Origin: Pseudooceanicola endophyticus | GTDB taxonomy: Bacteria; Pseudomonadota; Alphaproteobacteria; Rhodobacterales; Rhodobacteraceae | NCBI RefSeq assembly: GCF_018760365.1 | Contig: NZ_JAHIAB010000001.1 | Location: 327,813-391,812 of the forward strand | Direction of reading: 5' to 3' | Length of the DNA stretch: 64,000 bases | In this document: piece after piece, positions 1-64,000 of the stretch | How positions within the stretch are numbered: position 1 is the stretch's first letter | How the letters are laid out: each line of letters starts with the position of its first letter | Program-made: the position numbers and the translations under genes | Notes under the pieces: model-generated | The model's input: the letters and a program-made list of their open reading frames with translations, nothing else | The model's database searches: none | What the model was told of the DNA's origin: nothing

Positions 1-1728
1 GGGATCGCCACGGTGAACGACGGCGCGCTGGACCGCCGCCGCGCCGTCGGCAAGCTGGTGAACCTCTCGGATGTGCTGGTGCACAATCCGCTGGCCGGCA
101 AGTCCGGGATCGGCCACACCCGCTGGGCCACCCATGGCGAACCGACCGAGAAGAACGCCCACCCGCATCGCTCGGGCCCCGTCGCCGTGGTCCACAACGG
201 CATCATCGAGAACTTCCGCGAGCTGCGCGGAGAGCTGAAGGACCGCGGCATCACCGCCGTGTCGGACACCGATACCGAGGTCGTGGCGATGCTGACCGCC
301 GCCTATCTCTCGGACGGGATGACCCCGGTCGAGGCGGTGCGCACCTGCCTGCACAAGCTGGAAGGCGCCTTCGCGCTGCTCTTCCTTTTCGAGGGTGAAA
401 ACGACCTGATGATCGCCGCCCGCAAGGGCTCTCCTCTGGCCGTGGGGCTGGGGGAGGGCGAGAACTACGTGGGATCGGACGCGCTGGCGCTGGCGCCGCT
501 GACCGACCGCGTGGTCTATCTGGAAGAGGGCGACTGGGCCGTCGTCACCCGCGAAAGCGTGCAGATCTTCGACAAGGCCGACCGGCTGGTGAACCGCCCC
601 GTGAAGGTGGTGACGCTGGACAATGCCCGCGTCGACAAGGCCGGCCACAAGCACTTCATGGCCAAGGAGATCGCCGAGCAGCCGCAGGTCATCGGCGATG
701 CGATCAAGCATTACCTGGGCGAAAGCGGCGCGACCATCACCCTGCCCGGAGAGGGCCTTGATTTCACGAAGATCGACCGGCTGGTCATGGTCGCCTGCGG
801 CACCGCCTACTACGCCTGCCTGACCGCGAAATACTGGTTCGAGCAGCTGGCCCGCATCCCGGTCGAGGTCGACGTGGCCTCGGAGTTCCGCTACCGCGAG
901 CCGCCGATCACCCCCGGCACCGTGGCCCTGTTCGTCTCCCAATCGGGCGAGACCGCCGATACCCTGGCCGCGCTGCGCTACTGCACGGGCAAGGCGGAAA
1001 AGATCGTCTCGGTGGTCAATGCGCCGGAAAGCTCCATCGCGCGGGAAAGCGACATCGCCCTGCCGATCCTGGCGGGGACCGAGATCGGCGTCGCCTCGAC
1101 CAAGGCGTTCTCCTGCCAGCTGACGGTGCTGCTGGTGCTGGCGCTGGAAGCCGCGCGCCAGAAGGGCACCCTTGACGCGGAGCGCTACCAGTCGCTCGTC
1201 AGCGCGCTGCGCGCCCTGCCCTCGGTCTTCGGCGGCGCGCTGGATCGCAACGCGGTTGCCGAAACCCTGTCGCTGCAACTGGCAGAGGCGCAGGACATCC
1301 TGTTCCTGGGCCGGGGCGTCATGTACCCGCTGGCGCTGGAAGGCGCGCTGAAGATGAAGGAAATCAGCTATATCCACGCCGAGGCCTATGCCTCTGGCGA
1401 GCTGAAGCACGGCCCCATCGCGCTGATCGACAAGCATGTCCCCGTGGTCGTCATGGCGCCGCGCGACGGGCTGTTCGACAAGACCGTCTCGAACATGCAG
1501 GAGGTCATGGCGCGCGGTGGCCGCGTCCTGCTGATCTCGGACAGCAAGGGGCTGGAGGAGGCAGGCGAAGGCATCTGGCGCGCGATCGAGATGCCGCGCG
1601 TCGATCCGGTGCTGTCCCCGATCCTTTACGCCCTGCCGGCGCAGCTCATGGCCTATCACACCGCCGTCGCCAAGGGCACCGATGTCGACCAGCCACGCAA
1701 CCTCGCCAAGTCGGTCACGGTAGAGTAA
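1..1728 (+). CDS. glmS: Glutamine--fructose-6-phosphate aminotransferase, 3' part (5' end outside window)
   Basis: Makes glucosamine-6-phosphate from fructose-6-phosphate and glutamine, the first committed step to UDP-GlcNAc for peptidoglycan and lipid A; cytoplasmic. The frame is open from base 1, and the first residues (GIATVNDGALDRRR) are interior glutaminase-domain sequence. The GTG at 13 is therefore not a start, and the N-terminal catalytic Cys plus roughly 30 residues lie upstream. 575 residues are visible. They hold the rest of the class-II glutaminase domain (to about 190), two SIS isomerase domains with SQSGETADT near 310, and the conserved C-terminal tail PRNLAKSVTVE. No frameshift is seen. 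The AlkD-like gene follows 31 bp later. Confidence 0.96.
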   Translation, partial: GIATVNDGALDRRRAVGKLVNLSDVLVHNPLAGKSGIGHTRWATHGEPTEKNAHPHRSGPVAVVHNGIIENFRELRGELKDRGITAVSDTDTEVVAMLTAAYLSDGMTPVEAVRTCLHKLEGAFALLFLFEGENDLMIAARKGSPLAVGLGEGENYVGSDALALAPLTDRVVYLEEGDWAVVTRESVQIFDKADRLVNRPVKVVTLDNARVDKAGHKHFMAKEIAEQPQVIGDAIKHYLGESGATITLPGEGLDFTKIDRLVMVACGTAYYACLTAKYWFEQLARIPVEVDVASEFRYREPPITPGTVALFVSQSGETADTLAALRYCTGKAEKIVSVVNAPESSIARESDIALPILAGTEIGVASTKAFSCQLTVLLVLALEAARQKGTLDAERYQSLVSALRALPSVFGGALDRNAVAETLSLQLAEAQDILFLGRGVMYPLALEGALKMKEISYIHAEAYASGELKHGPIALIDKHVPVVVMAPRDGLFDKTVSNMQEVMARGGRVLLISDSKGLEEAGEGIWRAIEMPRVDPVLSPILYALPAQLMAYHTAVAKGTDVDQPRNLAKSVTVE

Positions 1729-1759
1729 GGGCTGGGGCGACCAAGCCCCGGAGAGCCCC

Positions 1760-2437
1760 ATGGACCTAGAAGCCGCCCTCGGCGCCCTGACCGCCGCCGC
1801 CGAGCCCGACCGGATCGAAGGTGTCGCCGCCTATCACAAGGCGGCGCGCAGCTATCTGGGCACGCCCAACCCGGCGATCAACGACCTGGCAACGGACTGG
1901 CGCCGCTCCCTGCCGCTGGACGAGCGCCTGAGCCTGGCGCAGGCCCTGTGGGAGACCGACATCCACGAGGCCCGCATCGCCGCCGCCAAGCTGCTGACCC
2001 AGGCCCGCATTCGCCCCGACGATGCCGCCGTCTGGGCTATGATCTGCGCCTGGGTGCCCGATTTCGACGCCTGGGCGATTGCCGATCACGCCTGCATCGC
2101 CGGGCAGAAACGCGTCATGGCGGACCTCTCGCGCCTGGACGAGATCGAGGCATGGACCACGTCCGACCACCTCTGGACGAAGCGCGCGGCGCTTGTGATC
2201 ACACTGGGGCTGACGAAATCCAACCACCCCAATGCCGAAGAGGCCGCCGCCCGCGACCGCGTGCTGGGCTGGGCCGCCGGATATGTCGAGGACCGCGCCT
2301 GGTTCATCCAGAAGGCCGTCGCCTGGTGGATCCGCGACCTGTCGAAACACGACCCCGCCCGCGCAAGCGCCTTCCTGGCGGCCCATGGCGCCCAATTGAA
2401 GGGCTTTGCCCGCAAGGAAGCCGGCAAGTACCTGTAG
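1760..2437 (+). CDS. DNA alkylation repair protein (AlkD-like)
   Basis: A 225-residue all-helical protein of the AlkD/AlkC HEAT-like family (PF08713), whose members are DNA glycosylases removing N3- and N7-alkylpurines. Family hallmarks seen: alternating helices rich in Trp/Arg, a segment around residues 130-145 (DHLWTKRAALV) like the W..R.A motif, and the C-terminal FIQKAVAWWIRDLSKHDP stretch. The start ATG at 1760 follows a GGAGAG ribosome site. Spacing to glmS (31 bp) and moaA (about 54 bp) suggests co-transcription, without an obvious functional link. Family assignment is good; the precise substrate is inferred from the family only. Confidence 0.83.
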   Translation: MDLEAALGALTAAAEPDRIEGVAAYHKAARSYLGTPNPAINDLATDWRRSLPLDERLSLAQALWETDIHEARIAAAKLLTQARIRPDDAAVWAMICAWVPDFDAWAIADHACIAGQKRVMADLSRLDEIEAWTTSDHLWTKRAALVITLGLTKSNHPNAEEAAARDRVLGWAAGYVEDRAWFIQKAVAWWIRDLSKHDPARASAFLAAHGAQLKGFARKEAGKYL

Positions 2438-2491
2438 GGCACATACCAAAGGGTGCTTGTTCCGACCGCCCCCGCAGCTTACCTTCAGACC

Positions 2492-3499
2492 ATGACTGCC
2501 CCGCTCATAGATCCCTTCCAGCGTGCCATCAGCTATCTGCGCGTGTCGGTCACAGACCGCTGCGACTTCCGCTGCGTCTACTGCATGGCCGAGAACATGA
2601 CCTTCCTGCCGAAGAAGGACCTTCTGACGCTGGAAGAGCTGGACCGCATGTGCTCGACCTTCGTGCGCATGGGGGTGGAGAAGCTGCGCATCACCGGGGG
2701 CGAACCGCTGGTGCGCCGCGATATCCTGACCTTCTTCAACGCCATGTCCCGGCACCTGGACAGCGGCGCCCTGAAGGAGCTGACGCTGACCACCAACGGC
2801 AGCCAGCTGGAACGTTTCGCGAAGGATCTGTTCGCGGCGGGGGTGCGGCGCATCAATGTCTCTCTCGATACGCTGGACGAAGAGAAGTTCGCCCGCGTCA
2901 CCCGCTGGGGCCGCCTGCCGCAGGTGCTGCGGGGCCTTGATGCGGCACAGGCCGCCGGCCTGAAGATCAAGATCAACGCCGTCGCGCTGAAAGGTTTCAA
3001 CGAGGACGAGCTGTTCAGCCTCGCGCAGTTCTGCGCCGAACGCGACATGGACCTGACCTGGATCGAGGTCATGCCGATGGGCGATCTGGGCAACGAGGAC
3101 CGGGTGGGCCAGTACTGGTCCCTGAAGGACGTGCGTGCCCGGCTGGCGCAGCAGTTCACCCTGCGCGACCTGCCCGAAAGCACCGGCGGCCCCGCGCGCT
3201 ACGTGCGGCTTGAGGAAAGCAGCCAGAAGATCGGCTTCATCACGCCCCTCAGCCATAATTTCTGCGAAAGCTGCAACCGCGTGCGCATGACCTGCACGGG
3301 CGAACTTTACATGTGCCTCGGGCAGGAAGACATGGCAGATCTGCGCCCGGCCCTGCGCAATCACCCCAAGGACGATGCGCCGCTGGAGGCCGCGATCCGC
3401 GCCGCCATCGGCCTGAAGCCCCAGGGCCATGATTTCGACTATTCGCGCCAGCGCGCCGATGGTCAGGTCTCCCGCCACATGAGCCATACCGGCGGATGA
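2492..3499 (+). CDS. moaA: GTP 3',8-cyclase MoaA
   Basis: Radical-SAM enzyme for the first step of molybdenum cofactor synthesis (GTP to 3',8-cyclo-GTP, with MoaC). 335 residues from ATG 2492. I prefer this start to the GTG 13 codons upstream because the family begins just before the [14 protein letters not shown] block. The first 4Fe-4S motif is Cys24-x3-Cys28-x2-Cys31 (CDFRCVYC), followed by GGEPLVRRD. The C-terminal cluster motif C-x2-C-x13-C lies near residues 260-280. The protein ends in Gly-Gly, the family's functional tail. The stop overlaps the kdtA start (ATGA), so the two are translationally coupled. No moaC or other moa gene is adjacent. Confidence 0.96.
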
Positions 3500-4809
3500 C
3501 GACGACCCCGGGCGCGACGCCCTTCTACCTGTTCTACTGCCTCGTCTCGAACGCGCTGGCCCCGGCGCTGCGCCGCCGCGTCGCCGCCAAGATCGAGGCC
3601 GAAGGCCTGCCCGCTGCCCGCGCCCGCGAACGCAGCGGCCATGCCTCCGCGCCGCGCCCGGAAGGGCCGCTGCTCTGGGTCCATGCCGCCAGCGTCGGCG
3701 AAAGCGTCTCGGCGCTGGCGCTGATCGACCGCCTTCTGGCGCTGTCCCCGACGCTTTCGGTGCTGGTGACCTCGGGCACCGCGACCTCGGCCAGGGTGCT
3801 GGCCACCCGCCTGCCCGCCCGCGCCCTGCACCAGTTCGCCCCGCTCGATGCCGCCGCCCCGCTGAAGCGCTTCCTGAACCACTGGCGCCCCGATGCCGCG
3901 ATCTTCGTGGAAAGCGAGATCTGGCCGCAGATGCTGGTGAAAAGCGGCGAACGCGGCATTCCCCTGGCGCTGATCAACGCGCGGATGTCGAAGACCACGC
4001 TGAAGAACTGGGGCCGCTTCGGCGACACCTTCCGCTTCCTGCTGAGCCGTTTCACCCGCATCCACACCCAGGACCGCGCCACCTTCGACGGGCTGGCCGC
4101 CCTTGGCGCCGATCCCGCGCGGCTGCACGCGGGGCCGAACCTCAAGGCGATGATCCTGCCGCCCCCGGTGGACCCGGCCCGGCTTGAACAGATGCGCGCC
4201 GCCTTCCCCGGCCCCTTCTGGGCCGCCGTCTCGACCCACGAGGGCGAGGAGGAGGCGGTGCTCGACGCCCACCTGCAGGCCCGCGAAACGATCCCCGGCC
4301 TGCGGCTGATCCTGGTGCCCCGCCACCCGGCCCGCGCGCCCGAAATCCGTGCCCTGATCGAGGCCCGCGACCTGTCGCTGCGCCAGCGCTCGCTGGGCGA
4401 GGCCCCAGAGGAGGCCGAGGTCTATCTGGCTGACACGATGGGCGAAACCGGCCTCTGGTACGCGCTTGCGCCGCTGATCTTCCTGGCCGGCAGCTTCGGC
4501 CCCGCCGGCGGCCATACCCCGTGGGAGCCCGCGCTCTTCGGCACGCCGATCCTGCACGGCCCGCATTTCGCCAATTTCACGGAAACCTACGCGCAGTTCG
4601 ACGCCGCCGGTGCCGCCGAAACCACCGCCGATGCCCCGGCGCTGGCCCGTGCCCTTAACCGCCTGCTGCACGATGAGGCCGCCCGCCAGGCCATGGGCGA
4701 GAGCGCCCGCACCCTGGCCGAGGGCAGCCGCAGCGCCCTTGATGACCTTGCGCGCGCTCTTGCCCGGGACCTGGCCCTGCCCCTTCCCGCGCCCGTCCCC
4801 CCGGTGTAA
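3496..4809 (+). CDS. waaA: 3-deoxy-D-manno-octulosonic acid (Kdo) transferase
   Basis: 437 residues; transfers Kdo from CMP-Kdo to lipid IVA at the inner membrane, building the inner core of lipopolysaccharide. Recognised by the GT-B (GT30) layout: an N-terminal hydrophobic segment ([16 protein letters not shown]), the acceptor-side motif [15 protein letters not shown] near residue 58, [11 protein letters not shown] near 136, and the C-terminal domain with GPHFANFTE near 355. The start ATG overlaps the moaA stop by 4 bp. The next gene, another glycosyltransferase, begins 27 bp after the stop, and pairing of the two is usual in this order. Symbol also written kdtA. Confidence 0.93.
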
Positions 4810-4836
4810 GCCCGAAGGCGCAGACAGGAGGCCCCG

Positions 4837-5880
4837 ATGACCGACCCCAAGACGCTCGACGTGATCGCCCCGAACTTCAAGAAGCGCATGTCCGGCGTGA
4901 CCTCCACGGTCTACCGGCTGGTGCCGCTCCAGGCGCGCGACATCGCGATTGCCGCCTGCGGCCCCGCGGTGCCCGAAGGTGTGCCGCAGATCCCGACCTC
5001 GGCGCTGCCGGGCCTCTCGAAACGCCGCCGGGTCTGGCACGCGCGCCGCAACAACGAGATGCTGGCGGGCATCGCCCTGAAGCGCCTGCTGGGCAAGGAT
5101 CTGAAGCTGGTCTTCACCTCTGCCGCGCAGCGCGATCACAAGGGCTTCACCAAGTGGATGATCCGGCAGATGGACGCGGTGGTCGCCACCTCCGCCCGCT
5201 CCGCCAGCTTCCTTGAGGTCCCCTCCCGCGTCATCCATCACGGCATCGACGCCGATCTCTTCCGCCCCGCGGAAGACAAGGCCCCCCTGCGGGCAGAGCT
5301 GAACCTGCCGCAGGACAAGATCCTGGTCGGCTGCTTCGGCCGCATCCGGCCCCAGAAGGGCAATGACCTCTTCACCGAGGCGATGCTGCGGCTGATGCCC
5401 ACCCGCCCCGATGTCGTCGCGGTGATGATGGGCGGCGTGACCGAGGCCCACAAGGCCTATCACGAAGGGCTGAAATCCACGGTCGAAAAGGCAGGCCTGT
5501 CGGATCGCTTCCTGTTCCTGCCCGAAGATCCGCACTGGGACATCTCGCGCTGGTTCCGCGCCCTCGATCTCTATATCGCGCCGCAACGCTGGGAAGGCTT
5601 CGGCCTGACCCCGATGGAGGCGATGGCCTGCGCCGTGCCGGTGGTCGCCACCCGCGCCGGCGCCTTCGAGGATTTCATCCCCGACGGCAAGGCCGGCCAT
5701 ATCGTCGACATCGAAGACCTCGATGCCCTGACCGAAGCCACCGCCGACCTGCTCGACAATCCCGAAAAACGCGCCAGCTTCGCAATGGCCGCCCGCGCCC
5801 ATGTCGAGGCGCATTGCCGCATCGAACAGGAGGCCGCCGCCCTCGTCGCGCTCTACCGCGACCTGCTCGCCGCGCCCTGA
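4837..5880 (+). CDS. Glycosyltransferase family 4, LpcC-like (LPS core)
   Basis: 347 residues, GT-B fold. The C-terminal donor-binding half carries GCFGRIRPQKGNDLF (about residue 165) and the EX7E-type motif in WEGFGLTPMEAMACAVPVV (about 250), typical of retaining GT4 enzymes. Proteins of this type directly after kdtA in alphaproteobacteria resemble rhizobial LpcC, a mannosyltransferase acting on the Kdo-lipid A core; that sugar specificity is inferred. The start at 4837 has a clear AGGAGG site. Two copies of the intergenic repeat family follow the stop at once. It could use another sugar donor. Confidence 0.85.
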   Translation: MTDPKTLDVIAPNFKKRMSGVTSTVYRLVPLQARDIAIAACGPAVPEGVPQIPTSALPGLSKRRRVWHARRNNEMLAGIALKRLLGKDLKLVFTSAAQRDHKGFTKWMIRQMDAVVATSARSASFLEVPSRVIHHGIDADLFRPAEDKAPLRAELNLPQDKILVGCFGRIRPQKGNDLFTEAMLRLMPTRPDVVAVMMGGVTEAHKAYHEGLKSTVEKAGLSDRFLFLPEDPHWDISRWFRALDLYIAPQRWEGFGLTPMEAMACAVPVVATRAGAFEDFIPDGKAGHIVDIEDLDALTEATADLLDNPEKRASFAMAARAHVEAHCRIEQEAAALVALYRDLLAAP

Positions 5881-5882
5881 GC

Positions 5883-5915
5883 TTTCATCTTTCCAAAAAT
5901 ATGCCCGCCGGAGGC
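5883..5915 (+). repeat. Short intergenic repeat, copy 1 (TTTCATCTTTCC type)
   Basis: Reads TTTCATCTTTCC, an A-rich spacer with AATAT, then GCCCGCCGGAGGC. It begins 2 bp after the glycosyltransferase stop. The same three-block module recurs at 5937, 24580, 24658 and 31838 (+) and 51912 (-). It is non-coding and confined to gaps, downstream of genes. Confidence 0.85.
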
Positions 5916-5936
5916 GCGAAGATCCCCGCGCCCCCG

Positions 5937-5968
5937 TTTCATCTTTCCCAAATACAGCCGCCGGAGGC
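5937..5968 (+). repeat. Short intergenic repeat, copy 2
   Basis: Same module as copy 1 with a variant centre (CCCAAATACAG before CCGCCGGAGGC), 22 bp after copy 1 in the same orientation. Its end lies 8 bp before the stop of the converging amidohydrolase gene. Confidence 0.82.
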
Positions 5969-5976
5969 GCCCGCCA

Positions 5977-7140
5977 TCAGGCCGCCGGCATGCCCTGCTC
6001 GACCAGCTCCGCCCAGTAGGAACAGCCCGCCGGGATCGCCTCGTCGTCGAAATTGTAGGCCGGGTTGTGCACCTCGGCGCTGTCGCCATTGCCGACCAGG
6101 ATATAGGCGCCGGGACGCTCCTGAAGCATGTAGGCGAAATCCTCGCCACCCATGGTCATCTCTGCCGGGGCACAATCGCCCGACACCCTGCGCGCCACCT
6201 CTGCTGCGAAGTCCGTCTCCGCTTCGGAGTTCACCATCGTCGGGTAGCCCGGCAGCCAGCGCACCAGCCCCTCGCAGCCCATCGCCGCCGGCACCGTCTC
6301 TCCGATGGCCTTCAGCCGGGTCTCGGCCATGGCGCGGCTTTCCTCGCTCATGGTGCGGATCGTGCCGCGCAGCGTCACCGAGCCGGGGATCACGTTGAAG
6401 GCCTTGGAAGAGCTTTCCACCGAGGTGACCGAGACCACGACCTGCGCCACCGGATCGGCATTGCGGCTGGCGATGCTTTGCAGCGCGACAACCAGCTGGC
6501 CGGTGGCAACCACCGGGTCGGCGGCCAGGTGCGGCTTGGCGGCATGGCCGCCATGGCCCTTCACGGTGATCTCGAACTGGTCGGTCGAGGCGAAGAAGGC
6601 GCCCGGACGGATCGCGAACTGGCCCAGCGGCACGCCCGGCCAGTTGTGCATCCCATAGACCTCCTGGATGCCGAAACGCTCCATCAGCCCGTCCTCGCAC
6701 ATCTCGCGACCACCGCCGCCACCCTCTTCGGCGGGCTGGAAGATGATCACCGCCGTGCCGTCGAAATTGCGCGTCTCGGCCAGGTATTTCGCCGCCCCCA
6801 GCAGCATCGCGGTATGGCCGTCATGGCCGCAGGCATGCATCGCGCCGGGCGTCTTCGAGGCATAGTCGACCCCGGTTTCCTCAAGGATCGGCAGCGCGTC
6901 CATGTCGGCGCGCAGCCCCATCACCTTGCCCGAGCCGGTGCTGCGGCCGCGGATCACCCCGACGACGCCGGTGCGCCCCAGCCCCTCGACCACCTCGTCG
7001 CAACCGAATTCACGCAGCTTCTCGGCGACCAGCCCGGCGGTGCGGTGCACCTCGTAGAGGATCTCCGGATGGGCGTGCAGATCGCGCCGCCAGCCGGTGA
7101 TCTCGGCGTGCAGTTCGGCGAAGCGGTTCTTGATCGGCAT
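5977..7140 (-). CDS. M20 family amidohydrolase (hippurate hydrolase/aminoacylase type)
   Basis: 387-residue cytoplasmic metallohydrolase of the M20D group, whose members cleave N-acyl amino acids. Metal-site motifs are intact: MHACGHDGHTAML near residue 98, the QPAEEGGGG glutamates near 133 and a C-terminal GGEDFAYML near 350. The lid/dimerisation domain lies in between (about 180-300). The start ATG at 7140 is preceded by AGAAGGGAAG. It stands alone, divergent from the EF-hand gene across 195 bp and converging on the glycosyltransferase. The exact acyl-amino-acid substrate cannot be read from sequence. Confidence 0.9.
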   Translation of the reverse strand: MPIKNRFAELHAEITGWRRDLHAHPEILYEVHRTAGLVAEKLREFGCDEVVEGLGRTGVVGVIRGRSTGSGKVMGLRADMDALPILEETGVDYASKTPGAMHACGHDGHTAMLLGAAKYLAETRNFDGTAVIIFQPAEEGGGGGREMCEDGLMERFGIQEVYGMHNWPGVPLGQFAIRPGAFFASTDQFEITVKGHGGHAAKPHLAADPVVATGQLVVALQSIASRNADPVAQVVVSVTSVESSSKAFNVIPGSVTLRGTIRTMSEESRAMAETRLKAIGETVPAAMGCEGLVRWLPGYPTMVNSEAETDFAAEVARRVSGDCAPAEMTMGGEDFAYMLQERPGAYILVGNGDSAEVHNPAYNFDDEAIPAGCSYWAELVEQGMPAA

Positions 7141-7335
7141 GGTCTTCCCTTCTCAGATGGCAGGCCCGCCCGTGGCAGGGCCGGATTGGTCCCGGAACGC
7201 TAGCGAGGGCGTCGCGGCAATGTCAAATGCCCGCCCCCCGCAAGGCCCCGATCCGGCCCCTGCTGCCCGCGTTTTTGCGCGTAGGAGGTCCGCCCCCGCC
7301 CCGTATCTAGCCGTACACCACGACGGAGAGACACG

Positions 7336-7755
7336 ATGATCCGCACAAGACACCTTCTGTTCCCGCTGGCCGCCCTGGCGCTTCTGTCGGGGGCCTCGGC
7401 CCAGGCCCAGGGGCGCGGCTTCGCCAAAACCGACACCAATGGCGACGGAGAGCTGAGCACCTCCGAGATTTCGGCCCGCAAGGCCGAGATCTTCGCCCGG
7501 CTCGACCGCAACGGTGACGGTTTCATCGACCGCTCGGAACTTGAGGCGCTGAACCGCCGCGCCGCCAAGATCATGAGCAACGCCGGGCCGATGGGCGCGC
7601 TGATGGCCGAGGCGGTGGACACCAACCAGGACGGTCGCATCAGCCAGGCGGAATTCACCGCCCCCGGCGCCTGGTTCGCCGAGGCCGACACCGACAACAG
7701 CGGCGGCCTTTCGCCCGCCGAGGCCGAGGCGTTCCGCGCCGCCCATAACAAGTAA
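7336..7755 (+). CDS. Secreted EF-hand calcium-binding protein
   Basis: 139 residues with a signal peptide (about 1-25, ending ASAQAQG) and four EF-hand loops: TDTNGDGELSTSEI, LDRNGDGFIDRSEL, VDTNQDGRISQAEF and ADTDNSGGLSPAEA. In each, acidic or Asn residues sit at positions 1, 3 and 5 and Glu at 12. It should bind calcium in the periplasm or outside. The start at 7336 has a GGAGAG site. It heads a set of five same-strand genes leading into an ECF sigma factor (38 bp to the next gene), so it may be a target or partner of that system. That role is inferred from position. Confidence 0.88.
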   Translation: MIRTRHLLFPLAALALLSGASAQAQGRGFAKTDTNGDGELSTSEISARKAEIFARLDRNGDGFIDRSELEALNRRAAKIMSNAGPMGALMAEAVDTNQDGRISQAEFTAPGAWFAEADTDNSGGLSPAEAEAFRAAHNK

Positions 7756-7793
7756 CCGCCCCGCGCGGCATGTTTTTCAGAAAGGACAGATCC

Positions 7794-8090
7794 ATGACCA
7801 AGTTTCTTCTTCCCGCCCTCCTCTCCGGCCTGCTGATCGCCGGTTCGGCCCAGGCCCAGTCGGTGACCGTGACGGGCGGCAACGGCGGCAGCGTCGAAAG
7901 CAGCCGCGACTGCATCCGCGGCGCCGGCCAGGCGACCTGCCAGCGCAACACCACCGCCACCACCGCCGACGGCCAGACCGCCAGCAAGAGCCGCACCCGG
8001 GTGACCAATGAAAACGGCACCACGGTCGACCGGACCGGCTATGGTGGCACCACCACGACGAAGCAACGCAAGATCACCGTCAACCGCTGA
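7794..8090 (+). CDS. Small secreted Ser/Thr-rich protein, unknown function
   Basis: 98 residues. I start it at ATG 7794, which has an AAAGGA site and a clean signal peptide (1-22, ending GSAQAQS); an in-frame ATG 8 codons upstream has no such features. The mature part is low-complexity and polar, rich in Thr, Gly, Asn and Arg, with one Cys pair (DCIRGAGQATC) that could form a disulphide. No family recognised. The stop TGA shares one base with the ATG of the sigma-factor gene, so the two are almost certainly co-translated. Confidence 0.75.
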   Translation: MTKFLLPALLSGLLIAGSAQAQSVTVTGGNGGSVESSRDCIRGAGQATCQRNTTATTADGQTASKSRTRVTNENGTTVDRTGYGGTTTTKQRKITVNR

Positions 8091-8701
8091 TGAGACCCGT
8101 CCACCCCGTCCCGCCCGCCCCCCTGCCTGGGGAGGCAGACCTGCCCGATGGCGAGCTGCTGGCCCGCATCGCGGAGCGGGACGAGGGGGCGTTGGCGCTG
8201 CTGATCACGCGCCATGGGCATGGCATCCGCGCGCTGGCGCGGCGCTACCTGAACGATGCCCACCACGCCGAGGATCTGGTGCAGGAGGTCTTCCTGCGGG
8301 TCTGGACCACGGCGCACAGCTATGACCCTGATCGCGGTCCGGGGCGGCCCTGGCTCTACCGGATCGCGACGAACCTGTGTACCGACACCTGGCGGCGCCA
8401 GCGCCTGCGCCGCTTCTTCGGGCTGACCCCCGAGATGCCGGAACCCGAGGACGAGGCCCCCGATGCCCTGCGCAGCCTGGCCGGCCGGCAGGAGCTGGAC
8501 CGGCTGAAGCCGCAGATCGCCGCCCTGCCCGAGCGCCAGCGCATGGCGCTGATGCTGAGCGTGGCGGGCGGTCTGGCCAACGAGGAGATCGCCGGCGCCA
8601 TGGGCACCAGCCCCGGCGCGGTGGAACAGTTGCTGGTGCGGGCGCGCAGGCGCCTGCGGGCGAAACTCGGGATCACGCCCGAAGATGGAAGGAAAGGATG
8701 A
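8090..8701 (+). CDS. ECF-type RNA polymerase sigma factor
   Basis: 203 residues. Region 2 spans about 30-105 with the -10-recognition helix and HHAEDLVQEVFLRVW near 62. Region 4 spans about 140-195 with LPERQRMALMLSVAGGLANEEIAGAMG and a final helix EQLLVRARRRLRAKLG. There is no region 1 or 3, as expected for extracytoplasmic-function sigmas. Start and stop are both coupled: one-base overlap with the upstream secreted protein gene and 4 bp before the downstream membrane gene. The next two genes look like its anti-sigma factor and periplasmic sensor, so it should direct an envelope or metal response. The promoter it reads is unknown. Confidence 0.92.
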   Translation: MRPVHPVPPAPLPGEADLPDGELLARIAERDEGALALLITRHGHGIRALARRYLNDAHHAEDLVQEVFLRVWTTAHSYDPDRGPGRPWLYRIATNLCTDTWRRQRLRRFFGLTPEMPEPEDEAPDALRSLAGRQELDRLKPQIAALPERQRMALMLSVAGGLANEEIAGAMGTSPGAVEQLLVRARRRLRAKLGITPEDGRKG

Positions 8702-8705
8702 CCGG

Positions 8706-9056
8706 ATGAGCGAGCGCCATGACCACGATCCGCTGGAGCCCCTGCTGGCCAGGCTGGCCCGCCAGGATGGCGCGGGGCCGCCGCCCCGGGTGACCACCGC
8801 CGCCGTGCTGCGGCAGGTCCGCCGCCATCATGCCCCCCGGCGCGAGGCCCGCCTGCCGCGCTGGATCGCCCTGCCCTCGCCGCGCGTGCTGGGGGCCGGA
8901 TTCGCCATGCTGCTGGTGGCAACGCCGCTGGCGATCGCCGGCTGGCCGATGGGCGCCTCGGGGCCCGACACTGCCGTTCTGGCCCTGGCCATGGGCGACC
9001 CGTTCGGCGATGCGGGCCTGAACAGCCTGCTGAACTTCGCGGGGATCTCGCGATGA
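8706..9056 (+). CDS. Single-span membrane protein, probable anti-sigma factor
   Basis: 116 residues from ATG 8706 (AAAGGA site in the end of the sigma gene). The N-terminal 60 residues are cytoplasmic and charged; a single membrane helix lies at about 62-82 (VLGAGFAMLLVATPLAIAG); a short periplasmic tail follows. Size, topology and place between an ECF sigma gene and a periplasmic sensor match CnrY-like anti-sigma factors, but I see no zinc HxxxCxxC anti-sigma motif. The function is therefore inferred from context. The stop overlaps the next start by 4 bp (ATGA). Confidence 0.66.
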   Translation: MSERHDHDPLEPLLARLARQDGAGPPPRVTTAAVLRQVRRHHAPRREARLPRWIALPSPRVLGAGFAMLLVATPLAIAGWPMGASGPDTAVLALAMGDPFGDAGLNSLLNFAGISR

Positions 9057-9463
9057 AACGGCGCGGCATGATCCTGATCTGGGGCGTGCTGGGCGTCTCG
9101 CTGCTGCTCAATGCTGCCAGCGTCGGCGTGCTGATGCGGCTGAATACCCTGCGCAACATGCTGAACGGGGAAAGCGGCGGGCTCAGCTCGGTCTTCGATG
9201 ATCACACCCGCGCCGCCGTCTTTTCCGAGATGAGGCGCGATCCGGAAGCCTTACGGGACGGTCTGGAGGCCCTGGGCCAGGCCCGTTCGGAGATGTTTGC
9301 CGCCGCTGCGGACCGGCCCTATGACCGCGCCCGGGTCGAGGCCGCCATGGCCCGGGTCCGAGACGCCACCGCCGCCCTTCAGAAAGAGGGCCAGGACCGG
9401 CTTATCGTGGCCTTCGACAAGGCCGCCGGCCTAGACGGCACGGAGGACAGCGGCGGGAACTAG
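9053..9463 (+). CDS. CnrX/ZraP-like periplasmic sensor (heavy-metal resistance fold)
   Basis: 136 residues: an N-terminal membrane anchor (about 7-28, MILIWGVLGVSLLLNAASVG) and then a periplasmic, fully helical domain rich in Arg, Glu and Ala. Residues 55-125 follow the DPEALRDGLEALGQARSEM ... RVEAAMARVRDATAALQKE pattern of the Metal_resist/Spy-CpxP helical hairpin. Only one His and no Cys are present in the domain, so classical Ni/Co ligands are poorly represented; it may sense something other than those metals. It is translationally coupled to the presumptive anti-sigma gene. Confidence is moderate for fold, low for ligand. Confidence 0.68.
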   Translation: MKRRGMILIWGVLGVSLLLNAASVGVLMRLNTLRNMLNGESGGLSSVFDDHTRAAVFSEMRRDPEALRDGLEALGQARSEMFAAAADRPYDRARVEAAMARVRDATAALQKEGQDRLIVAFDKAAGLDGTEDSGGN

Positions 9464-9483
9464 GCCCGCCGCCGCCTGCCGGA

Positions 9484-10758
9484 TCAGTGCACCCGCGCCT
9501 TGATCCGGCGCACCATCCACCACACGCCCGCCACCACGAGGGGCGTCAGGCAGGCCAGCAGCAGGCCCTTCGAGACATGCAGCGCCTCGGCCACCGGGTA
9601 GGTCAGGTAGCCCGCCAGCGACACGGCATAATAGCTGATCGCCACCACCGAGAGCCCCTCGACCGTCTCCTGAAGCCGCAGTTGCAGATCCGCGCGCCGG
9701 TCCATCGAGGCCAGAACCGCCTGGTTCTGCGCGCTGCGTTCGACATCGACGCGGGTACGCAGCAGTTCACCGGCGCGGATCGCGCGGTCCGACATGGCCT
9801 GCAGGCGGGCCTCGGCGGCCACGACCGTGCGCATCGCGGGCTCGTAGCGGCGCATCATGAACTCTCCGAAGGTCTGGCGACCCCGGAAACGTTCCTCGCG
9901 CAGCATGTTGACCCGTTCATGCACGATGGCGGCATAGGCCTTGGTGGCGGCCAGCCGGTAGGCCGCCTGGGCGGCGTGGTTCTCGACCTCCGCCGAAACC
10001 GACAGCAGCGAGGCCAGCGTGACCTCGGGCTTCGTCGCGGCCTCGCGCATGGCGGCGATCAGCTCGGTCAGCTCGACGTCGATGCGCGACAGTTCCGGGC
10101 CCATGTCGCGCACCCGCGCGAGGCCCAGCATCGACATCGCCTTGTAGGTCTCGACCTCGCAGAGGCGCTGGACCAGCCGACCGATGCGATGGGCGCCGAT
10201 GCTGGGATCGGTGAAGACGGCAAAGCGCATGTGCCCGGCCGGATCGATGCGGAAATCGCCCGCGATCACGCCGCCGCGTTCCAGCACATGGGCGGTGGCC
10301 AGGCTTTCGCCGACGAACCATTCGTCGATCAGCCGGTGCACCTCTTCCTCTGCCGGCAGCGGCGCCACGCGCAGCAGCGCCGAGGTCACGCGTTCGCCCG
10401 GCGCGGCTTCCAGCCAGTCGGCGGGGAAGACCTCGAACTCGGCGGGATCGAAGGCCCGCTCGGGCAGCACCGGAGAGAACATCGTGTAGGTCACGAATTC
10501 CGTGTGGCTTTCCCATTTCAGCACGTGGCGCCCCAGCTGGCCGGACCAGTGGGTGGCCTCGGGGCTGGGATGGCTGGCCCCGTGGCGGTCCAGCAGGTCA
10601 AGCAGATGCGCCCGTTCGGCGGCGCGGTCGCGCGGCGAATCCTCGGGCGCCATGACGGCGAGGTAGGCCACGCTGCAGGGCGCGGTCAGGGTCGGGAAGG
10701 GACGCGCGTGCAGCTCGTTGGCGAGCGCGTAGCGCAGGGGATGGTCCAGCAGGGTCAT
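9484..10758 (-). CDS. DUF3422 family membrane-anchored protein
   Basis: 424 residues from ATG 10758, which has a GAGGAGG site; an open frame continues 49 codons upstream but lacks family similarity. The start block HPLRYALANELHARPFP is characteristic of DUF3422. The body is mainly helical with coiled-coil tendency at about 230-380. Two hydrophobic helices close the protein (about 375-415: VVAISYYAVSLAGYL and GLLLACLTPLVVAGVWWMV), giving a C-terminal membrane anchor. Function is unknown for the family. It sits downstream of pntAB on the same strand, separated by two strong hairpins. Confidence 0.82.
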   Translation of the reverse strand: MTLLDHPLRYALANELHARPFPTLTAPCSVAYLAVMAPEDSPRDRAAERAHLLDLLDRHGASHPSPEATHWSGQLGRHVLKWESHTEFVTYTMFSPVLPERAFDPAEFEVFPADWLEAAPGERVTSALLRVAPLPAEEEVHRLIDEWFVGESLATAHVLERGGVIAGDFRIDPAGHMRFAVFTDPSIGAHRIGRLVQRLCEVETYKAMSMLGLARVRDMGPELSRIDVELTELIAAMREAATKPEVTLASLLSVSAEVENHAAQAAYRLAATKAYAAIVHERVNMLREERFRGRQTFGEFMMRRYEPAMRTVVAAEARLQAMSDRAIRAGELLRTRVDVERSAQNQAVLASMDRRADLQLRLQETVEGLSVVAISYYAVSLAGYLTYPVAEALHVSKGLLLACLTPLVVAGVWWMVRRIKARVH

Positions 10759-10858
10759 GGCCTCCTCGTGGCACGTGATCCCCGAGGGATAGCGGCCCCG
10801 CGCGACGGAGGGAAGGCATTTCCCGTTACAAATCAGTGATTTGACGGAATACCTTTGC

Positions 10859-10905
10859 ATGCGGGGGTACACCTGCCCGCGCATCCGGCAGGCGTACCCC
10901 CGCAT
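10859..10905. repeat. Large perfect-looking hairpin, 19-base arms
   Basis: Arms 10859-10877 and 10887-10905 are complementary at 18 of 19 positions around a 9-base loop; the core is GCGGGGGTAC / GTACCCCCGC. It lies about 100 bp before the DUF3422 start and just beyond the pntB terminator. It has no T-run, so it is not a simple intrinsic terminator. It could be a BIME/REP-like unit, an operator, or a transcript stabiliser. Confidence 0.8.
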
Positions 10906-10910
10906 ACGCG

Positions 10911-10937
10911 AAAGGGGCCCCGGTTTCCCGGAGCCCC
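10911..10937 (-). terminator. Intrinsic terminator-like hairpin after pntB
   Basis: On the - strand GGGGCTCCGG, a GAAA loop and CCGGGGCCCC form a 10-bp stem with one mismatch, followed by TTT. It lies about 23 bp after the pntB stop. Confidence 0.65.
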
Positions 10938-10960
10938 CTGATGCCTGACTGTCGCGCGGA

Positions 10961-12394
10961 TCAGCTGATCTTGGTGACCAGATCGCCGATCGAGGATTTC
11001 GCGTCGCCGTAGTACATCATCGTGTTTTCCTTGTAGAACAGCGGGTTCTCGATGCCCGAGTAACCGGTGCCCTGACCGCGCTTGGACACGAAGACCTGCT
11101 TGGCCTTCCAGACCTCCAGCACCGGCATGCCGGCGATGGGGCTGCCCGGATCTTCCTGTGCGGCGGGGTTCACGATGTCGTTCGAGCCGATCACGATCAC
11201 CACGTCGGTATCCGGGAAGTCCTCGTTGATCTCGTCCATTTCCATGACGATGTCGTAGGGGACCTTGGCCTCGGCCAGCAGCACGTTCATGTGCCCCGGC
11301 AGACGGCCCGCAACCGGGTGGATCGCGAAGCGCACGTTCTTGCCCTTTGCCCGCAGCTTGCGGGTCAGTTCGGCAACGTTCTGCTGGGCCTGCGCAACCG
11401 CCATGCCGTAGCCCGGCACGATGATGACGCTGTCGGCATCTTCCAGCGCGGACACGACGCCGTCGACCTCGATCGGCTTCTGCTCGCCCTCGACTTCCAT
11501 CGCGGGGCCCGCGGTGGTGCCGAAGCCGCCCAGGATCACCGAGACGAAGCTGCGGTTCATCGCCTTGCACATGATGTAGGACAGGATCGCCCCGGAGGAG
11601 CCCACCAGCGCGCCCACCACGATCAGCAGGTCGTTGCCAAGGCTGAAGCCGATGGCCGCCGCCGCCCAGCCCGAGTAGCTGTTCAGCATCGAGACCACGA
11701 CGGGCATGTCGGCGCCGCCGATGCCCATGATCAGGTGGTAGCCGATGAACAGCGCCGCCAGCGTCATCAGGAACAGCGGGAAGAAGCCGCCGGTCGAGAA
11801 GTACCAGATCAGGCAGAGCACGGCGATTGCCGCCGCACCTGCGTTCAGCAGGTGACCGCCCGGCAGCTTGGTGGCCTTGGAGCCGACCTTGCCCGCGAGC
11901 TTGCCGTAGGCGATGATCGAGCCGGTGAAGGTCACCGCACCGATGAAGACGCCGAGGAACAGTTCCACCCGCAGGATGTTCTGCTCGACCGGGGTCTTGT
12001 GTGCGAGGATCGCGGCAAAGCCCTTCAGGCCCTCATAGGTGGCCGGGTCCATGCCCAGCACGTGATGTAGCTCGAAATGGGCGTTGTAGCCGACGAAGAC
12101 CGCCGCCAGACCCACCAGGGAGTGCATGGCCGCAACCAGCTGCGGCATCTCGGTCATCTCGACCTTCTTGGCGACGTACCAGCCGATCAGGCCGCCCGCC
12201 GCGATCAGGATGAGCGAGAGCAGCCAGAGGCCCGCGCCCGGGCCGATCAGCGTGGCGAAGATCGCCAGCGCCATGCCCGCAATGCCGTACCACACGGCGC
12301 GCTTGGCGCTTTCCTGGCCCGACAGACCGCCCAGCGACAGGATGATGAGGATGGCGGAGACGACATAGGCCGCCGTCGTGAATCCGAATTCCAT
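10961..12394 (-). CDS. pntB: NAD(P) transhydrogenase subunit beta
   Basis: 477 residues; the NADP(H)-binding and main membrane subunit of proton-translocating transhydrogenase, which uses the proton gradient to make NADPH from NADH. The N-terminal two thirds hold about nine membrane helices (from [19 protein letters not shown]). The C-terminal domain III (about 290-477) has the NADP site [10 protein letters not shown] and the conserved loop [20 protein letters not shown]. Length is normal. It follows pntA by 13 bp, forming a pntAB operon, and ends before a terminator-like hairpin. Confidence 0.96.
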
Positions 12395-12407
12395 GGTCTA
12401 TCGCTCC

Positions 12408-13982
12408 TCAGGACTTCTGGAACATGGCGAGCATGCGCCGGGTGACGAGGAAGCCGCCGAAGATGTTGATGCCGGCCATGAAGACCGACAGCGCCCCCAG
12501 CAGGATCACGATCCAGCTCCCCGAGCCGATCTGCATCAGCGCGCCGAGGATGATGATCGAGGAGATCGCGTTGGTGACCGCCATCAGCGGGGTGTGCAGG
12601 CTGTGCGAGACGTTCCAGATCACCTGGAAGCCCACGAAGACCGACAGCACGAAGACGATGAAGTGCTGCATGAAGCTGGCCGGCGCCACCAGGCCCACCG
12701 CCAGCAGCAGTACGGCGCCGATCACGATCAGGCTGACCTGGGTCTTGGTCTGCTTCTTGAAGGCGGCCACTTCCTGCGCGCGCTTCTCTTCCGGGGTCAG
12801 TTCCGGTTCCTTGGGCTTGGGCTTCTGCGCCGCGATCGCGGCCACTTTCAGCGGCGGCGGCGGGAAGGTGATCTCGCCCTCGCGGGTGACCGTAGCCGAG
12901 CGGATCACGTCATCTTCCATGTTGTGGTTGATGACGCCGTCCTTCTCGGGGGTCAGGTCGGCCAGCAGGTGACGCACGTTGGTCGAGTAGAGGCTGGAGG
13001 CCTGCGCCGCCATCCGGCTGGGGAAGTCGGTGTAGCCGATGATGATGACGCCGTTGTCGGTGACGACACGTTCGTCCGGGACGGTGCCCTCGGCGTTGCC
13101 GCCGCGTTCCGCCGCCAGGTCGACGATGACCGAGCCCGGCTTCATGCTGGCGATCATGTCTTCCAGCCAGAGCTTGGGCGCGGGGCGGTTCGGGATCAGC
13201 GCGGTGGTGATCACGATGTCCATCTGCGGCGCGATCTCGCGGAACTTCGCCAGCTGGGCCTCGCGGAATTCCGGAGAGGAAACAGAGGCATAGCCACCCG
13301 AGGACGCGCCATCCGCCTGTTCTTCCTCGAAGTCGAGGTAGACGAATTCGGCGCCCATGGATTCGACCTGCTCGGCCACTTCGGGGCGCACGTCGAAGGC
13401 ATATGTGATCGCGCCCAGAGAGGTCGCGGTGCCGATGGCGGCAAGCCCTGCCACGCCGGCGCCGACGATCAGCACCTTGGCGGGCGGCACCTTGCCGGCG
13501 GCGGTGATCTGGCCGGTGAAGAAGCGGCCGTAGTTGTTGCCGGCCTCGATCACGGCACGGTAGCCGGCGATGTTGGCCATGGACGACAGCGCGTCCATCT
13601 TCTGCGCGCGGCTGATGCGCGGGATCATCTCCATGGCCAGGACGGTGGCGCCCTGCTCCTTGCAGAGCTCCAGCAGCTCACCGTTGCCGGCCGGGTTGAA
13701 GAAGCTGATCAGCGTCTGATCCTTGCGCAGCAGCTTCGCTTCCTCGTCGGAGGGCGCGCGCACCTTGGCAATGACATCCGCCGCCGCATAGAGCGCCTCG
13801 CGGCTCTCGGCCACTTCGACGCCGGCTTCCTTGTAGGCTGCGTCCGAGAAGCCGGCCTTGTCGCCGGCGCCTGTCTCGATGATGCACGCGTGGCCCAGCT
13901 TCTGCAGTTGCAGAGCCGAGTCCGGGGTCATCGCGACTCGCGCCTCGCCCTCGAACACTTCTCTTGGCGTTCCGATTTTCAC
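12408..13982 (-). CDS. pntA: NAD(P) transhydrogenase subunit alpha (single chain)
   Basis: 524 residues from GTG 13982, chosen because AGGGGG lies about 10 bases upstream and the family start ([20 protein letters not shown]) begins there; an earlier in-frame start adds 8 residues without support. Domain I (about 1-380) binds NAD(H), with the Rossmann segment [18 protein letters not shown] near 170. The C-terminal part (about 410-520) holds four membrane helices. Some alphaproteobacteria split this protein into PntAA and PntAB; here it is fused. A TGCGCAA dyad lies about 70-90 bp upstream and may control it. Confidence 0.95.
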
Positions 13983-14051
13983 CTGTGTCGTCCCCCTTCT
14001 GAACAACGCTGAATGAATGTGCCGGGTTACCCCGGGCGGTACAGAAAAACG

Positions 14052-14070
14052 TGCGCAACAATATTGCGCA
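14052..14070. promoter_or_regulatory. TGCGCAA-N5-TTGCGCA dyad upstream of pntA
   Basis: Perfect 7-base inverted repeat (TGCGCAA, CAATA, TTGCGCA) in the unusually AT-rich leader of pntAB, 70 bp from the GTG start. Symmetry and position suggest an operator for a dimeric regulator. The regulator is unknown; related TGCGCA-containing dyads occur at 52618-52663 and 44488-44503. Confidence 0.5.
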
Positions 14071-14113
14071 ACCCTAAACGCAACTTAGTGCAAAACTGCC
14101 ACACCAATAGCAA

Positions 14114-14137
14114 CAAAGGGGCGACACTGCCCCTTTG
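14114..14137. other. 9-bp inverted repeat in the pntA leader region
   Basis: CAAAGGGGC, six bases, GCCCCTTTG: a perfect stem. It is about 285 bp after the C26 amidotransferase stop and 130 bp before pntA. The following bases on either strand are not a T-run, so it may be a weak terminator or part of the pntA control region. Confidence 0.5.
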
Positions 14138-14422
14138 CACGATACGGCCCGGTCCGGGCTGCACGATCTATCTCTCGGTGCCTTTCGTTTTGCGAATAGT
14201 TCTCCGTCCTTTTACTCGCGCTCCGAGAATACCAAGCCTCTCGGCAAGTACCACCGCGAAGCCACCGCTTCAGCTGCAACCCAGCTTTGCAGGAAGATCC
14301 GGGGTCATGGAATAGGCAAAATTGTCCCAGACCTGAGATTTTTTTTATATTCCGTAATGTGTTAGCGCAATCAAGCGCAGATCAGCCGATCCTGGTCCGC
14401 AGACCGGACTTCGGGCGCCCCC
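14138..14422. other. Non-coding, AT-richer gap between C26 gene and pntA
   Basis: I see no credible gene here. Composition is visibly lower in GC than the neighbours, with a run of eight T at about 14340 followed by TATATTCCG. Promoter elements for pntAB are likely to lie in this 285-bp stretch, but I cannot place a convincing -35/-10 pair. Confidence 0.5.
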
Positions 14423-15202
14423 TCAGGCAGAACGCAGGGCGGGACGGGCCCGCCGGTCGGATTGCCAGGCCCGGGCCGCCTGCCCCAGCCCCTCGAACAG
14501 CGGACGCGAGACCGGATCCTGGGCGGCATGGTATTCCGGGTGCCACTGCACCGCGAGCGTGTAGCCCGGCGCCCCTTCGACATAGGCGGCCTCGGGGGTG
14601 CCATCGGGGGCAAGCCCGTCGACGACAAAGCGCGTGCCGGCCTTGATCACCCCCTGCCCGTGCAGGGTGTTGGTCATCACCTCGCGGGCGCCCATCAGCT
14701 TGTGGAACACGCCGCCCTCCGTGAAACTGACCTTGTGGCGCAGGGCGAATTTCTCTTCCTGGGTACCATCGGGCGGCATCCGGTGGTTCATCCGGCCCGG
14801 CAGGTCGCGGATCTCGGGGTGCAGGGTCGATCCCATGGCAACGGCGACTTCCTGGAAGCCGCGGCAGATGCCCAGGAACGGCTGGCCGCGCTGCACGCAG
14901 GCCCGCACCAGCGGCAGGGTGATCGCATCGCGGGCGCGATCGAAGGTGCCGTGGGCGGCGGTCTCGTCCTCGCCGTATTCGGAGGGGTGCACGTTGGGCC
15001 GCCCGCCCGTCAGCACGAAGCCGTCGTAGGTTTCCAGCAGTTCCTCGACGGAAACATAGCGCGGATCGGCGGGGATCAGCGCGGGAATGCAGTCGCAGAC
15101 ATCCGAGACGGCCTCACAGTTCATGACCCCGCCGGCATGGGTGCGATAGCTCCCGTCGACCACGTGGAGATTGCTGATGATACCGATGAGGGGACGTGTC
15201 AT
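14423..15202 (-). CDS. Class-I glutamine amidotransferase-like hydrolase (peptidase C26)
   Basis: 259 residues from ATG 15202 (family start MTRPLIGIISNLHVVDGS). The catalytic triad is visible: Cys in FLGICRGFQEVAVAMG near 110 and His/Glu in AVQWHPEYHA near 232. C26 members of this size include PuuD, which hydrolyses gamma-glutamyl-GABA, and related gamma-glutamyl hydrolases. No putrescine or GABA genes adjoin, so the substrate is open. It is monocistronic by appearance, with long non-coding DNA on both sides. Confidence 0.87.
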   Translation of the reverse strand: MTRPLIGIISNLHVVDGSYRTHAGGVMNCEAVSDVCDCIPALIPADPRYVSVEELLETYDGFVLTGGRPNVHPSEYGEDETAAHGTFDRARDAITLPLVRACVQRGQPFLGICRGFQEVAVAMGSTLHPEIRDLPGRMNHRMPPDGTQEEKFALRHKVSFTEGGVFHKLMGAREVMTNTLHGQGVIKAGTRFVVDGLAPDGTPEAAYVEGAPGYTLAVQWHPEYHAAQDPVSRPLFEGLGQAARAWQSDRRARPALRSA

Positions 15203-15358
15203 GACTGTCTCGGGCTGCCTCGGGTTACCGGATGAAGGTAATATGTCCGGAGCATGAAAGAAACGTCTGAGGCTGTGCAGGGATGCACCACGACGTCGCG
15301 CCGCAGCTCGGTGCAGCAGAACCGGGCACATCGGCGCGCCGCCGGGGCGGCGGGCGGA

Positions 15359-15565
15359 TCATTGCAGGGCGGCGGCCTCGGTCGCGCTGCCCGCGTCGAT
15401 CTGGCCGATCAGCTGACCGACCCCCAGCAGCACCAGCACCAGCACCACCACCATGGCGCGCCAGATCGGCAGCGCCGGGCGCCCGGTCCGGTCCAGCGCG
15501 GCACGCATTTCCGCCTCGCGCAGTTCTTCCTGCGTTTGTTTGCTGTTTCTCGTGGTGTCGAACAT
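15359..15565 (-). CDS. Small single-span membrane protein, unknown function
   Basis: 68 residues from ATG 15565 (or 71 from ATG 15574). The N-terminal 30 residues are highly charged and helical (KQTQEELREAEMRAALDR). A single strong membrane helix follows (about 36-55, AMVVVLVLVLLGVGQLIGQI), then a short Ala/Glu tail. Such composition is hard to get by chance in an antisense shadow, and the frame lies in the gap between the C26 gene and pepN rather than over either. Its ribosome site is weak. No family recognised. Confidence 0.55.
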   Translation of the reverse strand: MFDTTRNSKQTQEELREAEMRAALDRTGRPALPIWRAMVVVLVLVLLGVGQLIGQIDAGSATEAAALQ

Positions 15566-15703
15566 CTTCTGCATTCCCGGGCCGCACGGCGGCGGCCCTG
15601 TCTGAGGGTCAACGCCTGGGTGTCCCGGATGTTCCCGCCGCTGCCCCCTTGCAATCCGCCCCCGCGAGGCGAAGATCTGGGGAAACACTCGAAAGGATGC
15701 CCC

Positions 15704-18268
15704 ATGAAGGATGCAGCCGCCGCCCAGACGGGCCAGACGATCTACCTTAGCGATTACACCCCGCCGGGCTGGCTTGTCGAGGATGTCTCGCTGACCTTCC
15801 GCCTTGCGCCCGATGCAACCCGGGTCCTGTCGCGCATCCGCTTTGCCCCGAACCCGGAGGGCACGCAGGACCGCTTCTTCCTGCATGGCGAGAAGCTGAA
15901 GCTGATCTCTGCCGCCATCGACGGCACCCCGGTCACCCCGGACATCACCCCCGAAGGGCTGAGCTGCGCGGTCCCCGAAGGCGCCTTCACCTGGGAGGCC
16001 GAGGTCGAGATCGCGCCGGCGCAGAACTTTGCGCTGGAAGGGCTCTACATGTCGAACGGCATGTACTGCACGCAATGCGAGGCCGAGGGCTTCCGCAAGA
16101 TCACCTACTATCCCGACCGTCCCGACGTGATGGCGACCTTCCATGTGCGCATCGAAAGCGACCTGCCGGTGATGCTGTCGAACGGCAACCCCATCGCCAG
16201 CGGCGAAGGCTGGGCGGAGTGGCACGATCCCTGGCCCAAACCCTCCTACCTGTTCGCGCTGGTGGCCGGAGAGCTGGTGAACCATCCCGATACCTTCACC
16301 ACGATGTCGGGCCGCGCGGTCGAGCTGAACATCTGGGTGCGCCCCGGCGACGAGGGCAAATGCGCCTTCGGCATGGAGGCCCTGAAGAAGTCGATGAAAT
16401 GGGACGAGGAGGTCTATGGCCGGGAATACGACCTCGACCTGTTCAACATCGTCGCGGTCGATGACTTCAACATGGGCGCGATGGAGAACAAGGGGCTGAA
16501 CATCTTCAACAGCTCCTGCGTGCTGGCCTCGCCCGAAACCTCGACGGATGCCAATTTCGAACGCATCGAGGCGATCATCGCCCATGAATATTTCCACAAC
16601 TGGACCGGCGACCGGATCACCTGCCGCGACTGGTTCCAGCTGTGCCTGAAGGAAGGGCTGACGGTGTTCCGCGATGCCTCCTTCACCGCCGACATGCGCT
16701 CCGAGCCGGTCAAGCGGATCTCGGACGTGATCACCCTGCGCGCGCGCCAGTTCCGCGAGGACAACGGCCCCCTCGCCCACCCCGTCCGCCCCGAGAGCTT
16801 CCAGGAGATCAACAACTTCTACACCGCGACCGTCTACGAAAAGGGCGCCGAGGTGATCGGGATGCTGAAGCTTCTGGTCGGCGATGAGGCCTATTTCAAG
16901 GCGCTCGATCTCTACTTCACCCGCCACGACGGCCAGGCCTGCACGATCGAGGACTGGCTGAAGGTCTTCGAGGATGCGACGGGCCGCGACCTGACCCAGT
17001 TCAAGCGCTGGTATTCCCAGGCCGGCACGCCGCGGCTGCATGTCACGGAAAGCTGGGACAACGGCACCTTCACGCTGCATTTCCGCCAGGAGACGCCGCC
17101 GACCCCCGGCCAGCCCTCGAAACAGCCCCAGGTGCTGCCCATCGCGGTGGGCCTGCTGGGCCCCAACGGCGACGAGGTGCTGCCCACCACCCTGCTGGAA
17201 ATGACGGAAGCCGAACAGAGCTTCTCCTTCGAGGGGCTGGGCGCGCGTCCCGTGCCCTCGATCCTACGCGGCTTCTCGGCCCCGGTGATCCTGCACCGCG
17301 AAACCGACAATGCCGAGCGCGCCTTCCTGCTGGCCCATGACACCGACCCCTACAACCGCTGGGAAGCGGGGCGCAGCCTGGCCAAGAACGCCCTGCTGCG
17401 GATGATCGCGGAAGGCATGGCGCCCGATGCCGCCTATCTCGACGCGCTGAAGACCCTGCTTGAGGACGAGACGCTGGACCCGGCCTTCCGCGCGCTGGCC
17501 ATGGCCCTGCCCTCCGAGGACGACCTGGCGCTGACCCTGTTCGAAGGCGGCACCACCCCCGACCCGCAGCGGATCTGGGAAAAGCGCGAGGAAATGCGCG
17601 AGGCGATGGCCCGCCACATGCCCGACCTGCTGGCGCGACTTTACGCAGCGCATCAGGTTACCGGCCCCTACAGCCCCGAGGCCGGCCCCGCCGCCGACCG
17701 CGCCCTGTCGAACGCCGCACTGGCGCTGCTGACCCGCCTCGACGGCGGCGAACGGGCGCGGGCGCAATATGCCGGCGCCGACAACATGACCCAGCAGCTG
17801 GCGGCACTCTCCTGCCTTCTGTCCATCGACGCCGGCGCGCAGGAGCTGCAATCCTTCTACGAACAGTGGCAGCATGACCGGCTGGTGATCGACAAGTGGT
17901 TCTCGCTCCAGGTCGGGCTGGCCCGCCCCGAGGATGCCGCCGCCACCGCCGAACGGCTGGCCGCGCACCCCGACTTCACCATGAAGAACCCGAACCGCTT
18001 CCGCGCGACCTTCGGCGCCCTCGCGATGAGCCCGGCCGGCTTCCACCATGCCTCGGGCAAGGGCTATGCGCTGCTGGCCGACTGGCTGAAGAAGCTCGAT
18101 CCGCTGAACCCGCAGACCACTGCGCGGATGTGCACCGCCTTCGAGACCTGGAAGCGCTACGACAGCGACCGACAGGCGATGATCCGCGAGGCGCTGGAAG
18201 GGATCCTCGCGCAGGACGGCCTGTCGCGCGACACCTCCGAGATGGTCAGCCGGATCCTGAACGGCTGA
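15704..18268 (+). CDS. pepN: Aminopeptidase N
   Basis: 854-residue M1 zinc aminopeptidase that removes N-terminal residues from peptides in the cytoplasm. The exopeptidase signature MGAMENKGLN is near 265 and the zinc site HEYFHNWTGD with the downstream Glu in LCLKEGLTV near 300-325. The C-terminal DUF3458/ARM-like region fills 440-854, the gammaproteobacterial/alphaproteobacterial PepN layout and length. I set the start at ATG 15704, with a GAAAGGA site; the frame stays open 150 codons upstream but without similarity. A strong terminator follows at 18319. Confidence 0.96.
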   Translation: MKDAAAAQTGQTIYLSDYTPPGWLVEDVSLTFRLAPDATRVLSRIRFAPNPEGTQDRFFLHGEKLKLISAAIDGTPVTPDITPEGLSCAVPEGAFTWEAEVEIAPAQNFALEGLYMSNGMYCTQCEAEGFRKITYYPDRPDVMATFHVRIESDLPVMLSNGNPIASGEGWAEWHDPWPKPSYLFALVAGELVNHPDTFTTMSGRAVELNIWVRPGDEGKCAFGMEALKKSMKWDEEVYGREYDLDLFNIVAVDDFNMGAMENKGLNIFNSSCVLASPETSTDANFERIEAIIAHEYFHNWTGDRITCRDWFQLCLKEGLTVFRDASFTADMRSEPVKRISDVITLRARQFREDNGPLAHPVRPESFQEINNFYTATVYEKGAEVIGMLKLLVGDEAYFKALDLYFTRHDGQACTIEDWLKVFEDATGRDLTQFKRWYSQAGTPRLHVTESWDNGTFTLHFRQETPPTPGQPSKQPQVLPIAVGLLGPNGDEVLPTTLLEMTEAEQSFSFEGLGARPVPSILRGFSAPVILHRETDNAERAFLLAHDTDPYNRWEAGRSLAKNALLRMIAEGMAPDAAYLDALKTLLEDETLDPAFRALAMALPSEDDLALTLFEGGTTPDPQRIWEKREEMREAMARHMPDLLARLYAAHQVTGPYSPEAGPAADRALSNAALALLTRLDGGERARAQYAGADNMTQQLAALSCLLSIDAGAQELQSFYEQWQHDRLVIDKWFSLQVGLARPEDAAATAERLAAHPDFTMKNPNRFRATFGALAMSPAGFHHASGKGYALLADWLKKLDPLNPQTTARMCTAFETWKRYDSDRQAMIREALEGILAQDGLSRDTSEMVSRILNG

Positions 18269-18318
18269 CGCCCCGGCTGCCTCGGATCGGGGCAGACCCC
18301 TGGCATGCATCACATGGG

Positions 18319-18340
18319 ACCGGCCCCTCGGGGCCGGTTT
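18319..18340 (+). terminator. Intrinsic terminator after pepN
   Basis: ACCGGCCCC, two-base turn TC, GGGGCCGGT followed by TTTCCCTTT, about 50 bp after the pepN stop. Confidence 0.75.
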
Positions 18341-18407
18341 CCCTTTGGGACCACCGCGCCTTCGCCCCAGGCTGATGCAAGGTACCAGCCATGCAGGAGG
18401 CCCCCCG

Positions 18408-19841
18408 ATGCAAAGCCCGCTCCCGAAATCCTTCCCCGCCCCGCTCCGGCCCTTCCCGGCCCACGCCCGCGCAGGGACACAGCGCGGGCTGTTCCGGCTC
18501 TCGCCGCTGCTGGTCATGGCCCTGTCGGGCTGCGGCGCCAAGCGGGCCGTCGAATCCGTCGCCGAAAGCTTTACCGAGGCCTATGCCAACGTTATCGGCA
18601 CCGTCCTGGCAGAGTCCGTCATCGTCAGCATTGAAGAGTTCACCGACCGTTTCGAAGGGCTGACCCGGATCGAGGGACTGGATTTCGACCTCTCTCCCGA
18701 AGAGGAGATCACCGATTTCCGCGCCCATCCGGCGGATCTGAACGGCGACGGGCTGGAAGACTTCCTCGTGCTGGCCCGGGCAGAGGGCGGCGCGGGCGAT
18801 CTGCTGAACGCCCAGATCGCGTTCTCGGACGGGACAGAGCGCTTTGCGCTGATCCAGAGCACGATCGCCCTGCCCTATACCAGCCTGCTGTCCTTTGCCG
18901 ATCTGGACGGCGACGGGACCCTCGACATCCTGGCCGTGGACAGCGACAGCGGCACGGCGGCGGTGCTGATCTGGACCGGCGGCAGCTACGACGCGGCGCC
19001 GGGCGTGCTGGAGGGCACCGGCGACACCGTCCTGTCGCTGGCCCTCGCCGATGTGGACGGCGACGGCGACATCGACCTGCACGTCACCTCGGCCAGCGGG
19101 GGCACGGCCGGCCACCTGCTGCTGCTCAACGACGGGACCGGAGGGTTCACGCCGGTCGCGCTCGACAGCGGGATCTTCGGCTTTGCAGCCACGCTCACCG
19201 GCCCGACCGAGCCGGTTTTCCGCACGGCCGAGCTGTTTGCCGATCTCGATGGCGACGGCACCCCCGAGCTGATCCTGGCCGCCTCTGCCGAAGCGGCGGG
19301 AACGTCCGCCAGCCAGAGCGCCCTCCTGACCCTTGCAGGGGACAGGCTGGAGGTCGCGCAGATCCTGCCGCAGGGCGTCTACGGGGCAGCGACCCGGACC
19401 ACGGATATCCAGGTCGCCGACCTCGACGGCGACGGGCGGCTGGACCTGGTGCTGACCCAGGCCGATCTTTCCGCCACGGCGCCCACGCGCGACCTGCAGA
19501 TCCTGCTGCAACGGAGCGACGGCGGCTTTGACGACATCTCGGCCCGGGCCTTCGACCTGAACGCCCGGAACGATGGCAGCGCCTTCTGGAACGGCTGGAG
19601 CGAGGCGGTGATGCTTTTCGATGCCGACGCCGATGGCGCCACCGACATCCTGTGGGAGAACGACGGCACGCTCTACGTCTTCGACAATGACGGCACCGGG
19701 CATTTCGACACCGATGGCGTCGAGACTCCGCTGGCCTCGGGGGCGGATGTGGCGACGCACTGGGCCCTATCCGTCGATGGACGCAGCCTGCTGGCGCTGT
19801 CCTTGCAGGACGATATCCTGGGCGTCGGCACCTTCACCTGA
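18408..19841 (+). CDS. FG-GAP/VCBS repeat lipoprotein
   Basis: 477 residues from ATG 18408 (GGAGG site). The N-terminus has a long basic lead and a hydrophobic stretch ending in lipobox LSGC (Cys about residue 43), so it should be a lipid-anchored envelope protein. The body contains regularly spaced Asp-rich calcium loops typical of FG-GAP/VCBS beta-propellers: DLNGDGLEDFLVL, DLDGDGTLDILAV, DVDGDGDIDLHVT, DLDGDGTPELILA, DLDGDGRLDLVLT and DADADGATDILW. Five to six blades are visible. Probable role is adhesion or ligand binding; no partner gene is adjacent. The exact function is unknown. Confidence 0.84.
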   Translation: MQSPLPKSFPAPLRPFPAHARAGTQRGLFRLSPLLVMALSGCGAKRAVESVAESFTEAYANVIGTVLAESVIVSIEEFTDRFEGLTRIEGLDFDLSPEEEITDFRAHPADLNGDGLEDFLVLARAEGGAGDLLNAQIAFSDGTERFALIQSTIALPYTSLLSFADLDGDGTLDILAVDSDSGTAAVLIWTGGSYDAAPGVLEGTGDTVLSLALADVDGDGDIDLHVTSASGGTAGHLLLLNDGTGGFTPVALDSGIFGFAATLTGPTEPVFRTAELFADLDGDGTPELILAASAEAAGTSASQSALLTLAGDRLEVAQILPQGVYGAATRTTDIQVADLDGDGRLDLVLTQADLSATAPTRDLQILLQRSDGGFDDISARAFDLNARNDGSAFWNGWSEAVMLFDADADGATDILWENDGTLYVFDNDGTGHFDTDGVETPLASGADVATHWALSVDGRSLLALSLQDDILGVGTFT

Positions 19842-19944
19842 AATAAGCCGCGCTGCCCCGGCACCGGAAACCTCGCCCGCTCTTGCCCCCCGAAACCGCC
19901 TGCCCTAGAACGCATCCCCAAGCCATTCGCGGAAAGGACGGATC

Positions 19945-21459
19945 ATGCTGGATCTCACCTACGAGACCCCCAAGCCCAAGGTGATCGCGGGCGCCAAACA
20001 TGACTGGGAACTGGTCATCGGCATGGAAGTCCATGCCCAGGTCTCGTCGAACGCGAAGCTCTTCTCGGGCGGATCGACGAAATTCGGGGCGGAACCGAAC
20101 TCCAACGTGGCCTTCGTGGACGCCGCGATGCCCGGCATGCTGCCCGTCATCAACGAATTCTGCGTCGAGCAGGCGGTGCGCACCGGCCTCGGCCTGAAGG
20201 CGGACATCAACCTGTTCTCGGCCTTCGACCGCAAGAACTACTTCTATCCCGACCTGCCGCAGGGCTACCAGATCTCCCAGCTTTACCACCCCATCGTGGG
20301 CGAGGGCGAGATCCTGGTGGACATGGAGCCGGGCGTTGCGCGGCTGGTGCGCGTCGAGCGCATCCACCTGGAGCAGGACGCCGGCAAGTCGATCCACGAC
20401 ATGGACCCCAACATGTCCTTCGTCGACCTGAACCGTACCGGCGTCGCGCTGATGGAAATCGTCAGCCGCCCCGACATCCGCGGCCCCGAGGAAGCCGCCG
20501 CCTATCTGGCCAAGCTGCGCCAGATCCTGCGCTACCTCGGCACCTGCGACGGCAACATGCAGAACGGCAACATGCGCGCGGACGTCAACGTCTCGGTCTG
20601 CCGCGTCGGCCAGTACGAGAAATTCGCCGAAACCGGCGATTTCAGCCACCTGGGCACGCGCTGCGAACTGAAGAACATGAACTCCATGCGCTTCATCCAG
20701 CTGGCCATCGACTTCGAGGCGCGCCGCCAGATCCAGATCCTGGAAGCCGGCGGCGAGATCGTGCAGGAAACCCGCCTGTATGATCCCGACAAGAACGAGA
20801 CCCGCTCCATGCGGTCGAAGGAAGAGGCGCACGATTACCGCTACTTCCCCGATCCCGACCTGCTGCCGCTGGAAATCGAGCAGGCCTGGGTGGACGGCAT
20901 CGCAGCCACCCTGCCCGAGCTGCCCGACGAAAAGAAGGCCCGCTTCGTCAAGGACTTCGGCCTGAGCGAATACGACGCCTCCGTGCTGACCGCCGAGGTG
21001 CCGAACGCGCAGTACTTCGAAGAGACCGTGGGGGTTGCGGGCGACGGCAAGCTGGCCGCCAACTGGGTCATCAACGAGCTGTTCGGCCGCCTGAAGAAGG
21101 ACGACCTGGACATCACCGAAAGCCCGGTTTCCCCTGCCCAGCTGGGCGGCCTGATCAAGCTGATCAAGGCGGACGAGATCTCGGGCAAGATCGGCAAGGA
21201 TGTCTTCGAGATCCTGTTCACCGAAGGCGGTGACGCGGCCCAGATCGTCGAGGCCAAGGGGCTGAAGCAGGTCACCGACACCGGCGCCATCGAGGCCGCC
21301 GTGGACGCGGTGATCGCAGCCAACCCCGCCCAGGTCGAGAAGGCCAAGCAGAACCCGAAACTGGCCGGCTGGTTCGTCGGCCAGGTGATGAAGGCCACCG
21401 GCGGCAAGGCCAACCCGAAGGCCGTGAACGACATCGTGGCGGCCAAGCTGGCGCTCTGA
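19945..21459 (+). CDS. gatB: Aspartyl/glutamyl-tRNA amidotransferase subunit B
   Basis: 504 residues; with GatA and GatC converts Glu-tRNA(Gln) to Gln-tRNA(Gln), and Asp-tRNA(Asn) where needed. The signature region [23 protein letters not shown] near residue 15, the [17 protein letters not shown] motif near 95 and the C-terminal YqeY-like tail domain (about 355-504) are all present. GGAAAGGA precedes ATG 19945. gatA and gatC are not next to it here. A strong terminator follows. Confidence 0.97.
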
Positions 21460-21486
21460 GCCAGCCTGAGCAGCGGAAACGAGGAA

Positions 21487-21510
21487 GGGCGGGGAATTCC
21501 CCGCCCTTTT
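21487..21510 (+). terminator. Intrinsic terminator after gatB
   Basis: GGGCGGGG, AATT loop, CCCCGCCC then TTTT; 28 bp after the gatB stop, in the convergent gap with the CDF transporter gene. Confidence 0.88.
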
Positions 21511-21552
21511 GCTTTGCCCCGCCGCGTGGGCCCTTGCCTTAAGGCACCCGCC

Positions 21553-22440
21553 TTAAAGGACCAGCACGCCCGAATGCTTGGCCTTTTCCTCGGGTTCCAC
21601 GTGGATGGTGATCTGCGCCTCCGGCAGGGCCGCGATCAGCGCCCGCTCCACCCGGTCGCAGATTGCATGGGCATCGCTGACCGTGGTCTGACCATCCACG
21701 ACCATGTGGAAATCTATGAAGGTCCGGGGCCCGGCATGGCGGGTGCGAAGGTCGTGCACCTCGATCGCGCCCTCGGCGGACTGGGAGATCACGTCGCGGA
21801 TCTCGTCCAGCGTCTCGTCGCTCACCGCCTCGTCCATCAGCCCCGAGAGCGAACGCACCACCACCCGGAACCCGGCCCACAGGATGTTCAGCGCCACCAG
21901 CACCGCCAGGATGGGATCGAGGATCGCCCAGCCGGTGACCACCGCCAGCAGCACGCCGATGGCGACCCCGAGGGAAGAGAAGACATCGGTCAGCAGGTGG
22001 TGACCATCTGCCACCAGCGCCGGAGAGCCCAGCACCTTGCCGCGCCGGATCAGCACCCAGCACCACACCGCATTCAGCACCGAGGCCAGCGCGTTGACCA
22101 GCAGCCCCTCCAGGGGCGCGTCCAGCGGCACCGGGTTCTGCAACCCGTGCCAGGCCTCGCGCAGGATCAGCAGGGCGGCGACGATGATCATCACGCCTTC
22201 CAGCACCGCGCTGAAGAACTCGGCCTTGTGGTGGCCGTAGGGGTGATTCTGATCGGCCGGACGCGCCGCCACCTGAATGGCGATCAGCGCGGCAAAGGCC
22301 GTGGCCACGTTCACCGTGCTTTCCAGCGCATCCGACAGCAGCGCCACCGAACCGGTCATCCACCAGGCCAGCGTCTTCAGGCCCAGCACCACGATTCCCA
22401 CGACGATGCTGCCGATTGCAATCTTGATCGTTTCGCTCAT
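21553..22440 (-). CDS. Cation diffusion facilitator (CDF) family metal transporter
   Basis: 295 residues from ATG 22440 (GGAAGGGA site). Six membrane helices in the first 200 residues carry the usual metal ligands: LLSDALEST in helix 2, a YGHHKAEFFSAV motif between helices 2 and 3, and HHLLTDVFSSLG in helix 5. A cytoplasmic ZT-dimer domain (about 205-295) ends the protein. It should export divalent cations such as Zn or Fe by proton antiport at the inner membrane; the specific ion is not decided by the sequence. Its start is divergent from the thioesterase gene across 119 bp. Confidence 0.92.
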   Translation of the reverse strand: MSETIKIAIGSIVVGIVVLGLKTLAWWMTGSVALLSDALESTVNVATAFAALIAIQVAARPADQNHPYGHHKAEFFSAVLEGVMIIVAALLILREAWHGLQNPVPLDAPLEGLLVNALASVLNAVWCWVLIRRGKVLGSPALVADGHHLLTDVFSSLGVAIGVLLAVVTGWAILDPILAVLVALNILWAGFRVVVRSLSGLMDEAVSDETLDEIRDVISQSAEGAIEVHDLRTRHAGPRTFIDFHMVVDGQTTVSDAHAICDRVERALIAALPEAQITIHVEPEEKAKHSGVLVL

Positions 22441-22559
22441 GGGTCCCTTCCGCTTGTGCTTTCCCCGCTCTTTCCCCAAAACGACCGGGATCGCAACGCC
22501 CGCCCGGCGACTTGCTGCCATGACGACACGACAATCCCGGGCCTGAGCCGGAGTCTGCC

Positions 22560-23027
22560 ATGCCGCTGTTTCAATCTTCCTACCTGGATCTGAAACCGGA
22601 CTGGATCGACCACAACGGTCATCTCAACATGGCCTATTATTCGGTGCTCTTCGACCTCTCTCTCGATCCCTTCCAGGAGGGGCTCGGCCTGGGGCCGGCC
22701 TATGTCGCCGCCTGCGCCCATACCACCTACACCGCCGAGTTCCGAATCCGCTACCGCCGCGAGTTGCATCCCGGCGCCCGGGTGCGCAGCTCGGTCCGGG
22801 TGCTGGATGTCAGCGACCGGGCCTATCACTATGCCCAGGAGCTGCTGCACGAGGAGGGCTGGATCGCCGCCACCGGCGAGGGGGTCTCCCTTCACGTCGA
22901 TCAGGGCGGCCCCCGCGTCGCGCCCTGGCCCCCGCAGATCCACGCAGCGCTCTGCGCGGCCCGGGACGCCCATGCCGACAGCCCCCGCCCGGACTGGATC
23001 GGCGCACCGATGGGGCTGCGGCGCTAG
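22560..23027 (+). CDS. Hot-dog fold acyl-CoA thioesterase (4HBT-like)
   Basis: 155 residues. The N-terminal WIDHNGHLNMAYYSVLFD (about 16-33) is the 4-hydroxybenzoyl-CoA thioesterase signature with its catalytic Asp. The remaining hot-dog strands include YTAEFRIRYRRELHPG near 60. Family members hydrolyse short or medium acyl-CoA esters, and some homologues occur with carnitine degradation genes, which are not seen here. Substrate undetermined. The next gene follows about 110 bp later on the same strand. Confidence 0.84.
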   Translation: MPLFQSSYLDLKPDWIDHNGHLNMAYYSVLFDLSLDPFQEGLGLGPAYVAACAHTTYTAEFRIRYRRELHPGARVRSSVRVLDVSDRAYHYAQELLHEEGWIAATGEGVSLHVDQGGPRVAPWPPQIHAALCAARDAHADSPRPDWIGAPMGLRR

Positions 23028-23138
23028 GCATCCCCCCGCCCATCGCGCGCGCCGTCCGGTCACGCTTCCGCAATGCCCCTTGTCCTTCCGGGCGCAAACC
23101 TCCAGATAGGGGGACCCTGGCAGGAAGGAGTGCGCCCG

Positions 23139-23546
23139 ATGACCCGTTACGAATACAAAGTCGTGCCCGCCCCGGTGAAGGCCGGGCGTGCAAAGGGCGT
23201 CAAGGGCGGCGAGGCCCGCTTTGCAAATGCCCTCGAAGAGCTGATGAACGAGCTTGCCGCCGAGGGCTGGGAGTACCAGCGCGCCGAGACCCTGCCGCAG
23301 GAGGAACGCTCCGGCCTGACCGGCTCCTCCACCACCTACCGCAACCTGCTGGTGTTCCGCCGCGCCCTTTCCGGCAGCCCCGCCCCGGGCCCGCAGCGCG
23401 CGCCCCAGCTGCAGACGGCCCCGGCGCCCGCCGCCCCCGCCGCCGCGCAGCAGGGCAGCGGCGCCCCGACCCTGACAGCGACCCGCGGCGAGGAGCGCCC
23501 CGATCCCGAGACGCCCCGCCCGCAGGGTCTGCGCGCCGAACGCTAG
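23139..23546 (+). CDS. DUF4177 domain protein
   Basis: 135 residues from ATG 23139 with an AAGGAG site. Residues 1-75 are the DUF4177 module (MTRYEYKVVPAP at the start, ELAAEGWEYQRAETLP near 45). Residues 80-135 are a Pro/Ala-rich, low-complexity, probably disordered tail. Function unknown. It converges on bolA with only 4 bp between stops. Confidence 0.82.
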   Translation: MTRYEYKVVPAPVKAGRAKGVKGGEARFANALEELMNELAAEGWEYQRAETLPQEERSGLTGSSTTYRNLLVFRRALSGSPAPGPQRAPQLQTAPAPAAPAAAQQGSGAPTLTATRGEERPDPETPRPQGLRAER

Positions 23547-23550
23547 CGGC

Positions 23551-23808
23551 TCAGGCCTCCAGCTCCAGCGCCAGCGCGTGAATCTGCCCCATCAGTTCCG
23601 CGCCGATGGCGGCATGGACGGCGCGATGACGCGCGATCCGGCTCTGGCCGGACAGCGTCGCCGCCTTCATCCGCACGCGGAAATGGCTCTCCCCGCCCTC
23701 CTGGAAACCGGCATGGCCGCGATGGCCCTCGCTCTCGTCCAGGACCTCCAGGTGCTCGGGGTGGAACTGCGCTTCCAGACGGCTGCGAATCTCCGCTTCA
23801 CGGCTCAT
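23551..23808 (-). CDS. bolA: BolA family protein
   Basis: 85 residues, about the whole length of the family. It contains the conserved helix-turn segment SRIARHRAVHAAIG (about 55-68) and HFRVRM near 42-47. BolA proteins pair with monothiol glutaredoxins in iron-sulphur cluster sensing or transfer, and in E. coli affect cell shape. It is divergent from the J-domain gene across 77 bp, a neighbour pair I regard as typical for Rhodobacterales. Which BolA subgroup it belongs to is not settled. Confidence 0.9.
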   Translation of the reverse strand: MSREAEIRSRLEAQFHPEHLEVLDESEGHRGHAGFQEGGESHFRVRMKAATLSGQSRIARHRAVHAAIGAELMGQIHALALELEA

Positions 23809-23885
23809 TATTTTTCCTCTCGCCTCTTCAAAACTTTGACCGACAGTCTAAACTGCACGGCCTGACTCGGAAAGGACTGCGATCC

Positions 23886-24518
23886 ATGCCAAAGAATGAT
23901 CCCTTCGGTTTCGATATGTCCGTCTCTTCTGCAAAGAAGAAACAGAACCGCGGCCGCCGCGGCATGTCCGGCGCGTCCGAGACATCCACGCGCGTCTGCG
24001 AACACCCGGGCTGTGACCAGCCCGGCAAGTATCGTGCCCCAAAAGCCCCCGACGTGCTCGATGAATACATCTGGTTCTGCAAGGAACATATCCGCGAATA
24101 CAACAACCAGTGGAACTTCTTCCAGGGCCAGACCGAAGCCGAGATGAATGCCCAGATGTCCAAGGACAAGGTCTGGGAGCGCAAGACGCGTCCCCTCGGG
24201 GATCCCGAAGCCCGCGCCTGGGCGCGCCTGGGCATCGAGGATCCGCACCAGGTCCTGGGCGAGAACGCCACCCAGAACCCCGGCCGCAACGCCACCACCA
24301 CCGGCGCCACCCGCCGCCTGCCCCCGACCGAGCGCAAGGCCATCGACATCCTCGAAGCCAAGGACAGCTGGACCAAGGCCGAGGTCCGCAAGGCCTACAA
24401 GAAGCTCATCAAGGTGCTGCACCCGGACATGAACGGCGGCGACCGCAGCCAGGAAGAACAGCTCCAGCAGGTGGTCTGGGCCTGGGACCAGATCAAGGAC
24501 AGCCGCAACTTCAAGTAG
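23886..24518 (+). CDS. J-domain (DnaJ-like) protein with N-terminal Cys/His motif
   Basis: 210 residues. The J domain is at the C-terminus (about 145-205) and keeps HPD ([13 protein letters not shown]). The N-terminal half has Cys-x4-Cys ([10 protein letters not shown], about 39-44) and a later Cys-x2-His ([11 protein letters not shown], about 62-65), a plausible zinc site. It lacks the Gly/Phe and Cys-rich repeats of true DnaJ, so it is a specialised Hsp70 co-chaperone. GGAAAGGA precedes ATG 23886. A perfect terminator ends the unit, which lies just upstream of cobS. Confidence 0.88.
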
Positions 24519-24545
24519 ACCCGCGTCCCCCGGGTCCCGTTTCGC

Positions 24546-24573
24546 AAGGCGCGCCCCTCCCGGCGCGCCTTTT
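24546..24573 (+). terminator. Intrinsic terminator after the J-domain gene
   Basis: AAGGCGCGCC, six-base loop, GGCGCGCCTT running into TTTT; 28 bp after the stop. Confidence 0.88.
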
Positions 24574-24579
24574 CGCATC

Positions 24580-24612
24580 TTTCATCTTTCCCCAAATACG
24601 GTCGCCGGAGGC
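24580..24612 (+). repeat. Short intergenic repeat, copy 3
   Basis: TTTCATCTTTCC, CCAAATACGGTC, then GCCGGAGGC; immediately after the J-domain terminator, in the 371-bp gap before cobS. Confidence 0.82.
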
Positions 24613-24657
24613 GCCCTGCCCCCGGCCCGCCCCCTCCGGCCCCGGCCCCGCCACCGC

Positions 24658-24690
24658 CTTCATCTTTCTGCAAATATGCCCGCCGGAGGC
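24658..24690 (+). repeat. Short intergenic repeat, copy 4
   Basis: CTTCATCTTTCTGCAAATAT then GCCCGCCGGAGGC; same orientation as copy 3, 45 bp further on. The rest of the gap to cobS (24691-24889) is non-coding GC-rich sequence with no gene I can support. Confidence 0.82.
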
Positions 24691-24889
24691 CGCGCCCGGA
24701 GGGCGCGTTTCCCGCGAAACAGGCACTCCGCCGGGCACGCGGCCCCCGCGCGGGCCTGCCACGGCCCCGCGGCGCGTTTTGCCCTTTCCCTCGGCGCAGG
24801 CTGCGATATGGTGCCCCCTGACGCCTGCCCGGACGGTCCCAGAGGACCGCTGCACGGCTGCAATTCTCGACGACGAAGGGACGACCCAC

Positions 24890-25873
24890 ATGGCCGACGG
24901 AGCGCTCGACATCAACGCCAAGCCCACCGAGGAGATCTCGGTCCGCGAGGTCTTCGGCATCGATACCGACATGATCGTGAAGGGCTTCGAAGCGCCCTCC
25001 GACCGCGTGCCGAAGGTGGACACGACCTATCGCTTCGACCCCGACACCACGCTGGCGATCCTGGCGGGCTTCAGCCACAACCGCCGCGTCATGGTGCAGG
25101 GCTACCACGGCACGGGCAAGTCGACCCATATCGAACAGGTCGCGGCGCGCCTCAACTGGCCCTGCGTGCGCGTCAACCTCGACAGCCACATCTCCCGGAT
25201 CGACCTGATCGGCAAGGACGCGATCAAGCTCAAGGACGGCAAGCAGGTCACCGAGTTCCACGAGGGCATCCTGCCCTGGGCGCTGCGCAACCCGACCGCC
25301 ATCGTCTTCGACGAATACGACGCCGGCCGTGCCGACGTGATGTTCGTGATCCAGCGGGTGCTGGAAACCGACGGCGCGCTGACCCTTCTGGACCAGAACG
25401 AGGTCATCTACCCGAACAAGTTCTTCCGCCTCTTCGCCACCTCCAACACGGTGGGTCTGGGCGACACCACGGGCCTCTACCACGGCACCCAGCAGATCAA
25501 CCAGGCCCAGATGGACCGCTGGTCGCTGGTCGCCACGCTGAACTACCTCAGCCATGACGCGGAAACCGCGATCATTCTCAGCAAGGCACCGCATTACAAC
25601 ACCGAGAAGGGCCGCAAGCAGATCGCCCAGATGGTGACCCTGGCCGGCCTGACCCGCACCGCCTTCATGAACGGCGACCTCTCGACGGTGATGAGCCCCC
25701 GCACGGTGATCAACTGGGCCCAGAATGCCGAGATCTTCCGCAACATCGGCTATGCCTTCCGCCTGACCTTCCTCAACAAGTGCGACGAGCTTGAACGCCA
25801 GACCGTGGCCGAGTTCTACCAGCGCTGCTTCGACGAGGAACTGCCCGAGAGCGCGGCGGCCGCCGCCGGCTGA
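24890..25873 (+). CDS. cobS: Cobaltochelatase subunit CobS
   Basis: 327 residues from ATG 24890; AAA+ (MoxR-like) ATPase that with CobT drives cobalt insertion into hydrogenobyrinic acid a,c-diamide by CobN in aerobic vitamin B12 synthesis. Walker A is GYHGTGKST near residue 70, Walker B IVFDEYD near 138, and sensor-1 FRLFATSNT near 180. The N-terminal [11 protein letters not shown] block is diagnostic for CobS. The reading frame is open far upstream over the J-domain gene, but homology starts here. A 13-bp hairpin follows. cobT lies about 1.1 kb downstream, separated by two small exported-protein genes. Confidence 0.95.
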
Positions 25874-25898
25874 GCCCGCCCCCCGCGCAGGTCATCGC

Positions 25899-25926
25899 AA
25901 CGGCGTCGCCCCCGGGCGGCGCCGTT
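25899..25926 (+). terminator. Terminator-like hairpin after cobS
   Basis: A 13-bp stem (AACGGCGTCGCCC with GGGCGGCGCCGTT, one G-T pair) around a two-base turn, 26 bp after the cobS stop. The T-run is weak (TTC), so it may act as a transcript-end stabiliser rather than a full terminator. Confidence 0.55.
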
Positions 25927-26001
25927 CGCATGTCCGCCCGGCGCATCCACCGGATCGAAAGCTTTGCGGTGCAGCCTCTGCTGTCGCGGGGAGGCGGGCG
26001 G

Positions 26002-26409
26002 ATGGCACGGCATACGGTCTCGAAGGGTGTTGCGGCGGGCCTTGGCCTGCTGGGGTTGCTGATGCCGGCCCCGGCCCCCGCTGGCCCCGCCGGCAGCGGC
26101 CTGGCAGGGCAGTTCGCGATCTGCGCCGGGCGCTACTCGGCCTTCGTCGACTGGAGCTACCTGCTGCCCCCCGGCCCCGCCCTGACCCGCCTGCACGAGG
26201 CACGCCGCGCCGCGCTTACGGCGCTGCAGGAAGCGGCTGCCGATCCCCGCGACGCCCGTCGCCTGCTGGCCCTGCGGATCGAGGCGAAACAGGCCCAGGC
26301 GCATCTCCTGCATCGCTCGCGGTTCAATTCCGACCCCGAGGATGCCCGCCGCGCCGCCGCCCTTGCACAGCGCCAGCTGACCGCCTGCGCAGCCCTGCTG
26401 CTGCCCTGA
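26002..26409 (+). CDS. Small exported protein, unknown function
   Basis: 135 residues from ATG 26002 (GGAGGCGGG site); an earlier in-frame start at 25930 adds 24 residues that overlap the hairpin region. Signal-peptide-like hydrophobic core at about 8-27 (GVAAGLGLLGLLMPAPAPAG). The mature part is helical, rich in Ala, Leu and Arg, with two Cys (FAICAGRYS and LTACAALLL). No family recognised. It lies between cobS and cobT on the same strand; its high-GC, Ala-rich composition means a chance open frame cannot be wholly excluded. Confidence 0.58.
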   Translation: MARHTVSKGVAAGLGLLGLLMPAPAPAGPAGSGLAGQFAICAGRYSAFVDWSYLLPPGPALTRLHEARRAALTALQEAAADPRDARRLLALRIEAKQAQAHLLHRSRFNSDPEDARRAAALAQRQLTACAALLLP

Positions 26410-26584
26410 CCGCCGCCGGTCTGCCGGACCGGGCCGCAAGAGGGGTGCTTCACATTGTCGCGACGCGCCGCAATGAGACCATGAAAAATCCACAGATTGA
26501 CCCTAGGTTTCCTCTACCCAGCCGGGTGGCGAGCGAACCGACCCGCCGTCCGGCGCCCTCCCCCCAATGAGAACGGAGACTCCC

Positions 26585-26818
26585 ATGAGACGATTCCACC
26601 CCCTCCTCCTCCTCTCCGCCATCGCCTTCCCGGCAGAGGTCACCACCGCGGCGGCAGAGGTCGACGACACCAACCACGGCATCCGTGCCGAGGCGATCCA
26701 GCAGCTCTCGCTGGAAGAGATGAACGGCAGCGCCCTGGGTGGCGGCCTGCCCGGCGGGGCCCGCTACCGCAGCCTCACCCCCGAACGCGCGCTGGTGCGC
26801 GAATGGTCCAAGGACTGA
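26585..26818 (+). CDS. Small exported protein, unknown function
   Basis: 77 residues from ATG 26585 (GGAGA site; another ATG six codons upstream at 26567). Clear signal peptide at about 1-24 ([16 protein letters not shown] then AAA). The mature 50 residues are acidic then Gly-rich, with [20 protein letters not shown] and a C-terminal REWSKD. No family recognised. It lies between cobS and cobT; a GCGGCGGC/GCCGCCGC hairpin follows the stop. It may be unrelated to cobalamin synthesis. Confidence 0.62.
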
Positions 26819-26948
26819 ACGAAGGCGGCGGCAAAAGGGCCGCCGCTCGTCCCGACGATTGCCGCAGATAAGGCGGCGATATCAAACAGCTCCGCCAGCG
26901 CGCGCTTCGCGCTTGCGAGCGCTCCGGCCAAGTGCTTTACCTTTGGCC

Positions 26949-28820
26949 ATGAGCAAGTCCAGCGACAACCCCGCAGATCCGTTCAAGAAGGCGCTCGCCG
27001 AGGCCACGAAGGTCATGGCGAATGATCATGATCTGAACGTGCAATACACGGTCGATCCCTCGGGCAAGATGGGCGACATGGTCCGCCTGCCCCAGATCAG
27101 CCGCCGCCTGACCAAGGACGAGGTGCTGCTGGCTCGCGGCACCGCGGACGCTCTGGCGCTGCATCACAAGTATCACGACGCCGGCACCCATGCCCGCTTC
27201 GCCCCGCCCGGCCAGTTGGCCCGCGACATCTACGAGGCGATGGAAACCGCCCGCTGCGAGGCGATGGGCGCGCGCGAGATGCCCGGCACCGCCGGCAACA
27301 TCGACCACAAGATCGCCGCCGAGGCACGGCGTGGCGGCTACGGCGGGATCAAGACCCAGGCCGAGGCCCCGCTGCCGGTGGCCGCCGGCTACCTGATCCG
27401 TCACCTTGCCACCGGGCGCCCGATGCCCGAGGGCGCGCAGAACGTGATGGACCTGTGGAAGGACTACATGCTGGACAAGGCCGGCGGCACGCTGGAGGAT
27501 CTCCAGTCGCGGCTGTCGGACCAGAAGGATTTTGCCCGCTTTGCCCGCCAGATCATCGACGATCTGGGCTATGGCGACCAGCTGGGCGAGGATCCAGACC
27601 AGGAAGACGAGGAAGCCCAGGACGACGCCGAGGAGAATGCCGACGAGCAGGAACCCGACTCGACCGGGCAGGACGATTCCGAGGAACAGCCCGAGGCCAC
27701 GCCCGACAGCTCCCAGGAGCAGCAGCAGGACCCCTCCGAGGCCCAGGTCAGCGCCGACGACATGGCCGACCAGGAAGCCACCGACGAGGCAGAGATGCCC
27801 GAGGGCGAGGCGCCGATGGATCCGCCGCAGCCCTCTCCGGCTTCCGAGGCCGATCCGAACTACAAGGTCTACGTCTCTGATTTCGACGAGGAGGTTCTGG
27901 CCCAGGACCTGGCGGATCCGGCGGAACTGGAGCGCCTGCGGGCCTATCTGGATCAGCAGCTCGACCCGCTGAAGGGCGCCGTGGGGCGGCTGGCCAACAA
28001 GCTGCAACGCCGGCTTCAGGCCCAGCAGAACCGCAGCTGGGACTTCGACAAGGAAGAGGGCGTGCTGGATGCCGGGCGCCTGGCGCGCGTGGTGGCCAAC
28101 CCGACGACGCCGCTGTCGTTCAAGGTCGAGAAGGACATGGAGTTCCGCGACACCGTGGTGACGCTGCTTCTGGACAACTCGGGCTCGATGCGCGGCCGTC
28201 CGATCAGCATTGCCGCGATCTGCGCCGACGTGCTGGCGCGGACGCTGGAACGCTGCTCGGTCAAGGTCGAGATCCTGGGCTTTACCACCCGCGCCTGGAA
28301 GGGCGGCCAGAGCCGCGAGAAATGGCTGGCCGATGGCCGTCCCGTGCAGCCCGGCCGCCTGAACGACCTGCGCCACATCATCTACAAGCAGGCCGATGCC
28401 CCCTGGCGCCGCTCGCGCGAGAACCTTGGCCTGATGATGAAGGAAGGCCTGCTGAAGGAAAACATCGACGGCGAGGCGTTGGAATGGGCGCACCGGCGCA
28501 TGATGGGCCGCCGCGAGGCGCGCAAGATCATGATGGTGATCTCGGACGGGGCGCCGGTGGATGACAGCACCCTGTCGGTGAACCCCGCCAACTTCCTTGA
28601 AAAGCACCTGCGCGACGTGATCGCCATGATCGAGAAGAAGAAGGCGGTCGAGCTGATCGCCATCGGCATCGGCCATGACGTGACCCGCTACTACCAGCGC
28701 GCCGTGACGATCACCGATGTGGACCAGCTGGCCGGCGCGATGACCGAACAGCTGGCCTCGCTTTTCGACAACGATCCGCGGGCCCGCGCCCGGATGGTGG
28801 GCATCCGCAAGGCAATGTGA
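26949..28820 (+). CDS. cobT: Cobaltochelatase subunit CobT
   Basis: 623 residues from ATG 26949; partner of CobS in the ATPase ring that serves CobN. The N-terminal domain (about 1-205) is followed by a long acidic, Gln/Asp/Glu-rich linker (about 215-310, with [16 protein letters not shown]). The C-terminal von Willebrand A domain (about 395-620) carries the MIDAS motif DNSGSMRG. Layout and length match the family. CobN is not in the window. The methyltransferase gene starts 27 bp after the stop. This is not the unrelated CobT phosphoribosyltransferase. Confidence 0.95.
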
Positions 28821-28847
28821 GGACCGGGCGGCAGGAGGGCCGCGGGA

Positions 28848-29504
28848 ATGGCAGAGAAGGACAGCAATCTCGACGCCGCCCGCGCCTTCGTGGATTTCGG
28901 CATGGCGGAGCAGGCCGCCGGGCGGCGTGAAAGCGCCTCCGGCCCCGGGTCGGCGCTTGAGGCCGCCCGCCCGACGCTGGAGATGCTGGCGCGGGTGATC
29001 CCCGAACAGGGCATCACCTCGGTGCTGGACCTGGGCTGCGGCGACTGGAACTGGATGCGCCACCTCGGCCTTCCGCATGTTGGCGGCCAGCGCCTGCGCT
29101 ACACCGGCTGGGAGGCCAGCGAGGCCCTTGTCAGCCAGCTTCAGGACCAGTTCGCCACCCCCGAGATCCGCTTCCGCCTGGGCGATCTGACCACCGAGCC
29201 CTTCCCCCAGACCGATCTGGTCATCCTGCGCGACGTGCTGTTCCACCTGCCCCAGGACATGGCGCTGCGCGTGCTGGCCCGGCTGCGCCGCACCACCCGC
29301 TTCCTGATCACCACCAGCTTCCTCGGGATGCCTGAAAACGAAGGCCTGAATGCCTATCTGACCATCGAGGGCTGGGGCTTTTACCCGATCAACCTGGCGC
29401 AACCGCCCTTCTCCCTCGCCCCCTTCCTGCTGGAAGCCCGGGCCGAGCCCCTCTGTTCGGCCCGGGGCCAGCCGCGCTTCGTCTGCCTGTTCCAGTTCCG
29501 CTGA
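28848..29504 (+). CDS. Class I SAM-dependent methyltransferase
   Basis: 218 residues. SAM-binding motif I is VLDLGCGDWNW near residue 61 and the motif-IV-like TDLVILRDVLFHLP is near 122-136. The rest of the Rossmann fold is regular and there are no membrane segments. Substrate is unknown. It follows cobT by 27 bp, so it may be co-transcribed, but nothing in its sequence points to a corrin methyltransferase (no CobA/CbiE-type motifs). Context link to cobalamin is weak. Confidence 0.84.
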   Translation: MAEKDSNLDAARAFVDFGMAEQAAGRRESASGPGSALEAARPTLEMLARVIPEQGITSVLDLGCGDWNWMRHLGLPHVGGQRLRYTGWEASEALVSQLQDQFATPEIRFRLGDLTTEPFPQTDLVILRDVLFHLPQDMALRVLARLRRTTRFLITTSFLGMPENEGLNAYLTIEGWGFYPINLAQPPFSLAPFLLEARAEPLCSARGQPRFVCLFQFR

Positions 29505-29550
29505 CAGGCCGCGCAGCCCGACCGACGACGACTTTCGAAAGGACCCCCCG

Positions 29551-31362
29551 ATGTTCCAGAGCTTCGAGACCTCTGCCGCGCCCGAACAGGGCCCGCCGCG
29601 CCTGGCCGCCCTTCGGGCGGAGCTGAAGAAGCGCGGGCTGGATGCCTTCCTGGTGCCCCGTGCCGATGCCCATCAGGGCGAATATGTCGCCCCCTGCGAT
29701 GAACGCCTGGCCTGGCTGACGGGCTTCACCGGCTCTGCCGGCTTCTGCCTGGTCACCGCAGAGCGTGCCGCCGTCTTCGCCGATGGCCGCTATACCGTGC
29801 AGGTGCGCGCCCAAGTCGCGCAGGAGTTCGAAAAGATCAACTGGCCCGCCACCTCGGTCGGGGACTGGGCCCGCGCCGTGCTGCCGCAGGGCGCCACCCT
29901 GGCCTACGACCCCTGGCTGCACAGCCATGCCGAGATCACCCGCCTGACCGGCCAGCTTTCGCCCGCGAAGATCCGCCTCGTGCCGGTCGAGGACAATCCG
30001 CTGGATGCGATCTGGCCCGACCGCCCCGCCCCGCCGATGGGCCCGATCGTGCCGCAGCCGCTGGAATTCGCCGGCGAACCCCATGCCGACAAATGCGCCC
30101 GCCTGGGCCGGGACATGGCCAAGCGCGGCCAGGTCGCCACGGTGCTGACCCTGCCGGATTCCATCGCCTGGCTGCTCAACATCCGTGGCTCGGACATTCC
30201 GCGCAACCCGATCCCCCATGCCTTCGCCATCCTCCATGCCGGCGGCGAGGTGACGCTGTTCGCCGAGGATGCGAAATGCGATGACCTGCTGATCGAGCAC
30301 CTGGGCCCCGGTGTCACGCTGGAATCCCCCGCCGCCTTCGGCGCCGTGCTGGAGGCCCTGGCGAAAGAGGCCAGCGGCGCGATCCGCCTTGATCCCGGCT
30401 CCTGCCCGGTCTGGGTGGAGCAGCGCCTGTCGGGCGCCGTGCTGGCCTGGGAGGGCGATCCCTGCGTGCTGCCCAAGGCCTGCAAGAACGCCGCCGAACT
30501 GGCCGGCTCGCGCGAGGCGCATCTGCGCGACGCCGCCGCCATGTGCCATTTCCTGGCCTGGTTCGACGCCGCCAACCAGCCCACCCTGACCGAGATCGAC
30601 TTGGTCACCCGGCTGGAAATCTTCCGCCGCGAGACTAACGCCCTGATGGAGATCAGCTTTGACACCATCGCCGGGGCCGGTCCGAACGGCGCCCTGCCGC
30701 ATTACCACGTCTCCCGGGACAGCAGTCGCCAGCTGGAAAACGGCCAGCTGGTGGTGCTGGACAGCGGCGGCCAGTACCTTGACGGGACCACCGACATCAC
30801 CCGCACCCTGCTGGTCGGCGACAGCGCCGGCCCCGAGGAGATCGCCGCCTATACCCGCGTCCTCAAGGGCATGATCGCGATCTCGCGGCTGCGCTTCCCG
30901 CAGGGGCTTGCCGGTCAGCACCTCGATGCGCTTGCACGCTACCCGCTGTGGCTGGCGGGGATGGATTTCGACCACGGCACCGGCCATGGCGTCGGCGCCT
31001 ATCTCTGCGTCCACGAAGGGCCGCAGCGGCTCTCGCGGATGTCCGACGTGCCGTTCCGCCCCGGCATGATCCTGTCGAACGAACCCGGCTACTACCGCGA
31101 GGGCGCCTTCGGCATCCGCACCGAGAACCTGCTCGTGGTGCAGGAGGCCCCGGATCTGCCCGGCGCCGATCCCCGCCCGATGTATGCCTTCGAAACCCTC
31201 ACCTGGGTGCCACTTGAACGCCGCTTGATTGACACCGCGCTGCTTGCCGCAGAGGAACGGGCCTGGATCGACGACTACCATGCCACATGCCGGGAAAAGG
31301 TCCGCCCGCGACTGGACGAAGTCACGGCTCTGTGGTTGGATCGCGCGACGGCCCCACTCTGA
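29551..31362 (+). CDS. M24 aminopeptidase P family protein
   Basis: 603 residues; cytoplasmic dinuclear-metal (usually Mn) peptidase that removes an N-terminal residue before proline. Two creatinase N-like domains (about 1-310) precede the pita-bread catalytic domain. Metal ligands are visible: Asp in VLDSGGQYLDGTTDITRT, His in FDHGTGHGVGAYLCVHEG, and Glu in LSNEPGYYREG and IRTENL. The C-terminal extension matches the long, eukaryotic-like aminopeptidase P form. AAAGGA lies before ATG 29551. Confidence 0.93.
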   Translation: MFQSFETSAAPEQGPPRLAALRAELKKRGLDAFLVPRADAHQGEYVAPCDERLAWLTGFTGSAGFCLVTAERAAVFADGRYTVQVRAQVAQEFEKINWPATSVGDWARAVLPQGATLAYDPWLHSHAEITRLTGQLSPAKIRLVPVEDNPLDAIWPDRPAPPMGPIVPQPLEFAGEPHADKCARLGRDMAKRGQVATVLTLPDSIAWLLNIRGSDIPRNPIPHAFAILHAGGEVTLFAEDAKCDDLLIEHLGPGVTLESPAAFGAVLEALAKEASGAIRLDPGSCPVWVEQRLSGAVLAWEGDPCVLPKACKNAAELAGSREAHLRDAAAMCHFLAWFDAANQPTLTEIDLVTRLEIFRRETNALMEISFDTIAGAGPNGALPHYHVSRDSSRQLENGQLVVLDSGGQYLDGTTDITRTLLVGDSAGPEEIAAYTRVLKGMIAISRLRFPQGLAGQHLDALARYPLWLAGMDFDHGTGHGVGAYLCVHEGPQRLSRMSDVPFRPGMILSNEPGYYREGAFGIRTENLLVVQEAPDLPGADPRPMYAFETLTWVPLERRLIDTALLAAEERAWIDDYHATCREKVRPRLDEVTALWLDRATAPL

Positions 31363-31455
31363 GACCGAAACCACAATCGCCCGCCCCGCGAGGGGCGGAG
31401 CGATGTTCCGCTGTTTGACATATGCATGACACAAAGGCGGGACAGAAAGGAGACC

Positions 31456-31815
31456 ATGACAGGAACCCAATTCATGACCGACCTCTCGATCCGTGCCGCC
31501 GCCGGCACCTGGAGCGTGCGCGCCGGCGGTGCCGTGATCGCCGAAAGCCGCGCTGCCCTTGAACTGACCGAGGGCAATCTGCCCGACGTGATCTACTTCC
31601 CCCGCGAAGACGTCGCCATGGCCTTCCTGGATCCGGGCAGCCGCACCGGCCAGTCCGATGCCAAGGGCGAGGCGACCTTCTTCTCCATCGTGACGAAAAG
31701 CACGACGCTGCAGAACGCCGCCTATTCCTACGAGGCCCCGCAGCCCGGCTGCGAACGCCTGGCCGGCCACATCGCCTTCTACGCGACCGACCTGGTCAAG
31801 ATCGAACGCATCTGA
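31456..31815 (+). CDS. DUF427 domain protein
   Basis: 119 residues from ATG 31456 (AAAGGAG site). DUF427 hallmarks: a WSVRAGGAVIAESRAAL strand pair near 17-33, YFPREDV near 49 and the C-terminal AFYATDLVKIE. Proteins of this family form a small beta-fold of unknown function. It is 93 bp downstream of the aminopeptidase gene. A copy of the intergenic repeat follows the stop. Confidence 0.84.
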   Translation: MTGTQFMTDLSIRAAAGTWSVRAGGAVIAESRAALELTEGNLPDVIYFPREDVAMAFLDPGSRTGQSDAKGEATFFSIVTKSTTLQNAAYSYEAPQPGCERLAGHIAFYATDLVKIERI

Positions 31816-31837
31816 CCGGAAGGGGTGCCCCCGCCCC

Positions 31838-31870
31838 TTTCATCTTTCCGAAAATATGCCCGCCGGAGGC
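31838..31870 (+). repeat. Short intergenic repeat, copy 5
   Basis: TTTCATCTTTCCGAAAATAT then GCCCGCCGGAGGC, 22 bp after the DUF427 stop and 26 bp before the stop of the converging ClC gene. Nearly identical to copy 1. Confidence 0.85.
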
Positions 31871-31896
31871 TCCGCCGCGCAAGCGGCGGACCCGCC

Positions 31897-33597
31897 TCAG
31901 CTGTGCTCTTCCGCCGCCGTCGCGGCCAGCGCCTGGCTATAGGCGCGCAGCGCATCCACGTAGCGCACCGAACCGACGATCTTCGCCTCCTGCGCGGCCC
32001 CCGTGATCACCGGCAGCACCGTGGCCCCGCCATCCTCGCGCGTGCCTTCCGCCTCGAAGGCGGCAAAGACCGCTTCCAGCCGCGCATTCACGTCGATCAC
32101 CCGGCCCTCCTCCCGCAGCGCCTCCAGCCCCGCCATGGCCGGGAAGCAGGCCTCTTCGGGCAGCTGCATCACGGCGCGCAGCGGGATCATGTCCATCAGG
32201 TATTCCTGCGGCCCCCGCGCCAGGTGCACGCCGCGCTTCTCGAGCTGGGTCAGGAAGAAACTGCGGTCCACCAGCTTCGACCCGATCGCGGTCGAGATCG
32301 ACACCGTCACCATCACGTTCAGCGCCACCGCCCAGTCGCCGGTCAGTTCGAAGACGATCAGCGTGGTCGAGATCGGCGCGCCCAGCACCGCCGCCGCGAC
32401 GCCCCCCAGCCCCGCCAGCGCATAAAGCGTCGGAGAGCCCGAGATCTCGGGGAAGACCGAGGTCGCGATCAGCCCGAAGGCCAGCCCGGTCAGCGCCCCC
32501 ATCATCATCGACGGAGAGAAGATGCCGCCCCCCATGCGCCCACCCAGGGTGATCGCCACGGCGACCGCCTTGACCACAGCAAACAGGATCGCCGCCTTCA
32601 GGTCCAGATCGCCCGACAGCGCCCGCACGGTGGTCTCGTAGCCGACGCCGATGACATGGGGGAAGAAGATCGCGATGACGCCCAGCAGGGCGCCGGCCAC
32701 CGTCGGGCGCAGCCAGCGCGGCATCCCGGTGCGCGCCTGCACCCGCGCCGCCACCTTGTCGGCCAGGAAGACCGAGCGCATCAGCGCCCCCGCCACCACG
32801 CCGCAGACCGCGCCCAGCAGCAGGAAGGCCGGCAGTTCCTCGTAGAATTGCAACAGAGAGGCGGTGGGCAGCACGAACTCGGTCACGTCGCCGAATTCCC
32901 ACCGCGCCAGCACCGCACCGGCCACCGAGGCGATGGTGATCGGGGCGAAGGCATGGATGGCGAAGTGGCGCAGCACAACCTCCATGGCGAACAGCGCCCC
33001 CGAGATCGGCGCGTTGAACGAGGCCGAGACGGCAGCAGCCACCGCGCAGCCCAGCAGGTCGCGCCCGGTCAGACCGTCGGCGCGCAGCCGCGTCAGCACC
33101 CAGCTCGACATCACGGCGGCCATGTGCACCGCCGGCCCCTCGCGCCCGGAAGAGCCGCCCAGCCCCAGCGTCAGCAGCGAGGCCAGCGCCGAGGCGACGC
33201 CCGCCTTGCCCTCGACCCGGCCATTGTTGACGGCGGCGCCCTCGATCACGTCGGCGACCGAACGCGCCCGGCCATCGGGGGTGAAGAAATGCAGGATCAG
33301 CCCGACGATCAGCCCGCCCAGGATCGGGATGCACAGGATCAGGTACCAGGGCAGCTCGCCCGCGAAGGTATGGACGCGGTGGACGTCCTCGACCCCGTAG
33401 GCCAGGCGTTGCAGGAAGGCGATGGCCTTGCGGAACAGCAGCGTCGCGCCGCCGGCGGCAAAGCCGATGCCGAGGGCGATCACCCAGAACTGCATCTGGT
33501 TCGGCCCCCGGGTCCGCATCAGGTGCCACCAGGCGCGCAAGGCGCCCCCACCCGCCGCCCAGAATGTGGCGACCAGGTTGCGGCGTCCGTCTGCCAT
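31897..33597 (-). CDS. ClC family chloride channel/antiporter with CBS region
   Basis: 566 residues. The ClC membrane domain (about 30-450) has the GREGP motif (SSGREGPAVHM, gating Glu) and GGGIFSPSMMMG (GxFxP). The GSGIP motif is replaced by an atypical VADVIEGAAV segment. The C-terminal 110 residues resemble a degenerate CBS module, ending in an acidic EEHS tail. Predicted to move chloride, perhaps in exchange for protons, across the inner membrane. It lies on the same strand as, and downstream of, recN with a 117-bp gap. Confidence 0.91.
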   Translation of the reverse strand: MADGRRNLVATFWAAGGGALRAWWHLMRTRGPNQMQFWVIALGIGFAAGGATLLFRKAIAFLQRLAYGVEDVHRVHTFAGELPWYLILCIPILGGLIVGLILHFFTPDGRARSVADVIEGAAVNNGRVEGKAGVASALASLLTLGLGGSSGREGPAVHMAAVMSSWVLTRLRADGLTGRDLLGCAVAAAVSASFNAPISGALFAMEVVLRHFAIHAFAPITIASVAGAVLARWEFGDVTEFVLPTASLLQFYEELPAFLLLGAVCGVVAGALMRSVFLADKVAARVQARTGMPRWLRPTVAGALLGVIAIFFPHVIGVGYETTVRALSGDLDLKAAILFAVVKAVAVAITLGGRMGGGIFSPSMMMGALTGLAFGLIATSVFPEISGSPTLYALAGLGGVAAAVLGAPISTTLIVFELTGDWAVALNVMVTVSISTAIGSKLVDRSFFLTQLEKRGVHLARGPQEYLMDMIPLRAVMQLPEEACFPAMAGLEALREEGRVIDVNARLEAVFAAFEAEGTREDGGATVLPVITGAAQEAKIVGSVRYVDALRAYSQALAATAAEEHS

Positions 33598-33714
33598 GGG
33601 GGCTCTCCGGGGGTTGTGGCGGGTTCGCCCCGTCTTAGGACAGCCGTCCGCTCGGGGAAAGGCCCCCTGCCCGAAGCCGGGCAGGGTTGCGGCCCCCGGG
33701 TGACACCGGCGGGC

Positions 33715-35373
33715 TCACTCTGCCGTGATCAGCCGCCGCGCGGCGGCGCGGGCCTCTTCGGTGATCGCATCGCCCGAGATCATACGGGCCAGTTCATCGA
33801 CCCGCTGGTCCATCGACAGCGACCGCACGGTGGAAAGCGTCTTGCCGCCTTCCACGCGTTTGGACACCTGCCAGTGATGCGCCCCGCGCGCCGCCACCTG
33901 CGGCGAGTGCGTGACCACCAGAACCTGCCCCTGCCCCGCCAGATCGGCCAGCCTGCGGCCCACCGCATCGGCGGTGGCACCGCCGACGCCGCGGTCGATC
34001 TCGTCGAAGATCATCGTCATGGAAGAGGCATCGCGGGTCAGGCAGACCTTCAGCGCCAGCAGGAAGCGCGACAGCTCCCCGCCCGAGGCGATCTTGGCCA
34101 GCGGCCCCGAGGGCGCCCCGGGGTTGGTCGCCACGGTGAAGGAGACCTCGTCGCGCCCCTCCGGCCCCGGCTCTGCCGGGTCGACCAGCGTGGTGAAACG
34201 GGCGCGCTCCATCTTCAGCGGCGCCAGCTCGGCCTCCACGGCCATGTCCAGTTGCAACGCCGAGGTCCGCCGCGCGGCGGTCAGACGGCCCGCGACCTCG
34301 GCATAGGCGGCATCGGCCTGACGCGCGGCGCGCTCCAGCTCCTCGATCTGCGCCTCGCCGCTGTCGATGGCATCCAGACGGGTGCGCATGTCGCTGGCCA
34401 GCGTCGCCAGCTCGTCGGCCAGAACGCCGTGCTTGCGGGCCAGACCGCGCAGCGCGAACAGCCGCTCCTCGGTCGCCTCAAGCTCGAAGGGATCGAAATC
34501 CAGCGCCTCAAGGCAGCGCTCGACGCCATCCACGGCTTCGCCCAGCTCGTTCATGGCACGGACCAGCGCCGCGATGGGCGCATCAAGCTGCCCCGAGGTA
34601 CCCTCGGCCGCGCCATCCAGCCAGCGCGAAGCATCGCCCATCGCACCCTCGGCCCCGTCGTTGCCAAGTGCCTGAAGGGCGCGGGAAATATCCTCGCGGA
34701 CCCGCTCGGCGCCCTGCATCATGCGGCGTTTCGCGTCCAGCTCGGCCTCTTCGCCGGGCAGGGGCGCCAGCTTGTCGAGTTCGGTCATGGAATGGCGCAG
34801 GAATTCCTCTTCCTCGCCGGCGCGTTGCAGCGCGGCGCGGGCGGCATCCAGCTGCTTTTCGGCGGCGGTGCGGGCGCGCCAGGCATCGCGCACCTCCTGC
34901 TTGAGGGCGGCAAGCTCTCCGAAGGCATCCAGGATGGCGCGGTGCCCCGAGGCGTTCAGCAGGCCCCGGTCGTCATGCTGGCCATGCAGCTCGACCAGCG
35001 TGTCCGAGAGCCGCCGCAGCACCTCTCCGGAGGCGCGGCGGTCGTTGATCCAGGCGGTCTTGCGACCGTCGCGGGCATTGACCCGGCGCAGGATCAGCTC
35101 TGCCCCGCCGGGCAGCCCGGCATCTTCGAGGACCTGATGGGCGGGATGGCCTTCGGGCAGGTCGAACCAGGCGGTGACCTCGCCCTGGTCGGCGCCTTCG
35201 CGCACCAGGTCGGCGCGCCCGCGCCAGCCCAGCACGAAGCCCAGCGAATCCAGCAGGATGGACTTGCCCGCGCCGGTTTCCCCGGTGAGGACGTTGAGAC
35301 CCGGCCGGAAATCCAGTTCCAGCCGGTCAATGATCAGAAGGTCGCGAATGTCGAGACCACGCAGCACGGGCAT
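33715..35373 (-). CDS. recN: DNA repair protein RecN
   Basis: 552 residues; SMC-like ATPase acting at double-strand breaks. Walker A LTGETGAGKSILLDS is near residue 29, a coiled coil occupies about 160-360, the ABC signature IASGGELSRFLLALK is near 425 and Walker B MTMIFDEID near 450. The start ATG 35373 has GGAGAAT before it. It is the last gene of the large cell-division/envelope cluster, 64 bp after bamD, an order I recognise as typical for Rhodobacterales. Confidence 0.95.
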   Translation of the reverse strand: MPVLRGLDIRDLLIIDRLELDFRPGLNVLTGETGAGKSILLDSLGFVLGWRGRADLVREGADQGEVTAWFDLPEGHPAHQVLEDAGLPGGAELILRRVNARDGRKTAWINDRRASGEVLRRLSDTLVELHGQHDDRGLLNASGHRAILDAFGELAALKQEVRDAWRARTAAEKQLDAARAALQRAGEEEEFLRHSMTELDKLAPLPGEEAELDAKRRMMQGAERVREDISRALQALGNDGAEGAMGDASRWLDGAAEGTSGQLDAPIAALVRAMNELGEAVDGVERCLEALDFDPFELEATEERLFALRGLARKHGVLADELATLASDMRTRLDAIDSGEAQIEELERAARQADAAYAEVAGRLTAARRTSALQLDMAVEAELAPLKMERARFTTLVDPAEPGPEGRDEVSFTVATNPGAPSGPLAKIASGGELSRFLLALKVCLTRDASSMTMIFDEIDRGVGGATADAVGRRLADLAGQGQVLVVTHSPQVAARGAHHWQVSKRVEGGKTLSTVRSLSMDQRVDELARMISGDAITEEARAAARRLITAE

Positions 35374-35437
35374 ATTCTCCGGTCAGGGCGGCACCCGCGA
35401 AGGGTGCTTCGTGCCGGAGAATAGAACGAACCGTGAC

Positions 35438-36289
35438 CTAAAGCCACTCACCCTTAACGGTTTGGCGATAGATCGCGCTGAGCCAGTTGTTGCCCGCCGG
35501 TTTCATCTCCAGACCCTTGTCGGTCAGCAGCTTGTAGGCGTGATCATACCACTCGGAAGAGCGGAAGTTGTGGCCCAGGATGGCGCCCGCGGTCTGTGCC
35601 TCGTCGGTCAGACCCAGCGACAGATAGGCCTCCACCAGACGCTCCAGCGCCTCCGGCGTGTGCGAGGTCGTCTGGAACTGCTCGACCACGGTGCGGAAGC
35701 GGTTGATGGCGGCGGCGAAGTGATCGCGCTTGAGGTAGTAGCGCCCGACTTCCATCTCCTTGCCGGCAAGGTGATCGAAGGCCAGGTCGAACTTCATCAT
35801 CGCGGATTTCGCATAGGGGCTGCCCGGGTAACGCTCGATCACCTGGCGCAGCGCCTGCAGCGCCTGGAAGGTCAGACCCTGGTCGCGACCGACCTCGTCG
35901 ATCTGGTCGTAGTAGGACAGCGCCAGAAGGTACTGGGCATAGGCCGCATCGTCATCGCTGGGATAGAAGTCCAGGAACCGCTGGGCCGCCTGGCGGCTCT
36001 CGTCGTAGTTCTTGGCCTTGTGCTGGGCGAAGGCCTGCATGATCAGCCCGCGCTTGGCCCAGTCCGAATAGGGATAGAGGCGCTCGATCTCGGCGAAATA
36101 CTTGGCGCCGACGGCGTAGTGGTTCTTGCTGACCTCGTACTCACCGCGCTCGTAGATCTGATCGGCGGTAAAGTTCTCCATGGGGGTGTCGACGTTGTCG
36201 ATACCCGGCGTCTTGTCCGTGCATGCCCCAAGAGACATGGCCAACAGGACCGCACCGGTCAGCCCCGATCGAAACCCGAAGCCTGTCAT
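35438..36289 (-). CDS. bamD: Outer membrane protein assembly factor BamD
   Basis: 283 residues from ATG 36289 (AAGGGG site about 9 bases upstream; a GTG four codons earlier overlaps that site). The lipoprotein signal ends in lipobox LGAC (Cys about 23). TPR repeats fill 45-260, with ADQIYERGEYEVSKN, GLIMQAFAQHKAKNYDES and similar helical pairs. It is the essential lipoprotein of the BAM complex, facing the periplasm from the outer membrane. It lies between lpxC and recN, consistent with an envelope-assembly operon. Confidence 0.94.
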   Translation of the reverse strand: MTGFGFRSGLTGAVLLAMSLGACTDKTPGIDNVDTPMENFTADQIYERGEYEVSKNHYAVGAKYFAEIERLYPYSDWAKRGLIMQAFAQHKAKNYDESRQAAQRFLDFYPSDDDAAYAQYLLALSYYDQIDEVGRDQGLTFQALQALRQVIERYPGSPYAKSAMMKFDLAFDHLAGKEMEVGRYYLKRDHFAAAINRFRTVVEQFQTTSHTPEALERLVEAYLSLGLTDEAQTAGAILGHNFRSSEWYDHAYKLLTDKGLEMKPAGNNWLSAIYRQTVKGEWL

Positions 36290-36449
36290 GCGTGCTCTCA
36301 CCCCTTGTGATCTTGCCTGCGCGGTCAGGTTTCCCCGCGACCGCCCGCCGGTCCTAGCACAGATATTTCCGGGGCAAAACGTCTTAACGACCGCCCCACC
36401 TCACGAGGGCGGCAGAGTGCCGCCCATCCCGAAGCCCGCGGGTCAGCTG

Positions 36450-37370
36450 TTACGCGACGGCCGGAATTTCGTCCGACGTGACACCGGCGCCGGGCAGCAG
36501 GGCGGCCTGGGCACGGTCGATGGTCACGTAGCGATAGTTCGCCGGATCGGCGAAAAGCGCCCGCAGCAGCGTGTTGGTCAGCGAGTGACCGGCGCGGATC
36601 CCTTCGTAGCGGCCCAGGATCGGGGCACCCGCCATGTAGAGATCGCCAAGCGCGTCCAGCATCTTGTGGCGCACCGGCTCGTCCGAATGGCGCAGGCCGC
36701 CGGGGGTCAGGATCTGATCGCCGTCGACGACCACGGCATTCTCCAGCGTGCCGCCCAGGGCCAGGCCCTGCTCGCGCAGCGCGTCGACTTCCCAGTTGCG
36801 GCAGAAGGTGCGGCTGTCGCAGAGCTCGCGCACGAAGGCGCCGTTCTTCATGGTCAGGGTGCGGGTCTGATGCCCGATGGCGGCCTCGTCGAAGTCGATC
36901 TCGAAGGCGATCTCCAGCATCGGGGCGGGCTTCAGCCGCGCCGTCGCCTGGCCGTTCGACACCTCGACCTCGCGCAGGATCTCGATCGCCTGATGCGGGG
37001 CGTGCTGTGCGGCAAGGCCACGGGCCAGAATGCCGCGCACGAAGGGGGCCGAAGAGCCGTCGAGGATCGGAACCTCGGGGCCGTCGATCTCCAGCAGGGC
37101 GTTGGAGATGCCGCAGCCCGAAAGTGCGGCCATGACATGTTCGACGGTCGAGACGGAGGCGCCGGCGGCATTGACCAGACGGGTGCACAGCGGCGTGCGC
37201 TCCACCAGGTCCCAGCGGGCGGGCAGCAGCGAATCCCCAAGGGCGATGTCGGTCCGGCGGAAACGGATCCCGGTCCCAGGGGCAGCGGGGCGGATCGTCA
37301 GGTTGGCCGGAAGACCGGAGTGCAGACCGGTCCCGTTGAACGTCACAGGCGCCTTGATCGTATGTTGCAT
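36450..37370 (-). CDS. lpxC: UDP-3-O-acyl-N-acetylglucosamine deacetylase
   Basis: 306 residues from ATG 37370; committed step of lipid A synthesis, a zinc amidase. Seen: the N-terminal MQHTIKAPVTFNGTGLHSG, the zinc motif TVEHVMAALSGCGISN near 76, and the C-terminal HKMLDALGDLYMAG segment with its catalytic His near 230, then AGHSLTNTLLRAL. An in-frame ATG five codons upstream is possible. Followed by bamD (160 bp) and preceded by 373 bp of non-coding DNA after ftsZ. Confidence 0.95.
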   Translation of the reverse strand: MQHTIKAPVTFNGTGLHSGLPANLTIRPAAPGTGIRFRRTDIALGDSLLPARWDLVERTPLCTRLVNAAGASVSTVEHVMAALSGCGISNALLEIDGPEVPILDGSSAPFVRGILARGLAAQHAPHQAIEILREVEVSNGQATARLKPAPMLEIAFEIDFDEAAIGHQTRTLTMKNGAFVRELCDSRTFCRNWEVDALREQGLALGGTLENAVVVDGDQILTPGGLRHSDEPVRHKMLDALGDLYMAGAPILGRYEGIRAGHSLTNTLLRALFADPANYRYVTIDRAQAALLPGAGVTSDEIPAVA

Positions 37371-37679
37371 CGCGTTACTTCCCATCCGGATCCGTCGGGA
37401 TCCCTCATCCGGCCCGCGGCCGGGCTGCGTCTTTCCAGTCGGGGGCGTTGGTGGCGGCATCCTGCGGCCTGGCCCGGTGATCATCCGGGGCCCGCGCCAT
37501 CGGCGCTCAGGGTCCCGTGATGTCGCGCAAAAGTTCCTGCGCGTTAAGTTGATCTTTAGGTAAAAGCCCCTGCCCCGGATCTCAACTCACGCTTTGCAAC
37601 GCATTGCAACAGCGCCCCGAAACTGGGCGAGATGCCGCGAAAGTCTGTAACAAAGAGTCACAAAAGCCGTACAAATGCG
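37371..37679. other. Non-coding gap between ftsZ and lpxC
   Basis: No gene supported. The stretch from about 37530 to 37680 is AT-richer than its flanks (TTAAGTTGATCTTTAGG near 37550) and probably holds the lpxC promoter, but I cannot identify a confident -35/-10 pair. The ftsZ-end hairpin at 37680-37707 bounds it. Confidence 0.45.
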
Positions 37680-37707
37680 AAATGGCCGCCCCGAAGGACG
37701 GCCATTT
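37680..37707 (-). terminator. Hairpin after ftsZ
   Basis: Perfect 9-bp stem AAATGGCCG / CGGCCATTT with a 10-base loop, 37 bp after the ftsZ stop. The stem itself ends in ATTT on the transcript side and is followed by CGCATTTG, so termination by an intrinsic mechanism would be modest. Confidence 0.55.
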
Positions 37708-37743
37708 CCCGAAATTTCAGAGGCTTGCGATGCCTCGCCCGGA

Positions 37744-39519
37744 TCAGTTTGCCTGACGACGCAGGAAAGCGGGGATCTCGATCCGGTCCTGATCGGGGTC
37801 CTGGGCCGGGGCCGCGCGACGGGCGGTCTGGGCCTGCGGGTCCTGGTAGGCACCCCCCTGAGGCGCGCGCGGCGGCTCGACCTTGGCGCGCGGAGCGGCC
37901 GGCGCGGGCTGCTGGCCACGGGCCGGGGCCTGCCCATGATCGGAATGCCCGGTCATGCGGTTGATCAGGGAGTTGATGCCGAAGCGCGACTTCTCCTGCG
38001 CCGGCTGGGTCTCCGTCCGACGGCCATTGCTCTGGACCGTCTGCGCGCGTTCCTGCACCTCGCGGTTGGTCTTGCCGATGGCGGCCTTCAGGCGGGCCAT
38101 GGTCTCGGGGCTGGGCTCACCGGCACGGCGCGGCATGGCGGCCTGCTCGTAGCCCTGTTCCTCGACCACCTCGTTGCGGGTCGCAGCCGGGCGCGGCTGG
38201 TAGGCCGGCGGCGGCAGCTCGGTGCCCTGGCCGCGCGGCGCGGGGGCCTGCGGACGGGCCTGCTGGGCGGCGGCACGGGCCGCGAAGACATTCGCGGTGA
38301 CCGAGTTCTGCGGCGCTTCGCCCCCGAAGAGGTTCGGCGCATTGTCCATGTCCTCTTCCTGGTGCATCTGGCCACGCTGCGGCGCCTGGGCGGCCGGGGC
38401 CGGCTGCTGGCGCGTCATTGCGGGCTGCTGCACCGGCGCGGGCTGGGGCTCGGGTTGCGGCTTGTGACCGACCGACTGCTCCACTTCCTCTGCCGAACGC
38501 AGCGGCTCGGCCAGCGAGCGGCGCGGCTGCGGCATGGGCTGGGCATTGTCGGTGGCGTCGATGCCGGTCGCAACGACCGAAACGCGCATCCGGCCTTCCA
38601 TGGTTTCGTCCAGGGTCGAGCCGACGATGATGTTGGCGTCCGGATCCACTTCCTCGCGGATGCGGTTCGCGGCTTCGTCCAGTTCGAACAGGGTCAGGTC
38701 GTGGCCGCCGGTGATGTTGATCAGCACGCCCTTCGCACCCTTGAGCGAGATCTCGTCCAGCAGCGGGTTGGCGATCGCCTTCTCGGCGGCCTGCAGGGCG
38801 CGGGTCTCGCCGTCGGCCTCGCCGGTGCCCATCATGGCCTTGCCCATCTCGTCCATCACGGCGCGCACGTCCGCGAAGTCGAGGTTGATCAGGCCCGGAC
38901 GGACCATCAGGTCGGTCACGCCCTTGACGCCCTGGTAAAGCACGTCATCGGCCAGAGAGAACGCCTCGGTGAAGGTGGTCTTCTCGTTCGCGAGGCGGAA
39001 GAGGTTCTGGTTCGGGATGATGATCAGCGTGTCGACCATCTTCTGCAGGGCTTCGACGCCGGCTTCCGCCTGGCGCATCCGCTTGGCGCCTTCGAACTGG
39101 AAGGGCTTGGTCACGACGCCGACGGTCAGCACGCCCAGCTCACGCGCGGCCTGCGCAATGATCGGGGCCGCACCGGTGCCGGTGCCGCCGCCCATGCCGG
39201 CGGTGATGAAGCACATGTGCGAGCCGGCGAGGTGATCGACGATCTGCTCGATGCTCTCTTCGGCGGCGGCTGCACCGACCGAGGGGCGGGCGCCGGCACC
39301 AAGGCCTTCGGTGACCTTCACGCCCAGCTGGACGCGGGCCTGCGCATGGCTTTGCTGCAGCGCCTGGGCGTCGGTGTTCGCGACGACGAACTCGCACCCT
39401 TCCAGCTGTTTCTCGATCATGTTGTTCACGGCGTTGCCGCCGGCGCCACCCACACCGAAGACCGTGATGCGGGGTTTGAGCTCTTCTCCCTGCCCGGGGA
39501 CGCTGAGGTTCAATGTCAT
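37744..39519 (-). CDS. ftsZ: Cell division protein FtsZ
   Basis: 591 residues; tubulin-like GTPase that forms the Z ring. The GTPase core (about 1-320) carries the tubulin signature [10 protein letters not shown] near 105. A very long linker (about 325-570) is rich in Gln, Pro, Ala and Arg. The protein ends with the conserved C-terminal peptide ([14 protein letters not shown]) that binds FtsA and other anchors. The extended linker is a feature of alphaproteobacterial FtsZ but makes this one far longer than the E. coli form (383). AGGCGGA precedes the ATG. It lies 173 bp after ftsA, across a region with alternative hairpins. Confidence 0.97.
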
Positions 39520-39641
39520 CGAATTGTCCGCCTGTGATCCTGTCCCGGTTGACCGGGGTTTGTTCTGCCTATCGCTTTAAAGTCTAGCGCGTTTGCCCTG
39601 TTTCGTCACCCCGTCCGATGCAAATTACACCAGATATGGAA

Positions 39642-39683
39642 GGGGTCGGAGGTGGGTTCGCAGCATTCCGCCGACCCCACCTC
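39642..39683 (-). promoter_or_regulatory. Mutually exclusive hairpins between ftsA and ftsZ
   Basis: GGGGTCGG (39642-39649) pairs with CCGACCCC (39671-39678), and GAGGTGGG (39649-39656) pairs with CCCACCTC (39676-39683). Both stems are perfect 8-mers, but their right arms overlap by three bases, so only one can form at a time. Neither is followed by a T-run. This lies 10 bp after the ftsA stop and about 125 bp before ftsZ. Confidence 0.5.
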
Positions 39684-39692
39684 ATCTTGCGG

Positions 39693-41027
39693 TCACCAGT
39701 TGTCCCGGAACCACCGGACCGCCCGTTTCAGGGAGCGGGCCGGATACCTGTCGGCGGGAAGGTCGAAATCCCACCACTCGTCCTGCGGGTGTGCCGCATA
39801 GAGGCACATCCCCACCGCCGAGGCGAAGGCCGGTCCGGTCGCCGCCTGCGGCAGGCCATGCACGCGCAGCGGACGGCCCAGACGGACCTGCTGCCCAAGA
39901 ATGCGGCTGGCCAGCCCGTCGAGGCCGGGGATCTGGCTGGCGCCGCCGGTCAGGACGATCTGCTGGTTCGGCATATGCTCGAATCCGGCGGCATCGAGGC
40001 AGTGGCGCACCTCTTCCAGGATCTCCTCGACTCGGGGGCGCATGACTCCGATCAGCTCGGCGCGGGTGACGGTTCGGCGGTCGTGCTCGTAATCGCCGGT
40101 CTCGCCGCCGATCTCGATGCGCTCGCGGTCATCCATGCCGGTGGCGACGACGCCGCCGTAGAAGGTTTTCAGCCGTTCGGCATTGGACATCGGGATCTTC
40201 AGCGCCATCGAGATGTCGCCGGTCACATGGTCGCCGCCCATGCGCACGGTGTCGGCGTAGATCATGTGCTTCTTCATGAAGATCGACAGGCTGGTGGTGC
40301 CGCCGCCCATGTCGATGCAGGCCGCGCCCAGCTCCTGCTCGTCCTCGACCAGGCAGGAGATGCCGGTCACATAGGCCGAAGAGGCCACGCCGGCGAGTTC
40401 AAGGTCGCAGCGGTTCACGCAATGCGCGAGGTTCTGGATGGTGGCGGCCTCGACGGTCAGCATGTGCACGTCGGTCGCCAGATGGGCGCCGATCTGACCG
40501 CGCGGATCGGTCAGACCCGAGCGGTGATCCAGCGCGAAGTTCACCGGATGGGCATGGAGCACCTCGCGGCCCTCGCCGTAATCGGGCACGTCGCAGGCCG
40601 CCAGCACGCGACCGACATCCTGTTCGCTGACCACGTCGCCGGTCACCTCGACCTCGCCGGTCAGGCCATAGCTGCGCGGACCGGCGCCGGAGAAGCAGGC
40701 GATCACGTGATCGACCCGGACTTTCGCCATCTTCTGGGCATTCTGCAGAACGGTACGGATCGCGCGCTCGGTCTCGGGCATCGAATCGATCTCGCCGAAG
40801 CGGACCCCGCGCGAGCGCGTGGTGGCGACCCCGATCACCCGGAAACCGGCCTGTCCGGCCAGCGACCCGACCCCGTCCCCGATATCGGCATGCTGCTGGG
40901 TCGGATCGAAGCGCAGCACGAGGCAGGCGATCTTCGACGTCCCCACATCCAGCACCGCGACGACGCCCCTTTGAAGCGCCGCCTTGCGCATGTTCCGCAT
41001 GGCCCTTTGGCTCTGGTAAAACTCCAT
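39693..41027 (-). CDS. ftsA: Cell division protein FtsA
   Basis: 444 residues from ATG 41027; actin-like ATPase that tethers FtsZ to the membrane and recruits later division proteins. The N-terminal phosphate-1 motif VAVLDVGTSKIACLVLRF is near 20. The SHS2/1C region lies at about 95-180. Phosphate-2 is IDMGGGTTSLSIF near 215 and the adenosine motif is VLTGGASQIPGL near 345. The amphipathic C-terminal helix LKRAVRWFRDNW would bind the membrane. It is 93 bp downstream of ftsQ. Confidence 0.96.
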   Translation of the reverse strand: MEFYQSQRAMRNMRKAALQRGVVAVLDVGTSKIACLVLRFDPTQQHADIGDGVGSLAGQAGFRVIGVATTRSRGVRFGEIDSMPETERAIRTVLQNAQKMAKVRVDHVIACFSGAGPRSYGLTGEVEVTGDVVSEQDVGRVLAACDVPDYGEGREVLHAHPVNFALDHRSGLTDPRGQIGAHLATDVHMLTVEAATIQNLAHCVNRCDLELAGVASSAYVTGISCLVEDEQELGAACIDMGGGTTSLSIFMKKHMIYADTVRMGGDHVTGDISMALKIPMSNAERLKTFYGGVVATGMDDRERIEIGGETGDYEHDRRTVTRAELIGVMRPRVEEILEEVRHCLDAAGFEHMPNQQIVLTGGASQIPGLDGLASRILGQQVRLGRPLRVHGLPQAATGPAFASAVGMCLYAAHPQDEWWDFDLPADRYPARSLKRAVRWFRDNW

Positions 41028-41120
41028 TCTGCTGCCCCTGTTTCCCCTGTCCGTCCCGGACACCTGCCTGTTTCTCGTTACTGTTGGGCCGCGGGCCTGT
41101 AACCGCGGCCGTCTCACTCG

Positions 41121-42017
41121 TTATTTCTTGGTCTGGTTCTGGAAGTCGCGGATGCGCTGCCATTCCTCGATCGCATCGGGCGCCACGCGGATCGTGGGCC
41201 GGGCGGGAAGGCGCATGTCCACCACCGTGATGTCGCGCGCCAGAAGATCCTGCGCCTGGTTCAGCGCCAGCACGCGTTCCAGCGCCTGCACCGGCTTGGT
41301 CTCGGGCAGGAGAATGCGCTGATTGCGGTCCAGCACCAGGTCCCAGCGGCGTTCGCCGATCCGTTCGATGCCACGCACCCGGGCGGCCACCGGCTGGGCC
41401 GCGTGCAGGATGTCCAGCGCCTCGGGGACGGCCTTGTTGGCCCCTGCCCCGGCGATCAGCGGCAGATCCGAGCGGTCGGTGCGCAGCCCGACGCTGCCGG
41501 TCACTTCGCCCTTGTCGTCGATCACCGACAGCCCGCTGCGGGTCCGCCACACGGCCACCGGCACGCGTTCGGTCACCACCACGTCCAGCACGCCACCGCT
41601 GGCCTTGTGCAGCGCGGCGGAGGCCACCGGCGGCAGCGCCTCGATCTGGGCGCGCAGCGCATCCAGATCCAGACGGAAGGAAGAAGTCGGTTTCTCAAGC
41701 CCGACGATATCGCGCACCTTGGCCGCAGTCTCGTCGGAAGCGCCGGTGATCTGGACGTCGTGCACCATGAACTGGGGACGGTCCTCGAAGGCCTGTTTCC
41801 AGCTTTCGACCTGCTGCACCAGCGCCTCGCGGCGGGTTTCGCTGGCCAGCCAGATGCCGGCGATCAGCGCCACCACCAGCAACGGCAGCAGCACCCGCAG
41901 GAAGAACCGGAACGCCGGGCTGAGCATGAGCCGCTGCATCCGCCAGCTCCAGCGCGAAGGCGCCGGATCATGCCGCGCTTTGCGGCGACTGGCGGTCAGC
42001 GGGGTCACCGTTCGCAC
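41121..42017 (-). CDS. ftsQ: Cell division protein FtsQ
   Basis: 298 residues. I start at GTG 42017 because GGAGG (42025-42029) sits 7 bases upstream; other in-frame starts at 42044 and 42008 lack that site. A short basic cytoplasmic tail precedes one membrane helix (about 45-65, FFLRVLLPLLVVALIAGIWL). The periplasmic POTRA domain begins near FMVHDVQITG (about 83) and the beta domain follows. It organises the divisome with FtsL and FtsB. It overlaps the end of ddl by 13 bp. Confidence 0.93.
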   Translation of the reverse strand: MRTVTPLTASRRKARHDPAPSRWSWRMQRLMLSPAFRFFLRVLLPLLVVALIAGIWLASETRREALVQQVESWKQAFEDRPQFMVHDVQITGASDETAAKVRDIVGLEKPTSSFRLDLDALRAQIEALPPVASAALHKASGGVLDVVVTERVPVAVWRTRSGLSVIDDKGEVTGSVGLRTDRSDLPLIAGAGANKAVPEALDILHAAQPVAARVRGIERIGERRWDLVLDRNQRILLPETKPVQALERVLALNQAQDLLARDITVVDMRLPARPTIRVAPDAIEEWQRIRDFQNQTKK

Positions 42018-42919
42018 GAGGCATCCTCCACCAGCCATCGGCACAGCTGGCCGAAGCTGATCCCGCGGGCCGCCGCATGTTCGGGCGCCAGAGAGGTCGG
42101 TGTCATGCCCGGCTGCGTGTTGGTTTCCAGCAGGAAGATCCCATCGACGCCCTTGCTGTCATCCCAGCGGAAATCGGTGCGCGACACGCCCCGGCAGCCC
42201 AGCACCTCATGGGCGCGGCGGGCATAGTCGAGGCAGGTCTCGGCGATCTCCTCGGGGATCTCGGCGGGACAGACATGGGTCGATCCGCCGGGGGCATACT
42301 TCGCGGTGTAGTCGTACCAGCCCGAGGTGAAGATCTCGGTCACGCAGAGCGGCCGGTCGCCCATCACCGATACCGTCAGCTCGCGTCCGGGCAGATAGGC
42401 CTCGACCATCAGCGTCTCGGGCATCTCGGGGGCCAGTTCGGGCGGGCCATTGCTGCCCTCGGTCACGATATAGACCCCGACCGAGGAGCCCTCGTTATAG
42501 GGTTTCACCACATAGGGCGGGGCCATCACGTGGCCGGCGGAAATCTCGGAGCGGGAAGCGATGCGGCTTTCCGCCACCGGCAGGCCGGCAAAGCGGAACA
42601 GCGCCTTGGAGCGTTCCTTGTCCATCGCCACCGCAGAGGCCAGAACGCCGGAATGCGTATAGGGGATGCGCAGCCATTCCAGGATACCCTGGACGCAACC
42701 GTCCTCTCCCCAGCGGCCATGCAGGGCGTTGAAGACGACATCAGGGGCGATTTCCGTGAGTCGCGCCGCAAGGTCCGGTCCCGCGTCCAGCGTGACGACC
42801 TCGTATCCCTCGTCCCGGAGAGCGGCGGCGCATTCGCGACCACTGGCCAGCGACACCTCGCGCTCAGCCGAGGGGCCACCCTTTAGCACCACCACTTTCG
42901 GGGATGTCCTGCCCGACAT
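42005..42919 (-). CDS. ddl: D-alanine--D-alanine ligase
   Basis: 304 residues from ATG 42919 (MSGRTSPKVVVLKGG); GTG codons at 42925 and 42931 are alternatives, and the 42925 codon has the better-spaced GAGG. ATP-grasp enzyme making D-Ala-D-Ala for peptidoglycan. Seen: GGPSAEREVSL near 14, ALHGRWGEDG near 68 (HGxxGED), YVVKPYNEGSSVGVYIV near 145, and GVSRTDFRWD and LLETNTQPGMTPTSL near 240-270 (metal ligands). Its stop lies within the start of ftsQ. Confidence 0.95.
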   Translation of the reverse strand: MSGRTSPKVVVLKGGPSAEREVSLASGRECAAALRDEGYEVVTLDAGPDLAARLTEIAPDVVFNALHGRWGEDGCVQGILEWLRIPYTHSGVLASAVAMDKERSKALFRFAGLPVAESRIASRSEISAGHVMAPPYVVKPYNEGSSVGVYIVTEGSNGPPELAPEMPETLMVEAYLPGRELTVSVMGDRPLCVTEIFTSGWYDYTAKYAPGGSTHVCPAEIPEEIAETCLDYARRAHEVLGCRGVSRTDFRWDDSKGVDGIFLLETNTQPGMTPTSLAPEHAAARGISFGQLCRWLVEDASCER

Positions 42920-43037
42920 TCCCACGATCACTGCCTCGTTTTCAGGGCCTCTCGGCCCCCACCTTTAATATGCCCGGGCCTGTACCGACCCTTGGGCGCC
43001 TTTTCGGATACATGCCGGCGGAAGTCCGGCAATGATC

Positions 43038-44006
43038 CTAACTGGTACCATCATGCGCCGGGTCAAGGGCCGGTGTCTCCGACGCCGGCTCCCCGAGGCG
43101 CATAATTTCCCACTGTAGCTCAATTCCGCTTATTTCATATACCCTTTTTCGCACTTCCTCACCCAGAGCTTCAAGCTCTGCGGCGGTGGCGGTGCCGGTA
43201 TTGATCAGGAAATTGGAGTGCTTCTCGCTCATCTGCGCGCCGCCCAGACGGGCCCCGCGCATCCCCGCATCGTCGATCAGCTTCCACGACTTCAGGTCAT
43301 GCACGTCGTCGGCCCGCCCGGTCGAGGAAAAGCCCGCCGGGTTGCGGAAGGTCGACCCCGCCGAACGATCCTTGACCGGCTGCGTCGCATCGCGCCGCGC
43401 CAGCTGGTCCGCCATCCGCGCGGCCAGCTCTGCGGGATCGCCGGGCTGCCCCTCGAAGGTGGCGCGGGTCAGCACCCAGCCCTCCGGCAGGCCGGTCTGG
43501 CGATAGGCGAACTGCATGTCCTGCGCGCTCAGCGTGACCACCCTGCCCTCCCGGGTCACGGCGCGGGCCTCGACGAAGATGTCCGCCGTGTAGGTGCCAT
43601 AGCAGCCCGCGTTCATCCGCAGCGCCCCCCCGACCGATCCGGGAATGGTGCGCAGGAAAGTCAGGTCGACGCCGGCCTCTGCCGCCTTGCGGGCAACATG
43701 GGCATCCAGCGCCGCCGTGCCCGCTGTGACCCGCATCCCCTCGACCGAAATGTCGTTGAAGCCGCGCCCGAGACGGATCACCACGCCGCGCAGCCCGCCG
43801 TCGCGCACGATCAGGTTCGACCCCACGCCCATCGGGAAGACCGGCACATCGGGATCAAGCTGGCTCAGGAACTGCACCAGGTCGTCCTCATCCGCCGGCT
43901 GAAACAGCCATTCGGCCGGGCCGCCGACGCGCAGCCAGGTCAGCGCGGACAGCTCTCGTTCGGCCGTGAGGCGGCCCTTGATGGCGATCTGGTCAGGACG
44001 GGGCAT
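43038..44006 (-). CDS. murB: UDP-N-acetylenolpyruvoylglucosamine reductase
   Basis: 322 residues; FAD enzyme reducing UDP-GlcNAc-enolpyruvate to UDP-MurNAc. FAD-binding region: [20 protein letters not shown] near 22, [15 protein letters not shown] near 60 and [15 protein letters not shown] near 120. The C-terminal GSTFRNPAG near 217 carries the catalytic Ser of type-I MurB. AAGGAGAG lies before ATG 44006. It follows DUF2484 by 140 bp and precedes ddl by about 118 bp. Confidence 0.95.
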
Positions 44007-44146
44007 GGTCTCTCCTTCGGTGCGAAGGGATAGCTAGCCTCCGGCCCCCTGCCAAGCAAGGGGGTGCGGCATCGGCGAAGCCCCGCCCGGGACCCGATCT
44101 GCCCCCCGCACCTGGGCCGCTGATCTGTCGAGAGGTCATGGCCCGT

Positions 44147-44410
44147 TCAGGCCGAATGGGTCGAAGGCGCCGCCTCGCCCTCGGGCGGAAGACGGCGTGC
44201 CCGGCCCAGCGGCCAGCGCAGCACCAGCGCCCCCAGCAGCAGCATCGCGAGGCCCAGCCAGGGGCCGTGCTGAAGGGTAATATAGCCAAGGCAGGGGATG
44301 CCGACGGCGATCAGGGCCAGGCGCCCGATCTCGGCGTGTCGCTGAACAGGCACGAGGGCCACGGCATTGCCGCAGACCACCCAGAACAGGACAATCAGGA
44401 AGGATTCCAT
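44147..44410 (-). CDS. DUF2484 family small membrane protein
   Basis: 87 residues with an AGGAGG site before ATG 44410. Two or three membrane helices: about 4-20 (FLIVLFWVVCGNAVALV), 30-46 and 50-66. The C-terminal tail is charged and Pro-rich. DUF2484 proteins occur between murC and murB in Rhodobacterales, as here, which suggests but does not prove a cell-wall role. A TATAAT -10 element lies about 43-48 bp upstream. Confidence 0.8.
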   Translation of the reverse strand: MESFLIVLFWVVCGNAVALVPVQRHAEIGRLALIAVGIPCLGYITLQHGPWLGLAMLLLGALVLRWPLGRARRLPPEGEAAPSTHSA

Positions 44411-44452
44411 TGTGCGCTCTGCCTCCTACACCGTCCGTTGGTCCGCCAAAAC

Positions 44453-44503
44453 ATTATAGGTCCTGCATACAGGTTTTTCCCTACCTGTTGCGCTTTTGCA
44501 CAA
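44453..44503 (-). promoter_or_regulatory. Candidate promoter and dyads upstream of DUF2484-murB
   Basis: On the - strand TATAAT (complement at 44453-44458) is a perfect -10, but no good -35 is visible at 16-18 bp. Upstream, ACAGGT-N8-ACCTGT (44469-44488) is a perfect inverted repeat, and the next bases give TTGCGC-TTTT-GCACAA (44488-44503), a dyad with one mismatch. A weak -35 beside two dyads suggests activator- or repressor-controlled transcription of murB and the genes after it. Confidence 0.55.
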
Positions 44504-44589
44504 GCTACTCACAACACACCGCGTCTACAACAAATTTTCTGTGGATATGTAACGTTGACCGGCATTTTCAACAGCTGGTCTCAATTGAA

Positions 44590-44624
44590 ATGGGCGCCAC
44601 GGTGAAACTCACCGCAGCGCCCAT
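44590..44624 (-). terminator. Terminator hairpin after murC
   Basis: On the - strand ATGGGCGCTGCGGTGA pairs with TCACCGTGGCGCCCAT: 16 bp if two G-U pairs are allowed, with a 3-base loop and TTTC after it. It is 25 bp beyond the murC stop and splits the division cluster into two transcription units. Confidence 0.72.
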
Positions 44625-44648
44625 GTTTCCAAGGCTTTCGCGGCCCGA

Positions 44649-46064
44649 TTATTCGGCGGCGCGGGCGGTTTCCAGGCGCTCGGGAAGTCGATTCGCCCAG
44701 GCCGAGATGGTCCCCGCCCCCAGGCAGACCACCATGTCGCCGGGATGGGCCTGCTCGCGTACCAGGCGCTCCAGGTCGTCCTCGCAGGTCAGGGCGCGGG
44801 CGTGGCGATGACCGTGGCGGATCAGCCCGGCCACCAGATCATCGCGCGAGGCGCCTTCGATCGGGTCCTCCCCGGCGGAATAGACCTCGGCGATGGCGAC
44901 CACGTCGGCCTCGTTGAAGCAGGCGCAGAAATCATCGAACAGCGTGTGCAGGCGCGAATAGCGGTGCGGCTGGTGCACGGCGATCACCCGACCCTCGGTC
45001 GCCTGGCGGGCGGCCTTGAGGACGGCGGCGATCTCCACCGGGTGGTGGCCATAATCGTCGATGATGGTGACACCGTTCACTTCGCCCACGCGGGTGAAGC
45101 GCCGCTTCACGCCGCCGAAATTCGCCAGTGCGGTGCGGATCTCCTCGGCCTTCATGCCGAGATGACGCGCCACGGCGACGGCGGCCAGCGCGTTCGAGAC
45201 GTTGTGATCGCCGGGCATCGGCAGGGTGCAGCCCTCGATCACCTGCCCTTCGGCCTGCAGCGCCACGTCGAAATGGGCGATGCCCTTCTCGTAGCGCAGG
45301 TTGATCGCGCGCACGTCGGCCTGGGCGTTGAAACCGTAGGTGACGACGCGGCGGTCGGTGATCTTGCCGACCAGCGCCTGCACCTCGGCGTGATCGGTGC
45401 AGCAGACCGCGACACCATAGAACGGGATGTTCGACACGAAATCCAGGAAGCCCTTGCGCAGCGTGTCGAAATCGCCCCAGTGATCCATGTGCTCGGGGTC
45501 GATATTGGTGACGATGGCAATGGTCGCGGGCAGACGGTTGAAGGTGCCGTCGCTCTCATCGGCCTCGACCACCATCCATTCGCCCAGGCCCACCCGCGCG
45601 TTCGAGCCATAGGCGTGGATGATGCCGCCGTTGACCACGGTCGGGTCCAGCCCGCCGGCATCCAGCAGCGTTGCCACCATGGTCGTCGTCGTGGTCTTGC
45701 CGTGGGTCCCGGCAATCGCAACGTTGGATTTCAGCCGCATCAGCTCGGCCAGCATCTCGGCGCGGCGCACCACGGGCAGGCCACGGCGGCGGGCCTCGTC
45801 CAGCTCGGGGTTGCCTGGCTTGATCGCGGAGGAAATCACCACGACCTCGGCGTTTTCAAGGTTCTCGGCGCGCTGCCCCTCGAAGATCTCGGCGCCGAGA
45901 CCGGCCAGACGGTCGGTGATCGGCGAACGCTTCAGGTCGGATCCCTGCACGGTGTAGCCGTGGTTCAGCAGCACCTCGGCGATGCCGGACATGCCGATGC
46001 CCCCGATGCCGACGAAATGAATCGGCCCCACGTCCTGGGGCAGCTTTGTTGCGGCAGCGTTCAC
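44649..46064 (-). CDS. murC: UDP-N-acetylmuramate--L-alanine ligase
   Basis: 471 residues from GTG 46064, two bases beyond the murG stop; the preceding open frame is murG coding sequence read in another frame. It adds L-Ala to UDP-MurNAc. The N-terminal Rossmann motif is [17 protein letters not shown] near 16, the ATP P-loop [19 protein letters not shown] near 110, and the central DESDGTF is near 175. The C-terminal domain starts with the [15 protein letters not shown] motif near 315. Ends 25 bp before a terminator. Confidence 0.96.
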
Positions 46065-46065
46065 G

Positions 46066-47178
46066 TCACTTGTCCTTCTCGGTCTTGCGCTCGGCCAGGG
46101 CCTCGACCATGTCGGCGAGGGTTTCGGCCGCATCCGGGCGCCCCTGAGAGAGCGCCGCGCGCGCCATCTGCTCCGCGCCCTGCGGATTGTCCAGAACCAA
46201 CGCGATCTGCTCTGAGAGGGTTTCCGCCGTCAGCTGATTTTCCGGGATCATGATCGCGGCGCCGGCCTCGACCAGGCCACGGGCATTGGCGGTCTGGTGA
46301 TCCGAGGCAGCGGCGGCGAAGGGCACCAGGATTGCCGGGCGCCCGATCACCGACAGATCCGCCACGGTTGAGGCGCCGGAGCGGGTGATCACCAGCTGCG
46401 CCTCCGAGAGCCGTGCGGGCACGTCGTGGAAGAAGGGCTGGACATCGGCACTGATACCCTTGCCCTCGTAGAAGGCGGTGACGCGCTCCAGATCCTCGGG
46501 ACGGGCCTGATGGCTGATGCGGACATATTGCAGCAGCTCGGGGCGCAGGCCGGCAATCGCCTCGGGCACCACGTCCGAGAGGATGCGCGCGCCCTGGCTG
46601 CCGCCCATGATCAGGATCGACATCGGGTAGGCCCCCGGCGCGATATAGGCAGCCCCGGCGCGTTCATGCACGGCAGCGCGCACCGGGTTTCCGGTGGCCA
46701 CGCCCTCGACCCCCTGCGGCAGGGTGGTCGGCCAGGTGCCGCAGGCGACGCGGTCGACCTTCTTCGCGAACAGCTCGTTCACGCGGCCCAGCACGCCGTT
46801 CTGTTCGTGGATCATGCGGGGGATCTTCAGCAGGGTCGAAGCCGCCATCGCCGGGATCGCCGGATAGCCGCCAAAGCCCACCACGGCGGCGGGACGTTCC
46901 CGCATCATCCGCCCGACGGCGGCCAGCACGCCCCCGGCGATACGCAGCGGCACACCGGCCTTCGCGATCAGCCCGCCGCGCGCGAAGGTCGCCGAGGACA
47001 GCTCCTCGACCTCGACCGCCGCAGGGAAACCGCCAGCATAGCGGGCACCGCGGGCATCGGTCGAAAGACGGACCCGCCAGCCACGGGCCAGCATCTGCTC
47101 GGCCAGGCTTTGCGCGGGGAACATGTGGCCGCCGGTGCCCCCGGCGGCAATCACCAGAAGCGGTGCATTGCGGTTCAT
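46066..47178 (-). CDS. murG: UDP-GlcNAc--MurNAc-pentapeptide-undecaprenyl GlcNAc transferase
   Basis: 370 residues from ATG 47178, which overlaps the ftsW stop by 4 bp. Peripheral membrane GT28 enzyme making lipid II. G-loops: [19 protein letters not shown] near 8 and [15 protein letters not shown] near 190. [13 protein letters not shown] is near 98 and [15 protein letters not shown] near 125. The donor-binding [23 protein letters not shown] is near 265. Coupled translation with ftsW and murC indicates one operon. Confidence 0.96.
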
Positions 47179-48353
47179 GAACGTCCCTCGCGTGCGCGCC
47201 CGGCCAGCATCTGGCCGATCTCGTTCTGCGGACGCGAACGGGTCAGCGCCAGCAGCATCCCCACCAAAAGCCCGCCCGCGATCAGCGAGGAGCCCCCGTA
47301 GGAGACGAAGGGCAGCGTCATGCCCTTGGCCGGCAGAAGGCGCACCGCAACGCCCATGTTGATCATCGCCTGCACCCCGAAGACCGAGGCCAGCCCGGTC
47401 CCCGCCAGACGGATGAAGGGATCGCGTTCCTTCATCAGCCGCGAGAAGCTGCGCAGCACCACCGAGGCGTAAAGCGCGATGATGATCAGCACCAGGATCA
47501 GGCCGTATTCCTCGGCCGCCACGGCGATGATGAAGTCGGTATGGGCATCGGGAAGGTTCATCTTCACCGTCCCCTCGCCGACGCCGACGCCGAAGAAGCC
47601 GCCCTCGCGGATGGCGTTCGCCGCATAGCCCAGCTGGGTCGTCGGATCGACCTCGGGGTTCAGGAAGCCGTCGATGCGGCGGGCGAAGTGGTCGGAATTC
47701 TCGTAGGCGAAGAAGCCGCCGACGCTGACCAGGCCCGCGATCGCCACCAGCAGCAGCATTGGCGCCCCGGCGACGAAATACATCACCCCCCAGCCGAACA
47801 GGATCAGGCTGGCCTGGCCGAAGTCCGGCTGCATGACCAGGATGCCGACGATGATCACCATCAGCCCGAAGGAGAACATCTTGCCCGGCGGGCCGTTGAT
47901 CTCCTGCGCGGCGGCCATCAGCCAGGCGGCGGTGACGATGAAGACCGGCTTCATGAACTCCGAGGGCTGCACCGAGGCGATGCCCAGAGAATACCACCGG
48001 ATCGCCCCCTTGCCGAAGTCGGTGCCCAGCACCGGCAGCAGCGCCAGCGCCGCAAAGGCCGCGAAGAAGCCCAGCACGCCGAAGCGGCGCACCCGGTTCG
48101 GCGACATCAGCGAGGCGCCGAACATCGCCGCCAGCGCCAGCACCGCGAACATCGCCTGGCGCTCAACGTAGTAGAAGGGGGGAAGCCCGTTGCGCTCGGC
48201 CAGCGGCGGAGATGCCGCAAAGCCCAGCAGAAGTCCCATGCCGAAGAGACCGAGCACGCAGCCCAAAGTCACCTTGTCGACCGTCCGCCACCATTTCGGG
48301 ATGACGGGTTCGCCGTCCCGAGCCGGGATGGCGCCGTAAACCATCTCAGTCAT
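47175..48353 (-). CDS. ftsW: Lipid II polymerase FtsW
   Basis: 392 residues with about ten membrane helices; SEDS-family septal peptidoglycan glycosyltransferase. The first helix is near 29-50 ([17 protein letters not shown]). The conserved [21 protein letters not shown] near 112 and [19 protein letters not shown] near the C-terminus mark the family. It begins the ftsW-murG-murC unit. In many relatives murD precedes ftsW directly; here two unrelated + strand genes intervene. Confidence 0.95.
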
Positions 48354-48615
48354 AGATCGTCCGCCTGATGTGCCTCATCTGCCCCGGGAGTGACCGGGAT
48401 GCCCCTTTTCGGGATCTGCCCCAAAGACTAGCTCAGATCCCCCCACTCGGCCAGCAAGAATACGTTACTCCGGCATTGTGCAATTGCCGGAAGCCTGTAA
48501 CCTTCCCGCGACGCGTCCAGGACCGGGCCCGGAACCAGACCAGGGACCAGGGACCAGGCCAAGGACCACGCGGCGCGTCCGTCAATTTGATCACCATCGC
48601 CTTCACGAGGTTTCC

Positions 48616-49122
48616 ATGCCCATCGATCCGCTTGCTCCGGATGAACATGCCGCAGGCCCGCTGGCCCTGCACCCGTTCAGCCTGAACCGCCTGCGCCTGT
48701 ACCGCCGCTTTGCCGTGCCGCGCGCCACGCTTTTCGACGCCCTGCACGATGCGGCGCTGATGCCCGACTGGCTGGGCACCCCGGACCGCCCGCTGCGCGA
48801 GGCGCGCGTCGCCCTGCATCCGGGCGGCAGCACCCGGCTCTCCTGGGGGCCCGGAGAGGGCGTGACCCTGACCTATCAGGATGTCGAGCTGCCGGGCCGC
48901 ACCGTGCATTCCGAGGTCGGTGACACCGACACCACCGGCGGGCCGGTGCTGGTCACCACGCTGGTCCTGCCCTGGGCCGGCGGCAGCCTGCTGACGCGCG
49001 AGTTCTGGTACCAGGACGAGGCCGCCCGCGATGCGCTGCTGGCCTCCGACATGGCCGCCACGCTGGAGGCCGGCTATGCCCGCCTCGAAGCGCTGCTGGG
49101 CACCCGCGCCAAGGCTGCCTGA
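48616..49122 (+). CDS. SRPBCC (AHSA1-like) family protein
   Basis: 168 residues from ATG 48616 (ACGAGG site). Residues about 25-165 match the START-like/AHSA1 fold: RRFAVPRATLFDALHDAALMPDWLG at the start of the domain, then GEGVTLTYQDVELPGR and a C-terminal helix ASDMAATLEAGYARLEALL. These proteins bind hydrophobic ligands in a deep pocket; no specific function can be read. It is divergent from ftsW, with 262 bp between starts, a gap that includes short GGGACCA repeats near 48540-48555. Confidence 0.78.
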   Translation: MPIDPLAPDEHAAGPLALHPFSLNRLRLYRRFAVPRATLFDALHDAALMPDWLGTPDRPLREARVALHPGGSTRLSWGPGEGVTLTYQDVELPGRTVHSEVGDTDTTGGPVLVTTLVLPWAGGSLLTREFWYQDEAARDALLASDMAATLEAGYARLEALLGTRAKAA

Positions 49123-49173
49123 GCCTTCGGGTTTCGCTTGCACAAAGCCGCGCCCTGCCCCATGGCAGGGCGC

Positions 49174-50355
49174 ATGACTTTCGACACGATCATCCTCGGA
49201 GCCGGGGCCGCGGGCCTCATGTGTGCCGCCCATTGCGGCGGGCGCGTGCTGGTCATCGACCATGCGAAACACCCCGGAGAGAAGATCCGCATCTCGGGCG
49301 GCGGGCGGTGCAATTTCACCAACACCGGCACCGGGCCCGCGAACTTCCTCTCGGCCAACCCGCATTTCGCCAAGTCCGCGCTGGCCCGCTACACGCCCTG
49401 GGATTTCGTCTCGCTGGTCTCCGAACACGGCATCGCCTGGCATGAAAAGACGCTGGGCCAGCTGTTCTGCGACGACAAGGCCACCCAGATCGTCGAGATG
49501 CTGACGGGCCTGCTGCGCAAGGCAGGCGCGGAGCTGGCACTGGAAAGCACCGCCGAGGACATCCGCGCGACCCCCGGCGGGGGCTATGCGCTGACCCTGC
49601 TGCGCGCAGGGCGCCGCCAGACGCTTGCGGCACGGCGCCTCGTGGTGGCCACCGGCGGCAAGTCGATCCCGAAGATGGGCGCCACCGGCCTGGCCTACGA
49701 CATCGCGCGCCAGTTCGGGCTGAACGTCACCGAGACCCGCCCGGGCCTGGTGCCCCTCACCTTCCCCGAGGGCCGCTTCGCCGCCCTCTCGGGCACCGCC
49801 CTGCCCGCCCGCGTCCAGGCCGAGGGGCCCGCCTTCCCCGAGGCGCTCCTGTTCACCCATCGCGGCCTCTCGGGCCCGGCGATCCTGCAGGCTTCCTCCT
49901 ACTGGCGCGAGGGCGAAAGCATCACGGTCAATCTCTCGCCCGCAGCCGATCCCTTCACCCGCCTGCGCGCCCAGCGGCAGGAGGCCGGGCGCAAAAGCCT
50001 GACCCGCAGCCTCGACGCGCTGCTGCCCTCGCGCCTGTCGGATTTCCTGAGCCAGGACTGGGGCCTGAAGGGCAACCTCGGCGATCAGTCCGACCGCGCC
50101 CTGCAAGACCTCTCGCAGCGCCTCACCGGCTGGCAGCTCACCCCCGGCGGATCCGAGGGCTACCGCACCGCCGAGGTCACCCTGGGCGGCATCGACACGG
50201 ACGCGCTGAACTCCCAGTCGATGGAGGCCAAGACCCAGCCGGGCCTGCATTTCATCGGCGAATGCGTCGACGTGACCGGCTGGCTCGGCGGCTACAACTT
50301 CCAGTGGGCCTGGGCCTCGGCCATGGCCTGCGCCCGAGCGATCAAGGGGGCCTGA
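49174..50355 (+). CDS. BaiN/HI0933-type FAD-dependent oxidoreductase
   Basis: 393 residues. Start MTFDTIILGAGAAGLMCAAH contains the dinucleotide-binding GxGxxG (about 8-13). The family motif GEKIRISGGGRCNFTNTG is near 37 and ATGGKSIPKMGATG near 165. The C-terminal YRTAEVTLGGI and FIGECVDVTGWLGGYNFQWAW close the fold. HI0933-like flavoproteins have no firmly known general role; BaiN acts in bile-acid reduction in gut bacteria. An in-frame ATG 12 codons upstream is possible. The last codons (ARAIKGA and stop) lie inside the first unit of a 29-bp tandem repeat. Confidence 0.9.
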   Translation: MTFDTIILGAGAAGLMCAAHCGGRVLVIDHAKHPGEKIRISGGGRCNFTNTGTGPANFLSANPHFAKSALARYTPWDFVSLVSEHGIAWHEKTLGQLFCDDKATQIVEMLTGLLRKAGAELALESTAEDIRATPGGGYALTLLRAGRRQTLAARRLVVATGGKSIPKMGATGLAYDIARQFGLNVTETRPGLVPLTFPEGRFAALSGTALPARVQAEGPAFPEALLFTHRGLSGPAILQASSYWREGESITVNLSPAADPFTRLRAQRQEAGRKSLTRSLDALLPSRLSDFLSQDWGLKGNLGDQSDRALQDLSQRLTGWQLTPGGSEGYRTAEVTLGGIDTDALNSQSMEAKTQPGLHFIGECVDVTGWLGGYNFQWAWASAMACARAIKGA

Positions 50356-50453
50356 AGGCCCCCGGGGCGATCAAGGGGGCCCGAAGCCTCCCGAGGCGAT
50401 CAAGGGGGCCCGAAGCCCCCAGGGGCGATCAAGGGGGCCTGCAGCCCCCGCCC
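50338..50453. repeat. 29-bp tandem repeat, four copies, each with a hairpin
   Basis: Units at 50338-50366, 50367-50395, 50396-50424 and 50425-50453, exact period 29. Each begins GCGATCAAGGGGGCC and continues with a GAAG- or GCAG-type turn and a C-run that pairs with the GGGGGC arm. Unit 1 includes the last five sense codons and stop of the BaiN-type gene; the array ends one base before the murD stop codon. It forms four consecutive stem-loops in the convergent gap and probably arose by duplicating the original terminator. Confidence 0.92.
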
Positions 50454-50454
50454 C

Positions 50455-51852
50455 TCAGGCCAGCGCCTGCACCCGGGCAACGAAATCGTCGCCGCGCTTC
50501 TCGAAACTGTCATACTGGTCGAAGCTTGCGCAGGCGGGGGCCAGCAGCACCGTGTCGCCGGCCTCGGCCTCGGCATGGGCGCGGGCCACGGCCGTGCCCA
50601 TGTCGCCGCAGATCTCGACCTCGATCCCCTTCAACTGCATGGCGACATGCGCGGCCTCGCGGCCGATCACGTAGGCCTTGCGGACCTCTGCGGCATCCGA
50701 CAGCAGCGGCGCCACGCCGCCTTCCTTCTCCAGCCCGCCGCAGATCCAGCGGATCTTCCGGAAGGCCCGCAGCGCCTGGCGGGCACTGTCGACATTGGTC
50801 GCCTTGCTGTCGTTCACATAGGCCACGCCAGCGATCTCGGCGATCTTCTGGCTGCGGTGCGGCAGACCGGCAAAGCTCTTCAGCGCCGCCTCGATCTGGC
50901 GCGGCCCCATGCCGAGGCTGCGCGCCACCGCGTAGGCCGCGCAGGCGTTCTGGTGGTTGTGTGCCCCGGGCAGCCCGGAGATCTCGCGCAGGTCGATGGC
51001 GCCGACCTGCCGGCCCTTGCGATATTCTGCCAGGAAGCCCTTCTTGGCAAAGACCAGCCAGCCCGGCCCCGAAAGCTTGCCTGCCGAGGACACCCGGATC
51101 ACCCGGTCATCCCCCGGCCCGACCGACAGCTGGTTGGCCAGGAAGCGCCCCTCGACCTCGTCCACGCCGATCACGCAGCGATCCGGGCCGCCTTCGGCAA
51201 ACAGCCGACGCTTGGCCGCGAAATAGCCCCCCGGCCCGCCGTGGCGGTCCAGGTGATCGGGCGAAAGATTGGTGAAGACCCCGACATCCGGCGTCAAAGC
51301 GCGCGCCAGCTCGGTCTGGTAGGACGACAACTCCAGCACCACGATGCCGCCATCGCCGGGCGGGTCGATATCCAGCACGCCGCGCCCGATATTGCCGGCT
51401 AGCTGCACCTCGCGCCCCGCCTCGCGCAGCACATGGGCAATCAGCGCCGAGGTCGTCGACTTGCCGTTCGAACCGGTCACCGCCACCACCTTCGGCGGCT
51501 GCTCCATCATCGCCCAGTCGGCCCCCGCAAGAGAACGGAAGAACAGCCCGATGTCGTTATCGACCGGCACACCCGCCGCCAGCGCCTCGGCAATCGCCGG
51601 ATGCGGCGCCGGGTAAAGATGCGGGATCCCCGGAGATGTCACCAGGCAGGCCAGGTCCGCGCAGCCCCCGGGCTTCGCAAAATCGCGCAGCGCCACGCCC
51701 TCGGCCGCCGCAAGCTCGCCCGCGCGTGCCCCGTCATCCCAGACCACGACCTCTGCCCCACCGGCCTGCAGCGCACGGATCGTCGCGATCCCGGAGCGTC
51801 CCAGCCCCAGTACCCCGACCACCTGACCTTCGAACCCCCGGACCGGAATCAT
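50455..51852 (-). CDS. murD: UDP-N-acetylmuramoylalanine--D-glutamate ligase
   Basis: 465 residues from ATG 51852 with AGGAG before it. Adds D-Glu to UDP-MurNAc-L-Ala. N-terminal UDP-binding motif [20 protein letters not shown] near 9, P-loop [19 protein letters not shown] near 122, [11 protein letters not shown] near 205, [17 protein letters not shown] near 345 and the terminal [22 protein letters not shown]. It belongs to the dcw pathway but is 2.1 kb from ftsW here, separated by two + strand genes. Confidence 0.96.
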
Positions 51853-51911
51853 ACCTGTACTCCTGTAACTTGCGCCCCGACACTGCCCCTGCCAGGCATC
51901 CGGTTGCAACC

Positions 51912-51944
51912 GCCTCCGGCGGGCATATTTGGGGAAAGATGAAA
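51912..51944 (-). repeat. Short intergenic repeat, copy 6 (reverse orientation)
   Basis: On the - strand TTTCATCTTTCCCCAAATAT then GCCCGCCGGAGGC, between the MarR stop and the murD start. It points downstream of the MarR gene, like the + copies relative to their genes. Confidence 0.85.
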
Positions 51945-51969
51945 CAGCGGGCCAGGACCCATTTTCTTG

Positions 51970-52020
51970 TTTCAAATACCTCGGGGGAGTCTTCCACAGG
52001 AAGACGGGGGCAGCGCCCCC
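51970..52020 (+). repeat. Intergenic repeat, second type (GTCTTCC hairpin module), copy a
   Basis: TTTCAAATACCTCGGGGGA, then GTCTTCC-ACA-GGAAGAC (perfect 7-bp stem), then GGGGGC-AGC-GCCCCC (6-bp stem). The same module is at 54627-54670. It lies between the MarR stop and copy 6 of the first repeat type. Confidence 0.82.
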
Positions 52021-52033
52021 GCGCGCGCCAGCC

Positions 52034-52591
52034 TCAGGAGGCGGTCTCGCCGCGCAGTGCCGCCTCGCCCAGCAGCACGCCCTCGGCATTGAGGTCCGTC
52101 ATCACGGTCATCAGCTTCGAGAGCGCCTTGTACATCGTCTTGCGCTCGCCCGCGGTCAGTTTCTCCAGCAGGAATTTCTGCCGCGCCCGGCCCACGTGCA
52201 GAACTTCCTCCCCGATCCGGCGGCCTTCCTCGGTCAGCTCGAAGATGGCACGGCGCGCATCCTTGGGATCGGTCCCCTTGCGCAGGAAGCCCCGGTCCAC
52301 CAGCGCCGCTGCCGCGCGGCTGATCTGCGCCCCGTCCAGCAGCAGTTTCTCGCAGATCTCGCCGTAGGACAGCGGGCCCGAGTTCACCAACCGGGCCAGC
52401 ACCCGCCCCTCGGCGAAGGTCAGCTCGTAATAGCGGGCGAAATAGCGCGTGATGTTGCGGTTGAACTCTCCCGCCAGCATCGCGATCCGATAGGTCAGGT
52501 AGTCCTCATGCGACATGGCATCATAGTCCGGACCCTCCTTGGATTCTTCCAGAAAGTCGGGCATGGGCCAGTAGAGATGGCTCTTGGGCAT
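52034..52591 (-). CDS. MarR family transcriptional regulator
   Basis: 185 residues from ATG 52591; a second start at 52618 would sit on the predicted transcription start and is less likely. The winged helix-turn-helix spans about 50-130 ([50 protein letters not shown], then the wing with [16 protein letters not shown]). The dimerisation helices are at both ends. It should repress nearby or remote genes in response to a small ligand, unknown here. Its own promoter is bracketed by a TGCGCAGG inverted repeat, which suggests autoregulation. Confidence 0.87.
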
Positions 52592-52617
52592 GGTGATGGC
52601 ATCCTGAACTCGCAACA

Positions 52618-52663
52618 TGCGCAGGGTATCCGCAAGTGCTTGATGTGTCAAACAACCTGCGCA
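52618..52663 (-). promoter_or_regulatory. MarR gene promoter flanked by TGCGCAGG inverted repeat
   Basis: On the - strand TTGACA (52646-52651) and TACCCT (52623-52628) are 17 bp apart: a good sigma-70-type promoter. TGCGCAGG occurs as an inverted repeat with arms 52618-52625 and 52656-52663, one over the -10 and one just upstream of the -35, a layout that fits repression by a bound dimer pair or loop. Confidence 0.62.
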
Positions 52664-52828
52664 ATCCTGCGCCCCATCCGCACCGAAATGCCACGGGAAC
52701 GCTCCCCTAGCCCGCCGCGCGGCAAATGGAAACCCCGCCCGGGCCCGGCACACCTGCCTGCGCAGGCCCTCGCCGCCCCTCCGGCTTTTTCCGTTGACCG
52801 CTGCGGCGCAAGCGGGCACAGGAATGCC

Positions 52829-53167
52829 ATGTCGATCTACAAGATTTTCCGCCGCGAGGAATGGGATGCGCTCTGCGCCGAGGGACAGACCCTGGGCGCG
52901 CCCATCGACCTGCAGGACGGTTTCATCCACTTCTCGACCGCCGAACAGGCCGCCGAGACCGCTGCAAAGCATTTCGCCGGCCAGGACGGGCTGGTGCTGG
53001 CGGCCTGCGACCCCGACCAGCTGGGCGACCGGCTGGCATGGGAACCCTCCCGCGGCGGCGCGCTCTTCCCGCATCTCTACAGGGCCCTCGCCCGCACGGA
53101 AGTCCTCTCCGTCTGGGACCTGCCGCTGCGCGACGGGCGCCACGTTTTCCCGGACGAGATCCAGTGA
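52829..53167 (+). CDS. DUF952 domain protein
   Basis: 112 residues from ATG 52829. Start [17 protein letters not shown] and the central [20 protein letters not shown] (about 30-49) are the DUF952 core. The fold is related to ADP-ribosyl/phosphotransferase-like proteins, but no activity is established. The stop codon overlaps the GTG start of pyrD by three bases, so the two genes are translated together, an arrangement I consider normal for this order. Confidence 0.85.
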
Positions 53168-54258
53168 CATCCTCCTCCCTGCCCCGGACCGGCGCCCTGG
53201 CGCGCACGGTGGAACGCGCCGGCCTGCTGGCCCTGCACCGCTGCGATCCCGAACGTGCCCACGCGCTCTCGATCGCCGCCCTGCGTGCGGGCCTCGTGCC
53301 CCTGCCCGGCCCGCTCACCACCCCGCGCCTGGCCTGTTCGCTGGCCGGCATCGATCTGGCGAACCCGCTGGGCCTGGCCGCCGGCTTCGACAAGAACGCC
53401 CAGGCGCTGCATCCGCTGTCCCGGGCCGGCTTCGGCTTCCTCGAAGTCGGCGCCGCGACGCCCCGCGCCCAGCCCGGCAATCCCCGGCCCCGCCTGTTCC
53501 GGCTGACCGCCGACCGGGCCGTGATCAACCGCTTCGGCTTCAACAACGAGGGCATGGAGGCCATTGCCGCCCGCCTGGCAGCCCGTCCGCGCGATGCGGT
53601 CCTGGGGCTGAACCTCGGCGCCAACAAGGACAGCGCCGACCGGGCACAGGATTTCCGCGACGTGCTCGCCCATTGCGGCGCGCATCTCGACTTCGCGACG
53701 GTCAACGTCTCCTCCCCCAACACCGAGAAGCTGCGCGACCTCCAGGGCAAGGCCGCCCTCTCGGCGCTGCTTGCCGGCGTGCTCGACACCCGCGACAGCC
53801 TGCCCCGCCGGATCCCCGTCTTCCTCAAGATCGCCCCCGATCTCGATGCCGAAGGGCTGGCCGACATTGCCGCCGTGGCCCGCGACAGCGGCATCGACGC
53901 GGTGATCGCCACCAACACCACGCTGGAACGCCGCGGCCTGAACGATCCCCAGGGTCCCGAGGCCGGCGGCCTCTCCGGCGCCCCCCTGTTCGAGAAATCG
54001 ACCCGCGTCCTGGCCCGCCTGTCCGAACTGACCGAGGGCAAGGTCCCGCTGGTCGGCGTCGGCGGCATCAGCTCGGGCGCCCAGGCCTACGAGAAGATCC
54101 GCGCCGGCGCCTCGGCGCTGCAACTCTATTCCGCGCTGGTTTACGGCGGCCTCTCGCTGGTGCCGACCATCCTGCGGGACCTCGACGCTCTGCTGGCCCG
54201 CGACGGTTTTTCCACCCTGGCCGAAGCGGTCGGCACCGGACGGAAGGACTGGCTGTGA
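53164..54258 (+). CDS. pyrD: Dihydroorotate dehydrogenase (quinone), class 2
   Basis: 364 residues from GTG 53164 (GTGA overlap with the DUF952 stop). Membrane-associated FMN enzyme oxidising dihydroorotate to orotate in pyrimidine synthesis with a quinone acceptor. Class-2 features: an N-terminal helical extension (about 1-45), [16 protein letters not shown] near 66, the Ser-base motif [16 protein letters not shown] near 180 and the phosphate-binding [20 protein letters not shown] near 298. The GTG start of the next gene overlaps its stop. Confidence 0.95.
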
Positions 54259-54596
54259 TCACCCTCTGGCACAACCCGAAATGCTCCAAGTCGCGCGCCG
54301 CCCTCGCCCTGCTTGAGGCCAGCGGCCAACCGTTCGAGGTCCGCCGCTACCTCGACACCCCGCCCGACCTCGCAGAGCTGCGCGCGCTGCACGCCCGGCT
54401 CGGCGGCCCGCTCACCGCCATGGTCCGCATGAAGGAACCGCTCTTCCGGGACCTCGGCCTAGGCCGAGACAGCGATGACGAAACCCTCCTGAAGGCGCTG
54501 GCCGAAAACCCCCGCCTGATCGAACGCCCGGTGGCGATCCGGGGCGAAAGGGCCGTCATCGGCCGCCCCCCCGAGGCCATCGAAAGCCTGCTCTGA
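54255..54596 (+). CDS. ArsC-family (glutaredoxin-type) arsenate reductase-like protein
   Basis: 113 residues from GTG 54255, overlapping the pyrD stop by 4 bp. Thioredoxin-like fold with the catalytic Cys in [13 protein letters not shown] (Cys about 10) and the [17 protein letters not shown] loop near 91-107. The family includes true arsenate reductases and redox/Spx-like relatives of unknown role such as YfgD. No ars operon genes (arsB, arsR) are nearby, so a detoxifying role is not assured. Followed by an intergenic repeat. Confidence 0.83.
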
Positions 54597-54611
54597 GCCA
54601 CGGCCTCCCCG

Positions 54612-54670
54612 TCATCTGGCCGAAAATATCCCGGGGGAGTCTTCCGCAGGAAGACGGGGGCAGCACCCCC
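54612..54670 (+). repeat. Intergenic repeat, second type, copy b (TCATCTGGCC head plus hairpins)
   Basis: TCATCTGGCCGAAAATATCC, GGGGGA, GTCTTCC-GCA-GGAAGAC and GGGGGCAGCACCCCC. The tail is nearly identical to 51979-52020, but the head resembles the TCATCT/AAATAT block of the first repeat type, so the family is modular. It begins 15 bp after the ArsC-like stop. Confidence 0.82.
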
Positions 54671-54709
54671 TCGCCCCCGCGCCTCGGCACAGCCCGCCCA
54701 CGCTCCGCC

Positions 54710-56032
54710 TCAGACCGCCTCCGCCTCCAGCGCCGGATAGCGCCAGGCCAGGGTCACGCCCCGCGCCAGGAAGCTGATCACATAGGCGGCCCAAAGCCCG
54801 TGATTGCCCATGAGCGGCACCAGCGCGGCGGCGGCCCCCAGGTAGATCAGCACGCTCAGCGCCATCATGTCGCGCATGTCCCGCGCCCGGGTGGCACCGA
54901 CAAAGACACCGTCCATCATGAAGGCGCCGACGCCCGCCAGAGGCAGGATCACGATCCAGGGCAGGAAATGGCGTGCCGCCGCCCGGACCTCGGGCGCGGT
55001 GGTCATCAGGTCGATGATCGCGCCCCCCGCCAGCGCGAAGACCAGCCCCAGCCCCAGCGAGGTGACGACCCCCCAGGTCCCGCTCAGCATCACCGAGCGG
55101 CGCAGCCCGGGCCGGTCGCGCCGCCCCATGGCCTGGCCGACCATGGCCTCGGCGGCAAAGGCAAAGCCGTCCAGCGCCGAAGAAATGATCATCATGAACT
55201 GCATCAGCACCTGGTTGGCCGCCAGCTGCACGTCACCGAAATGCGCCCCCAGGAACATGAAGGAGACATTGACCACCTGCAGCATCAGAGAGCGCAGCAG
55301 GATGTCGCGGTTCACCAGCCCCATGCGCAGCAGCCGCGCCCGGTCGAAGACCACCGGCCAGTGGCGCGCCGCCGGATCCAGGATCACCTCCCGGCACAGC
55401 CAGAGTCCGGCCAGCAGCCCGCCCCATTCCGCCAGCAGACTGGCCCAGGCCACGCCCTCCAGCCCCCAGCCCAGTTTCAGCACGAACAGCAGGTCCAGCA
55501 CCAGGTTCACCGCCGTCATGCCCAGCTGGATCGCCAGCACCGCCAGGGTGCGCTCCTGCGCGATCAGCCAGCCGGTCACCCCGAACAGCGCGATGGCGGC
55601 CGGCGCGGAATAGATCCGGATCGACATGTAGGAGCGCGCCAGCCCCTCGACCTCCTCCGAGGCCGGCGACAGGCGGAACGCCCCGGCAAAGAGCAGCCCC
55701 TGGCAGGCGATCAGAACCAGCCCGGCGGCCAGGCCGATGACCATGGCACGGGTGAACAGCGCCGCCACCTCGCCGCGATCCCCGGCGCCGGCGGCATGGG
55801 CGGTCAGCCCGGTGGTGCCCATCCTGAGGAAGCCGAACAGCCAGTAGAGGCTCGAAAGCACGATGGCCCCGATGCCGACGGCCCCGATCGGCGCCGCCTG
55901 GCCCAGCTGTCCCACCACCCCGGTATCCACTGCCCCCAGGATCGGCACGGCGGCATTGGACAGCATCACCGGCAGGGCCATCCGCAGCACCCGGCCATGG
56001 GTCAGCGCGCGCACCGGCGCGACCAGGCTCAT
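54710..56032 (-). CDS. MATE family efflux transporter
   Basis: 440 residues from ATG 56032, overlapping the stop of the upstream thioesterase gene by 4 bp. Twelve membrane helices; the pattern VLRMALPVMLSNAAVPILGAVDTGVVG at the start and GFAFAAEAMVGQAMGRRDRPG near 245 fit the DinF-like branch of MATE exporters. These use sodium or proton gradients to expel cationic compounds. Substrate unknown. Coupled translation with two thioesterase genes indicates a three-gene operon. Confidence 0.91.
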   Translation of the reverse strand: MSLVAPVRALTHGRVLRMALPVMLSNAAVPILGAVDTGVVGQLGQAAPIGAVGIGAIVLSSLYWLFGFLRMGTTGLTAHAAGAGDRGEVAALFTRAMVIGLAAGLVLIACQGLLFAGAFRLSPASEEVEGLARSYMSIRIYSAPAAIALFGVTGWLIAQERTLAVLAIQLGMTAVNLVLDLLFVLKLGWGLEGVAWASLLAEWGGLLAGLWLCREVILDPAARHWPVVFDRARLLRMGLVNRDILLRSLMLQVVNVSFMFLGAHFGDVQLAANQVLMQFMMIISSALDGFAFAAEAMVGQAMGRRDRPGLRRSVMLSGTWGVVTSLGLGLVFALAGGAIIDLMTTAPEVRAAARHFLPWIVILPLAGVGAFMMDGVFVGATRARDMRDMMALSVLIYLGAAAALVPLMGNHGLWAAYVISFLARGVTLAWRYPALEAEAV

Positions 56033-56547
56033 GCACCGCACTCCGCAGGTTCGGGCATCCGGAAATGTCCCGTCGCCTCGGCAATGGGACGGGCGCGGTT
56101 GTCCTGCCAGGCCTCGGCCCGGACCGAGGCATAGCGGCGCCCGGACCGGGTCACACGGGCCCGGGCATAGGCATCGCGCGGCAGGCCGGTGCGCAGGTAA
56201 TCAACCGTGAAATCAATGGTCTTCGGCATCCTGGGCAGCGCGCCCGCGGCCACCGCAGCCGGGTCCATGCGACCGCTTTCCAGATCCTCCCACAGCACCG
56301 ACCAGGCCAGGCCGATGACAGCGGTCGCCTCAAGGAAAGCCGCCGTCACGCCGCCGTGGATCGCCGGCAGCGCGGGGTTGCCGATCAGCTTGTCGTCATA
56401 GGGCAGGATCGCCGTCAGCTCGTCTCCGCGGCGATCGAAGCGCAGCCCGAGGAACTGGAAATAGGGCACGTGGCCGACCAGCGCCTCCAGCGCCGCATCC
56501 CGGCGCTGCTTGACCACCTGGACGGGTTCGGGGGCGGGGCGGCTCAT
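56029..56547 (-). CDS. PaaI family (hot-dog) thioesterase, second of two
   Basis: 172 residues. Hot-dog core about 30-165 with the PaaI-type helix AIHGGVTAAFLEATAVIGLAW near 62 and the strands ELTAILPYDDKLIGNP and IDFTVDYLRTGLPRD. Start and stop both overlap neighbours by 4 bp, so it is translated with the other thioesterase and the MATE gene. It should hydrolyse acyl-CoA; which acyl group is not known. Confidence 0.87.
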   Translation of the reverse strand: MSRPAPEPVQVVKQRRDAALEALVGHVPYFQFLGLRFDRRGDELTAILPYDDKLIGNPALPAIHGGVTAAFLEATAVIGLAWSVLWEDLESGRMDPAAVAAGALPRMPKTIDFTVDYLRTGLPRDAYARARVTRSGRRYASVRAEAWQDNRARPIAEATGHFRMPEPAECGA

Positions 56548-56990
56548 GCTTCGGCCTCCTGTTCGGCGCGCGGCGTGAAGGTGAAGGCGCCCGAGGCCGC
56601 GGCCACCGGCGTTTCCTCGTCATCATCCAGCGCCAGCGCCCGCACGAAGGCAACCGAGCGGGTGACGTGATAGCATTCCGCCCGCGCCCGGATCCTCTGC
56701 CCCGGGGTGGCGGCGCGCATGTAATCCAGCCTCAGGTCCAGCGTCGCCGTCACGCCGCCCGAGAGCGGATGCCCCACGACCGCCGCCCCGCAGGTGGTGT
56801 CCAGCAGGGTGAAGACCGTCCCCCCCGCCATGACCCCGGTCTCGGGATCGCCGACCAGGCGCGGGTCGTAGGGGATCCAGGCCCGGGCGCGTCCTTCGGC
56901 GATCTCCTCGACCACCAGCCCGATGGCGCGGGCATGGGGAAGGCGTTCGGTGAAGGCGCGGGCGAAATCCTCTCGGCTGATGTCGGTCAT
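56544..56990 (-). CDS. PaaI family (hot-dog) thioesterase, first of two
   Basis: 148 residues from ATG 56990 (GGAGG site; the frame extends 8 codons upstream without support). PaaI signature GVMAGGTVFTLLDTTCGAAVVG near 52, then ATLDLRLDYMRAATPGQRI. It is related to, but clearly diverged from, the next gene, so the pair probably forms a hetero- or two-specificity system by ancient duplication. It lies 96 bp from a divergent MerR gene (57087, +), which may control it. Confidence 0.87.
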   Translation of the reverse strand: MTDISREDFARAFTERLPHARAIGLVVEEIAEGRARAWIPYDPRLVGDPETGVMAGGTVFTLLDTTCGAAVVGHPLSGGVTATLDLRLDYMRAATPGQRIRARAECYHVTRSVAFVRALALDDDEETPVAAASGAFTFTPRAEQEAEA

Positions 56991-57086
56991 CTGGTCCTCC
57001 TCCGGGCCGGGCAACCGCGCGGCGGTTGCCCTCTTCCCCGGGCCGTCCTAGGTTTCGGGGAAGGGTAACAAGGGCTGAGACAGGAC

Positions 57087-57461
57087 ATGTCTGAAACGAA
57101 GCTCGGCTTCAAGGAAATGTGCGCCCGCTTCGATGTGACACCGCGCACACTGCGGTACTACGAATACATCGAACTGCTGCGTCCCGAGCGCGAGGGCCGC
57201 GCGCGCTTTTACGGCCCGCGCGAGATCGCGCGGATGACCCTGATCATGCGTGGGCGCCGCTTCGGGTTTTCCCTGGAAGAGATCCGCCAGTGGCTGGAAA
57301 TGCGCGATCAGAAGGGCTCTGCCGAACAGATGCGGATCTGGGTGACCATGGCCGACCGCCAACTGGGCGCGCTGGCCGACCAGCGCCGCCAGATCGACGA
57401 GGCGATGACCGAACTGAAGGCGCTGCGCGATGTCACCGCCGCAGAGTTGGACCTCGAATGA
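57087..57461 (+). CDS. MerR family transcriptional regulator, first of two
   Basis: 124 residues. The winged HTH lies at about 6-75: GFKEMCARFDVTPRTLRYYEYIELLRPEREG at the start, then YGPREIARMTLIMRGRRFGFSLEEI. The C-terminal coiled coil (about 80-120) would dimerise it. No Cys pair for metal binding, so it is a metabolite-type MerR. It is strikingly like the second MerR protein encoded 458 bp downstream, with shared MCxxFxVTPRTLR and RGxRFGxSLEEIRQ. It starts divergently from the PaaI/MATE operon. Confidence 0.88.
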   Translation: MSETKLGFKEMCARFDVTPRTLRYYEYIELLRPEREGRARFYGPREIARMTLIMRGRRFGFSLEEIRQWLEMRDQKGSAEQMRIWVTMADRQLGALADQRRQIDEAMTELKALRDVTAAELDLE

Positions 57462-57796
57462 TGCGGGAGCGGGTGTGCAGCGCCGCCCGCCGGGTGCCGC
57501 TTTTTTCGGCAGATTCGCGACATTATCCATGCTGCGGCGCGGAATATATCCACAGACCTGACCAGACCGGCAAGTTCAGTTACGGCATTCGGAATTTACC
57601 ACGCACTCACGTTTTCGTGGGGTCGGCGCCCTGTAAAACAGCCCTCAGGGCCGAAGGATGCCGCCGCTGCGCCCCTCTGGGCGACCGCTGCGAATCACTG
57701 CCTGACGCGGCGTCGGAAAAATGCTGCAGCACAGCGTGAAATAGCATGTATCAGAGAAATGAAATTGCGCCCGAATGCAGGATCATCGCATTTATC
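57462..57796. other. Non-coding gap between the two MerR genes
   Basis: I find no gene. A run of six T at 57501-57506 after GC-rich sequence may end the first MerR transcript. Two weak matches to the DnaA box (57523-57531 and 57546-57554) are not clustered enough for an origin. The end of the gap, from 57797, holds TGACGT dyads. Confidence 0.5.
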
Positions 57797-57826
57797 TTAC
57801 GTCAACCTGCCCATGACGTGACGTAG
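57797..57826. promoter_or_regulatory. TGACGT-type inverted repeat upstream of second MerR gene
   Basis: TTACGTCA (57797-57804), nine bases, TGACGTGA (57814-57821), overlapped by a further TGACGTAG (57819-57826). Three half-sites of one motif suggest binding of a dimeric MerR regulator, of the LiuR/AcdR kind in motif type. Confidence 0.55.
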
Positions 57827-57861
57827 CGCTAACGCAAAGCCGCTTCTGCGTTGTATCCGTC

Positions 57862-57875
57862 TGACGTGGACGTCA
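57862..57875. promoter_or_regulatory. Perfect TGACGT-GG-ACGTCA palindrome
   Basis: A 14-bp palindrome about 45 bp before the second MerR ATG, sharing the half-site of the 57797 dyad. Position between probable promoter and start suggests autoregulation of the MerR-fad operon. Confidence 0.58.
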
Positions 57876-57919
57876 TTGCACCCGGATCGAAAAGAAAACA
57901 ATCGATGTGGGTGAGAGTG

Positions 57920-58327
57920 ATGACGGATACTGCAGAAGTGATGACGATCCGCGAGATGTGCGATGCGTTCAATGTGACGCCCCGTACCCTGCGGTTCTAT
58001 GAAGCGAAAGAACTGCTCTTTCCGATCCGCGAGGGCCAGAAACGGCTCTTTACGCGGCGTGACCGGGCCCGGCTTAAGCTGATCCTGCGCGGCAAGCGCT
58101 TTGGGATCAGCCTTGAGGAGATCCGGCAGCTTCTCGACCTCTATGATCTGGGTGACCAGCAGCAGACGCAGCTGACCCGGACCTACGAAGTCGCGCAGCG
58201 CCGGCTGGAGGAAATGGAAGCCGAGAAGGCCGATCTCGAGGCAGCAATGTCCGAGCTCAAAGAGCAGATGGAATGGGTGGCCAACGTGCTCGCCTCGACC
58301 AACGCGACACGCAGCGCCGCTGAGTGA
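57920..58327 (+). CDS. MerR family regulator of the adjacent beta-oxidation genes (probable)
   Basis: 135 residues from ATG 57920 (GAGAG site; ATG 57905 is an alternative). HTH and wing at about 8-80: MTIREMCDAFNVTPRTLRFYEAKELLFPIREG, then RARLKLILRGKRFGISLEEI. A long coiled coil (about 90-130) dimerises it. No metal-binding Cys. It lies 46 bp before an acyl-CoA dehydrogenase gene and upstream of thiolase and fadB on the same strand, so it is probably a fatty-acid or acyl-CoA responsive regulator like LiuR; this is inference from position and the TGACGT dyads. Confidence 0.86.
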   Translation: MTDTAEVMTIREMCDAFNVTPRTLRFYEAKELLFPIREGQKRLFTRRDRARLKLILRGKRFGISLEEIRQLLDLYDLGDQQQTQLTRTYEVAQRRLEEMEAEKADLEAAMSELKEQMEWVANVLASTNATRSAAE

Positions 58328-58373
58328 CGCGCCTCGTCCCGGGGCGCCGCATGCGCCTTGGGAGGGGTAGACC

Positions 58374-60155
58374 ATGCCGACATATTCCGGTCCGGTGGAC
58401 GATCTGCAATTCGTGCTGCACGAGGTGCTGAAGGTCTCCGAGCAGGACATACCCGGCTACGCGGAGCTGGAGCGTGATTTCACCGGCGCAGTATTGGGGG
58501 AGGCGGCACGGATCGCCTCGGAGGTACTCGCGCCGCTGAATGCGCCCGGCGACCGCCACGGAGCCCGGTTCGAAAATGGCGTGGTGACCACGCCGCCAGG
58601 CTTCAAGGACGCTTTCGAGACATTGAAGAACGGGGGCTGGACGGGCCTCGACTGTGATCCGGCCTATGGCGGACAGGGCATGCCCCATGTGCTGTCGGTG
58701 GCCACCGGAGAGATGTTCTCGGCCGCGAACCAGGCCTTCTTCATGTATCCCGGACTGACCCATGGCGCCTATTCGGCGATCCATGCCCATGGCTCCGAGG
58801 ATCAGAAGGCGCTCTATCTTCCGAAACTCGTGTCCTGCGACTGGACCGGCACGATGAACCTGACAGAGGCCCAGTGCGGCACCGACCTCGGACTGATGCG
58901 CACCAGGGCCGAGCCGCAGGAGGATGGCAGCTACCGCATCAGCGGCGAGAAGATCTTCATCTCGGCCGGCGATCACGACCTGGCCGAGAACGTGATCCAC
59001 CTGGTGCTGGCCCGCATCACGGGCGCGCCCGAGGGGATCAGGGGCGTGTCGCTTTTCATCGTGCCGAAGGTGCTGGTGAACGTGGATGGCAGCCTCGGGG
59101 CGCCCAATGCGGTCAGCGTCGGCAAGATCGAGACGAAAATGGGCATCCACGGCAATGCCACCTGCGTGATGCGCTACGAAGGGGCGACGGGCGTCCTGCT
59201 GGGCGAGGCGCACAAGGGCATGCGCGCCATGTTCACCATGATGAACGAGGCGCGCCTTGGCGTCGCCATGCAGGGTCTGTCGCAGGCGGTGGCGGCCTAT
59301 CAGAACGCGGTGGCCTATGCGAAGGACCGCCTGCAGGGCCGCGCCGTCACCGGCGCAGTGAACCCGACGGGGCCCGCCGATCCGATCATCGCCCATCCCG
59401 ACGTGCGCCGGATGCTGATGGACCAGAAGAGCTTCATCGAGGGCGCCCGGGCCCTGGGCCTCTGGGGCGGTACGCTGATCGATGCCGCCCGCCGCAAGGG
59501 CGATGCCGAGGCCGAGGGGCTGATCTCGCTCCTGACGCCGGTGATGAAAGGGCTGATGACCGATCTCGGTTTCGAGGCAACGGTGCAGGCCCAGCAGGTC
59601 TTCGGCGGCCATGGCTACATCGAAGATACCGGCATGTCGCAATTCGCCCGCGATGCCCGGATCACGATGATCTACGAAGGCGCCAACGGCGTTCAGGCCC
59701 TCGACCTGGTGGGCCGCAAGCTGGCAGCAGAGGGTGGCAGGCCCGCCTTGGCCCTCTTCGCCATGCTGAAGGACTTCTGCCGGGAGGCCGCGGCGCAGGA
59801 CGCAGCCATCGCCCGCGACTTTGCCGATCCGCTGAAGACGGCCTCGAAACAGCTCCAGCAGGCCGCGATGTTCTTCATGGAGAAGGGGATGACTTCGCCC
59901 GACGAAGCACTCTCCGGCTCCTGGGATTTCCTGCATCTCTTCGGGCATGTCTGCCTGGGCTATGTCTGGACACGGATGGCCTGCACGGCGCAGGCGCGCC
60001 TGATGGCAGGGACCGAAAACCCGGAATTCTACGAAACCAAACTCGCCACGGGCCGCTACTACATGGCCCGGCGACTGCCGGCGACAGAGATGCACCTCAA
60101 GCGGATCCTGTCCGGCGCCAGCCCCGTGATGGCCCTGTCCCCGGATCAGTTCTGA
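58374..60155 (+). CDS. Acyl-CoA dehydrogenase (long form, DmdC/FadE-like)
   Basis: 593 residues with a GGGAGGGG site before ATG 58374. FAD flavoprotein catalysing the first step of beta-oxidation. Domains: N-terminal helical (about 35-155), beta (160-275; [14 protein letters not shown]), C-terminal helical (280-450; [17 protein letters not shown] carries the catalytic Glu) and an extra C-terminal domain (about 465-590) found in longer family members. That extended type includes DmdC (3-methylmercaptopropionyl-CoA dehydrogenase) but also general long-chain enzymes, and no other dmd gene is visible. Context favours general beta-oxidation. Confidence 0.92.
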
Positions 60156-60199
60156 CCCGCCGAAAGCAGGGAACGCCCGCATGTTCCGGGCGTTCCGAC

Positions 60200-60230
60200 G
60201 CCTCCGGCGGGGATATTTATGGCCAGATGA
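60200..60230 (-). repeat. Intergenic repeat, TCATCTGGCC type, reverse copy
   Basis: On the - strand TCATCTGGCCATAAATATCC, CC and then GCCGGAGGC. Its first 21 bases match 60423-60443 exactly, in opposite orientation, so the two form a long inverted pair enclosing 192 bp. Confidence 0.85.
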
Positions 60231-60422
60231 TACAGAGCCGCTGAGCTTTTGACATCATGGGGTATCCCCGTCGAAAGTGGCTCCGCCCTGCCCCGCCTCA
60301 CCGGATTGGCTACCAGATATATCAGTGGCAGGGCGTCACCTGGCACGTCCATCGGCTTCCCAGCCTGTAACGCCAGATCAGTCTTGCGCAGGGTCCGTTA
60401 AAAAGGCGTGACCCGCTCCCTG
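60231..60422. other. 192-bp unannotated core between inverted repeats
   Basis: Lies between the acyl-CoA dehydrogenase and GST genes. It holds a GGGGTATCCCC palindrome at 60259-60269, but no open frame I can support. It could be a small non-autonomous element, a structured RNA, or remnant sequence. Confidence 0.45.
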
Positions 60423-60475
60423 TCATCTGGCCATAAATATCCCACGGGGGTGCGGGGGTGTGAAACCCCCGCCTT
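60423..60475 (+). repeat. Intergenic repeat, TCATCTGGCC type, forward copy with terminal hairpin
   Basis: TCATCTGGCCATAAATATCC, CACGGGGGT, then GCGGGGG-TGTGAAA-CCCCCGC (7-bp stem). It lies directly before the GST gene. Confidence 0.8.
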
Positions 60476-60498
60476 GCAACGCCCCGAAAGGAGACCTG

Positions 60499-61128
60499 AT
60501 GACTGCTCACCTCCACTGCTTCGGGGAAAGCGGCAATGCCTACAAGGCCGCCCTCACCCTTCAGCTTGCCGGTTACGACTGGCAGCCCGTCTGGGTCGAT
60601 TTCTTTCACGGAGCGCAACGCACTCCGGACTTCCTGAAGATCAACGAAATGGGCGAGGCCCCGGTTTTCGTCGAGGGCGATGTGACCCTGACCCAATCCT
60701 GCGTGATCCAGCTGCATGTCGCCGAGGCCACCGGAAAGCTGATGGAAGGCGACCGCAACGAGATCCTGCGCTGGATGTTCTGGGATGCCCAGAAGGGCTC
60801 CGGGCAGCAGGGGTCGCTGCGCTTCATGAGGAACTTCCTGCCAGAGGAAAAGCGCCCGAAGGAAGCGATTGCATGGCTCTCGGGACGGGTCGGTGCCGCC
60901 CTGACCGTGCTCGAGCGGCACCTGGAAAACCGCGACTGGGTGGCGAGTGCCGTCCCCACCCTCGCCGATTGCGCCTGCGCGGGCTACCTCTATTACCCCG
61001 AGCCCTTCGGCTACGACGCCACCACCTACCCTGCCATTGCTGCCTGGCTGGGCCGCCTCTCGGCCGTGCCGGGCTGGGCGCATCCCTATGACCTCATGCC
61101 CGGCCACCCCTCTGACCGGGGCCTCTGA
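60499..61128 (+). CDS. Glutathione S-transferase family protein
   Basis: 209 residues from ATG 60499 (AAAGGAG site). N-terminal thioredoxin-like domain (about 1-80): HLHCFGESGNAYKAALTLQLAG at the start and EAPVFVEGDVTLTQSCVIQLHVAE with the cis-Pro and Ser for glutathione near 52-70. C-terminal helical domain (about 90-205) with ADCACAGYLYYPEPFGYD. It lies between acyl-CoA dehydrogenase and thiolase genes; whether it acts on reactive enoyl intermediates is speculation. No firm substrate. Confidence 0.88.
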   Translation: MTAHLHCFGESGNAYKAALTLQLAGYDWQPVWVDFFHGAQRTPDFLKINEMGEAPVFVEGDVTLTQSCVIQLHVAEATGKLMEGDRNEILRWMFWDAQKGSGQQGSLRFMRNFLPEEKRPKEAIAWLSGRVGAALTVLERHLENRDWVASAVPTLADCACAGYLYYPEPFGYDATTYPAIAAWLGRLSAVPGWAHPYDLMPGHPSDRGL

Positions 61129-61230
61129 GCCCGCAACGCAACGTCGTGGTGGAATTCATCCGCCACGGCGTCATGATGACCCAAGGGGAGGAGGAGCCCC
61201 CGGGAGCTCTGAACGGAGCGCGAGGAGATC

Positions 61231-62442
61231 ATGACCGAAGCCTATATCTACGACGCCCTGCGCAGCCCGCGCGGGCGCGGACGTCCCGACGGCGCCCTGC
61301 ACGAAGTCACTGCCGTCGCCCTCGGCAGCCAGATGCTGGACGCCATCCTGGCCCGCAGCGACCTGCCCGGCAACGGGATCGAGGACGTGATCTGGGGAAA
61401 TGCCACCCAGGCCTTCGAACAGGGCGGCTGCCTGGCGCGGACCACCGTGCTGGCCTCCGATCTGGACGAAAGCGTGCCGGGGCTTTCCATCAACCGTTTC
61501 TGCGCCTCGGGCCTGGAGGCGGTGAACCTGGCCGCCAACCAGATTCGCGGCGGCGCCGGAGAGGCCTATATCGCCGGTGGCATCGAATGCATGTCGCGCG
61601 TTGCCATGGGCAGCGACGGGGCCGCCGTCGCCGTCGATCCCACCGTCGCCATGGCGCATCACTTCGTGCCCCAGGGCATCAGCGCCGACCTGATCGCGAC
61701 GAAATTCGGCTTTTCCCGCGCCGATGTGGATGGCTATGCCGTGGCCTCCCAGCAGCGCGCGGCGCAGGCCTGGGCCGAGGGGCGGTTCGACCGCTCCGTC
61801 ATCCCGGTCACCGACATCAACGGGCTGACGATCCTTGATCATGACGAGGCGATGCGGCCCGGCACCGACATGGCCGCGCTAGGCGCGCTCCGCCCCGCCT
61901 TCCAGGACATCGGAGAGGCCATGCCCGGCTTCGACCGGGTCGCGCTGCTGAAATACCCCGGGCTTGAGCGTATCGCGCATGTGCATCACGCCGGCAATTC
62001 CTCGGGGATCGTCGACGGGGCGGCGGCAATGCTGATCGGCTCCAAGGCCTTCGGAGAGGCCCATGGGCTGACGCCGCGCGCCCGTATCCGCGCCACCGCC
62101 CGCATCGGGTCAGATCCGACGATCATGCTGACCGGTCCGGTGCCCGCCACCGAACGCGTGCTGAAGGCCGCCGGCATGGCGATCGGCGACATCGACCTTT
62201 TCGAGGTGAACGAGGCCTTCTCCTCGGTGGTGCTGCGCTTCATGCAGGCCTTCGATGTCGATCATGGGCGGGTCAATGTCTGCGGCGGCGCCATCGCCAT
62301 GGGCCATCCCCTGGGCGCCTCCGGCGCGATCATCCTGGGCACCCTGCTGGACGAGCTGGAACGTTCCGGCAAGTCCACCGGGCTGGCCACGCTCTGCGTC
62401 GCCTCCGGCATGGGGGCCGCCACCATCATCGAACGGCTCTGA
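61231..62442 (+). CDS. fadA: Acetyl-CoA C-acyltransferase (thiolase), beta-oxidation type
   Basis: 403 residues; GAGGAG site before ATG 61231. Thiolytic cleavage of 3-ketoacyl-CoA. Nucleophilic Cys in [20 protein letters not shown] near 91, [11 protein letters not shown] near 327, the catalytic-His motif [16 protein letters not shown] near 350 and the second Cys in [13 protein letters not shown] near 390. It is 11 bp before fadB, so the two form the usual fadAB pair giving a trifunctional complex. Confidence 0.93.
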
Positions 62443-62453
62443 GGGAGGCGACC

Positions 62454-64000
62454 ATGACCGATTTCACCATGCTGACCGATGCCGCCGGCGTCGCCACGAT
62501 CACCTGGGATGTGCCCGGACGGTCCATGAACGTGCTGACGCTGGAGGGGGCGGAACAGCTGCGCCGCCTGTTCGAAACCGCGCTTGAGGACCGCGCCGTG
62601 CGCGGCATCGTCATCACCTCCGGCAAGGACAGCTTTGCCGGCGGGATGGACCTTTCGGTGCTGGCAACCATGCAGGCAGAGGGCCCCGAAGCCACTTTCG
62701 AGGGGATCATGGCCATGCACCGCCTGCTGCGCCTGATCGAACGCGCGGGGATGGATCCGAAAACCCTGAAGGGCGGCAAGGCCGTGGCCGCCGCCCTGCC
62801 CGGCACCGCGCTTGGCATCGGGCTGGAGCTGCCGCTGGCCTGCCACCGCATCTTTGCCGCCGACCGCCCCGATGCCAAGATCGGCCTGCCCGAGATCCAG
62901 GTGGGCCTGTTCCCCGGCGCCGGCGGCACGACGCGGCTGGTGCGCAAGCTGGGGGTCATGGGCGCCTCGCCCTTCCTGCTGCAGGGCAAGCTGTCGGATC
63001 CGAAGGCGGCGCAGGCCGCCGGGCTGATCGACGCGGTGGTGGCCGATCCGCTGGCCGCCGCCCGCGACTGGGTGCTTCAGGCCGCCGAGGGCGATCTGGT
63101 GAAGCCCTGGGATGCGCGCGGCTATAAGGTGCCGGGCGGCGCGCCCTATTCGCCGCAGGGCTTCCCGACCTTCGTCGGCGCCAATGCCATGATCGCGGGC
63201 CAGACCTGGGGCGCCTACCCGGCCCCGAAGGCACTGCTTTCGGCGGTCTACGAGGGGCTGATGGTGCCCTTCGACACCGCCCTCAAGATCGAGGCGCGCT
63301 GGTTCACCCATGTGCTGATGGACCCGTCCGCCTCGGCGATGATCCGGTCGCTGTTCCTTGACAAGGAGGCGCTTGAGAAGGGCGCGAACCGTCCTGCCCT
63401 GCCCGAGGCCCGCGTGCGGCAGCTGGGCGTTCTGGGGGCCGGGATGATGGGCGCCGGGATCGCGCTGGTGGCCGCCCGCGCCGGCATCGCGGTCACGCTG
63501 ATCGACCAGGACCAGGGGGCTGCCGACAAGGGCAAGGCCTATACGCAGGCGTATCTTGAGAAGGGCGTGAAGCTGGGCAAGACCAGCGAGGCCCAGATGC
63601 AGGAGGTTCTGGACCGGATCACCGCGACCACCGACTACGCCGCGCTGTCGCAGGCCGATCTGGTGATCGAGGCGGTCTTCGAGGATCCGAAGGTCAAGGC
63701 CGAGGTCACCGCCCGCGCCTGCGCGGTGCTGGGGCCGGAGGCGACCTTCGCCTCCAACACCTCGACCCTGCCGATCAGCGAGCTGGCCCGCGCCAGCACC
63801 GATCCCGCGCGCTTCATCGGCATCCACTTCTTTTCCCCGGTCGAGAAGATGGCCCTGGTCGAGATCATCCGCGGGAAGGACACCGGCGATGCGGCGGTGG
63901 CCCGGGCGCTGGATTTCGTCCGCCAGATCCGCAAGACGCCCATCGTGGTCAATGACGCGCGCTTCTTCTACGCCAACCGCTGCATCATCCCCTACCTGAA
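62454..64000 (+). CDS. fadB: Multifunctional enoyl-CoA hydratase / 3-hydroxyacyl-CoA dehydrogenase, 5' part
   Basis: Open to the window edge: 515 of an expected roughly 700-750 residues. Start ATG 62454 with a GGGAGG site. N-terminal crotonase domain (about 1-190) with oxyanion-hole segment KDSFAGGMDLSV and GLPEIQVGLFPGAGGTTRL near 145. The NAD-binding domain begins about 322 with GVLGAGMMGAGIALVAARAG and continues with NTSTLPISELA and GIHFFSPVEKMALVEII. The rest of the dehydrogenase domain is outside. No frameshift seen. It works with the preceding thiolase. Confidence 0.94.
   Translation, partial: MTDFTMLTDAAGVATITWDVPGRSMNVLTLEGAEQLRRLFETALEDRAVRGIVITSGKDSFAGGMDLSVLATMQAEGPEATFEGIMAMHRLLRLIERAGMDPKTLKGGKAVAAALPGTALGIGLELPLACHRIFAADRPDAKIGLPEIQVGLFPGAGGTTRLVRKLGVMGASPFLLQGKLSDPKAAQAAGLIDAVVADPLAAARDWVLQAAEGDLVKPWDARGYKVPGGAPYSPQGFPTFVGANAMIAGQTWGAYPAPKALLSAVYEGLMVPFDTALKIEARWFTHVLMDPSASAMIRSLFLDKEALEKGANRPALPEARVRQLGVLGAGMMGAGIALVAARAGIAVTLIDQDQGAADKGKAYTQAYLEKGVKLGKTSEAQMQEVLDRITATTDYAALSQADLVIEAVFEDPKVKAEVTARACAVLGPEATFASNTSTLPISELARASTDPARFIGIHFFSPVEKMALVEIIRGKDTGDAAVARALDFVRQIRKTPIVVNDARFFYANRCIIPYL

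Follow-up and report, generated by a model that had tools for sequence, protein, structure and literature searches.

REP palindromes often lie between convergent genes and can carry GTAG/CGTC tags, as described in PMC3733652. Heptamer arrays are known from Xanthomonas and Nostoc; in xanthomonads, according to PMC4692102, 16% lie between convergent and 7-8% between divergent ORFs. For Bacillus cereus, PMC5381666 reports stronger conservation of terminators that two convergent genes share than of the remaining ones, and slightly more frequent substitutions in the terminator arm adjoining the T tract. For arrays of hairpins that span a stop codon, we found no account among the titles and abstract openings listed in searches of open-licence papers. 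We analysed one such array, located in a window of 64,000 nucleotides (C1 327813-391812) of a 5.2-Mb draft genome in 46 contigs. Four 29-bp units lie there head to tail between a flavoprotein gene and murD (50338-50453):

49138..50355, + strand: BaiN/HI0933-type FAD-binding flavoprotein gene (NCBIfam TIGR00275: 359 bits, cut-off 184)
50338..50366, + strand: copy 1, the final five codons of the flavoprotein gene with its stop, then a hairpin with a 7-bp stem and the loop TGAA
50367..50395, + strand: copy 2, stem of 6 bp, one pair of which is G-T on the + strand and becomes an A-C mismatch on the - strand
50396..50424, + strand: copy 3, 6-bp stem
50425..50453, + strand: copy 4, 6-bp stem, recognisable over 25 bases, to 50449, where the TRF call ends
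50455..51852, - strand: murD, convergent with the flavoprotein gene (NCBIfam TIGR01087: 335 bits, cut-off 212)

Coordinates of the flavoprotein gene are those of the listed ORF, which begins at a putative TTG start, and we take BaiN and HI0933 to be names for the TIGR00275 flavoprotein. The murD product has 465 amino acids, counted from the methionine of MIPVRGF.

The array is a genuine but fairly ordinary repeat. TRF reports a period of 29, 3.9 copies, a score of 175 and zero indels, that is, the constant-period, head-to-tail organisation of a minisatellite or VNTR. This score ranks 9th among the 199 TRF rows obtained for 1.64 Mb of the genome, and the maximum across 200 Markov-simulated sets, each of 102 gene-end regions, was 89. 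The first-pass annotation had described four exact 29-bp copies that start within the flavoprotein gene's last codons and end one base ahead of the stop codon of murD. Both borders are as it placed them: copy 1 reads GCG ATC AAG GGG GCC TGA (A-I-K-G-A-stop), and the right edge falls one base before the TCA at 50455-50457. The 29-bp spacing is exact as well, but the units themselves differ, with 8 of 29 columns variable and pairwise identities of 22-26 of 29. It was also right that the first hairpin arm is fully conserved (columns 1-15 are the same in all four copies) and that the second arm and loop vary while mostly keeping the pairing, the perfect + strand stems being 7, 6 (with one G-T pair), 6 and 6 bp long. 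All variable columns fall within the other 14 of the unit and none within the first 15 (p about 0.017, a weak result, the pattern having been noticed ahead of its test), and the invariance of the first half may reflect selection there. A G-quadruplex, prompted by the G runs, was set aside by judgement.

We compared the same gene end in related genomes, one per species. The flavoprotein gene is present in all 22 genomes of the genus, that of the window included, and the array is missing from its 3' end in 21 of 21 congeners, among them the nearest one (78% identity in the flavoprotein). The exact invariant 15-mer occurs four times in 5.2 Mb, each time inside the array, and the full array has a single match in the genome. 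Together, absence from the congeners and confinement of the 15-mer to the array indicate a local expansion in this lineage. In 16 of the 21 congeners murD converges on the flavoprotein gene within the fetched locus, and in the other five the locus contains no murD. The 16 gaps measure -4, 4, 7, 9, 22, 28, 35, 86, 98, 105, 111, 160, 394, 497, 497 and 1143 nt, a spread which implies that the flavoprotein-murD gap changes fast. We also screened 102 gene-end loci, made up of the best 80 from a contig search and the 22 genus genomes (two of the loci, L003 and L093, are near-identical). Strong arrays crossing the stop were found in 3 of the 102, namely that of the window and the first two of the following, the third being weaker:

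L098, a congener: 13 bp x 4.7 across the flavoprotein stop, repeating the last codons and the stop, with a sequence unrelated to that of the array in the window; murD is not a neighbour within the locus
L006, Ruegeria sp.: 27 bp x 2.3 across the stop of the same gene
L049: 14 bp x 2.2, touching the flavoprotein stop

Since the units of the three strong arrays are unrelated in sequence, we take them as independent events.

We consider it probable that the array is a small minisatellite, produced by replication slippage in one lineage and seeded by a terminator-type hairpin overlapping the flavoprotein stop. The ancestral locus would have held one GC hairpin over this stop and, provided that copy 4 still marks the original right border, a gap of ~12 nt, which lies within the range of several congeners. 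Three extra units would then have been gained by slippage between C runs, one being the CCC of the flank at 50333 and the other the C run that ends the hairpin. The hexamer CCCGAG is found at 50333 in the flank and again where copies 2 and 3 meet (50390), which fits C-run slippage plus one added G; the stem-loop could have favoured slippage by stalling the replication machinery. The array would be tolerated because neither a promoter nor a ribosome-binding site is expected in a convergent gap and because copy 1 leaves the end of the protein intact; possibly it also aids 3'-end formation. For the hairpins one may envisage protection of mRNA 3' ends or an assisting role in termination, more plausibly for murD, but neither is required to explain the array. 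Some points count against slippage. The invariance of the first 15 columns could mean selection on that half of the unit. The CCCGAG microhomology predicts a unit of 28 bp, so that one inserted G is required in addition, and a match over six bases is weak evidence. Finally, the terminator core that the unit appears to share with other hairpins would fit a selected function as well as an origin.

A selected multi-hairpin terminator, in which weak hairpins in series end transcription in both directions, or at least from murD, is a possible though rather unlikely alternative to slippage. Each copy retains a GC-rich stem-loop with a stem of 6-7 bp (-9.9 to -16.7 kcal/mol on the + strand), and in the murD direction the invariant 15-mer consists of the 3' arm and a TTGATCGC tail. 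Hairpins are common in short convergent gaps of this genome: 126 of 164 gaps carry one (65 in one simulated set), and 50 of 164 carry one followed by at least 4 T in the next 8 bases on a strand (6 in one simulated set). The perfect 7-bp pattern GGGGGCC-N4-GGCCCCC is present at six places in the genome, copy 1 included, compared to one for a control pattern (each place appears on both strands and was counted once). With the loop TTCG, this core occurs at one place outside the array, C1:652919 (L164:12919); this place lies in a convergent gap and has T tracts on both sides, GTTTCG and GTTTTTCG. The same stem is found at six places in five congeners (L274-L279), with the loop TTCG in five cases and TCCG in one, followed by CTTTTTC or TTTTTC. 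A looser pattern gave 26 two-mismatch matches in the 21 congeners versus 4 for the control, and six of the 26 are the core hairpin with a T run. The recurrent hairpin GGGGGCCTTCGGGCCCCC (one variant with TCCG) with its T run is thus seen at six places in congeners and one in this genome, and may represent a terminator type widespread in the genus. A convergent gap of the congener G003 holds GC hairpins in an array of 37 bp x 2.6, with TGTTTTCG after two of them. Against a working terminator stands the lack of a proper T tract directly 3' of the stems. On the + strand, where the stems are followed by GGGGCGAT, CGAGGCGA, AGGGGCGA and GCCCCTCA, it is absent; on the - strand every copy continues with the weak TTGATCGC, 3 T of 8, versus a run of 5 T in the related hairpins. 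A poor T tract is not rare, as 51 of the 91 strongest hairpins in short convergent gaps have at most 3 T in 8, so hairpins lacking a good T tract are common too. However, a promoter/terminator scan, which needs 5 T in 8, found no site in the array, the array as a whole shows no clear folding advantage over shuffled sequences (z -1.03 on the + strand and -1.65 on the - strand, with 34 of 200 and 9 of 200 shuffles, respectively, folding at least as well), and in 7 of the 16 congeners with a convergent murD the gap is at most 35 nt, too short for such an array. The strong two-way block suggested by the first-pass annotation thus finds no support in the present form of the array. Its other proposal, a duplicated terminator, is borne out with respect to the core, which is common to hairpins with T tracts at one further site in this genome and six in congeners and so points to a terminator-like origin of the unit, but not with respect to the array itself. 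Judging by these likenesses, the unit probably derives from, or imitates, a true terminator hairpin of the group, the T tract having been lost or never present. A role of the array in Rho-dependent ends or in protection from 3' exonucleases is possible.

A dispersed REP-type palindrome, or an array of protein-binding sites, inserted between the genes is also disfavoured, and we regard it as very improbable. A small repeated GC palindrome between convergent genes would be at a frequent REP location, going by PMC3733652. With 1-2 mismatches allowed, moreover, another 80 genomic matches to the 15-mer appear, versus 9 exact or near ones for a reversed control pattern. But among the 26 of these 80 that were read, a loose second arm was seen in only 4 and the second half of the unit in none, and we infer that its first half resembles a common coding word. 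The many dispersed genomic copies of a REP element are lacking, the exact 15-mer being restricted to the four positions of the array; copy 1 is built from the flavoprotein's own last codons; and Rfam gave no match in the array. A distant BLAST search against plasmids returned 37 records, none spanning 80% of the query, and the matches listed hit the flavoprotein part only. That the array is an assembly or sequencing artefact is hardly credible. Repeats are prone to mis-assembly and the genome is a 46-contig draft, but the copies differ from each other at 8 columns and the array measures just 116 bp, short enough for ordinary single reads to span. Replication slippage from a terminator-type hairpin is the reading that we retain.

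We then looked for tandem arrays in short gaps generally (0-250 nt, TRF score of at least 50, 1.64 Mb of the genome, gene ends from a simple home-made codon-usage script rather than a standard annotator). Arrays are present in 11 of the 164 convergent gaps, 9 of the 685 same-direction ones and 2 of the 127 divergent ones (simulated means 1.4, 2.8 and 0.5, respectively), and a slightly different gene caller gave 11/164, 9/684 and 2/127. The frequency of arrays in convergent gaps is therefore about five times that in the remaining short gaps (11/164 versus 11/812, p = 0.0003), also when the array under study is left out (10/163, p = 0.0009). Same-direction gaps too exceed their own simulation, which shows that arrays also occur outside convergent gaps. 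For three congeners a 400-kb stretch each was counted, with arrays in 1 of 30 (G021), 3 of 29 (G003) and 0 of 22 (G019) convergent gaps. Pooled, this amounts to 4/81 versus 8/521 for the other gaps (p = 0.064), where one of the four is the L098 array, already seen prior to counting; on their own, the three congeners do not establish a convergent-gap excess.

Several other arrays were also observed. The 37-bp array of G003 (G003:C1:1722389-1722683, L252) forms three tandem GC hairpins, the two with a TGTTTTCG tail having it on one strand, is accompanied by an 11-bp array at the end of the left gene, and is a clearer amplified terminator than the array of the window. In the genome under study, outside the window, there are long intergenic arrays with units of 6-8 bp, most of them perfect: TGGGCT x48.7 (91%; L137:19654-19948), CTGAGCC x33.4 (L179:17128-17361), GGCTCTT x14.9 together with GGGACA x11.5 in one convergent gap (L164:7406-7649), TCGGCAAC x10.6 (L186:17618-17702) and ACCGCTC x9.6 (L204:1755-1821). 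They are similar to the heptamer arrays of Xanthomonas and Nostoc and, by analogy, could vary between strains. Units of two further arrays (121-bp x 3.7, L175:11945-12394; 99-bp x 2.8, L174:19700-19975) look like tandem tRNA genes by sequence.

The array of the window matters little by itself. The wider pattern suggested here is a clustering of tandem duplications at convergent gene ends within this genome, together with their recurrence in unrelated lineages at one and the same gene end, and it bears on how terminators and 3' UTRs originate and change. One might speculate that convergent gene ends in the genus are hot spots of tandem duplication through colliding transcription or the positive supercoiling between converging genes, that gene tails, stops and terminator hairpins are repeatedly copied there, and that some of the arrays are retained as multi-hairpin transcription blocks; we consider this more general scenario doubtful.

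Compared to known systems, the array resembles REP palindromes, as PMC3733652 describes them, in being made of small GC palindromes near gene ends, which at times are tandem, but its unit is not dispersed in the genome. With bidirectional intrinsic terminators, as presented in PMC5381666, it shares the position in a convergent gap and a GC stem-loop that can be read from either strand, and its core is common to the hairpin with T tracts on both sides at C1:652919. In contrast to such terminators, it is fourfold repeated and has no proper T tract on either strand. Bacterial minisatellites, or VNTRs, are defined as a class by a copy number that varies between strains, and the array is known here from one genome of the species. 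Like them, it consists of imperfect head-to-tail units of tens of bases at a single locus in one species; what sets it apart is that its first unit includes the last codons and the stop of a gene.
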